33,351 nt of DNA from an uncultured Bacilli bacterium. GTDB lineage: Bacteria > Bacillota_I > Bacilli_A > RF39 > UBA660. A program made the translations under genes and the position numbers. Under the pieces are notes generated by a model that had not been told where the DNA came from, ran no database searches, and saw nothing but the letters and a program-made list of their open reading frames with translations. Shown one piece after another: positions 1-33,351 of the stretch. How positions within the stretch are numbered: the first letter of the stretch is position 1; every line of letters starts with the position of its first letter. Where the stretch lies: NCBI GenBank assembly GCA_947629475.1, contig CANRDV010000014.1, forward strand, positions 1-33,351, read 5' to 3'.

Positions 1-485
1 GTATTTGCTTTTACTCTATCTACCCATATTCTTTTTTTATTTAAATCATTGTATGAACCTGCTTGGATTAGTTCTTCTTCTTGTTCATTTTCATCTTCAT
101 CTGTTGTTACTTCAACTAATCTAAACTTAAGAAGTTCTGGTTTTATTCTTTCGGTTCTACTTTTGTTTTCTTCTCCAGATGGAGTGTCTCCTTCATCAAG
201 AAAAATTTCAAAAACTACATCTTTCTTATACTTATTTTTTCCTTCTACTGTAAATTCAAAATACTCATCTGGATTATAAGTAACACTTGGCATTGCTTCT
301 TTAATATTTATGGTATCTCCTTCTGTATACTTTAAAAATATGTCTCCACTTATTAAAGTTTGGTCACCTAAGGTCTTGGAATAAGTCCAAAGAGCATAGA
401 CTCCTCCTATGGTTAAGACTAAAACTAAACAAATTAAACCTATTATCTTAAAATTCTTACCTTTTTTAATAAATTGATTATTCAT
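1..485 (-). CDS. TasA/camelysin-like anchored surface protein, N-terminal part (runs off left edge)
   Basis: The reading frame starts at an ATG (485-483) behind a clear AGGAGG-type site at 494-500 and stays open to the window edge, so only about 161 codons are visible. The N-terminus is short and Lys-rich, followed by a hydrophobic segment at about residues 14-30 that ends in VYALWTYS. This arrangement is typical of TasA/camelysin-like or SipW-processed surface proteins of Bacillota and their paralogues. The rest is hydrophilic and acidic (Asp/Glu-rich near residues 110-145) and looks like a beta-rich extracellular domain. No catalytic motif is visible. I infer an exported or membrane-anchored envelope protein; the C-terminus, and so the anchoring mode, is unseen. 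The TasA resemblance rests only on N-terminal layout. Confidence 0.7.
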   Translation of the reverse strand, partial: MNNQFIKKGKNFKIIGLICLVLVLTIGGVYALWTYSKTLGDQTLISGDIFLKYTEGDTINIKEAMPSVTYNPDEYFEFTVEGKNKYKKDVVFEIFLDEGDTPSGEENKSRTERIKPELLKFRLVEVTTDEDENEQEEELIQAGSYNDLNKKRIWVDRVKAN

Positions 486-572
486 ATAACTATTCCTCCT
501 TCTTATATTTATTAATCTATTTAAAATATTTTAATCTTTTGCACTGATACTTATTGGAATATTCTGTTTAAA

Positions 573-609
573 AATCGTATCATAATAATTAAAGGTTGGT
601 GATACGATT
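573..609. promoter_or_regulatory. Inverted repeat around the translation start of the XRE gene
   Basis: AATCGTATCA (573-582) and TGATACGATT (600-609) are perfect 10-bp inverted repeats separated by 17 bases. The spacer contains the AAAGG Shine-Dalgarno-like sequence, and the right arm runs into the TTG codon at 608. This could be an operator for autoregulation by the XRE protein, or an RNA hairpin that hides the start. The repeat itself is certain; its function is inferred. Confidence 0.5.
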
Positions 610-853
610 GAAATTAAATGAAATATTTGGAAATAATGTGAAACATTTTAGACATCTAAGAGGATACACTCAAGAAAAATTAGCTGAATTGACTGATACA
701 AGTGTTACTTATATAAGTCAACTTGAACTTGGACATCATACTCCATCTTTTGCAAAACTGGAAGCACTTTCTAAAGCTTTAGATGTTGAACCTTTTGAAT
801 TTTATGTGAAAAGACAATTTAAACCATTACCTCCTAGAGTTGATATGAAATAG
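608..853 (+). CDS. XRE-family HTH transcriptional regulator (small, single domain)
   Basis: A protein of about 81 residues that is almost entirely one Cro/C1-type helix-turn-helix. The core runs from RGYTQEKLAEL through SVTYISQLELG to the helix before EPFEFYV. The family binds palindromic operators as dimers. The start is uncertain: the frame is open from TTG 596, GTG 599 is also possible, and TTG 608 gives a normal MKLNEIFG start with GGTGAT just upstream. I chose 608 because the AAAGG at 591-595 is too close to 596 and 599. An inverted repeat spans the start. The gene is the first of five HTH genes in a row and is divergent from the surface-protein gene at 485. There is no effector domain, so it is probably a constitutive DNA binder. 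Confidence 0.85.
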   Translation: MKLNEIFGNNVKHFRHLRGYTQEKLAELTDTSVTYISQLELGHHTPSFAKLEALSKALDVEPFEFYVKRQFKPLPPRVDMK

Positions 854-869
854 CAAATTAGTTTGCTAT
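850..869. other. Small hairpin after the first XRE gene
   Basis: ATAGCAAA (850-857) pairs with TTTGCTAT (862-869) around a 4-base loop, overlapping the stop codon of the preceding gene. No T-run follows, so it is at best a weak terminator or an mRNA 3'-end stabilising stem. The second XRE gene lies 92 bases downstream and may therefore be partly cotranscribed. Confidence 0.4.
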
Positions 870-945
870 CTTCAACATTAATTTTAGACCATAGAGTCCC
901 AAAAGTCAATAATATTTTTAAATTTTTGAGAGGAAGATGTAAATT

Positions 946-1383
946 ATGTCAAATTTTAGATTTATTAAATTAAGAGAAGATAATGATTTAACTCAACAAG
1001 AAATTGCTAATAAATTAGGTGTTTTAAGAAATACTTATTCTAAATGGGAAAATAATATAAATGATATTCCTTTAGATATTTTAAATAAATTAGCTAATTT
1101 TTATAATTGCAGTTTAGATTATTTACTTGGATTAAGTAATAAAAGTACAATAAAAGAAAGAAAAGATATTAATTTAGAATTATTATCTAAAAGATTACTT
1201 GAATTAAGAAAAGAACATAAACTTACTCAAGAAGAAGTAAGTAAAGAAACTAACTTTCATCAAAGAACTTATGCTCATTATGAAAATGGAAGTAGAATAC
1301 CTACAACTTTTAAATTATATAAATTAGTAATTTTCTATAAAACTTCTTTTGATTATTTAGTTGGAAAAAGTGATATTAAATAA
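946..1383 (+). CDS. Tandem double-HTH XRE-family regulator
   Basis: 145 residues containing two complete XRE helix-turn-helix domains joined by a short linker. The first is about residues 3-62 (DNDLTQQEIANKLGVLRNTY, ending in SLDYLLGLS). The second is about residues 82-142 (EHKLTQEEVSKETNFHQRTY, ending in SFDYLVGKS). Each domain ends with the same hydrophobic (S)xDYLxGxS signature seen in many Bacilli repressors. The ATG follows a GAGGAAG site at normal distance. The gene converges on a paralogue of the same architecture at 1408-1857, with a bidirectional terminator between them. Two HTHs in one chain may let a monomer read a full operator. No ligand or protease domain is seen, and the target is unknown. 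Confidence 0.88.
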   Translation: MSNFRFIKLREDNDLTQQEIANKLGVLRNTYSKWENNINDIPLDILNKLANFYNCSLDYLLGLSNKSTIKERKDINLELLSKRLLELRKEHKLTQEEVSKETNFHQRTYAHYENGSRIPTTFKLYKLVIFYKTSFDYLVGKSDIK

Positions 1384-1394
1384 ATATCAATGTT

Positions 1395-1421
1395 AAAAGA
1401 GACTATTTTAAGGTCTCTTTT
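1395..1421. terminator. Bidirectional rho-independent terminator
   Basis: AAAAGAGAC (1395-1403) and GTCTCTTTT (1413-1421) form a perfect 9-bp stem with a 9-base loop and T-runs on both strands. It lies between the convergent HTH genes and overlaps the last codons of the minus-strand one. Confidence 0.8.
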
Positions 1422-1857
1422 TCGTATTAATTCTCCCAACTAAATAATCTATAGAAATATTATAATATTCTGCTATTGCTAATAGTTTTAAAGAAGTAGG
1501 AATTGTTATTCCCCTTTCATATTGAGAATATGTTGTTTGAGGTATACCTATTTTCTTTCCTAGAAAACTTTGGGTTAAATTTCTTTCTTTACGAATTTCA
1601 GATAACCTAGAACTTAATTTCTTTAAATCTATTTCTTGTTTTTCTTTTATAACATCATGAAAATTGGATAAACCTAATATATAATCAAATGATGTTTTAT
1701 AATAATTAGCTAGTTCATTTAGTTTTATTAAGGGCATTTCATTTTGCATATTTTCCCAGCTTGAATAAGTAGTTAGTTTAGCATTTAAAACTTTAGCAAT
1801 TTCTTTTATTTTCTTATCATTATCAAGTCTTAACTCTTTTATTTTTATTCCAATCAT
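1408..1857 (-). CDS. Tandem double-HTH XRE-family regulator, paralogue of 946-1383
   Basis: 149 residues with the same two-domain layout as the convergent neighbour. HTH 1 is about residues 3-62 (ends SFDYILGLS) and HTH 2 about residues 80-143 (RNLTQSFLGKKIGIPQTTYS, ends SIDYLVGRI). The shared linker pattern, with EID/DIN-L before the second domain, supports common ancestry by duplication. The ATG at 1857 has only a weak upstream site (AATGG), 11 bases after the stop of the next HTH gene, which suggests translation coupled to it. The first domain's recognition helix (NAKLTTYSSWE) differs from that of the paralogue, so operators probably differ. The 3' end overlaps the shared terminator. Confidence 0.86.
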   Translation of the reverse strand: MIGIKIKELRLDNDKKIKEIAKVLNAKLTTYSSWENMQNEMPLIKLNELANYYKTSFDYILGLSNFHDVIKEKQEIDLKKLSSRLSEIRKERNLTQSFLGKKIGIPQTTYSQYERGITIPTSLKLLAIAEYYNISIDYLVGRINTKKRP

Positions 1858-1868
1858 AATACCATTAT

Positions 1869-2180
1869 CTATTTTAGAAATTCATCTAATGATTTATCAA
1901 AGATTATAGATAGTTTAATTAAGTTTAAAAGACTAATATATTTATGATTATCTAATTCATTTTCTAATCTTTTATAATGAACTTTACTTATCTGTAAATA
2001 ATCAGCAATATTTTCAGTACTATAAGGATTATTTCTACCTACTGCACCTTTTATTTCTTTATATTTATTGTAAGAATCTAATCTAAATCTTTGTAAATTT
2101 TTACATATTTTATATCTATAATCATTTATATTAAAATTATCTAGTTTTTCATAAATTTGATATATCTCTAAAACTTGCAT
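1869..2180 (-). CDS. Small XRE-like HTH protein
   Basis: 103 residues. The C-terminal half (about 52-103) looks like a Cro/C1-type HTH: TENIADYLQISKVHYKRLE, then LLNLIKLSIIFDKSLDEFL, which matches helices 2-3 and the terminal helix of the fold. The N-terminal 45 residues are Tyr/Asn/Lys-rich and match nothing I recognise. The ATG has an AGGAGT site 7 bases upstream. It is 16 bases downstream of another HTH gene and 11 upstream of a third, so the three minus-strand genes form one transcription unit. It could be an accessory DNA-binding protein or a co-regulator; I cannot say which. Confidence 0.75.
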   Translation of the reverse strand: MQVLEIYQIYEKLDNFNINDYRYKICKNLQRFRLDSYNKYKEIKGAVGRNNPYSTENIADYLQISKVHYKRLENELDNHKYISLLNLIKLSIIFDKSLDEFLK

Positions 2181-2196
2181 TTTAACTCCTACTCTA

Positions 2197-2412
2197 TTAT
2201 TTTTTTCGAACTATTACATCAATACCATGGACTTTGCATATTTTTAGAAACATTTCTAGACTAACATTAATTCTTCCATATTCATAATCTTGATAAGTTT
2301 TAGGACTCCTATCTATAGTCTTTGCAAAATCTCTTTGAGTTAACTCAGTCCATTCTCTAATAATTTTAATTATTTCATTTGATTTATAATCATTAGCTAT
2401 TAACTGTCTCAT
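2197..2412 (-). CDS. Small XRE-family HTH regulator
   Basis: 71 residues, essentially one helix-turn-helix: REWTELTQRDFAKTIDRSPK with the following TYQDYEYGRINVSLEMFLKI. This matches the TQ-x2-FA-x8-(T)xQxYExGR pattern of Cro/C1 proteins. It is the upstream member of the three-gene minus-strand HTH cluster and lies 48 bases after the AlbA_2-domain gene, so all four may be cotranscribed. The ribosome-binding site is unusual (GGGG about 6 bases before the ATG, with no GGAGG). There is no other domain. A role as a local repressor, perhaps of the AlbA_2 gene, is plausible but only inferred from position. Confidence 0.82.
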   Translation of the reverse strand: MRQLIANDYKSNEIIKIIREWTELTQRDFAKTIDRSPKTYQDYEYGRINVSLEMFLKICKVHGIDVIVRKK

Positions 2413-2460
2413 ATATGCCCCATCTTAACTAGAACTAGATAATGTAATAATATTGATTAT

Positions 2461-3723
2461 CTATTTTAATTTATAAACTATACTTTTAGCATTTCCTTCT
2501 TTTTTTATTAAATCTCTTTCTAACATTTCTTTTAGGATAGTTGCTGTTCTTACTTTCTTTAATTGTAAGATGTTTTCTAGTTCTTCTCTTGTAGCACTTT
2601 CCTTATCCTTTAAATAATTTATTACTATTTCATATTCAAATTTCATTGATAGTTTAGGTAATTTTACTAAAAAACTATTTGGAGCTACAAGAATTTCAGG
2701 TAAATTATCAGAACTTTTATATAATTCAAAAATTCTTGGTATTCCACTTCCATAGGCTTCTACTAAACCAAGTCTATGAAAAATATTAATTAACTTAGGA
2801 TTTCTTGATGAGGAACTTCCAAGTTTAATATCTTCAATGGTCAAGCCTTTTACTAAACCTCCTAAACTTAGAAATTCAATTCTATCATTAAAAATATGAA
2901 TTAAACTACTACCTGGTATTTCATAATTTCTATGACCTACTAAATTTAAAATTAACTCTCTTAAACTTTCAGTTGGATAATCATATTTATCAATTCTATT
3001 CATTCCTTCTATTCTTCCACTTACTTGATTAAGTAATTTTAAATAATTTTCTGCTTCTTCTATCTGATACAAAATACTTGCTTTTGATGTTTCTTTTTGA
3101 TCAACAAATTCTTTTTTAGTATTATCCTTATAAACTGCCATTTTAATAGTATAAGGACATTGGTCAGATAACAATAATCCTAAATTAGTATAAAGATTAT
3201 TTTCATTAATAAGACCTAACATCTTTTTCTCTCTATCTCTAAATAAAATATCTTTTTCTTTAAATACGTTTTCTGCATAAATAAATGTTAACTCTTGATT
3301 TGAACTTATATTTTTTTCAAAATTAATATCTGAACTATCAATTATCATATCTCTAATTGAATAACTAGTTGCAGGTTGACAAGTAGAACCAACTCTAATA
3401 TAAACACCATCAGAAGTCATTCCTTTTGATTTTATATAATATGGTTTATTAGTTCCTTTTAAAACTTCTAATATAATCACTTCTTTATCTTCTTGTTTTT
3501 CGATTCTTTCCGAAAGCAAAAAACTAACATCAGGTTCTATACTATCATGTAGTTTATTATTAAGTTTATCTAATTCTTGTTTAGGATTATTAAGCCCTAA
3601 AATCTTACCATCATCATCATAACCAATTATTATAGTTCCACCATTAGTATTAGCAAATGCAACTACTTCTTTCACAATAGTATCTGATACTTGTCTTTTG
3701 AATTCTAATTTTTCATATTTCAT
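2461..3723 (-). CDS. AlbA_2 (Schlafen-like) domain regulator with HATPase_c_4-like region and C-terminal winged helix
   Basis: About 420 residues. The N-terminal domain (1-110) has the AlbA_2 hallmarks: E-F-K-R near the start, then VVAFANTNGGTIIIGYDDDG and the later DGVYIRVGST. The middle and C-terminal part (about 250-345) matches the helicase-related regulator family once annotated RecG-like (COG2865): PTESLRELILNLVGHRNY, IHIFNDRIEFLSLGGL and GLVEAYGSGIPRI. The last 60 residues resemble a winged helix. The family is usually described as putative transcriptional regulators or ATP-binding proteins; the true activity is unknown. I chose ATG 3723. A GTG at 3732 is in frame, but the predicted transcription start lies near 3734, so the leader would be almost absent. 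A palindromic operator abuts the promoter. Confidence 0.82.
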   Translation of the reverse strand: MKYEKLEFKRQVSDTIVKEVVAFANTNGGTIIIGYDDDGKILGLNNPKQELDKLNNKLHDSIEPDVSFLLSERIEKQEDKEVIILEVLKGTNKPYYIKSKGMTSDGVYIRVGSTCQPATSYSIRDMIIDSSDINFEKNISSNQELTFIYAENVFKEKDILFRDREKKMLGLINENNLYTNLGLLLSDQCPYTIKMAVYKDNTKKEFVDQKETSKASILYQIEEAENYLKLLNQVSGRIEGMNRIDKYDYPTESLRELILNLVGHRNYEIPGSSLIHIFNDRIEFLSLGGLVKGLTIEDIKLGSSSSRNPKLINIFHRLGLVEAYGSGIPRIFELYKSSDNLPEILVAPNSFLVKLPKLSMKFEYEIVINYLKDKESATREELENILQLKKVRTATILKEMLERDLIKKEGNAKSIVYKLK

Positions 3724-3740
3724 TTTTATCACTCGAGACT

Positions 3741-3769
3741 ATTTTAGCACATTTTTCTTTTTTTGACAA
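3741..3769 (-). promoter_or_regulatory. Sigma-A-type promoter of the AlbA_2 gene
   Basis: On the minus strand, TTGTCA (3769-3764) and TAAAAT (3746-3741) are separated by exactly 17 bases. The expected start is near 3734, only about 10 bases before ATG 3723, so the message has a very short leader. The -35 box abuts the 15-bp palindrome at 3769-3783. Confidence 0.65.
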
Positions 3770-3858
3770 GTGAATCGTTCACTTTTTAAAAAATATTTTT
3801 AGTAAAATCCTTATAAAATAAGGGTTTCGAAATAATCAATCGTTCACTATCGTTCACT
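3769..3858. promoter_or_regulatory. Operator cluster: one palindrome plus two tandem half-sites
   Basis: AGTGAA-TCG-TTCACT (3769-3783) is a perfect palindrome with a 3-base centre. The half-site TCGTTCACT recurs at 3840-3848 and 3850-3858 as direct repeats 10 bp apart, one helical turn. The sites lie between the AlbA_2 gene and the divergent ferredoxin gene. Placement beside the -35 box suggests repression. The binding protein is unknown; neighbouring HTH proteins and the AlbA_2 protein are candidates. Confidence 0.6.
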
Positions 3859-3880
3859 TTTGACATTTTTTCCTGTCAAA
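3859..3880. repeat. Inverted repeat TTTGACA/TGTCAAA
   Basis: TTTTGACA (3859-3866) is followed by an inverted TGTCAAA (3874-3880) with 7 bases between. It is adjacent to the second half-site repeat and just upstream of the ferredoxin promoter. It could be an additional binding site; no function is assigned. Confidence 0.4.
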
Positions 3881-3893
3881 TTTTCTAAACTAC

Positions 3894-3922
3894 TTGCTAA
3901 ATTTCTTATTTCTTAATATAAT
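3894..3922 (+). promoter_or_regulatory. Promoter of the ferredoxin gene
   Basis: TTGCTA (3894-3899) and a consensus TATAAT (3917-3922) are spaced by 17 bases. They are followed by GTGGAGG, ending 10 bases before ATG 3943. This fits a strong housekeeping promoter with a short leader. Confidence 0.75.
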
Positions 3923-3942
3923 TATAGTGGAGGTAGTAAGTA

Positions 3943-4137
3943 ATGAAAGTAAAAGTTGATTCAGATTTATGTATTAGTTGTGGCTTTTGCGTTGGTAATT
4001 GTCCAGAAGTATTTGAATTTAATGATGATGGAATAAGCCATGTCAAAGTAGATACTGTACCAAAAGAGTGTGAAGACTCTGTAAGAGAAGTAATCGATGG
4101 TGGATGCCCAACTGATGCTGTTAAAGAAGAAGACTAA
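3943..4137 (+). CDS. fer: Ferredoxin, single [4Fe-4S] cluster (Thermotoga type)
   Basis: 64 residues. Cysteines 10, 13, 16 and 55 form the CxxCxxC...CP ligand set of a one-cluster ferredoxin. Cys20 and Cys43 sit where Thermotoga maritima ferredoxin and relatives have a disulfide. The sequence between them (PEVFEFNDDG) is the usual family segment. The protein is a small acidic cytoplasmic electron carrier for Fe-S redox enzymes. It stands alone: its neighbours are a divergent regulator gene and a convergent DNA repair gene. It has its own promoter (3894-3922) and terminator (4136-4173). The redox partner cannot be told from this window. Confidence 0.95.
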   Translation: MKVKVDSDLCISCGFCVGNCPEVFEFNDDGISHVKVDTVPKECEDSVREVIDGGCPTDAVKEED

Positions 4138-4173
4138 AAAAATTGGATTTGTTTAAACATTTCCAATTTTTTT
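4136..4173. terminator. Bidirectional terminator between ferredoxin and alkD-like gene
   Basis: AAATTGGA (4140-4147) pairs with TCCAATTT (4162-4169); flanking A- and T-runs extend the stem and supply U-tracts on both strands. The loop contains a further self-complementary TGTTTAAACA. It overlaps the last codons of the minus-strand gene. Confidence 0.8.
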
Positions 4174-4881
4174 ACTTTCTCTTTTTAAAGATTTAATAAA
4201 TTTTTTCTCATCATCACTTATTCTTCTAGAATCAATTATTTTACTTAAAGTCTTATTATAAATAAAATCATCTTTTATGTTAACTATATAAATAAGAGTT
4301 TTTTCTTTATATTTAATATAGGAAGTTGCAACTAACCAAGCAATGGCCATTCCTACATAATATTCTTTAGTTTTTAATTTTGTTACAACTTCTAAAGTAT
4401 TATCAATATAGGTATCATGCAAATAATAATCTAGTAACAAAACAATTCCCATTCTTTTAGACCATTTATCTTTCGTATGGGTTAGTTTTTTAGCATATTT
4501 AAATCCTTCTTTGGGACTTTTTTTAAATAACCTTAAGTTAGATGCTGTTAAATCAACCTGAGCCCAGGTTTTTATTTTTGGTAAATAATTATTTAAATAT
4601 TCTATTAAATCTGAAAAAGGAATTTTTAAAAATCCATATATAAATCCTTCAATTAATACTAATTCATAATAATCACTTATATTAACACTAAAAAAACTTT
4701 GATAATCTCCCTTACTTATTTCTTTAGCAATATTTTTTAAGATATTGGTTTTAACTCCAATTAAATTATCATAGTCAATTATTTTGGCTTGAAATTCTTG
4801 ATACTTTTTGTCTTGTAAAGATTCTAAATATTTGATTAATTCTTGATATTTAGCTTCATCCCAACTGTCTTTAAAATTCAC
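4153..4881 (-). CDS. DNA alkylation repair protein, AlkD-like HEAT-repeat glycosylase
   Basis: 242 residues, close to the family length of about 220-240. The sequence resembles the DNA alkylation repair family (PF08713): VKTNILKNIAKEI near the N-terminus, then KIKTWAQVDLTASN, KWSKRMGIVLLLDYYL and EYYVGMAIAWLVATSYIKY, with alpha-helical repeats to the end. AlkD members remove cationic N3/N7-alkylpurines without flipping the base. The conserved Trp/Asp in TWAQVD and the Trp in AIAWLVA fit the family's active-site region, although I cannot align residue by residue. The start overlaps the deoB stop by 4 bases (ATGA), so it is translationally coupled to deoB, an odd but simple pairing. Its end lies in the shared terminator. 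Confidence 0.85.
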   Translation of the reverse strand: MNFKDSWDEAKYQELIKYLESLQDKKYQEFQAKIIDYDNLIGVKTNILKNIAKEISKGDYQSFFSVNISDYYELVLIEGFIYGFLKIPFSDLIEYLNNYLPKIKTWAQVDLTASNLRLFKKSPKEGFKYAKKLTHTKDKWSKRMGIVLLLDYYLHDTYIDNTLEVVTKLKTKEYYVGMAIAWLVATSYIKYKEKTLIYIVNIKDDFIYNKTLSKIIDSRRISDDEKKFIKSLKRESKKIGNV

Positions 4882-6044
4882 TTTAAGGTCTCCAAGAAAC
4901 TAGTTCCCATAGGAGAACTTAGGTTAAAGTTATCAAGAATCGTTGCTCCGATTGATGCAAAAGTATCTAAATCATCTAATCTTTTTGGTTCTTTAAAGTT
5001 TTTATTATAAATTAAAACTGGAGTAGTTTCACGGGTATGGTCAGTTCCTTTATAAGTTGGATCATTTCCGTGATCTGCTGTTAGAATAAGCAAATCATCA
5101 TCATGAAGTTTATTCTTGATAGTTTCTATATTATCATCAACTTCAATTAAAGCTTTCATGTACCCGTCTGGATTTCTTCTATGTCCATATTTAGAATCAA
5201 AGTCATTTAAGTTGGCAAAGCAAAGACCTGTGAATTCTTCATCTAAAGTTAATTTTATCTTGGCAAGTCCATCGGTGTTATCTTTGGTTTTCGTAGACTT
5301 AGTAATACCACAGCCATTAAAGATATCACTTATTTTTCCAAGGGAAATTACATCATAATTATTATTTTTTAAAATATCAAGGTCAGTTTCTTCTGGTGGG
5401 TCTAAAGCATAATCATGCCTATTGCTTGTTCTTTCAAAATGTCCTGGAGTTCCTATAAATGGACGAGCAATTATTCTTCCAACTTTCCATTCTTCTTTTA
5501 AAGTTATTTCTCTTGCTATTTCGCATATTTTATATAACTCGTCTAATGGAACAATTTCTTCATGAGCAGCAATTTGTAAAACCGAATCCGCACTGGTATA
5601 AACAATAATGGCTCCAGTTTTCATATGCTCTTCCCCTAGTCTTTCAATTATCTCAGTTCCACTAGCACTAATGTTACCAATTACTTTGCGCCCACTCTTT
5701 TCTTCTAATTCTCTGATTAACTCATCAGGAAATCCAGTATCCGTGAAAGTCTTTAAAGGTTTAACTGTCCTTACTCCCATCATTTCTAAATGTCCTGTTA
5801 AAGTATCTTTTCCGTTACTTACACATCTTGCTCTTGTATAATAAGAATCCGTTTCCATATTCTTATCATATACTAAGTTTAAAAGACCCATTTTGGCTAA
5901 ATTAGGTAACTTGCCATTTGTACTTTCTAAAGTATGTTTAACTGTATTAACATTTATATCTCCAAATTTACTTTCATCACTGGCATTTCCAATTCCAACA
6001 GAATCTAATACTACTAAGAATATTCTTTTATATTTTTTATACAT
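4878..6044 (-). CDS. deoB: Phosphopentomutase
   Basis: 388 residues, the normal length for DeoB. It interconverts ribose/deoxyribose 1-phosphate and 5-phosphate in nucleoside salvage and catabolism. Alkaline-phosphatase superfamily metal motifs are visible: the N-terminal FLVVLDSVGIGNASD with its metal-binding Asp, the GKDTLTGHLEMMG segment carrying the catalytic Thr, and the C-terminal ADHGND and DHTRE. An upstream in-frame ATG at 6059 is rejected because the ribosome site GGAGG lies between it and ATG 6044, at ideal distance from 6044. No pupG or deoC gene is next to it. It lies downstream of the palindrome-flanked DUF1016 gene, which separates it from recO. Confidence 0.96.
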   Translation of the reverse strand: MYKKYKRIFLVVLDSVGIGNASDESKFGDINVNTVKHTLESTNGKLPNLAKMGLLNLVYDKNMETDSYYTRARCVSNGKDTLTGHLEMMGVRTVKPLKTFTDTGFPDELIRELEEKSGRKVIGNISASGTEIIERLGEEHMKTGAIIVYTSADSVLQIAAHEEIVPLDELYKICEIAREITLKEEWKVGRIIARPFIGTPGHFERTSNRHDYALDPPEETDLDILKNNNYDVISLGKISDIFNGCGITKSTKTKDNTDGLAKIKLTLDEEFTGLCFANLNDFDSKYGHRRNPDGYMKALIEVDDNIETIKNKLHDDDLLILTADHGNDPTYKGTDHTRETTPVLIYNKNFKEPKRLDDLDTFASIGATILDNFNLSSPMGTSFLETLK

Positions 6045-6063
6045 AAATCTACCCTCCATAATT

Positions 6064-6092
6064 ATTATATATTATTTTTGGAAAACTTAAAA
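6064..6092 (-). promoter_or_regulatory. Possible deoB promoter
   Basis: On the minus strand a consensus TATAAT (6069-6064) lies about 20 bases before the deoB start, with a weak TTTTAA (6092-6087) 17 bases upstream as the -35. The region 6059-6226 is otherwise very AT-rich and holds no ORF that I support. Confidence 0.4.
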
Positions 6093-6226
6093 GAGAATAT
6101 GAAAAAAAATACATCCTGCTTGACATATTTTTTTAATTAGCATTTATTTTAGTATTTTCAAAAATATTCATAATATATACATTCTATTATACAAATATAT
6201 TCTTAATGTATCTCATAAATATTATT

Positions 6227-6258
6227 TTAAAAATGGTCGGCATGCCGACCATTTTTAA
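6227..6258. repeat. Perfect 32-bp palindrome, downstream flank of the DUF1016 gene
   Basis: A perfect palindrome centred between 6242 and 6243. Its core GGTCGGCA-TGCCGACC is extended by TTAAAAAT/ATTTTTAA arms. The stop codon of the nuclease gene (6257-6255) lies inside the right arm. As RNA it gives a strong stem ending in U residues, so it can double as a terminator. The same core recurs upstream of the gene at 7344-7361. Confidence 0.9.
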
Positions 6259-7313
6259 GTTTCGCTATCTTCATTTGCTAATTCAAATAATTCTTTTTCT
6301 TCTTTTATTATTTTAATTAATTCTTCTTTAGATGGCATATAAGTTAGATATTTTGAAGCATAAATATTTTTTACATTATCACCTAAAGTCATTTCTACAA
6401 CTGCATCATCTTTGTCGGCACAAAGTAATATTCCAATTGGTTCACTTTCACCCTTCATCATCTGTGTTTTCTTATAATAATTTACATACATTTGCATCTG
6501 ACCAATATCTTGATGCGTTAACTTTCCTATTTTTAAATCAATTATTACAAAACACTTAGCAAGACGATTATAAAATATCAAGTCGGGATAATAGTATTCA
6601 TATCCTATTTTTATTCTTTGCTGATTCGAAACAAATGAAAAACCTCTTCCTAATTCTAATAAAAATTCTGTTAAATGTGATAACAAGGCTTTTTCCAAAT
6701 CTGTTTCTAAATAATTTTTATTTTCTTTTAATCCAACAAATTCAAATATATATGGTGCTTTCAAAAGTTCTTCAGGCGTTTTTTCTATTAAACCTTGCTT
6801 CGATTCTTCAATTATTTTATTTTTATCAGGCGATATTACATATCTATCATATAATTTAGTATTTATTTGCCTTGATAATTCTCGATATCCCCAATTTGAT
6901 TTAATTGCCTCCTCTTGATAAAATTCTCGTTCCTCTTTTCTATCAACTCTTATTAACTCTTGAAGATGTGACCAAGATAACTCAAAAGGTACATCTTCTA
7001 TTATAGGATACAATTCATAAAACTTTCGCATTCTTCTAATACTAACAGGCGAAAAACCACTTCCAAACTCATTAGTAAGCCTTGAAGATAATGCATCAAT
7101 TATCTTTTTTCCATAACCTGATTTTACATCATTAGAGAGTTCATAAGTTGTTTTGCCAACATACCAATAAACCTCTGTCATTGTAACATCAATATTTTTT
7201 AAAACTTTACTACGAGCAAGTAATATTTTATTTTTGATATCATTATAGATACAATCAATATTTAATATTTCTTCATTATTATTTGTTTTTATCAAACTAT
7301 TTTTCTTAGTCAT
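6255..7313 (-). CDS. DUF1016/YhcG-family PD-(D/E)XK nuclease
   Basis: 352 residues. The N-terminal DUF1016 domain (about 20-160) contains EVYWYVGKTTYEL, YGKKIIDALSSRL and SIRRMRKFYELYP, followed by LSWSHLQELI. The C-terminal YhcG nuclease domain (about 190-320) has a complete PD-(D/E)XK signature: Pro243-Asp244 in YYPDLIFYN, Asp259-Leu-Lys261 in IIDLKIGKL, and Gln272 in DIGQMQMYVNYY. The family is widespread and is annotated as a nuclease; its biological role is not established to my knowledge. The ATG follows AGGAGGAG. The stop codon lies within a perfect palindrome whose core is repeated 31 bases upstream of the start. It is only distantly related to the paralogues at 13447 and 14543. Confidence 0.92.
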   Translation of the reverse strand: MTKKNSLIKTNNNEEILNIDCIYNDIKNKILLARSKVLKNIDVTMTEVYWYVGKTTYELSNDVKSGYGKKIIDALSSRLTNEFGSGFSPVSIRRMRKFYELYPIIEDVPFELSWSHLQELIRVDRKEEREFYQEEAIKSNWGYRELSRQINTKLYDRYVISPDKNKIIEESKQGLIEKTPEELLKAPYIFEFVGLKENKNYLETDLEKALLSHLTEFLLELGRGFSFVSNQQRIKIGYEYYYPDLIFYNRLAKCFVIIDLKIGKLTHQDIGQMQMYVNYYKKTQMMKGESEPIGILLCADKDDAVVEMTLGDNVKNIYASKYLTYMPSKEELIKIIKEEKELFELANEDSET

Positions 7314-7343
7314 ATACTCCTCCTACTACTTAGTTTTTAAATT

Positions 7344-7361
7344 TGGTCGGCATGCCGACCA
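7344..7361. repeat. 18-bp palindrome, upstream flank of the DUF1016 gene
   Basis: TGGTCGGCA followed by TGCCGACCA is perfect and identical in core to the copy at 6227-6258. It begins 12 bases after the recO stop on the minus strand. No T-run follows it in the direction of recO transcription, so it is a poor terminator there. This supports a role other than termination. Confidence 0.88.
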
Positions 7362-7373
7362 TATCTTATTTTG

Positions 7374-8114
7374 TTAACACTTAGTACTAATTAACATATT
7401 AAATTTATCTTTACTTTTTAAATAAATACCTGTATAAGTATCATAATATTCTTTAATAAACATACCTATTTCTTCTCTTACTTTTTTATTTTGAATATTA
7501 AGTTTATCTATTTTCATAATATCTACTACTTGAAATAATCTTAATAGTTTAATTGTTTCAGTTTGAAATAAATAAGTTCCTTGATAACAATTTTTACAAA
7601 CCATCCCACCTAAGGCTAAATCAAATGTTAAAATATCCGGACTTGAACAATTTACACACTCCGAGAAACTTGGATTAACTCCTAAAAAGTTTAACATTTT
7701 AACTTCAAATATATTAGTAATTATTAAGGAGTCAAGAGAATCATTTATTTTAATTAAAGAACTAGCAAGAATATTAAATAAATCAGGATTATTATTTTCT
7801 TTTAAAATACTTTTAGTTAAATCTAGTAAATAAGTTGCATAGTTCATTTTAACTAAATCCGTCATTATGTATTTTAAAGAATTAATAATTGCCCCTTCAA
7901 TTAAAGTTGAAAGACCATTTTCCTTATAAGAAATCGTGAATCTAGCATAAACCATCTTCATACTAATTCCTCGGAGCTTACTCTTTAGGGTTCTTGAACC
8001 CTTTGAAATAACCGATATATATCCATATTCCTTAGTTAAAATATTTAGTATTTTACTAGTTTCACTATAATTAGTTTCATTTAAAACTATTCCATCAATT
8101 GTTACTTTTTCCAT
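7374..8114 (-). CDS. recO: DNA repair protein RecO
   Basis: 246 residues, the normal length for RecO. The N-terminal OB-fold (1-80) includes GIVLNETNYSETSKILNILT and YISVISKGSRTLKSKLRG. The helical C-terminal domain carries a zinc-type four-cysteine set (Cys-x2-Cys in SECVNCS and in MVCKNCY). RecO loads RecA on SSB-coated DNA with RecR in RecFOR repair. Gene order era-yqzL-recO is the classical Bacillota arrangement. The start overlaps the end of yqzL by 20 bases, and its ribosome site (GAGGT) lies inside yqzL, so translation is coupled. The DUF1016 cassette follows directly after the stop. Confidence 0.95.
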   Translation of the reverse strand: MEKVTIDGIVLNETNYSETSKILNILTKEYGYISVISKGSRTLKSKLRGISMKMVYARFTISYKENGLSTLIEGAIINSLKYIMTDLVKMNYATYLLDLTKSILKENNNPDLFNILASSLIKINDSLDSLIITNIFEVKMLNFLGVNPSFSECVNCSSPDILTFDLALGGMVCKNCYQGTYLFQTETIKLLRLFQVVDIMKIDKLNIQNKKVREEIGMFIKEYYDTYTGIYLKSKDKFNMLISTKC

Positions 8115-8202
8115 TTATACCTCGATACTCATTATATAACATGTAATATTTTATATCGCCACTTTTCTTAAATAACTCCCAAAGAAGTTTTTCCATATCC
8201 AT
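8095..8202 (-). CDS. yqzL: YqzL-family small protein
   Basis: A 35-residue frame starting MDMEKLLWELFKKSGDIKYY, with a GGTGAT site 4-5 bases upstream. It matches the short YqzL family found between era and recO in Bacillus, whose hallmark is W-x-LF-x2-(S/T)G-x-(I/V)-x2-Y-(L/M)-LY. It ends at a TGA inside recO, giving a 20-base overlap with the recO start. YqzL function is unknown. Position and sequence both support it, although it is easily missed because of its size. The TGA stop also argues for the standard genetic code. Confidence 0.8.
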   Translation of the reverse strand: MDMEKLLWELFKKSGDIKYYMLYNEYRGINGKSNN

Positions 8203-8239
8203 AATATCACCATTTATATAATGTAATTATTTTTTAAAT

Positions 8240-9139
8240 TTATTCAATATCTAAATCATCTTTTAAACCAAGTTCTTGTAAATATTTATCTCTATCTCGC
8301 CAATTCTTAATAGTTTTAACATATAAACTTAGGTATACCTTTTTATTAAAATATTCTTCTAAATCAAGTCTGGCTTTACTTCCAATTTTCTTTAACATCT
8401 CGCCATTTTTCCCAATTATTATCTTTTTTAAGTTATCTCTATCAACAACTATTAAAACTCCAAGACTAACTAATTCTTTAGTCTCATCATAAGTTTCTAG
8501 ATAACAAGTAACGGAATGAGGAACTTCTTCTTTCGTTTCTCTTAAGACTTTTTCTCTAACTAACTCCGTTATAATCATAGATGTTGGTTGATTTGTTAAA
8601 TAATCTTTATCAAAATATAAGGTATCTTCATCGGGTAAATATTTTTTAATTGTTTCAATTAACTCCGTTATATTAATGTTCTTAACTGATGAAATTGGAA
8701 TTATTTCTTTAAAATCATATAAATCTTTTAAATTATTTATTTCTTTAAGTAAGACTTGTTTATCATTTAATTTATCTATTTTGGTAAGAATTAGAATAAC
8801 ATCTCTTTGTTCTTGTTTTAGTTTTTCTAAGATAAAATTATCACCTTTACCAAATCCTTCTTTAATATCAACTAAGAATAAAATTAAGTTAACATCATTA
8901 GTCATAACATAGGCTTTTTTGTTTAAAACATTACCTAGTTTATTATGTGGTTTATGTATACCAGGAGTATCCACGAAGATTATTTGGGAGTTATCATCAT
9001 TGTAAACTCCTTCGATTATATTTCGGGTTGTTCCTGATTTATCGGAAGTAATTGCTATATGACGTTCTAAAATTTTATTTAAAAGAGTTGATTTACCAAC
9101 GTTTGGTCTTCCAACTATACTAACAAATCCAACTTTCAT
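8240..9139 (-). CDS. era: GTPase Era
   Basis: 299 residues, full length. G-domain motifs are all present: G1 GRPNVGKST (about 10-18), G3 DTPGIH, G4 TKIDKL and G5 ISSVK. The C-terminal KH domain includes IIIGKNGEMLKKIGSKAR and ends with VKTIKNWRDRDKYLQELG. Era binds the 3' end of 16S rRNA and assists 30S maturation at the membrane. The start overlaps the rnhB stop by 4 bases. The next gene down is yqzL after 37 bases, keeping the conserved era-recO order. Nothing unusual is seen. Confidence 0.98.
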   Translation of the reverse strand: MKVGFVSIVGRPNVGKSTLLNKILERHIAITSDKSGTTRNIIEGVYNDDNSQIIFVDTPGIHKPHNKLGNVLNKKAYVMTNDVNLILFLVDIKEGFGKGDNFILEKLKQEQRDVILILTKIDKLNDKQVLLKEINNLKDLYDFKEIIPISSVKNINITELIETIKKYLPDEDTLYFDKDYLTNQPTSMIITELVREKVLRETKEEVPHSVTCYLETYDETKELVSLGVLIVVDRDNLKKIIIGKNGEMLKKIGSKARLDLEEYFNKKVYLSLYVKTIKNWRDRDKYLQELGLKDDLDIE

Positions 9140-9753
9140 ATTTTTACCCTTTCTAAGTATTCTTTAACTGGTCCGTAACTTCTTCGGTGTTCTTTAATAA
9201 TTCCATATTCATTAATTGCTTCAAGATGTTTTTTGGTAGGATAGCCTTTATTATGTTTAAAATCATACATAGGATATTTTTTATCAAGTTCAATTAGCAT
9301 CCTATCTCTTGTGACTTTCGCTATAACAGATGCTGCTGCAATACTTAAACTTTTAGCATCTCCCTTAATTATGGAAGTACTTTTAATATCGGTATCTAGC
9401 CTCATTGCATCAATTAATAAATGCTCTGGTTTAACTTTACAATTTTTAACTGCTTCAAGCATTGCAAGCTTCGTTGCTTCATAGATATTAACTTCATCTA
9501 TTGTCGCCTCATCAATAATCCCTATTCCATAACTAATTGCATCATGAATTAAAATATCATAAAACTCTTCGCGTTTCTTTTCACTTAACTTTTTAGAATC
9601 TGTTAATCCTTTTAATTTATAATTAAGTGGTAAAATACAACAACAAGCAACAACCGGTCCAACTAAAGGTCCTCTTCCTACTTCATCAATTCCTCCAATT
9701 AAAGTAATACCATCCTTAATTAGTTCTCTTTCAAATATATATAAATCTTCCAT
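9136..9753 (-). CDS. rnhB: Ribonuclease HII
   Basis: 205 residues. Type II RNase H motifs are present: GGIDEVGRGPLVGPVVA carries the Asp-Glu pair and GRGP loop, LLIDAM carries the third Asp, and SLSIAAASVIAKVTRDR carries the fourth acidic-site region. It removes RNA, including single ribonucleotides, from RNA-DNA hybrids. The start is 1 base after the yqeY stop and has only a weak ribosome site, suggesting coupling to yqeY. The C-terminal HRRSYGPVKEYL is the usual family end. It overlaps era by 4 bases. Confidence 0.97.
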   Translation of the reverse strand: MEDLYIFERELIKDGITLIGGIDEVGRGPLVGPVVACCCILPLNYKLKGLTDSKKLSEKKREEFYDILIHDAISYGIGIIDEATIDEVNIYEATKLAMLEAVKNCKVKPEHLLIDAMRLDTDIKSTSIIKGDAKSLSIAAASVIAKVTRDRMLIELDKKYPMYDFKHNKGYPTKKHLEAINEYGIIKEHRRSYGPVKEYLERVKI

Positions 9754-9754
9754 A

Positions 9755-10198
9755 TTATAAACTTGCTAGCTTATCTTTAATGATAGTACTAACTTCCTTC
9801 ATATCTGCTTTTCCTTTAACAAGTGGTGTTAATTCTTTCATGATTAAGCCCATATCTTTAGGTGAAGTTGGATTTACTTTTTTAAATACTTCATCAATTA
9901 CTTTATTTAATTCAGCACTATCTAATTGCTCAGGTAAATATCCTTCAAGTAACTTAATTTCTTCATTAGTTTTTTCAATTAAATCATTTCTATTACCTTT
10001 TTCAAATTCAACAATTGATTCTTTTCTTGTTTTAATTTCTCTAGTTAAAATATCAAGAACTAAATTATCATCAATTTCCACCTTTTTATTAATATATTCT
10101 AAATCAACACTTCCTTTAACTCCTCTTAAAGTTTGAACTTTCATAGTATTTTTTTCTTTCATAGCAGTTACTATATCTGCTTTTAACTTATCATACAT
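9755..10198 (-). CDS. yqeY: GatB/YqeY domain protein
   Basis: 147 residues, typical for YqeY: DIVTAMKEKNTMKVQTLRGV at the start, LLEGYLPEQL in the middle and a helical C-terminal half (NPTSPKDMGLIMKEL, KGKADMKEVSTIIK). The domain is also found at the GatB C-terminus and is thought to bind tRNA, although the free-standing protein's role is unclear. An AGGAGA site lies 7 bases before the ATG. It is followed after 1 base by rnhB, and 80 AT-rich bases separate it from the upstream gene. Confidence 0.95.
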   Translation of the reverse strand: MYDKLKADIVTAMKEKNTMKVQTLRGVKGSVDLEYINKKVEIDDNLVLDILTREIKTRKESIVEFEKGNRNDLIEKTNEEIKLLEGYLPEQLDSAELNKVIDEVFKKVNPTSPKDMGLIMKELTPLVKGKADMKEVSTIIKDKLASL

Positions 10199-10278
10199 TT
10201 ATATCTCTCCTTTTCTATTTACATTTTATCATTAAAGTCTTATTTTGTAAATTATTTATTCATGATTTTTTTTAATAA

Positions 10279-10719
10279 TTACTTTCTATATATCTTACTT
10301 TTATAATCATCTATTCTTTTAATCATATAGTTAGTATAAGAGGTAGTATAAGTAATATGCATTAAAAGATTAGTAAAACTTAATAAAATAGTTTTATCTA
10401 AATTATTAATAATTCTTTTTTCAGATAATATATCAAGATAAATTTTAAAATCTTCATTAATATCTTTTATTTTACTAAGAGATACTTTTAAAGTCATACT
10501 TTCAAGTCCTTTTATTTTATCAAGTGAATCTGTAATTGCAAGAAGAAAAAAGAAACTTTCATCAAAATTATCAACAATAGTTTTTATTTCTGTATCAAGT
10601 TTATTTGCTTCATCAATGATAAAATCCATGATTTTTATAATATCTGATGTTTCAAACATAAAATCATGAATTTTTTCAATATGACTATTAATTAATTCTT
10701 TAATATCTAAACTATTCAT
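10279..10719 (-). CDS. Unrecognised small helical protein
   Basis: 146 residues from ATG 10719, chosen because GAGGT lies 6 bases upstream; the frame extends only four codons further, to a TTG. The sequence is predicted largely alpha-helical, acidic and rich in Ile, Leu, Lys and Asp. It has no Cys, no transmembrane segment and no catalytic motif that I recognise. It ends in a basic tail (KRIDDYKSKIYRK). It sits 52 bases after priA and 80 before yqeY in the same orientation, probably in the same transcript. I do not assign a function. Confidence 0.7.
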   Translation of the reverse strand: MNSLDIKELINSHIEKIHDFMFETSDIIKIMDFIIDEANKLDTEIKTIVDNFDESFFFLLAITDSLDKIKGLESMTLKVSLSKIKDINEDFKIYLDILSEKRIINNLDKTILLSFTNLLMHITYTTSYTNYMIKRIDDYKSKIYRK

Positions 10720-10771
10720 ATAATACCTCAAAATTAGTCTCTATTATACTCTATTTAATAAGGTTTTGCAA

Positions 10772-12937
10772 CTAGAAATTTCGAGGATTAAAATCTATAT
10801 CTATTTTTATTTTATTATTAGTTTTATAATGATTTAATAGTTCATTTAAAGTATCTATTAAGTTTTCTTCTTGTTTGTATTTAATAATAATATTGAAGCG
10901 ATAGATAAGATTAACTCTAAATGGGTTAGCAAGGGAAGGTCCTAGGATATCTAAAGTTAGTTTGCTTTTTAAAAATTCTTTAATCTTACTTACTTCTTTA
11001 GATAAAACTTGATAATCTTCTCCTTTTATTCTAATTAAAACTAAATAGTAATATGGAGGATAGCCAAGAAGTTTTCGATTTTTCATTTCTTCTTTGAAGA
11101 ATCCTAAATAGTTGTTGTTTTTAGCATATTCAATTGCATAGTGGTCAGGATTATAAGTTTGAATAATAACACTTCCTGCTTTTTCTCCTCTACCACTTCT
11201 TCCACTTACTTGATTTAAAAGGGCAAATGTTGTTTCACTGCTTCGAAAGTCTGGAATATTTAAACTATTATCAGCATTTATTACTCCAACTAAGGTTACA
11301 TTTGCAAAGTCTAAACCTTTAGCAATCATCTGAGTTCCAATTAAGATATCGTATTTATGGTCTTTAAAGTCATTGATAATTTTTTCATGACTTCCCTTTT
11401 TAGTTGTAGTATCAAAATCCATTCTTATAACTTTATTATCCGGAAACAAAGTTTTAAGTTCTTCTTCGACTTGTTCAGTTCCACTTCCAGAAGTTGTAAG
11501 ACTTGCTCCTCCACAACTTGGGCACGTATCTTTTTTAGCCTCAGCATATCCACAGTAATGGCATCTTAACATTCCACTTGTCTTATGATAGGTTAAAGTA
11601 ATTTCACAGTTTGGACACATAAAAGTTTTACCACAGTTTTCACAGACAACATTTGATGCATATCCTCGTTTATTTAAGAAAAGAATTATTTGTTCTCCTT
11701 TTTCAAGTACTTCTTGCATCTTTAAATATAAGGGTTCTGAAAAGAATTTACTGACCTTTTTATTCTTAAACATATCAATAACTAATACACTTGGTAATGG
11801 TCTATTATTTACTCTTTTATCTAAAACTAATAATTTATAAACACCTTTTAGGGCTCTAGCATACGTTTCTAATGTCGGGGTTGCTGAACCTAAGATAACT
11901 GGGGCATTATGATATTGTCCTCGCCACTTAGCAATATCAAGAGCATCATACCTTGGCATATTTTCTTGTTTATAGGAAGTTGAATGTTCTTCATCAATTA
12001 TAATAATTCCAATTTTTTCTAAAGGAACGAATATTGCACTCCTGGCTCCGATTACTATTTTAATATTTTCTCTTTTTATTTTTCGATATTCATCATACTT
12101 TTCAGAATCCGATAATCCTGAATGAAAAATAGCTATGATACTTCCAAATCTTTCTCTAAATCTTAAAACTGTTTGGGGTGTTAAACTAATCTCCGGAATT
12201 AAAACAATTGCTGTCTTTCCCATTTCAATTACTTTTTCAATTAACTCCATATAAACTTCGGTTTTCCCACTTCCTGTTACTCCATGCAGTAAATAGGTAT
12301 CATTTTTAGTTAAATCAACCATATCTACTACTTTTTGTTGTAAGGAAGTTAAAGGATATTTTTCTTTTAAACTAACATTATTAGAAAGTCTATAAACTTC
12401 CACTTTTTCTTTTTTTAAGATTCCTTTTTTAATTAAAGTATCAACACTTGAATTAATACTTTTTAAATAAGTATAAGTAATATTTTTTCTAGTTCTTAAA
12501 ACTTTTATTATTTCTTTTTGTTTATCAGTTAATTTAAAGTTATCTAACATTTTTTCTTCTAAATATACATATGTTTCATATTTAATATTTACTTTTTTTC
12601 CTTTTTTAGCTTTATAACCATTAGGTAACATAACTTGATAAGCTGAAATTAAAGTTGATAAAGTAGTTTTACTTATATATTTACCTAGTTCTAATAATTC
12701 AGGAGTTAAAATAATATCAGAATCTATTACATCAATTATACTTTTAAGTTCATATTCATCATGATATTCTTCTTTATCAAGTATAGCTATAACAAATCCT
12801 TCTAGTTTAAAGTTAGCAAATGGAACTAATACCCTTACTCCAACTTGAATTTTATCTTCTAAATCTTTAGGTACTAAATAAGTAAAAGTTTTATCTATAT
12901 TTCTATTTGATAATTCAACTAAAACACTTACCAACAT
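10772..12937 (-). CDS. priA: Primosomal replication protein N' (PriA helicase)
   Basis: 721 residues. The N-terminal 3'-DNA-end binding domain (1-105) is followed by a helicase core with Walker A GVTGSGKT (219-226), DEEH box (314-317) and motif GSATPT (349-354). The zinc-binding insert has all eight cysteines (431, 434, 440, 443, 458, 461, 471, 474). Later helicase motifs include GTQMIAKGLDF and QVSGRSGRGEKAG. PriA recognises stalled forks and D-loops and reloads the replicative helicase. It is the first gene of the long minus-strand run to recO. Its promoter contains a 43-bp element shared with another operon, and a terminator lies just upstream. Confidence 0.98.
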   Translation of the reverse strand: MLVSVLVELSNRNIDKTFTYLVPKDLEDKIQVGVRVLVPFANFKLEGFVIAILDKEEYHDEYELKSIIDVIDSDIILTPELLELGKYISKTTLSTLISAYQVMLPNGYKAKKGKKVNIKYETYVYLEEKMLDNFKLTDKQKEIIKVLRTRKNITYTYLKSINSSVDTLIKKGILKKEKVEVYRLSNNVSLKEKYPLTSLQQKVVDMVDLTKNDTYLLHGVTGSGKTEVYMELIEKVIEMGKTAIVLIPEISLTPQTVLRFRERFGSIIAIFHSGLSDSEKYDEYRKIKRENIKIVIGARSAIFVPLEKIGIIIIDEEHSTSYKQENMPRYDALDIAKWRGQYHNAPVILGSATPTLETYARALKGVYKLLVLDKRVNNRPLPSVLVIDMFKNKKVSKFFSEPLYLKMQEVLEKGEQIILFLNKRGYASNVVCENCGKTFMCPNCEITLTYHKTSGMLRCHYCGYAEAKKDTCPSCGGASLTTSGSGTEQVEEELKTLFPDNKVIRMDFDTTTKKGSHEKIINDFKDHKYDILIGTQMIAKGLDFANVTLVGVINADNSLNIPDFRSSETTFALLNQVSGRSGRGEKAGSVIIQTYNPDHYAIEYAKNNNYLGFFKEEMKNRKLLGYPPYYYLVLIRIKGEDYQVLSKEVSKIKEFLKSKLTLDILGPSLANPFRVNLIYRFNIIIKYKQEENLIDTLNELLNHYKTNNKIKIDIDFNPRNF

Positions 12938-12958
12938 TCTATCACCACCATTTATTTG

Positions 12959-13001
12959 ATTGTACCAAATTTTTTAATAAAAGTCTCTAGTTTTTACAAA
13001 A
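12959..13001 (-). promoter_or_regulatory. priA promoter with 43-bp element shared with 26542-26584
   Basis: The minus strand reads TACAAT at 12964-12959 as the -10 and GAGACT at 12987-12982 as a -35-like box 17 bases upstream. The whole 43-bp stretch is repeated with 3 mismatches upstream of the cytidylyltransferase operon, including the spacer and about 14 bases beyond the -35. Conservation beyond the promoter boxes suggests either a regulator site or a duplicated promoter. Confidence 0.6.
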
Positions 13002-13007
13002 TAAATT

Positions 13008-13034
13008 AAAAAGAACCCCGAAGAGTTCCTTTTA
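13008..13034 (-). terminator. Rho-independent terminator upstream of priA
   Basis: On the minus strand an AAAAGGAACTC arm pairs with GGGTTCTTTTT around a TTCG tetraloop, with two G-U pairs, and runs into a T-tract. It would end transcripts from the comE/DUF1016 region before the priA promoter. Confidence 0.75.
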
Positions 13035-13065
13035 AAGGAATAATTTCTATTCCTATCTATATTAA

Positions 13066-13085
13066 ACGCTTAACACGTTAAGCGT
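13066..13085. repeat. Perfect inverted repeat, possible operator
   Basis: ACGCTTAAC and GTTAAGCGT are perfect 9-bp inverted repeats separated by AC. No T-run follows on either strand, so it is not a standard terminator. It stands in the 250-base gap between priA and the DUF1016 array, which otherwise shows only the promoter and terminator already listed. Confidence 0.5.
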
Positions 13086-13189
13086 CACATTATATTTTAT
13101 GGCGCATAACTTTTTATGATTCCACGTTTGACTATAAATTCCGTTGTTATTAGTATATGTAAATTTAATAATTACTATACTTAAAAAAA

Positions 13190-13234
13190 TATTTCCCAAA
13201 AAGTGCAGGCAGTGCCTGCACTTTTTGGGAAATA
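13190..13234. repeat. Long palindrome B0 (array edge)
   Basis: A perfect 45-bp palindrome centred on G13212. Outer arms are TATTTCCCAAAAAGTGC and its complement; the inner core is AGGCA-G-TGCCT. It marks the 3' edge of the DUF1016 array, 4 bases from the stop of the deleted remnant gene. Confidence 0.92.
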
Positions 13235-13238
13235 AATC

Positions 13239-13379
13239 TTACACTACTATATATTCTCTCGAAATTATTCTTTTATCACTACAATATTCTATAATAAATT
13301 TGTTATCTTTCTTGCATATAATTATCCCTATTGTTTTATTTTGATTTACCTTTCTTAATTTATTATCAATATAATCCAT
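13239..13379 (-). pseudogene. Internally deleted DUF1016 remnant (46 codons)
   Basis: An open frame with a good AAGGTGG ribosome site encodes Met-Asp joined directly to the last 44 residues of the neighbouring nuclease (from YIDNKLRK to the shared end REYIVV). It fits loss of roughly residues 3-250 of a 294-residue ancestor by deletion at a short TAT identity, keeping the start codon, reading frame and both palindromes. The nuclease active site is gone. It differs from the two intact copies by scattered substitutions, so it is the oldest or most divergent unit. It may still be translated, but I treat it as a remnant. Confidence 0.85.
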
Positions 13380-13396
13380 ACATACCACCTTAATAT

Positions 13397-13443
13397 TTAT
13401 TTCCCAAAAAGTGCAGACAGTGCCTGCACTTTTTGGGAAATAA
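13397..13443. repeat. Long palindrome B1
   Basis: A 47-bp palindrome centred on G13420 with one mismatch (A13417 against C13423). Outer arms match B0, and the inner core is AGACA-G-TGCCT. It lies between the remnant gene and the first intact nuclease gene, 3 bases beyond the latter's stop. Confidence 0.92.
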
Positions 13444-13446
13444 CTC

Positions 13447-14331
13447 TTACACTACTATATATTCCCTCGAGATTATTCTTTTATCACTACAATATTCAAT
13501 AATAAATTTGTTATCTTTCTTACAAATAATTATTCCAATTGTCCTATTTTGATTTATCTTTCTTAAATTATTATCAATATAGTTCATATAAACTTGAATT
13601 TGTCCTATATGACTTTTCATTAAAGGTGTTACTTTTAATTCAACTACTACATAACAATTAAATTCAATGTTATATAAAAGTAAATCTATATAATTATAGA
13701 AGTTCCCTAATTTTATTTTATATTCATTATCAATATAGCAAAAATTATTACCTAATTCTTTTAAGAATCCTGAAATATCTTCTAGGATTAGCTTCTTTAA
13801 AATTATTTCAGATATTTCATTATAATTATTAGAATTCTTAATTAGAATTGGATTCTTTACAAAATCAATTACACTTGTCTCTTCCTTAGCTATTAATTTA
13901 TGTTTAGTATTTTCATCTAATCTTTGATATTCTTGACTTTTAATTTTATCTCTTAATATACGTTTTGAAAGATTTTGTTCTTCACATATTTTTAAATAAT
14001 AATTAATTTCATTTATATCTTTTAAAGAAATTAGTTCTCTATAATGACTCCACGTTAGTTGATCATGCAACTCTACTCCATTTTCTATTACTAAATAAAA
14101 TCTTCGCATATAATTCAAAGAACGAGTTGAATATCCTTTACCTATTTCAATAGTTAACTTCAAAGAATATTCTTTGATTATTCCATCACCATATTTATTA
14201 CCTGCTTCATTTAACATCTTACCTACATTATAATAGGTATTTAAATCTCCAACATTCTTACTATAATCTTTTACTCTTCTATTTATTTCATTATTTAATA
14301 ATTGTTCTTTTATTTCAACATAATAATCCAT
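13447..14331 (-). CDS. DUF1016/YhcG-family PD-(D/E)XK nuclease, array copy 1
   Basis: 294 residues. The DUF1016 N-terminal domain (1-130) contains TYYNVGKMLNEAG, STRSLNYMRRFYLV and LTWSHYRELI. The nuclease domain (about 175-290) has Asp216 in YIDLLLYN, Glu231-Leu-Lys233 in VVELKV and Gln244 in HIGQIQVYMNY, which is a complete PD-(D/E)XK set. The ATG follows AGGAGG. The gene lies between palindromes B1 and B2. Compared with copy 2, residues 1-89 and 206-294 are almost identical, while about 90-205 differ at many sites. DNA of 13472-13726 looks identical to 14568-14822 even at silent positions. The target is unknown. Confidence 0.92.
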   Translation of the reverse strand: MDYYVEIKEQLLNNEINRRVKDYSKNVGDLNTYYNVGKMLNEAGNKYGDGIIKEYSLKLTIEIGKGYSTRSLNYMRRFYLVIENGVELHDQLTWSHYRELISLKDINEINYYLKICEEQNLSKRILRDKIKSQEYQRLDENTKHKLIAKEETSVIDFVKNPILIKNSNNYNEISEIILKKLILEDISGFLKELGNNFCYIDNEYKIKLGNFYNYIDLLLYNIEFNCYVVVELKVTPLMKSHIGQIQVYMNYIDNNLRKINQNRTIGIIICKKDNKFIIEYCSDKRIISREYIVV

Positions 14332-14370
14332 GTATACCTCCTAAATTTATATTTTTTGTATCATTTTACT

Positions 14371-14415
14371 TATTTCCCAAAAAGTGCCGCCAGTGGCGGC
14401 ACTTTTTGGGAAATA
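14371..14415. repeat. Long palindrome B2
   Basis: A perfect 45-bp palindrome centred on G14393. Outer arms are the same as B0; the inner core is CGCCA-G-TGGCG, different from B0 but fully complementary. It lies 39 bases upstream of the start of array copy 1. Confidence 0.92.
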
Positions 14416-14511
14416 TTACTTGCCAACCATTTTCATCATTTTAAATTGTACCTTTTTTAAGCTTATAGCATTTTAATCATAAAAGCAATTGGATTTACAA
14501 AGTACTTTTCC

Positions 14512-14540
14512 AAAAAGGGCAGACAGTGCCTGCCATTTTT
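14512..14540. repeat. Degenerate palindrome B3
   Basis: A shortened copy centred on G14526. The core is AGACA-G-TGCCT as in B1, but the outer arms are altered (AAAAAGGGC against GCCATTTTT), with two mismatches, and the TTTCCC/GGGAAA ends are lost. It lies 2 bases beyond the stop of array copy 2. Confidence 0.8.
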
Positions 14541-14542
14541 CC

Positions 14543-15427
14543 TTACACTACTATGTATTCTCTCGAAATTATTCTTTTATCACTACAATATTCAATAATA
14601 AATTTGTTATCTTTCTTACAAATAATTATTCCAATTGTCCTATTTTGATTTATCTTTCTTAAATTATTATCAATATAGTTCATATAAACTTGAATTTGTC
14701 CTATATGACTTTTCATTAAAGGTGTTACTTTTAATTCAACTACTACATAACAATTAAATTCAATGTTATATAAAAGTAAATCTATATAATTATAGAAGTT
14801 CCCTAATTTTATTTTATATTCACTACCTATAAATGAAAAACTGCTACCTAATTCTTTCATAAAAGATTCAATATCCTCTAGGATTAACTTCTTTAAAATC
14901 TTTTCAGATAGTTCATTATAATTATTAGAATCCTTTATTAAGATTGGATTCTTTACAAAATCAATTACACTTGTCTCTTCCTTAACAATTAATTTATGTT
15001 TAGTATTATCATCTAATCTTTGATATTCTTGATTTTTTATTTTAACTCTTAAAGCACGAAATGATAAGTTATTTTTTTCAGATGTATTTAAATAATAATT
15101 AATTTCATTTATATCATCAAGTTTCAATATTTCGATGTAATGACTCCAAGTTAATTGTTGATGTAACTCTACTCCATTTTCTATTACTAAATAAAATCTT
15201 CGCATATAGTTCAAAGAACGAGTTGAATATCCTTTACCTATTTCAATAGTTAACTTCAAAGAATATTCTTTGATTATTCCATCGCCATATTTATTACCAG
15301 CTTCATTTAACATCTTACCAACATTATAATAAGTATTTAAATCTCCAACATTTTTTCTATAATCTTTTACTCTCTTATTTATTTCATTATTTAATAATTG
15401 TTCTTTTATTTCAACATAATAATCCAT
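14543..15427 (-). CDS. DUF1016/YhcG-family PD-(D/E)XK nuclease, array copy 2
   Basis: 294 residues, collinear with copy 1 without gaps and carrying the same catalytic residues (Asp216, Glu231, Lys233, Gln244). N-terminal residues 1-89 differ at about three positions. The central part (90-205) is clearly diverged (e.g. SHYIEILKLDDINEIN and SFMKELGSSFSFIG), and the C-terminal part is identical to copy 1. This mosaic pattern fits gene conversion of the ends, or selection for change in the middle. The leader and AGGAGG site are almost the same as in copy 1. It is flanked by degenerate palindrome B3 and palindrome B4, and is followed upstream by comEC. Confidence 0.92.
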   Translation of the reverse strand: MDYYVEIKEQLLNNEINKRVKDYRKNVGDLNTYYNVGKMLNEAGNKYGDGIIKEYSLKLTIEIGKGYSTRSLNYMRRFYLVIENGVELHQQLTWSHYIEILKLDDINEINYYLNTSEKNNLSFRALRVKIKNQEYQRLDDNTKHKLIVKEETSVIDFVKNPILIKDSNNYNELSEKILKKLILEDIESFMKELGSSFSFIGSEYKIKLGNFYNYIDLLLYNIEFNCYVVVELKVTPLMKSHIGQIQVYMNYIDNNLRKINQNRTIGIIICKKDNKFIIEYCSDKRIISREYIVV

Positions 15428-15465
15428 ATATACCTCCTAAATTTATATTTTTTGTATCATTTTAC

Positions 15466-15512
15466 TTATTTCCCAAAAAGTGCAGCAGTCTGCTGCACTT
15501 TTTGGGAAATAA
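15466..15512. repeat. Long palindrome B4 (array edge)
   Basis: A perfect 47-bp palindrome centred on T15489. Outer arms match the other copies; the inner core is AGCAG-T-CTGCT, a third core sequence with compensated changes. It lies 26 bases after the comEC stop and 38 bases before the start of array copy 2 on the minus strand. Confidence 0.92.
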
Positions 15513-15538
15513 AGTTTGCACCTGCCATTCATACCTTT

Positions 15539-17584
15539 TTATCTATTTACATCATAAGTAATTAATCTATTCTTATTTGTATCAACTTCGATACTACCAT
15601 TAATATCAGTTCTATATATTCTTGAATTACTTAAAGTCTCTAAGACTTCTTCCTTAGGATGTCCATAACGATTATTTAACCCTACTGAAATAAAGGAATA
15701 TTTAGGTTTAATTGTTTCAATAAACCTTTTACTAGAACTAGTATTCGAACCATGGTGTCCTACTTTCAAATAATCTATTTGACCTAAATTATACTTATCT
15801 AAAATATAATCTTCAGAACTTGTAGTAGCATCTCCCATCATTAAAATCTTTTTATCTTTAAATAAAATATATAAAACTAAACTCGAAGCATTTTCATCTT
15901 CATCTATTCTGTTTAACTCTATAATATTTAAATTATTAACTCTCAAACTATCTTGTTCTTTAAAAAAACTATAACTAATATTTTTCTTATCTAATTCATT
16001 AATTAATTTACTTTCCTGATTACTAAGTTCATTTGCATTTAAGAAAACTTGATTAACTTTAAAATTATTAACTAAATAAATACTATCTCCCATATGGTCA
16101 AAATCACCATGGGTTAAAAATAAATAATCTATCTTTCTAATTCCAAGTGACTTTAACATTTCAATAGTATCCTCAGAGACTTGCTTTTGATAAACTCCAC
16201 CTGTATCTATTAAAACAACTTTATTATTACTATAAAATAAACTAGAATCTCCTTGTTTAACATCTATTATCATAAAGAAATCTTTAGGTATTAAAACATT
16301 AATATTAAAATGAATTAATAAAACTAAACTTAAGATAATAAAACCTCTTATTTTCTTATTTAAAATATCTTTGATAATAAATATAATTAATACTAAATAG
16401 ATAATTAAGATAAGAAAGTTCATCTTTTTTAAAATAATAATACCTATTGTTATATTATTTAAAGAAAAAGATATATTATTAAGTAATGTCATAAAACTAT
16501 AAAATAAATTATCTAAAAATGGTAAAAATAAAGTTAATAAAGAAACTGGAAATACTATTAAGTTAAATGCTGGTACAAATAATAAATTATATAAAATACT
16601 AAATAAATTAATTTCATAGTTAAAATAAATATTAAAAGGAATACTTGCTATAAAAGATATTAAAGATATCTTTATAAGTTTTTGAAAATAATTACCAGTT
16701 AATTTATCTCTATTTAAAATTAAAATAAAACTAATACTATAAGAATAAAGAAAACCTTTATGATAAATATAAAATGGATTAATAAAAAGAGTTGTAATAG
16801 TAGTTAGAATAAATAATTTAATAGGACTTAAATTAAGTTTAAATTTTTTATTTAGATATTTAAATATTAAATATAAGTAGACTCTTAAAATAGGAACTCC
16901 AAAGTTAGTTAAAAGTAAATAAAGAAATATAACTATAAATAAAAATAAATGGGATATAGTTTCATTTATTTTTATTTTTTTAAAGATAGAAAGTATAAGA
17001 ATACTTAATATTGTTATATGAAAACTTCCAATTGATAAAAGATGACAGATACCATTTTTTTGATAAGATTTATAAATATCATCATCAAGATAAGAAGTTT
17101 CACCTAGAATAAAGGATTTTAGATATTTTTTTGATTTAAAAGTATCCATATACTTTACTAACTTATCTTTTAATTTATAGATTATATTATTATTTTTTTT
17201 AACTAAAATTATATTACTTGCATTTACTGTATAATATATTTTATTTTGATACAAATACTCTTTATAATTAAAGGTATTTAAAACTGTATTATTCTTAGGT
17301 TCTTCAAGTACTCCTTCAATATATACTTTATCACCTATTGAATAATTACATTTGGTGGTATAAACAATTAATTTTTCTTTTGAGTTAATCGTTAGAGAGT
17401 ATCCATATTTAGTTTCTTTTATTTTTTGGATTACTCCAACAAAACTTGTTTCATAACCTTTATAAATACTCTCGTAACGTATAACTTTAACATTTATAAA
17501 TACATATAGCAAAGTAAATATAATTAAAGAAATGAATAGACTTTTAGACTGTAATTTGGTCTTTAAGTTGTTCAAAAGTAGCAT
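15539..17584 (-). CDS. comEC: ComEC/Rec2 DNA uptake channel protein
   Basis: About 681 residues. The N-terminal membrane segment (about 16-32) and an OB-like extracellular domain are followed by the polytopic Competence domain with many hydrophobic helices (about 150-430). The C-terminal metallo-beta-lactamase-like domain has MIIDVKQGDSSLFYS, FLTHGDFDHMGD, MMGDAT and KVGHHGSNTSSS, so the metal-binding histidines and aspartates are present. ComEC is the inner-membrane channel for transforming DNA. The start overlaps comEA by about 40 bases. ATG 17584 is preferred over GTG 17596, but the choice is uncertain. Upstream comEA and the pilin gene support a natural-transformation role; the DUF1016 array lies directly downstream. 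Confidence 0.95.
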   Translation of the reverse strand: MLLLNNLKTKLQSKSLFISLIIFTLLYVFINVKVIRYESIYKGYETSFVGVIQKIKETKYGYSLTINSKEKLIVYTTKCNYSIGDKVYIEGVLEEPKNNTVLNTFNYKEYLYQNKIYYTVNASNIILVKKNNNIIYKLKDKLVKYMDTFKSKKYLKSFILGETSYLDDDIYKSYQKNGICHLLSIGSFHITILSILILSIFKKIKINETISHLFLFIVIFLYLLLTNFGVPILRVYLYLIFKYLNKKFKLNLSPIKLFILTTITTLFINPFYIYHKGFLYSYSISFILILNRDKLTGNYFQKLIKISLISFIASIPFNIYFNYEINLFSILYNLLFVPAFNLIVFPVSLLTLFLPFLDNLFYSFMTLLNNISFSLNNITIGIIILKKMNFLILIIYLVLIIFIIKDILNKKIRGFIILSLVLLIHFNINVLIPKDFFMIIDVKQGDSSLFYSNNKVVLIDTGGVYQKQVSEDTIEMLKSLGIRKIDYLFLTHGDFDHMGDSIYLVNNFKVNQVFLNANELSNQESKLINELDKKNISYSFFKEQDSLRVNNLNIIELNRIDEDENASSLVLYILFKDKKILMMGDATTSSEDYILDKYNLGQIDYLKVGHHGSNTSSSKRFIETIKPKYSFISVGLNNRYGHPKEEVLETLSNSRIYRTDINGSIEVDTNKNRLITYDVNR

Positions 17585-18341
17585 CTCCAATTCCACTTAC
17601 TTTTTTGATATCTTCAATGGTTTGGAAGTTTCCGTTTTTAGTCCGATAGTCTACAATAGCTTTTGCTTTAGCATCCCCTATTCGAGGAAGAGCCGTTAAT
17701 TCTTTAACTGATGCTGTATTAATATTTATTTTTGATGAAACATTGGAATTTGAAGTAGTATCAGAAGTTTGGTCTTTATTATCACTTTTGATATTAGTAT
17801 CCTTCAAAGTTTCATCTTTAATAACGGTTTTATCAGGAATATTTGTAATTATATCCTTATTACTATTAACAAAGCAAGCGTCATTCTTAACTTTATCATT
17901 ACAAATAGTCTCTTCCTTGGTATTTTTAACAGGATTTAAATTATAGGCTTTAATTTCATCTTGTGAATAAACAATGATAACCATGCCATCTCTTAATTCC
18001 ATACTTAGGTTAAGAAGAGAGGTATCTCCACTCTCCTTAATCCCACCTGCTAAATTAATTGCATCTACTACTCTCTTACCTTTATCAAGTGAGTAAACTC
18101 CAGGAACCATAACTTCTCCTTTAACATCAACATAATAATGTTCTATTTCCGTTTTGGTTTCTTTAGAACTACTACCTGATTCTTTAAGTAAATTTTGATA
18201 AACTACACTTTCAGTTTTATAACTATTCTTATTTAGAAACAAGATAGTCATAGTTAACATAACTAAAAGTAGTGAACTAATTACAATTAATTTTCTTTTA
18301 TTTTCTAAAAGAAATATTTTAACAGTATTTAACTTATCCAT
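17544..18341 (-). CDS. comEA: ComEA competence DNA receptor
   Basis: 265 residues, somewhat longer than Bacillus ComEA because of a Ser/Thr/Asn/Asp-rich linker. An N-terminal membrane anchor (about 16-34) is followed by an SLBB-like domain (about 66-125: YYVDVKGEVMVPGVYSL, VVDAINLAGGI). The C-terminal double helix-hairpin-helix (about 203-265) contains ININTASVKELTALPRIGDA and VSGIGDATFEQLKD. ComEA binds incoming double-stranded DNA outside the membrane and passes it to ComEC. Its GGAGG site lies inside the end of the coiled-coil gene upstream, which it overlaps by 8 bases. It overlaps comEC downstream, so the three genes are coupled. Confidence 0.95.
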   Translation of the reverse strand: MDKLNTVKIFLLENKRKLIVISSLLLVMLTMTILFLNKNSYKTESVVYQNLLKESGSSSKETKTEIEHYYVDVKGEVMVPGVYSLDKGKRVVDAINLAGGIKESGDTSLLNLSMELRDGMVIIVYSQDEIKAYNLNPVKNTKEETICNDKVKNDACFVNSNKDIITNIPDKTVIKDETLKDTNIKSDNKDQTSDTTSNSNVSSKININTASVKELTALPRIGDAKAKAIVDYRTKNGNFQTIEDIKKVSGIGDATFEQLKDQITV

Positions 18342-20283
18342 TATTCCTCCATTTCCGTCTTAAAACAAGAAGTGTTATTGCAATTAAGGATAGAATAAGA
18401 ATAGTTATAGATATAGTAATTCCATTTACAGTTTTAGGTTTTACTATATTACCAGTAGTCTCATGATTATTAGTGTAAGTATTCTTAGCATATAAACTTA
18501 TATTCTCCTCCCTTCTTTCCAAATCAGCTTCTCTTTCTTCAAGACTAATTTGATATTCAGAAAGCATAGATTCAGAAGAAGTAACATCATCTTTCTTAGC
18601 ATTTAAAGTCTTTTCAAGTTCTAAAAGTTCTAACTTTTTATTCTCTAACTCTTGACTTAAAATATTAAGATTTTCTTCTTTTTCTTCTAAAGAATTAGCT
18701 TTCATTTGTAAATTTTCAGCATCACTTTGTAAACTTAGATTTAAATTATTTAAAGATACTTCTCGTTTATTTAAAGAATCATCCTTATTATTTAATTCTA
18801 AATTTCTCTTTTCTAGTTCAACCCTTTCTTTATTCAAACTATCTTTATCATTTTGAAGATTAGTTTTATCTTTACTTAACTCTTCCTTTGAACTATTTAT
18901 TTCCTCTTCTTTTTTCTTTAGAAGTATTTCATATTCATTTAAAGACTTTTCTTTAGCTTTTAAGTTTTCTTCTAAAGTTTTTAAAGAATCTTCTTGAAGT
19001 TTTAATTCTTCTTCTTTCTTTTTAAGTTCTTCTTCAAATTGTTTTAACTTTTCTTCTTTAGGAACTAATTCTTCTTCCCGAGAATCTAAGTCTTCATCCT
19101 TTTGATTTAACTCTTCTTCTTTAGAATTTAAATCATTTTCTTTTTGATTTAACTCTTCTTCTTTAGTAATTAACTCACTATTTTTTTGATTTAATTCATT
19201 TTCTTTTTGAGTTAAATCATTTTCTTTTTGAGTTAATTCATCTTGCTTATTATTAAGATTAGATTCTTTAGCATTTAAAGTATTATCCTTACTGTTTAAA
19301 GATTCTTCCAAAGAATTAAGAGTTGCTTCTTTTTCATTCAAAAGTTTCTCTTGTTCTTTTAAAGATTTTTCTTTTTCAAGTAATTCTTGCTTTAAAGCTT
19401 CCAATTCTTTTTCCTTTTCTTTAAGAGAATTTTCAAGTTCTGTTAAGTCTTCCTTCGTTGCACCTTTTATTAAAATATAATTTTTAAATTTAATTCTTGA
19501 TGCAACTGTATTATGTTCTTCTAAATTAACTTCACTATAGTTTGTTGAATCATCACCATGATAAATCTTTAATCCATCACCAAGTTTAACTTCATATGAT
19601 TCAATACTATTCGAAGTTGAATTTATTTCTACATAACTATCTCCATAAAAATATTTGTTATAACCATTTGAAGCCATACTTAGACATTGTTTAACTACTA
19701 AATTAGAGTTAGTTACATACAATACAGTACCTGAATTAAGTAAAGTATCACAACTTGTAACCTCAATATCTGAATTATCCAAATAAAGTCCTCCATTAAC
19801 ATTACCAAATGCCGCTCTTGGAGTTTCAATGGTTACTTTAGAATCATAAATTATCGTATCATTTCCTATTTTAGAAGATATCGATAATTTCTCACTTCTT
19901 ATATTCAAAGTTGTACCTCGAATTGTAATTTTATCTGCATTTATTCCGATATCGCCACTATTAATGGTTAAGGTACCACTTCCATAAATAAGAAGTTTTC
20001 CTGCTATCAAAGCTGTTTCACCATCAGAATCTAAATAATTATCACCCTTTAAGTAAATAGTAATATCATCACTCGTTTCAATTGTTTTTAGATGAGCATT
20101 CTCTAAAATTAAAATAGATTGATTACCATTATAGGTAAAATTATTTCCATTCAAAGTAGAATTTGTCTCATACTTCTTATGGTCAATTAAAACAGACTTT
20201 GCATTGCAAACTCTAGGCATCATCATAAAGGTAAGACAAGCACCTAGAACTATTAACATTTTTAAATTTAATTTTAATTTCAT
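18334..20283 (-). CDS. Large coiled-coil envelope protein with beta-rich N-terminal domain and C-terminal membrane anchor
   Basis: About 649 residues from ATG 20283, which is 7 bases after GGAGG; ATG 20289 is too close to it. A signal peptide (about 1-28, ending VCNA) leads into a repetitive beta-rich domain (about 30-250: TIYLKGDNYLDSDGE, LLIYGSGTLTINSGDIGINA) resembling the carbohydrate-binding Cthe_2159-type beta-helix. Residues about 275-600 are a continuous heptad coiled coil (repeats like LNQKEND, LNSKEEE, LNQKDED). A single transmembrane helix with a basic tail (LLVLRRKWRNNG) ends the protein. There is no LPxTG motif. I infer an extracellular rod or wall spacer. It has a strong promoter of its own and heads the comEA-comEC unit. 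Confidence 0.8.
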   Translation of the reverse strand: MKLKLNLKMLIVLGACLTFMMMPRVCNAKSVLIDHKKYETNSTLNGNNFTYNGNQSILILENAHLKTIETSDDITIYLKGDNYLDSDGETALIAGKLLIYGSGTLTINSGDIGINADKITIRGTTLNIRSEKLSISSKIGNDTIIYDSKVTIETPRAAFGNVNGGLYLDNSDIEVTSCDTLLNSGTVLYVTNSNLVVKQCLSMASNGYNKYFYGDSYVEINSTSNSIESYEVKLGDGLKIYHGDDSTNYSEVNLEEHNTVASRIKFKNYILIKGATKEDLTELENSLKEKEKELEALKQELLEKEKSLKEQEKLLNEKEATLNSLEESLNSKDNTLNAKESNLNNKQDELTQKENDLTQKENELNQKNSELITKEEELNQKENDLNSKEEELNQKDEDLDSREEELVPKEEKLKQFEEELKKKEEELKLQEDSLKTLEENLKAKEKSLNEYEILLKKKEEEINSSKEELSKDKTNLQNDKDSLNKERVELEKRNLELNNKDDSLNKREVSLNNLNLSLQSDAENLQMKANSLEEKEENLNILSQELENKKLELLELEKTLNAKKDDVTSSESMLSEYQISLEEREADLERREENISLYAKNTYTNNHETTGNIVKPKTVNGITISITILILSLIAITLLVLRRKWRNNG

Positions 20284-20296
20284 TATCATTCCTCCC

Positions 20297-20312
20297 TGTT
20301 AACCGGTCAACA
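20297..20312. promoter_or_regulatory. Imperfect palindrome at the transcription start of the coiled-coil gene
   Basis: TGTTAACC-GGTCAACA is a 16-bp palindrome with one mismatch. It covers the predicted start and leader just downstream of the -10 box and immediately before the GGAGG site. The position suits a repressor operator; the protein is unknown. Confidence 0.45.
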
Positions 20313-20317
20313 CATAC

Positions 20318-20346
20318 ATCATACTACAAAGTTCAATAATTGTCAA
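20318..20346 (-). promoter_or_regulatory. Strong sigma-A promoter of the coiled-coil/comEA/comEC unit
   Basis: On the minus strand a consensus TTGACA (20346-20341) and TATGAT (20323-20318) are separated by 17 bases. A perfect TTTGTAAA-TTTACAAA palindrome lies just upstream of the -35, and another palindrome lies at the start site. Confidence 0.82.
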
Positions 20347-20348
20347 CT

Positions 20349-20364
20349 TTTGTAAATTTACAAA
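20349..20364. promoter_or_regulatory. 16-bp perfect palindrome upstream of the -35
   Basis: TTTGTAAA and TTTACAAA join without a spacer. The site ends 3 bases upstream of the -35 box of the coiled-coil promoter, a typical activator or repressor position. Function is not shown. Confidence 0.5.
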
Positions 20365-20419
20365 TTGGTGTAAAATTCTGCCCAATTTCGGAAATTCAGC
20401 CACTTTTAAAAACAATATT

Positions 20420-20450
20420 AAAAAATTGAGCTATTTTTTTAGCCCAATTT
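20420..20450 (-). terminator. Terminator after the pilin gene
   Basis: On the minus strand AAATTGGGCTA pairs with TAGCTCAATTT (one G-U pair) around a short A loop, followed by T residues. It separates rnc-pilin transcripts from the coiled-coil promoter downstream. Confidence 0.75.
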
Positions 20451-20515
20451 CTATAAATTGCTCCCTACTTGGAGTCCAAAATCACGAAAAAAATTTTTTT
20501 CACAACTAATTTACC

Positions 20516-21007
20516 CTATTTGTCCTTAACGATGTCAACTCCTGTCAAGTCAGTACTTTTGACGCAAGTGCTTGGTATACTTGAATTACAAACGTCAACT
20601 CCATCTGCTCCAATCTTTCTTTTAGACCCAACTAAGCAAACACAATATTCAAAAGTTCCAGATGTCCCGCTTTTATTATATGTTATTTTTACGTAACTTT
20701 TATCATCATATTTGCCACCATCAGGGTCATTTGGAAACTCATTTTTTTCATTTAAGGATTTTTCAACATTTGAATAAAAAGAATATACCTGTGGAGTCCC
20801 ATTTTGAACCTTTTTTCTAGTATCTCTATCTATAGATAATAAATATTCTGCCTTAGCAACCATTCGTTTAGCATCCCCTAAAAAATTATTTCTTTTACTA
20901 TTATTAATTGTTGATACGATATTAGGAACTGCAATACTTACTAAAACTCCTAATAAAACAATAACTGCCAATAACTCAACTAACGTAAATCCTTTTCTAT
21001 TTTTCAT
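20516..21007 (-). CDS. Type IV pilin-like (prepilin) protein
   Basis: 163 residues. The N-terminus MKNRKGFTLVELLAVIVLLG is a class III prepilin signal: short basic leader, cleavage expected between Gly6 and Phe7, and Glu at mature position 5 (Glu11). A hydrophobic helix to about residue 30 follows. The soluble part has four cysteines (122, 124, 140, 148) that could form disulfides outside the cell. The 4-base overlap with the rnc stop shows coupling to rnc. comEA and comEC are encoded just downstream, so a competence pseudopilus or minor-pilin role is plausible. No pilus ATPase or prepilin peptidase is in the window. Confidence 0.9.
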   Translation of the reverse strand: MKNRKGFTLVELLAVIVLLGVLVSIAVPNIVSTINNSKRNNFLGDAKRMVAKAEYLLSIDRDTRKKVQNGTPQVYSFYSNVEKSLNEKNEFPNDPDGGKYDDKSYVKITYNKSGTSGTFEYCVCLVGSKRKIGADGVDVCNSSIPSTCVKSTDLTGVDIVKDK

Positions 21008-21675
21008 TTTTCTATCTTAGCTAATTTGGTAAGAGCTTCTCTTGCTGCTTCTTGACTCGCTTCCTTCTTACTACTAGCTATCCCCTTTCCATAGATAATA
21101 TTATCTATTTTTACAACAACGGTAAATTTTTTATCATGCGATGGTCCACTTTCATCAATCGTCTCATAAGAAAATGAACGTTTCTCAGTTTGAAGTGCCT
21201 CTTGCAACGTTGATTTATAATCACTAAAGAAAATAACATTAGGATTAATTATATAAGGAACAACAATATCAAGAATAACTTCCTTAACCTTTTTAAATCC
21301 TTCTTCTAAATAAATTGCTGCCATTAAAGATTCAAAAGTATCAGCAACAATTGCCTTCTTAATATCACCTTCATGGATTTCACCTTGTCCAACTCTAATA
21401 TATTTAATTAAATCCAAATCTTTCATATATTGATATAAAGCATTCTCACATACATAACTTGCTCTAATCTTTGTCATTTCCCCTTCTTTAATTTCATAAT
21501 TTTTATATAAATAATCACTTACAACTAATTCCAAAACAGCATCTCCTAAAAACTCAAGTCTCTCATAATCACTCTTTGACTTATGTTCATTAGCAAATGA
21601 TGAATGGGAAAAAGCCGTCTCATAAATCTTTGTATTTCGAACTTTTATGTTCCATCTTTCTAAAAACTCTTTCAT
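21004..21675 (-). CDS. rnc: Ribonuclease III
   Basis: 223 residues. The RNase III domain has the signature ERLEFLGDAVLEL (38-50, with Glu41 and Asp45) and the second acidic pair Asp112 and Glu115 in ADTFESLMAAIYLEEG. The C-terminal double-stranded RNA-binding domain (about 150-220) ends KKEASQEAAREALTKL. It cleaves double-stranded RNA in rRNA processing and decay. A good AAAGGAG site precedes the ATG. The usual partners smc, acpP or ftsY are not adjacent; the gene pairs instead with the pilin gene downstream. Confidence 0.97.
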   Translation of the reverse strand: MKEFLERWNIKVRNTKIYETAFSHSSFANEHKSKSDYERLEFLGDAVLELVVSDYLYKNYEIKEGEMTKIRASYVCENALYQYMKDLDLIKYIRVGQGEIHEGDIKKAIVADTFESLMAAIYLEEGFKKVKEVILDIVVPYIINPNVIFFSDYKSTLQEALQTEKRSFSYETIDESGPSHDKKFTVVVKIDNIIYGKGIASSKKEASQEAAREALTKLAKIEK

Positions 21676-21707
21676 GTTTCTCCTTTCATTTTTTATATTA
21701 TACTTAA

Positions 21708-21716
21708 ATTATACCA
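21708..21716 (-). promoter_or_regulatory. Extended -10 promoter of rnc
   Basis: TGGTATAAT on the minus strand is a consensus extended -10 element about 33 bases upstream of the rnc start. No good -35 box is seen, which fits an extended -10 promoter. Confidence 0.55.
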
Positions 21717-21743
21717 TATTTTTAAAAAATTTATATATTAAAC

Positions 21744-21772
21744 TTGATGTTATTTAAAAATAATAGTAAAAT
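21744..21772 (+). promoter_or_regulatory. Promoter of the solute-binding lipoprotein gene
   Basis: TTGATG (21744-21749) and TAAAAT (21767-21772) are spaced by 17 bases. They are followed by AGGTGAT at 21781, 5 bases before ATG 21792. Confidence 0.65.
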
Positions 21773-21791
21773 ATTATAGTAGGTGATGAAT

Positions 21792-22661
21792 ATGAAAAAA
21801 ATTATAATTTTATTTCTTCTAGTATTTACTTTAAGTGGTTGTTCTTTATTTAAAAGTGATAGTATGGATGGTATTACAATTTTAACTTCTAATTATGCCC
21901 TTGAATATGTAACTAATTATTTATATGGAGATAATTCTGTTGTAACATCTATTTACCCAGATGGAGTTGATATTAGTAATTATAAATTTACAAATAAACA
22001 AATCAGAGATTATAGTAAAGAAGATATGTTTATCTATATGGGATTAACTAATGATTCTAATCAAGCTTTAACTTTTTTAAATAAAAATAAAAATTTAAAA
22101 ATAATTGATGCTTCTTTTGGTATTCAATATAAATATAAAGAAGATGAATTATGGCTTAATCCATCTAATATCTTAATGATATCTCAAAATATAAAAGATG
22201 GTCTTTCTGAATATATTACAAGTAAGAATTTAAAAGATGAAATAAGTAAACGTTATGAAAATATTAAAGTTGAATTATCAAATCTTGATGCTAATTATAA
22301 AACAACTGTTCAAAATGCAAGAGATAAAGTAATTGCGGTTAATTCAGATTCTCTTCTCTTCTTAGAAAAATATAATATTGAAGTAATATCTCTTGATAAA
22401 AATAATCCTGATTATGAAAAAAATTTAATTTTATTTAAAGAAAATCTAGCTGAAGAAACCTTAAAATATTTCTATGTCTATGAAAATTCTGAAGTAGATT
22501 CTTCTATTAATAATTTAGTAACTGATAATAATTTAGAAATCTTAAATATTAAGAATTTAAAAAATATAACAGATGAAGAAAGAGATACTAATGCTACTTA
22601 TATTACTTTAATGACTTCTAATTTAGAGGAATTAAAAAAAGAATTATATAAGAATAATTAA
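21792..22661 (+). CDS. Zinc/manganese-type ABC transporter substrate-binding lipoprotein (ZnuA/AdcA-like), divergent
   Basis: 289 residues from ATG 21792. The GTG at 21783 and ATG at 21786 overlap the AGGTGA site and are rejected. The signal peptide ends in a lipobox LSGC with Cys at about 17. The body follows the metal-binding SBP plan: NYALEYVTNYLYGDN, the PDGVDISNYKFT segment, FIYMGL, DELWLNPSN and a long central helix. The usual metal-ligand histidines (as in EPHDYEPT and DPHVWLDP) are replaced here by Ser/Asn and Glu/Leu, and there is no His-rich loop. No ABC permease or ATPase gene is adjacent. It may bind something other than Zn/Mn, or act without transport. Confidence 0.75.
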   Translation: MKKIIILFLLVFTLSGCSLFKSDSMDGITILTSNYALEYVTNYLYGDNSVVTSIYPDGVDISNYKFTNKQIRDYSKEDMFIYMGLTNDSNQALTFLNKNKNLKIIDASFGIQYKYKEDELWLNPSNILMISQNIKDGLSEYITSKNLKDEISKRYENIKVELSNLDANYKTTVQNARDKVIAVNSDSLLFLEKYNIEVISLDKNNPDYEKNLILFKENLAEETLKYFYVYENSEVDSSINNLVTDNNLEILNIKNLKNITDEERDTNATYITLMTSNLEELKKELYKNN

Positions 22662-22697
22662 AAAATTTTTCCTTATACAATACGTTTACTTATCTTT

Positions 22698-22735
22698 AAA
22701 GATATTACGTTTTCAAGAGTCGTAATATCTTTTTC
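22698..22735. terminator. Terminator between convergent genes
   Basis: AAAGATATTACG (22698-22709) and CGTAATATCTTT (22721-22732) form a perfect 12-bp stem with an 11-base loop, followed by T residues on the plus strand. On the minus strand the tail is less T-rich but probably also works. Confidence 0.82.
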
Positions 22736-22769
22736 TAATCAATTAACTATTTTTCCAAACTAAGTTAAC

Positions 22770-24512
22770 TTAAAGTTCTATTAACTCATCTAAAATATCT
22801 TTTGGAATATAAGGAACTTGATTATACATTTCCTCTCCAAAATAAGTTTTAGGATAAGCTTTAGTTCCAACTTCTAATTTTATTTCTATTAAAGTTGGTA
22901 TATTTTTATTATATGTTATTATTACTTTCTTAAATTCATCTAAAGAACTTACTTGATATGATTTTATTCCATAAGCATTAGCAATTTTGGAAAAATCAGG
23001 GGCACTATATCCACCTTCCATACAAGCTCCATAGAATTTATTATCAAAGAAATCACTTTGTTGTTGATGAATTAATCCTAAAGATTCATTATTAAAGACA
23101 AATATTGTTATAGGTAAATTTTCATTTTTTAGTAATTGAAGTTCTTGAATATTCATTTGCAAGCCTCCATCACCAACTATAACATAAGTATTATTTTTAT
23201 TAGATGATATACAACCACCTATACTAGCAGGTAATGAAAAGCCCATGGCACCAAGTCCTCCGGAAAAAATAATTTTTTGATTTTTCTTTAGTTTTATTGA
23301 ATGAGCTGCCCATACTTGATTTTGTCCAACATCAACAAAGATATTACTATTATCTTCCGTAATATCATTTATCAAATTAATATATCTATTAGGTAACCAT
23401 TCTTTTATATCATTATCAATATTTTTAAGTTTATCTTTTATATACTTACATACATCTAACCATTCTTTTTTTTCTTCTATCTTTTTACTTGCATAAGTTA
23501 AATTCATTTCTTTTACTAGTTCATTTACATCAATATTATAGATAATATCATCATTATGGATTGGTAATTTTAATTCTTCTTTATCGATTTCAACTCTTAT
23601 TATTTTAGCATTTGGATTAAAGTTATTTCTTTTAATGCCTATTGTCCTTCCATTTAATCTACATCCTAAAGAAACTATTAAATCAGCTTTCTTATATCCA
23701 ATTAAATTAGAATATCTTTGACCATATGCAGTTCCCATAAATCCAAAATTATATGGAGAATTATCTTCAAGAAAACTTTTTCCTAACATTGAATAGATAA
23801 CTGGTATTTTTAATTTATTAATTAAATTTCTTATTTCTTCGATTGATTTTTTATCTTTTTTTAATCCATTTCCTAAAAATAAGACTGGTCTTTTACTATT
23901 TTCTATTTCTTTTAATATATTTTCACATATATTTGAATAATCTATTTTTGCATCTTTATTTGGAACTTGAAAATGGTTTAGGTTAGAAATATCTAATTCA
24001 CTCTTTTGGATATTCATAGGTAAATCTATTAAGACTGGACCAGGTCTTCCATCTTGCATAATATATAAAGCTTTTTCAAACTCATATGAAACGTCTTTGA
24101 CATCTTCAATTTTTACTGCATATTTAGTTATTGGTTTAATTATACTTACAATATCACTTTCTTGAAATCCTTGTTGTCTAATAGTATTTACATTTGTATA
24201 TTCATAAGTATTTAATTGACCAGTAATAAATAAGACAGGGACACTATCATAATAAGCATCAGCAATTCCCGTTATAAGGTTAGTTGCTCCTGGACCACTA
24301 GTAGAATAAGCACAAGAAATTCCTCCACTTGCTTTAGCATACCCTACTGCTTCAAAAGCAGCTCCTTGTTCATTATAACATACATGATTTTTAACTTCTT
24401 TATTTTTACCAATTGCATCTACCAGATAAGCAATCATCGTTCCTTGATAGCCAAAGAAATCTTTAATTCCATTTTCATTTAAATATTTAACAATATAGTC
24501 ACTAACTCGCAT
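22770..24512 (-). CDS. Thiamine-diphosphate enzyme, acetolactate-synthase-like
   Basis: 580 residues with the three-domain plan of the IlvB/POX family. The N-terminal domain carries the catalytic Glu48 in YNEQGAAFEAVGYAKA and the STSGPGATNLITGIADAY segment. The central domain includes LFLGNGLKK. The C-terminal TPP-binding motif is VIVGDGGLQMNIQEL...FNNESLG. Such enzymes decarboxylate 2-oxo acids and transfer the resulting unit. Isoleucine/valine genes are absent; instead it ends an operon with a cytidylyltransferase fusion and an SDR. A nucleotide-sugar or wall-precursor role is therefore more likely than acetolactate synthesis. A YerE-like transfer to a CDP-linked keto compound is one precedent. 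The ATG follows AAGGAGG. Confidence 0.88.
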   Translation of the reverse strand: MRVSDYIVKYLNENGIKDFFGYQGTMIAYLVDAIGKNKEVKNHVCYNEQGAAFEAVGYAKASGGISCAYSTSGPGATNLITGIADAYYDSVPVLFITGQLNTYEYTNVNTIRQQGFQESDIVSIIKPITKYAVKIEDVKDVSYEFEKALYIMQDGRPGPVLIDLPMNIQKSELDISNLNHFQVPNKDAKIDYSNICENILKEIENSKRPVLFLGNGLKKDKKSIEEIRNLINKLKIPVIYSMLGKSFLEDNSPYNFGFMGTAYGQRYSNLIGYKKADLIVSLGCRLNGRTIGIKRNNFNPNAKIIRVEIDKEELKLPIHNDDIIYNIDVNELVKEMNLTYASKKIEEKKEWLDVCKYIKDKLKNIDNDIKEWLPNRYINLINDITEDNSNIFVDVGQNQVWAAHSIKLKKNQKIIFSGGLGAMGFSLPASIGGCISSNKNNTYVIVGDGGLQMNIQELQLLKNENLPITIFVFNNESLGLIHQQQSDFFDNKFYGACMEGGYSAPDFSKIANAYGIKSYQVSSLDEFKKVIITYNKNIPTLIEIKLEVGTKAYPKTYFGEEMYNQVPYIPKDILDELIEL

Positions 24513-24522
24513 TTAAACCTCC

Positions 24523-25254
24523 TTAAAAATAATTGTAACCTCCGTTTATATCGATAGCCGAACCATTAATGTATTGATTATTTATAATTTCTAAACATAA
24601 ACTAGCAACCTCTTCGGGATTTCCAAATCTATGTAAAGCTATTTTTTTATTTATTCGATTATAACTTTCTTCACTTCTGTTTTTATGATATGGTGTTTCA
24701 ATAAAACCTGGACAAATACAATTTACTGTAATATTTCTTTCATTAAAATATTTAACAAGAGCCTTAGAAAGAGCAATTACTCCGGCTTTTGAAACATTAT
24801 ATACTAAAGATGAACTATGAGGATATTTTCCCATTAAAGAACTTAATAAAATTATTCTTCCAACATCATTTGTAATTAAATTACTTAATTGTTGAATAAT
24901 ATAAAACGGACAATTTAAATTGATATTCATCGAGTTTTCCCAAGATTCTTTACTAATTTTTCCAAATTCACTTTTATCAATGACTCCACAATTAAGAACT
25001 AAAACTTGGATTTCATTTGTAATTTGTTTTACCATATTGCAAAATTCTATTGCATTTTCATATGAATTTATATTTTTTTTAATACAATATATATTTTCTT
25101 TATAGACTTGATTACTATTTAGGAAATCATTATAAGCATTATCATCATTTGCATAATTAATAATAACTGAATAATTTTCTCTTAATAAATTTTCAGCAAT
25201 AGCTCGACCAATCCCTTTAGTTGAACCCGTAATAATCGCAAATTTTTTATTCAT
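24523..25254 (-). CDS. Short-chain dehydrogenase/reductase (FabG-like)
   Basis: 243 residues, classical SDR. The cofactor motif is TGSTKGIG (9-16), and the active site is Ser138/139, Tyr152 and Lys156 in SSLVYNVSKAG. The C-terminal GSAIDINGGYN is typical of FabG-type reductases. The NAG motif is altered to LNCGV (88-92). It overlaps the fusion gene upstream by 8 bases and precedes the TPP-enzyme gene by 10 bases, so all three are one operon. It probably reduces or oxidises a carbonyl on the shared intermediate; a fatty-acid role is unlikely in this context. Confidence 0.9.
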   Translation of the reverse strand: MNKKFAIITGSTKGIGRAIAENLLRENYSVIINYANDDNAYNDFLNSNQVYKENIYCIKKNINSYENAIEFCNMVKQITNEIQVLVLNCGVIDKSEFGKISKESWENSMNINLNCPFYIIQQLSNLITNDVGRIILLSSLMGKYPHSSSLVYNVSKAGVIALSKALVKYFNERNITVNCICPGFIETPYHKNRSEESYNRINKKIALHRFGNPEEVASLCLEIINNQYINGSAIDINGGYNYF

Positions 25255-26518
25255 TTACATCCTCCATAATTTTACTTACAAATACTGACTCTGCTTCAAA
25301 TATTTTTTGATAATTATCACTAGTTGATATTGTATTTAAAAAATCAGATAATTCATATCTAATTCCTTCTTCATCAAAATCAAAGGAATTTTTTCTTGTT
25401 TTTTCTTCATTGTAAACAGTAAATACTTCCGTTTTCCACCATGGTTTTTCAACAATTACATAACCATTAGTTCCAATAATTGTTATTTCATCATTTAATT
25501 TCATATTTTTAGTTACTTGAAGAGATGCAATTGAATTTTTAAATTTAATATTAAGTTTTCTATAAGTTATTTTATTTCTTTCAACAACATCAAATTTATC
25601 AACCATTTCATAATCAGTTCCCATTATTTTGGATATAGCCATAAGTGGATAAACTAAAGAATCATTAATATTATTTTGTGATTTACTATATGTTATATCC
25701 ATACTTTTAATTTTTCCAATTGTTCCTGCTTTTAACATCGAAGAAAGTCTTGAAAATCCTGGACTATATATTGTTGTTATAGCTTCAAATAATATTAAAT
25801 TATTTTCTTTTGCTAAATTATATAATTCTTCAATTTCTTTTTCTTTTAAATCATTATTTCTTTCAAATAAAACATGTTTTTTATTTTCTAAAGCTAATTT
25901 AATATAGTTATATTGATTATCTATTTTAGAAGCATAAATAGCATCAATTCCATTTAAAAATTCTAAATAATCAGTTGCATAACTTTCAAGCATATTTTCT
26001 TCGAATACTTGAATTGCTTTTTCTTCGTCAAAACTAAATGATTTAGTAATTTCTAACCCACTTACATATTTACTTTCTTGAATAATATTTTTTGAATTTT
26101 CTACATTACCAACATAACCTATTTTTAAAATTCCAAAATTTTCATTTCTTAACTGCGTACTTGAAACTCCTTTAGTTCTTTCAAGATAAGTAACTTTACA
26201 ATATTCTTTTAAATAATCAAATTTTCCTAACCAATCAGAACCTAAAACAAATTCATCAACATTATATTTGATAATATCATCTATTTTTTGTCCCATATAC
26301 TCTTCGACTATAATTTTATCTGCTAACCCAGTCTTTTTTACATTTTCGATTCTTTCACTTAAGGATTGTTTTACATTTAATTTTCCACGAGATTTATCAT
26401 AAGCATCTGATGTTACTCCAACAATAAGATAATCTCCTCTTTCCTTAGCACGTTTTAAAATATTATAATGTCCTGTATGAAATAAATCATATGTTCCATA
26501 TGTAATTACTACTTTCAT
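25247..26518 (-). CDS. Fusion of TagD-like cytidylyltransferase and Gfo/Idh-type oxidoreductase
   Basis: 423 residues from ATG 26518, which follows GAGGAG; the longer frame start at 26551 lies upstream of that site. Residues 1-128 are a glycerol-3-phosphate cytidylyltransferase-like domain with TYGTYDLFHTGH (HxGH at 14-17) and ERTKGVSST (113-121), both hallmark motifs. Residues from about 131 on have the Gfo/Idh/MocA layout (LKIGYVGNVE, then KHVLFERNN). The usual GxGxxG and EKP motifs are degenerate, so dehydrogenase activity is uncertain. Fusing a CMP-transferase with a reductase recalls bifunctional CDP-ribitol enzymes such as Bcs1. I infer synthesis of a CDP-activated polyol or similar unit for a surface polymer. 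Confidence 0.85.
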   Translation of the reverse strand: MKVVITYGTYDLFHTGHYNILKRAKERGDYLIVGVTSDAYDKSRGKLNVKQSLSERIENVKKTGLADKIIVEEYMGQKIDDIIKYNVDEFVLGSDWLGKFDYLKEYCKVTYLERTKGVSSTQLRNENFGILKIGYVGNVENSKNIIQESKYVSGLEITKSFSFDEEKAIQVFEENMLESYATDYLEFLNGIDAIYASKIDNQYNYIKLALENKKHVLFERNNDLKEKEIEELYNLAKENNLILFEAITTIYSPGFSRLSSMLKAGTIGKIKSMDITYSKSQNNINDSLVYPLMAISKIMGTDYEMVDKFDVVERNKITYRKLNIKFKNSIASLQVTKNMKLNDEITIIGTNGYVIVEKPWWKTEVFTVYNEEKTRKNSFDFDEEGIRYELSDFLNTISTSDNYQKIFEAESVFVSKIMEDVNE

Positions 26519-26541
26519 TTTTTTCTCCTCTTCATCTTTAT

Positions 26542-26584
26542 ATTGTAACAAATTTTTTAATAAAAGTCTTTAGTTTTTATAAAA
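26542..26584 (-). promoter_or_regulatory. Promoter of the cytidylyltransferase-SDR-TPP operon with shared 43-bp element
   Basis: The minus strand has TACAAT (26547-26542) as the -10 and AAGACT (26570-26565) as a weak -35, 17 bases apart. The whole element matches the priA promoter region (12959-13001) at 40 of 43 positions. The operon RBS lies about 15 bases downstream of the -10. Confidence 0.6.
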
Positions 26585-26610
26585 AAAGACAAGTTATTTA
26601 GACTCATCTT
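26581..26610 (-). terminator. Terminator after the small membrane-protein gene
   Basis: On the minus strand AAGATGAG pairs with CTTGTCTT (two G-U pairs) around a 9-base loop, followed by seven T. It overlaps the stop codon of the gene at 26609 and abuts the shared promoter element. Confidence 0.65.
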
Positions 26611-27115
26611 ACTTTTTCTTTATTAAATCATAATCACTTTCATTAAAAGTTTTAACTAATATATTATCAGTTGGTATTTCATTTTTATCTTGATGTCCAA
26701 ATGTAAAATCATTTGCATTATTTTCATTATTTTCATTTTGTTCTAAAGCTAAATCTAATTTTTCTTTTCTTTTTAAATTATTAACATAAACTTTTAAAAC
26801 ATAACCTAAGAAACAAGCAGGTACTATTGGTAAAATAGCTAAAAGAATTACTAAAACTATATAATGATTTAAAAGATTAGTTTCAAATAATACTTTTATA
26901 GTTGCTATACTATAACCAAGTAATAAACATAAAAGCAAACTACAAAAAATTATTCCTAAAGTACTATATACATAATCAACTACATAATTATAATAATATG
27001 TATCTTTTCGTTTTCGATAAACTAACCAAAATACAAAATAAATAAATATAATTAAAGCAATTGGTATAACTACATAATACCATACTTCTTTAGGAATAAA
27101 AAAGAATTTTACCAT
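26609..27115 (-). CDS. Unrecognised small membrane protein
   Basis: 168 residues from ATG 27115; TTG 27127 and GTG 27124 are in frame but are part of the GGTTGGTGAT ribosome-site region. Three hydrophobic segments are visible: about 10-32 (VVIPIALIIFIYFVFWLVY), 50-72 (LGIIFCSLLLCLLLGYSIA) and 83-107 (YIVLVILLAILPIVPACFLG). A charged, Asn-rich cytoplasmic tail (about 115-168) follows. I recognise no family or catalytic motif. It lies in the gat gene direction and ends at its own terminator. Confidence 0.7.
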   Translation of the reverse strand: MVKFFFIPKEVWYYVVIPIALIIFIYFVFWLVYRKRKDTYYYNYVVDYVYSTLGIIFCSLLLCLLLGYSIATIKVLFETNLLNHYIVLVILLAILPIVPACFLGYVLKVYVNNLKRKEKLDLALEQNENNENNANDFTFGHQDKNEIPTDNILVKTFNESDYDLIKKK

Positions 27116-27184
27116 CACAATCACCAACCTATTATAATATTATCATACTTTTTACTTTTTTTCCATATTTTTATCTTAATTTCT

Positions 27185-27661
27185 TTACTTTTTTAATAAC
27201 TCATCAATATCTACTTGTTTATAAGTAATCATATTTCTTAAATTTTTAAGATTATTTTCAACTTCTATTCTTATTCTTTCATACTTTTCTTCTTCAAGAT
27301 TATATAAATCTATAAATGCCATATATTTAGTATATCCTTTGGTTTTAACTTTTTTATATTTAGTATATAAATCAAGTAATTTATCTCTTTCATTACTATT
27401 TAATTTAACAAAATAATAAACACCTAACCTAGTTTCTAAAGAATTTTTATAATCAAGATATGGTTTATAATACATATTTACTTTTTGAATTTCGATAAAC
27501 TTTTTTAATTTTTCTCGGGCATCATCTAAACTTAGATGATAAGCCCAAGCAAAGTATTTTATAAATTCTTCTTGTTCTTCTTTAGTTGAACTAGCAAGAT
27601 ATGTATCTCCATATTTACTTTTTAAATCATTTATAAATTTATTATAATTCTCATAATTCAT
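27185..27661 (-). CDS. Unrecognised soluble helical protein downstream of gatB
   Basis: 158 residues, rich in Lys, Tyr, Glu and Leu, predicted all-helical with no signal peptide or cysteine. It starts 1 base after the gatB stop, so translation is probably coupled to gatCAB. Segments such as KEEQEEFIKYFAWAYHLSLD and YTKYMAFIDLYNLEEEKYER suggest two helical hairpins, but no known motif is recognised. No function is assigned; the coupling to gatB is the only clue. Confidence 0.7.
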   Translation of the reverse strand: MNYENYNKFINDLKSKYGDTYLASSTKEEQEEFIKYFAWAYHLSLDDAREKLKKFIEIQKVNMYYKPYLDYKNSLETRLGVYYFVKLNSNERDKLLDLYTKYKKVKTKGYTKYMAFIDLYNLEEEKYERIRIEVENNLKNLRNMITYKQVDIDELLKK

Positions 27662-27662
27662 A

Positions 27663-29078
27663 TTATTTCCTTTCTTCTAAGGTTTTTATTAATAAATCAT
27701 TTGCTATTTTAGGATTAACACTACCATGACTTTCTTTCATAACTTGTCCCATTAAGAATTTTAAAGAACGAGGATTTCCTTCTAAGTAATCATTTACTAC
27801 TTTAGTATTTTCATTTAAAACTTTATTGATAAGTTCTAATACTACTTTATTATCAACAACATTTTCAATACCTTTTTCTTTTAATAAACTATCAAGGTCT
27901 ATATCTCTTTCCATAAAATCAGTTAAAATATCTTTAAAGTTTTTATTACTAATTTCTCCCTTATCTAGTTTTTGTACTAAATCAATAAATTTATCTTTAG
28001 TTAATTTACTATCAAAGATAGACATATTCTTTTTATTAAGATAAGCACTGATATCTCCAAGTAATAAATTAGAAGCTGTTTTTAAATTAATATCTAAACC
28101 TTCTAAATAGTCTGATAGTTCTTTATTAGCAATTAACTTATTAGCATTTAATAAACTAATTCCGGATTCTAAATATCTATTTCTTCTTATATGAGCAAGA
28201 ACAGGTATTTCACTTTGAACTTTTTTAATTTCTTCATCACTTAAAATTATATAAGGAATATCAGGTTCGGGAAAATAACGATAGTCATTTCCAGTTTCTT
28301 TGACACGCATTAATATAGTTTTATCTAATTTAGCATCGTATCTTCTGGTTTCTTCTCTTAAAGTTTCACCTTTTAAGAGTATCTCTTCTTGTCTTTTTGC
28401 TTCATAGTCAATAGCAAGTCCAACGTTTGTAATAGAACCAATATTTTTAATTTCTATTTTAGTACCTAAGTTATTATCTTTACTAATTGAAATATTAGCA
28501 TCACATCTCATGGAACCTTCTTCAATTTTACAATCTGAAACATTAGCATAAAGAAGTAATTCTCGTAATTTTTCTAAATATAAAGTAGCTTCACGACTTG
28601 TATGCATACAAGGTTTGGTTACTATTTCAACTAAAGGAACACCAGCTCTATTGAAATCTAATAAAGTTTGTTCTTTTGAGTGAATACTCTTACAAGTATC
28701 TTCTTCAATATGCATTTCTAATATTTCAATTTTTTTCTTGACTCCATCATCATCTATTTCAACATACCCATCATATCCAATTGGAGTTCTCTCTTCAGTT
28801 ATTTGAAAGTTTTTAGGATTATCTGGATAAAAATAGTTTTTTCTATCAAAATGTTGTTTTTTTCTTATTTTACAGTTTAAGACGGTTGCTGCTCGAATAG
28901 CAAGAGAAACTGCTTCATAATTTAAAATTGGTAAAACTCCAGGATAACCAAGGTCAATTATATTACAATTACTATTAGCAAGATTACCATATAAATTAAG
29001 AGATGGTGAAAATAGTTTTTCTTTTGTTTTTAATTCAACATGGACTTCAATTCCAATTGTTTTTTGATAATCACTCAT
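27663..29078 (-). CDS. gatB: Aspartyl/glutamyl-tRNA amidotransferase subunit B
   Basis: 471 residues, full length. The catalytic kinase-like domain starts TIGIEVHVELKTKEKLFSPS and contains FDRKNYFYPDNPKNFQITE, HIEEDTCKSIH, DFNRAGVPLVEIVTKP and RYFPEPDIPY. The C-terminal helical and YqeY-like tail (about 320-471) is complete and ends LIKTLEER. GatB activates the mischarged Glu-tRNA(Gln) or Asp-tRNA(Asn) with ATP, and GatA supplies ammonia. The start overlaps gatA by 8 bases. Together with gatC and gatA this is a complete GatCAB operon, implying indirect Gln-tRNA(Gln) synthesis. Confidence 0.98.
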   Translation of the reverse strand: MSDYQKTIGIEVHVELKTKEKLFSPSLNLYGNLANSNCNIIDLGYPGVLPILNYEAVSLAIRAATVLNCKIRKKQHFDRKNYFYPDNPKNFQITEERTPIGYDGYVEIDDDGVKKKIEILEMHIEEDTCKSIHSKEQTLLDFNRAGVPLVEIVTKPCMHTSREATLYLEKLRELLLYANVSDCKIEEGSMRCDANISISKDNNLGTKIEIKNIGSITNVGLAIDYEAKRQEEILLKGETLREETRRYDAKLDKTILMRVKETGNDYRYFPEPDIPYIILSDEEIKKVQSEIPVLAHIRRNRYLESGISLLNANKLIANKELSDYLEGLDINLKTASNLLLGDISAYLNKKNMSIFDSKLTKDKFIDLVQKLDKGEISNKNFKDILTDFMERDIDLDSLLKEKGIENVVDNKVVLELINKVLNENTKVVNDYLEGNPRSLKFLMGQVMKESHGSVNPKIANDLLIKTLEERK

Positions 29079-30501
29079 GTTTTCCTCCTAACTCTTTCTC
29101 AATAAAGGATGCAAGTTGATAAATCTTGGCTTCATCCATACCTTTTCCCATAATTTGCATACCAATTGGTAAATTATCAATAAGTCCCATTGGAACAGAT
29201 ATTGCTGGGAACCCTCCCATATTGGCATGCATTACTAAGATATCATCCATAAAAGACCTTAAAGGGTCGTCATTATTTAAACCTACATCATAGGCTGTTC
29301 TACTACTAGTTGGTCCTATTACTAAATCATAATCTTCAAATATTTTTTCAAAACTTTTCTTTAAATCATCTCTAATTTCAAGGGCTTTGTTATAATAAAT
29401 CTTTGCATTTTCCCCACTTAATATATAAGAACCAACCATAATTCTTCTTTTAACTTCTCTACCAAAGCCGGCACTTCTCGTTTTCTTGTATAAGTCTTCA
29501 AGGGTATCTTCTTTTAAAGATAAACCATATCTAATTCCATCAAATCTTGCTAAGTTACTACTAGCTTCTCCCATAGCAATTATTTGATATAAGATAGGAG
29601 CTTTATCAATATGATTAACTGAAACATAATCAACCTGGCAGCCAAATTTCTTTAAAGTAGCAACATTCTTTTCAAATACTTCAAGAACCTTACTTTCTAC
29701 AACATCTGAGACAAAGTAATTTGGAATAGCTATTTTCATATCTTTAATATCTTTCCCAATTAGTCTTGTAAAATCTTCATTTGTTTCAAAACTAGTCATA
29801 TCTTTAAAATCTTTTTTACTAATTATATTTAAAAGTAAAGCATTTTCATAAACAGTTCTAGTCATTGGTCCTATTTGGTCTAGACTTGATGCAAAGGCTA
29901 CTAAACCAAATCTTGATACTCTTCCATAAGTTGGTTTCATCCCAACAATTCCATTAAAAGATGCTGGTTGACGAATTGAACCACCTGTATCACTTCCAAG
30001 AGCAAGTGGCGTTAGACCTGCTGCCACTGAAACAGCCGAACCACCTGATGAACCACCTGGAACTTTATCTTTATTAAATGGATTAATCGGGGTCTTAAAG
30101 TAACTAGTTTCACTGGTTGAACCCATAGCAAACTCATCCATATTAGTTTTACCAATTATAATCATCCCAGCATTTTTTATAAGTTCAATAACACTTGCAT
30201 CATAGATACTAATGAAATTTTCTAACATATGAGATGCACAAGTACATCTTAATCCATCAACCATGATATTGTCTTTAATAGCAATTGGTATTCCAAATAA
30301 TAAGTTATCTTGAGGTACTTCCACCTCTCCAAGTTCCATAGCTCTTTTTTTAGCACCTTCCAAATCAAGAGTTATAAAAGCATTCAATTTATTATTATCA
30401 ATCTTTCTAAAACTTTCATTAACTAAATCAATAGGTTTAATCTTACCACTTACTAATAATTCATGTATTTCTTTAATATTTAAATCTAAATAATTACTCA
30501 T
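29071..30501 (-). CDS. gatA: Aspartyl/glutamyl-tRNA amidotransferase subunit A
   Basis: 476 residues. The amidase-signature triad is intact: Lys76 in GIPIAIKDN, Ser151 in VPGGSSGGSAVSVAAG and Ser175 in GSDTGGSIRQPAS. GatA hydrolyses glutamine and channels ammonia to GatB. It overlaps gatC upstream and gatB downstream by 8 bases each, the usual tight gatCAB arrangement. Length and motifs agree with bacterial GatA, and nothing is missing. Confidence 0.98.
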   Translation of the reverse strand: MSNYLDLNIKEIHELLVSGKIKPIDLVNESFRKIDNNKLNAFITLDLEGAKKRAMELGEVEVPQDNLLFGIPIAIKDNIMVDGLRCTCASHMLENFISIYDASVIELIKNAGMIIIGKTNMDEFAMGSTSETSYFKTPINPFNKDKVPGGSSGGSAVSVAAGLTPLALGSDTGGSIRQPASFNGIVGMKPTYGRVSRFGLVAFASSLDQIGPMTRTVYENALLLNIISKKDFKDMTSFETNEDFTRLIGKDIKDMKIAIPNYFVSDVVESKVLEVFEKNVATLKKFGCQVDYVSVNHIDKAPILYQIIAMGEASSNLARFDGIRYGLSLKEDTLEDLYKKTRSAGFGREVKRRIMVGSYILSGENAKIYYNKALEIRDDLKKSFEKIFEDYDLVIGPTSSRTAYDVGLNNDDPLRSFMDDILVMHANMGGFPAISVPMGLIDNLPIGMQIMGKGMDEAKIYQLASFIEKELGGKHE

Positions 30502-30787
30502 CTTTTAACACCTCAACATCAACTGCTATAAAGTTTCCTTTTTTATTAGGAACATTTTTTAATATATCACCATTTTTTATTTCCATATCACTTCGATAAA
30601 TAGCATTATTAACCCAAGGAGCAATTAATAAATCTTCATCAAAATCATTTAATTCTTTTATCTTATCTATTTCATCAATCATAACTTTTAATTCACTTCG
30701 ATATTTTTCTATCTCTTCATCAGTTCCTGATAGTCTTGCTAAATCAAGAACATGTAATACTTCTTCCTTACTTAATTTATCTTGCAT
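30494..30787 (-). CDS. gatC: Aspartyl/glutamyl-tRNA amidotransferase subunit C
   Basis: 97 residues from ATG 30787. A TTG 15 bases upstream is in frame, but the GGAGGAG site lies between them and favours 30787. The sequence has the GatC pattern: LSKEEVLHVLDLARLSGTDE, the ELKVMIDEIDKIKELN helix, and the C-terminal segment around VDVEVLKDE. GatC clamps and stabilises GatA and GatB. It is the first gene of the gatCAB operon and has a clear promoter at 30813-30841. Confidence 0.96.
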   Translation of the reverse strand: MQDKLSKEEVLHVLDLARLSGTDEEIEKYRSELKVMIDEIDKIKELNDFDEDLLIAPWVNNAIYRSDMEIKNGDILKNVPNKKGNFIAVDVEVLKDE

Positions 30788-30812
30788 TTTAATCTCCTCC
30801 AAATCTATATGT

Positions 30813-30841
30813 ATTATATAATAAATCTTTTCAAATTACAA
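30813..30841 (-). promoter_or_regulatory. gatCAB promoter
   Basis: On the minus strand TTGTAA (30841-30836) and consensus TATAAT (30818-30813) are separated by 17 bases, with the GGAGGAG ribosome site about 20 bases downstream. Confidence 0.75.
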
Positions 30842-30880
30842 GAAAAATAAATTGAGTTTCCGTTTTTTTAAATTAATGTA

Positions 30881-30907
30881 TATAAAAAGAAAGCACTTAT
30901 ATGCTTC
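30881..30907 (-). terminator. Probable terminator of the large surface-protein gene
   Basis: On the minus strand GAAGCA pairs with TGCTTTC (one bulge) around a 6-base loop, followed by a TTTTTATA tail. It lies about 70 bases after the stop of the surface protein and upstream of the gatC promoter. Confidence 0.5.
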
Positions 30908-30976
30908 CTATTTTATAAAGAGTATGTTTAGAATAATCTTTTGAAAAATCTCTTTTTGTCTTTTTCATATTTCATC

Positions 30977-33351
30977 TTAATTATAGCATTTTCCATAACC
31001 AACTATAATAGGGTCACTAGCTGTTCCCGAACCACTACAATATAAAACATTAGAATCTAAATTAAAGTTAATTCGATAATTATGAATATATGAGAAATAT
31101 CCTGATTTACCAGTACAATTTTTATCATATTGACCTTTACTACAATTATCTATACATCCACATAATCTACCACTTCTTACAAAATATGAAAAATTTCCAT
31201 TCCATTTATGATAACTAAATTCATTATTATAATATAACCAACTAGTACTAACCTGTGAAGGACTAGCATTGAAAGTTAAAGTTGTTTGTCCGGTTGCAAG
31301 TAATAAATCGGATAATGAAGTTGGATAAAATTTATAATTCCAGTTACTACCAGATTCTTTATTTAAAATTTCGTCTGCACTTTTTTTCCATGCTAATCTG
31401 GCATCAGTATTAAGATTATCATCAACCATACTTGTAAATACACCATGGCTAGTATAAGCAACTACACTTTCCCAATTGAAATATCCACTGCTGTTATATA
31501 CATTCGTATATCTGCTTTCACTTGTCTTTTCAATGTTTGTCTTCAAAGTTGAACTTGAATAGTTAATAGAATCACTATTAGCCCATTTAGAACTGCCCTT
31601 GGCTGTAGTAACCAATCTTACTTCATGGTTTAATCCAAATACTCCGATTATTCTATGTAAATAATTTGAAGTAACTGAAGACGAGTTACCTTCGACAATA
31701 GAAAGAATTGCTCCTTCATCAACAATTATATTACTTTCTTTATCTTCTGGTCCATTTGTAACCTCGCCACTATAGTATTTAGAAATTTCTGATTCAGATA
31801 ATGCAACGTTATATATAAATGCTGACTTAACAGAAATTTTAGAATACTTTGAATAACTAGCTCCTGATTTATTAGGGTTTGCTCCTACAGCAAATTCTTC
31901 CGTAGATACTTTTATGGCTCCTGTAATTGAAGTTGAAGCTACTTCTTGACCATCGATATATAAATGCATTTTACTTCCATCATAGGTTCCAACTATTGTA
32001 TACCATTTATCTTTAGATAATGAATTTGGTGATGTTATATGTGTATATTCTTTAGCTCCATCTGGATATATGTAAAAAGTTGCTTGTCCTTTTGAATTGG
32101 TTTCAATACCACAACCAGCACCTTCCCAATTTCCAAAGACTGAATTTCCAAAAGCCGAGAAGTTTACTCTTAGACCAATTGTTATTGTATTTAATGCAAG
32201 TTTTTCGGTACCTTCAAAATTTAAATAATTTGACGAACCATTAAATGAAACTGAACCATCAGATAAAATTGAATATTGACTATATGTTCTAGCAGTACAA
32301 TCACTATTTGTAGAACTACCAAAACATACATAATTATTTATATTAGAATCTTTACTTCCTACATATCTTACTGTTTGATTCTCTTTATCTTTTGCTAATC
32401 CAGATTCCCATATTTCTGAAATAGAATTTCTTTTATCATATAAACATTGACCTAATTTTGAGCCTTTTGTACAAAAATCACAGAATGAACCAGTACATTC
32501 TTTTTCATATTTATATTCAAATATATTGTCTCCATCTTGAAGTACCCATGAAGTAAGTTGAGGAGTTTTGTAGTTTGGATATTCTGGAAGAGGGGCTCCA
32601 GTAACAATATCTCCTACTTTTCCTGTTCCATCTTTTTTACTTACTGTAATATATTTTAAATCATCAGTTTGTTGTTGATATAATATTGTGTAATTTACTT
32701 GCTTTGGTTGGGTTTCTCCAGGGTTTGGATTAGATGAACCTCCGCCAGAGCCTTCTCCTGGGTCTGGGTCAACTGGTACTACAGGAGCCGTTACACTTAG
32801 ATAATAACTACTACTTTGTGAATTATAATTGGTTGTATCACTAGGTGTAAAACTTATACTAATTGATGTACTTCCTGAACTTTTTCCAGTTACTGATATT
32901 GTTTCAGTATAACCACTCTTTGAATATGAACTAACACTTGCAACTGATGAAGAATTTACGGAATTATAGAATGTTCCATAAATATTTGATGAAGCTGTAT
33001 AACTTGTTGAACTTCCCGCAACTACACTTCCACTACTTGGACTTATAGTAAGAGTTGGGGTTGCTTTTGAAATACTACATGTTACTGTTTTGGTTCCCGT
33101 TGTATTATCACTCCATCTATATCCATATTTTAAATTTAATGTTACACTTTGACTTCCCGCATTGGTCCTTGTATTGTTACTAAATGTATATCCTTCTCCA
33201 GCTGAATTTGTCAAAGTTTGACTATATCCACTATAAATTAAACCACTTCTACATACACTTCCACTTGCTGGTATACTTATTTTCTTATATATATCATAAT
33301 TTACTGTTTTTGTTGTTTCTAATCCAGCATTATTTATTACTCTTACTTTTA
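30977..33351 (-). CDS. Large LamG/Ig-like repeat surface protein, C-terminal part (runs off right edge)
   Basis: The frame is open from the stop at 30977 to the window end (791 codons seen); no stop interrupts it upstream of 33214, so the start lies outside. Visible parts, in order, are Ig-like beta repeats of low complexity (SISKATPTLTISPSSGSV), a Pro/Gly linker (VPVDPDPGEGSGGGSSNPNP), a MucBP-like segment, and a Cys-rich stretch (CTGSFCDFC). A LamG/concanavalin-type domain follows (about 330-500 of the visible part: KWYTIVGTYDGSKMHLYIDG, SAFIYNVALSESEISKYY). The last 250 residues carry CGCIDNCSKGQYDKNC and end CSGSGTASDPIIVGYGKC. There is no LPxTG or C-terminal anchor. I infer a secreted or surface adhesin-type protein. 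Confidence 0.8.
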   Translation of the reverse strand, partial: KVRVINNAGLETTKTVNYDIYKKISIPASGSVCRSGLIYSGYSQTLTNSAGEGYTFSNNTRTNAGSQSVTLNLKYGYRWSDNTTGTKTVTCSISKATPTLTISPSSGSVVAGSSTSYTASSNIYGTFYNSVNSSSVASVSSYSKSGYTETISVTGKSSGSTSISISFTPSDTTNYNSQSSSYYLSVTAPVVPVDPDPGEGSGGGSSNPNPGETQPKQVNYTILYQQQTDDLKYITVSKKDGTGKVGDIVTGAPLPEYPNYKTPQLTSWVLQDGDNIFEYKYEKECTGSFCDFCTKGSKLGQCLYDKRNSISEIWESGLAKDKENQTVRYVGSKDSNINNYVCFGSSTNSDCTARTYSQYSILSDGSVSFNGSSNYLNFEGTEKLALNTITIGLRVNFSAFGNSVFGNWEGAGCGIETNSKGQATFYIYPDGAKEYTHITSPNSLSKDKWYTIVGTYDGSKMHLYIDGQEVASTSITGAIKVSTEEFAVGANPNKSGASYSKYSKISVKSAFIYNVALSESEISKYYSGEVTNGPEDKESNIIVDEGAILSIVEGNSSSVTSNYLHRIIGVFGLNHEVRLVTTAKGSSKWANSDSINYSSSTLKTNIEKTSESRYTNVYNSSGYFNWESVVAYTSHGVFTSMVDDNLNTDARLAWKKSADEILNKESGSNWNYKFYPTSLSDLLLATGQTTLTFNASPSQVSTSWLYYNNEFSYHKWNGNFSYFVRSGRLCGCIDNCSKGQYDKNCTGKSGYFSYIHNYRINFNLDSNVLYCSGSGTASDPIIVGYGKCYN

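Follow-up and report, generated by a model that had tools for sequence, protein, structure and literature searches.

DUF1016/YhcG proteins as probable site-specific nucleases paired with a palindrome carried in or beside their own gene

Introduction

In B. subtilis, the parS site sits inside spo0J, which provides a precedent for a recognition site within the gene of its own reader. The specificity of ParB lies in residues on the three helices that contact parS (PMC7383237). REP sequences are short palindromes tied to a single protein family, the RAYTs (TnpA_REP), whose genes are flanked by the repeats; RAYTs are HUH transposase-type proteins that act on single-strand secondary structures, and REPs occur as many dispersed copies (PMC8266576, PMC6006769). 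Rickettsia palindromic elements (RPEs) are ~100-150 nt long and insert into many genes, RNAs and spacers (PMC4316617). Homing endonucleases and meganucleases have very long sites and are single-gene units on mobile DNA. Here, we relate these systems to DUF1016/YhcG, a defence candidate with hitherto no settled role, whose members occur in archaea and across bacteria, E. coli K-12 among them. Our starting point was a contig of 33,351 nucleotides from an uncultured Bacilli bacterium (CANRDV010000014.1, assembly GCA_947629475.1), which we refer to in its entirety as the window.

Results

The window holds a tandem DUF1016 array at 13190-15512 and a third, separate DUF1016 gene, with palindromes at each:

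6227-6258: palindrome over the stop of the gene at 6255-7313; core TGGTCGGCATGCCGACCA at 6234-6251
6255-7313, minus strand: third DUF1016 gene (352 aa, long class), flanked on each side by a palindrome unlike those of the array
7344-7361: the same core TGGTCGGCATGCCGACCA, identical, 30 bp upstream of the gene at 6255-7313
13190-13234: array-end palindrome; core GTGCAGGCAGTGCCTGCAC; terminator-like, with a T run on the minus strand
13239-13379, minus strand: DUF1016 remnant with an internal deletion, its first codons fused in frame to C-terminal codons
13397-13443: palindrome 3 bp past the stop of the gene at 13447-14331; core GTGCAGACAGTGCCTGCAC
13447-14331, minus strand: second tandem DUF1016 gene, 294 aa, 89% identical to that at 14543-15427
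14371-14415: flanking palindrome 39 bp upstream of the gene at 13447-14331; core GTGCCGCCAGTGGCGGCAC at 14384-14402
~14505-14540: decayed palindrome copy 2 bp past the stop of the gene at 14543-15427
14543-15427, minus strand: DUF1016/YhcG gene, 294 aa, the first of two intact tandem copies; ParB/Noc-like HTH at residues ~1-139 and PD-(D/E)XK nuclease at ~167-294
15466-15512: flanking palindrome 38 bp upstream of the gene at 14543-15427; core GTGCAGCAGTCTGCTGCAC at 15480-15498

Four of the array palindromes (13190-13234, 13397-13443, 14371-14415 and 15466-15512) form dyads of 45-47 bp that are perfect or nearly so, with one mismatch in that at 13397-13443. Their arm, TTTCCCAAAAAGTGC, has nine matches in the window with up to two mismatches, compared with 0.13 expected by chance; when the entire 1.72 Mb assembly was scanned, allowing one mismatch, the arm was confined to the array locus, and the palindromes are thus not the genome-wide terminators that the original prediction had named as the alternative. 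That prediction described tandem DUF1016 units delimited by five palindromes, and the units and palindromes are real, although the fifth copy (~14505-14540) is decayed; the palindromes lie 2-5 bp from the stops and 38-39 bp ahead of the two intact starts, as had been claimed, and the deleted gene copy is the remnant at 13239-13379. The gene at 6255-7313 and the in-gene palindromes of homologues had been overlooked. The same locus in a sister genome (G295) has one unit with three flanking palindromes and none in the gene, and its counterpart of the decayed copy is intact, at 41 bp. Arm matches in two other genomes (G314 and G294) lack a dyad and lie away from comEC, priA and DUF1016, and were set aside.

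The outer arms of the palindromes, ATTTCCC...GGGAAAT, are halves of what we take to be the Noc-binding site. The genome shows scarcely any enrichment of that site (seven matches with up to two mismatches, compared with three for the control, and none exact), and we therefore treat the likeness as a coincidence. With a type II restriction-modification system in mind, we inspected the list of ORFs by eye and noticed no methyltransferase beside the array.

Both intact array genes match DUF1016_N and YhcG_C far over the cut-off (PF17761 and PF06250, each above its curated cut-off), which makes them members of the DUF1016/YhcG family. Both have the catalytic E-D-ExK residues (E175, D216, E231 and K233), of which E175, D216 and K233 are invariant in alignment A3. 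HTH_ParB (PF17762) matched 15 of 40 DUF1016 members (best E 8.8e-4), with one gene passing Pfam's own cut-off for that family, and hhalign of DUF1016_N against ParB gave an E of 0.0011 over 68 columns, at a probability of only 21%. When the structure of the N-domain was compared, nearly all rows were Noc/ParB chains, with Z up to 9.5, a middling value of a kind common among helical domains; the window model scored 9.5 over 113 residues against the Noc-NBS complex 6y93, 9.4 against 7nfu and 9.1 against Spo0J 1vz0. These profiles and models suggest that DUF1016_N resembles the ParB/Noc DNA-binding domain as a remote homologue rather than as a member of the ParB family. The Pfam families listed for the 40 members include no match to an N-terminal CTPase of the ParB/sulfiredoxin type, and DUF1016 models are helical ahead of the HTH. 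The C-domain resembles the NucS/EndoMS endonuclease, with Z of 10.8 to EndoMS and a weaker 6.6 to the Holliday junction resolvase Hjc (1gef).

The original prediction also held that the nuclease is always packaged with flanking palindromes. We examined 110 genes of the closest class, picked by protein similarity; in 107, a 9-1-9 bp palindrome occupies the same codon position with at least seven of the nine pairs formed, and in 50 it is perfect. The remaining three are those of the window, where palindromes flank the gene instead. When arms were swapped between genes as a control, 16% reached seven pairs. Compensatory changes were found at seven of the nine pairs (28 sequences), with a covariation score that none of 500 shuffles matched, and the in-gene 19-mers are 59% G+C, compared with 22% for the window genes. 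E. coli yhcG also carries an in-gene palindrome. Moreover, an unbiased scan of 84,980 genomes with the motif AATTNNNCAGACANTGTCTGNNNAATT gave 119 matches, against ~0.2 expected by simple arithmetic; 81 lie inside DUF1016 ORFs, in organisms ranging from Proteobacteria to archaea, and a further eight lie within 400 bp of one. Among the 60 in-gene matches listed, 59 share one reading frame. The matches outside DUF1016 ORFs are mainly intergenic.

By hand count, 17 relatives have ~71 distinct matches to the palindrome model, all but ~2 of which are in or directly beside a DUF1016 gene or remnant. The pairing of repeat and nuclease is supported in substance, but the flanking arrangement is not general: in most homologues the palindrome lies within the ORF and none flanks the gene. 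Homologues without flanking palindromes were to have counted against the pairing, a test that is satisfied literally but misses the in-gene copies. For two of 20 genes from the genus (L358 and L372), no palindrome was found, whether inside the ORF or up to 200 bp away, and a peptide-pattern search of viral contigs found no relatives. No in-gene palindrome is reported for DUF1016 in PMC4316617 or PMC1189080, and a search by title of open-licence papers on YhcG or PDDEXK nucleases and palindromes returned nothing on a DUF1016 palindrome.

Palindrome bases covary with protein residues. Across 132 genes, the maximum MIp was 0.89, compared with 0.24 in permutations; the top columns were 63, 64, 65, 68 and 69 of the recognition helix, followed by 92/93 and 117/121, and these fall on the three helices that contact parS in ParB (PMC7383237). 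Palindrome position 8 is G together with a K or R residue in 75 of 76 genes. Nearest neighbours by contact residues predicted 5.7 of 7 bases, compared with 3.0 for the nuclease domain, 3.0 for random choice and at most 3.6 for 200 random column sets (partial Mantel 0.64, reached in 0 of 1000); the contact columns were chosen on data that were reused in this test, the controls being permutation and genes that had not been used in training. For genes outside the fit, a fitted residue-to-base code ranked the flanking palindromes of 13447-14331 and 14543-15427 each second of 67, and the E. coli palindrome first of 67 for its own protein. These two array genes differ at predicted DNA-contact residues 98 (R rather than I in 13447-14331) and 123 (K rather than F). 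The palindrome of 6255-7313 ranked fourth of 67 for that gene and below the median when scored for the two array genes. The code fails for some homologues (rank 31 of 67 in Segatella, 21 in Chryseobacterium, and 54 for G221B and G301B), and is therefore local to the clade. The covariation and the own-palindrome ranks together make it very likely that each DUF1016 protein reads the palindrome of its own gene. Since each gene carries its own version, protein and target appear to have changed in step across bacterial and archaeal lineages.

Discussion

We propose, with a probability of roughly 0.75, that DUF1016/YhcG is a site-specific DNA-binding nuclease whose cognate palindrome travels with its gene. 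A ParB/Noc-type HTH, probably dimeric, is fused to a NucS-like PD-(D/E)XK nuclease and would read a palindrome of 19-27 bp. This palindrome normally lies inside the ORF, in the codons of a loop between HTH helices; in the window's lineage the ORF lacks it and copies flank the gene. Palindrome and protein would evolve as a single specificity unit, with unlike pairs coexisting as paralogues. The computed support consists of the fixed position, compensatory change, cross-phylum association, domain homology and base-residue covariation, from which we infer binding in the cell and the role of that binding. Because the site is so long, the only likely targets in a cell would be its own gene, further copies of that gene, and DNA with the same unit. 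The first role of binding may be self-regulation, with the site in the gene or 16-40 bp upstream serving as an operator and tether that would keep a dangerous nuclease low; the nuclease might then act on further DNA molecules in which this palindrome occurs, leading to homing or exclusion. We give autoregulation via the palindrome even odds, and cutting at the palindrome, or by means of it, slightly lower ones. An active nuclease whose own gene contains its site would be paradoxical, unless its cutting is under control or the site serves solely as a tether or operator.

The proposed system shares with ParB/Spo0J-parS and Noc-NBS its type of HTH (by sequence, profile and fold), a palindromic site, and specificity residues on the same helices (PMC7383237). 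It differs in that a nuclease appears to take the place of the other parts of ParB. Its sites, moreover, are longer and hypervariable and keep a set location in or next to the gene of their reader, with no link to segregation seen. The REP-RAYT analogy drawn in the original prediction holds for layout and breaks down for the proteins: we found no Y1 transposase match, the protein beside the palindromes being an HTH joined to PD-(D/E)XK, and neither the reader domain nor the nuclease is related to RAYT. In addition, the DUF1016 palindrome lies inside the gene and has almost no dispersed copies (~2 of 71 model matches away from DUF1016 in the 17 genomes). RPEs are likewise in-frame palindromes within coding sequence; by contrast, the DUF1016 palindrome is 19-27 bp, occupies one codon position, is matched to the protein and is found mainly in one gene family (81 of 119 motif matches) rather than in many unrelated genes. 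NucS/EndoMS and archaeal Holliday junction resolvases have the same nuclease-domain fold, but recognise mismatches or four-way junctions and are without a ParB-type domain.

A homing-like unit, whose nuclease cuts the palindrome in gene-less DNA so that repair copies the gene in and leaves palindromes at the junctions, is a possible but doubtful alternative. Tandem arrays, remnants, and carriage on plasmids and phages are consistent with it, as are possible empty sites that hold the palindrome, a feature shared with homing endonucleases. E. coli AREA_505 has no yhcG, and its gltD-nanQ site holds AATTCGCCAGACAGTGTCTGGCGAATT, identical to an in-gene yhcG palindrome of other strains, with the left flank of the K-12 palindrome after gltD and a right flank resembling that of the palindrome before nanQ; this picture, from the one empty strain inspected, also arises by deletion between two palindromes. 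A solo palindrome near comEC in one genome (G143) shares its core with the palindrome beside the comEC-linked DUF1016 gene of another (G219). Homing nucleases, however, have another combination of domains and are not expected to retain an intact site in their own gene, whereas 107 of 110 DUF1016 genes carry the palindrome. Slightly less probable is an immunity, exclusion or addiction module, in which the palindrome marks self or tethers the nuclease, and cleavage is set off by DNA with the same unit or when the unit is lost. PADLOC lists DUF1016 as a candidate defence family (PDC-S02), some plasmid homologues adjoin DNA methyltransferases, and the copies sampled within a genome, though closer in protein than between-genome pairs, never share a half-site (0 of 128 pairs, compared with 3.5 expected). 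This orthogonality is only mildly significant (p ~0.03), no trigger or partner was found, and the palindrome is too long to turn up by chance in unrelated phages.

Ordinary bidirectional termination between tandem genes is the least probable explanation that we weighed: some window palindromes are terminator-like (nine partly overlapping calls in the region, compared with 0.3 in shuffles), and 13190-13234 has a GC stem with a good T run at a gene end, a pattern that the other palindromes match poorly; but the arm is absent elsewhere in the genome, copies lie upstream of starts, homologues have the palindrome in the ORF, and its bases covary with residues. Terminators alone do not explain the palindromes, and a secondary terminator role for 13190-13234 is possible. 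It is almost as improbable that the protein reads an mRNA hairpin as RNA, or that the covariation arises within the protein, from contact of the HTH with the loop that the palindrome encodes. Where it lies in the gene, the palindrome is transcribed and should fold, and the encoded loop adjoins the HTH; yet coding-strand mismatches show no preference for G-U over A-C (5 and 17 in the in-gene scan, 25 and 31 in the clade set), non-coding flanking palindromes follow the same residue-base code, and the covarying residues sit on the helices with which ParB touches duplex DNA. The palindromes' matches to RNA families were hairpin look-alikes, all under the cut-off. A defence module that reads hairpins, as originally suggested, is unlikely because individual bases of the palindrome covary with a surface of the ParB type, which reads duplex DNA.

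The preferred reading, a nuclease that travels with its own site, gives DUF1016/YhcG a concrete and cheaply testable predicted activity, namely binding, and perhaps cutting, of a stated sequence. The residue-to-base code rests on more than 100 natural protein-site pairs, and such pairs offer abundant natural material for the study of protein-DNA specificity and might supply rare-cutting nucleases. The pairing of a DUF1016 gene with its own target also raises the question of how cells tolerate a nuclease with a site in its own gene. On balance, we favour the broader view that DUF1016 proteins are pan-prokaryotic self-addressed nucleases, in which the pair of gene and target would diversify like incompatibility or immunity groups and may govern its own spread, exclusion or control.

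A palindrome lies within most DUF1016 genes of the family

The original prediction proposed that DUF1016 (YhcG) nuclease genes are always packaged with flanking palindromes. For the array itself the tandem layout was borne out, with two intact genes, one deleted copy and five palindromes, four of them intact (45-47 bp) and one decayed. A third gene, the last in this list, had been overlooked:

13239-13379, DUF1016 remnant within the array (13190-15512)
13447-14331, minus strand, DUF1016 gene (294 aa)
14543-15427, minus strand, DUF1016 gene (294 aa)
6255-7313, minus strand, third DUF1016 gene (352 aa), with a different palindrome, TGGTCGGCATGCCGACCA, on either side

The array's palindrome arm has nine matches in the window (0.13 expected by chance), and a search of the whole 1.72 Mb assembly found it confined to the array. 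The four intact palindromes have the outer 17 bp TATTTCCCAAAAAGTGC in common, while their inner bases vary and, with few exceptions, do so symmetrically (GTGCAGGCA; GTGCAGACA, with one mismatch; GTGCCGCCA; GTGCAGCAG). Their outer arms, ATTTCCC...GGGAAAT, are the two halves of what we take to be the Noc-binding site, here separated by a 19-mer core plus A5/T5; this presumed site is hardly enriched in the window's genome. A separate hairpin, ACGCTTAACACGTTAAGCGT, lies between the array and priA (13066-13085) and is conserved, in a similar position, in several members of the genus (loci L351, L352 and L355).

DUF1016 homologues occur in 194 of 291 genomes of the window's family, many in tandem. 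Around the first 29 homologue loci scanned there were few flanking palindromes; instead, we unexpectedly found a palindrome within the ORF, at about codons 84-89, immediately ahead of a conserved (L/I)-x-W-S-H-Y and in the context aaaa[N9 N N9']aatt. In 110 test genes picked solely on protein similarity, at least seven of the nine pairs at this exact position were complementary in 107 genes, at least eight in 95 and all nine in 50, whereas when arms were exchanged between genes 16% reached seven pairs and 2% reached nine. The only genes of this set without the in-gene palindrome were the three in the window. Sequences are diverse (86 distinct 9-base 5' arms among 132 palindromes with at least seven pairs, from the 110-gene set and an extra batch), and the 19-mers have a G+C content of 59%, against 22% for the window's genes. 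Among 28 in-gene palindromes, 97.6% of pair cells were complementary, both sides had changed in seven of nine pairs, and none of 500 shuffles matched the covariation score. When 17 relatives were searched with a covariance model built on the in-gene palindrome, there were about 71 distinct matches (E <=0.001, counted by hand), and all but about two fall within or immediately next to DUF1016 genes or their remnants. The predicted pairing of palindrome and gene thus stands, but the palindrome is not always a flanking one.

Comparison of relatives indicates that palindromes may lie inside the gene, next to it or both, and that the tandem array in the window is probably younger than the split from the sister genome G295. 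The comEC-DUF1016-priA locus is shared by G295, where it holds one DUF1016 gene (94% identical) that lacks the in-gene palindrome and has three flanking ones; one of these corresponds to the decayed copy in the window but is intact. In the window's genus, G221 has one palindrome in the gene and three upstream, and most other members have it within the gene; G013 and G219, from other genera of the family, have palindromes both within and beside it. Two of 20 genus genes (L358 and L372) have a palindrome neither in nor beside them, and one more (L355) was unscored, its frame being broken. In several genera DUF1016 immediately follows comEC (window, comEC at 15539-17596; L015, L073, L074, L352, L355, L356, L363), at what is either an old locus or an insertion hot spot.

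Palindrome bases covary with residues of a ParB-like domain

We calculated mutual information with average-product correction for 132 genes, excluding palindrome-coded columns and numbering residues by a trimmed reference (L039). The top pair, residue 117 with position 3, scored 0.88-0.89, against a maximum of 0.24 in 20 permutations; further peaks were 65-7, 68-8, 92-4, 69-5, 121-4, 63-6 and 64-8. Among the classes listed, pairings were near-deterministic: K/R68 with G8 (75/76 genes), R65 with G7 (72/72), T65 with T7 (31/32), V/I117 with A3 (77/82), K/R117 with C3 (34/34) and R/K69 with C5 (64/67). Nearest neighbours by contact residues had 5.7 of 7 site bases in common, compared with 3.0 for the nuclease domain and 3.0 at random, and the partial correlation between contact residues and site was 0.64 (as high in 0 of 1000 permutations). 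Linkage does not account for the covariation: local variable non-contact columns gave 3.7, and none of 200 random column sets exceeded 3.6.

Among 40 diverse DUF1016 proteins, 15 show a match to the Pfam ParB HTH model (E as low as 8.8e-4), and one gene, L261, exceeds Pfam's own cut-off; profile-profile comparison with ten ParB-type proteins aligned 68 columns (E 0.0011, stated probability 21%). Predicted models of two DUF1016 proteins had mean pLDDT values of 81 and 78. Residues 1-138 of the window protein's model matched the Noc DNA-binding domain in its site complex (6y93; Z 9.5, rmsd 2.9, 113 residues), Noc 7nfu (Z 9.4), Spo0J 1vz0 (9.1) and ParB 7bnr (9.0); the only unrelated rows were Raf1 (8.3 and 6.5). 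The C-domain, in the L088 model, matches NucS/EndoMS (Z 10.8), in agreement with the earlier assignment of the family to PD-(D/E)XK (PMC1189080). In that model the palindrome-coded stretch (residues 97-105) is predicted to be mostly a loop joining two HTH-domain helices. ParB helices alpha4, alpha6 and alpha8 contact parS, with S172, R173, N178 and R204 as named contacts (PMC7383237); our covarying clusters correspond to these helices, and by our own mapping through the profile alignment reference residues 63, 64, 69 and 92 fall on those four residues.

For genes outside the fit, the residue-base code placed the flanking palindrome second of 67 for each of the two array genes and fourth for gene 6255-7313, and it ranked the palindromes of E. 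coli, Glaesserella and Burkholderia 1, 2 and 3; it failed on several others. The array paralogues differ at two predicted contact residues, 98 and 123 (reference 92 and 117), and gene 13447-14331 has K at 123 and C3 in its upstream palindrome, matching the code's prediction. A natural specificity-switch pair, L360 in G294 and L373 in G295, combines SVREL with CAGACA and SKREL with CAGCCA. Their HTH regions hardly differ, and the change from V to K at reference 117 goes with A to C at palindrome position 3.

The arrangement is widespread

E. coli K-12 yhcG has three in-frame palindromes (two imperfect) at the matching protein region and another 16 bp beyond its stop codon; in other strains the gene contains one or two, with different arms. 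A palindrome also lies at roughly the corresponding position in plasmid-borne homologues from Burkholderia, Segatella, Glaesserella, Pseudanabaena, Arthrobacter, Chryseobacterium and a Rickettsiales bacterium. Scanning one genome for each of 84,980 species with AATTNNNCAGACANTGTCTGNNNAATT matched at least 116 stretches, where we calculate about 0.2 by chance (20 fixed bases, 257 Gb). Among the matches listed, 81 of 119 genomic occurrences lie within DUF1016 ORFs and eight more within 400 bp; hosts include Bacteroidota, Bacillota, Pseudomonadota, Acidobacteriota, Planctomycetota and several archaea. All three outer pairs are complementary in 59 of the 85 in-gene matches listed (genomes and viruses), with 5 expected by shuffling. 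The remaining occurrences listed are mostly intergenic, several adjoining genes that by eye are RhuM-, AbiEii-, AlbA_2- or restriction-like. BRO-N-like and DinD-like genes (by eye; L071:4530-5390 and L084:871-1251) also have in-ORF palindromes (AACTGCACGAAAAAATCGTGCAGTT; TAACCATTTTGTTGAGTTCAACAAAATGGTTA), and the theme of a reader with its own palindrome may extend to such families. Short tandem palindrome clusters occur in what looks like a DUF1016 fragment, where they are in frame (L101:2079-2666), and in an apparently intergenic stretch (L138:5932-6012).

Possible consequences of palindrome recognition

We predict, with a probability of roughly 0.9, that each DUF1016 protein recognises the palindrome of its own gene. 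The palindrome is predicted to work as DNA, because non-coding flanking copies obey the residue-base code and mismatches have no G-U preference (in-gene scan matches and clade set). From such recognition we infer several consequences. Since a site with at least 14 specified bases has less than one chance occurrence per genome, the relevant targets would be the gene, its copies and DNA with the same palindrome unit. A site within the gene, or 16-40 bp upstream, would suit autorepression or tethering of the protein. Like units may also exclude each other, as hinted by the absence of common half-sites from all 128 pairs of sampled copies within one genome (3.5 expected, p ~0.03).

The variable gltD-nanQ segment of E. 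coli (gltF-yhcG) is palindrome-bounded in K-12, and one yhcG-less strain carries just one palindrome, whose flanks are hybrid. Palindromes at this locus are:

L050:2457-2483, palindrome
L065:2009-2033, palindrome
L044:6971-6995, palindrome

In that strain, AREA_505, the solo palindrome is identical to an in-gene yhcG palindrome of other strains, and its outer flanks resemble those of the two that bound the K-12 segment. It could be either a target for homing or the scar of a deletion.

In the open-licence literature, which most subscription journals lie outside, we found no description of a cognate palindrome within DUF1016 genes. The ParB-type HTH and the restriction-enzyme-like fold are already known, but we know of no system with this arrangement, a nuclease family that usually carries its own matched, predicted recognition site within its coding sequence.
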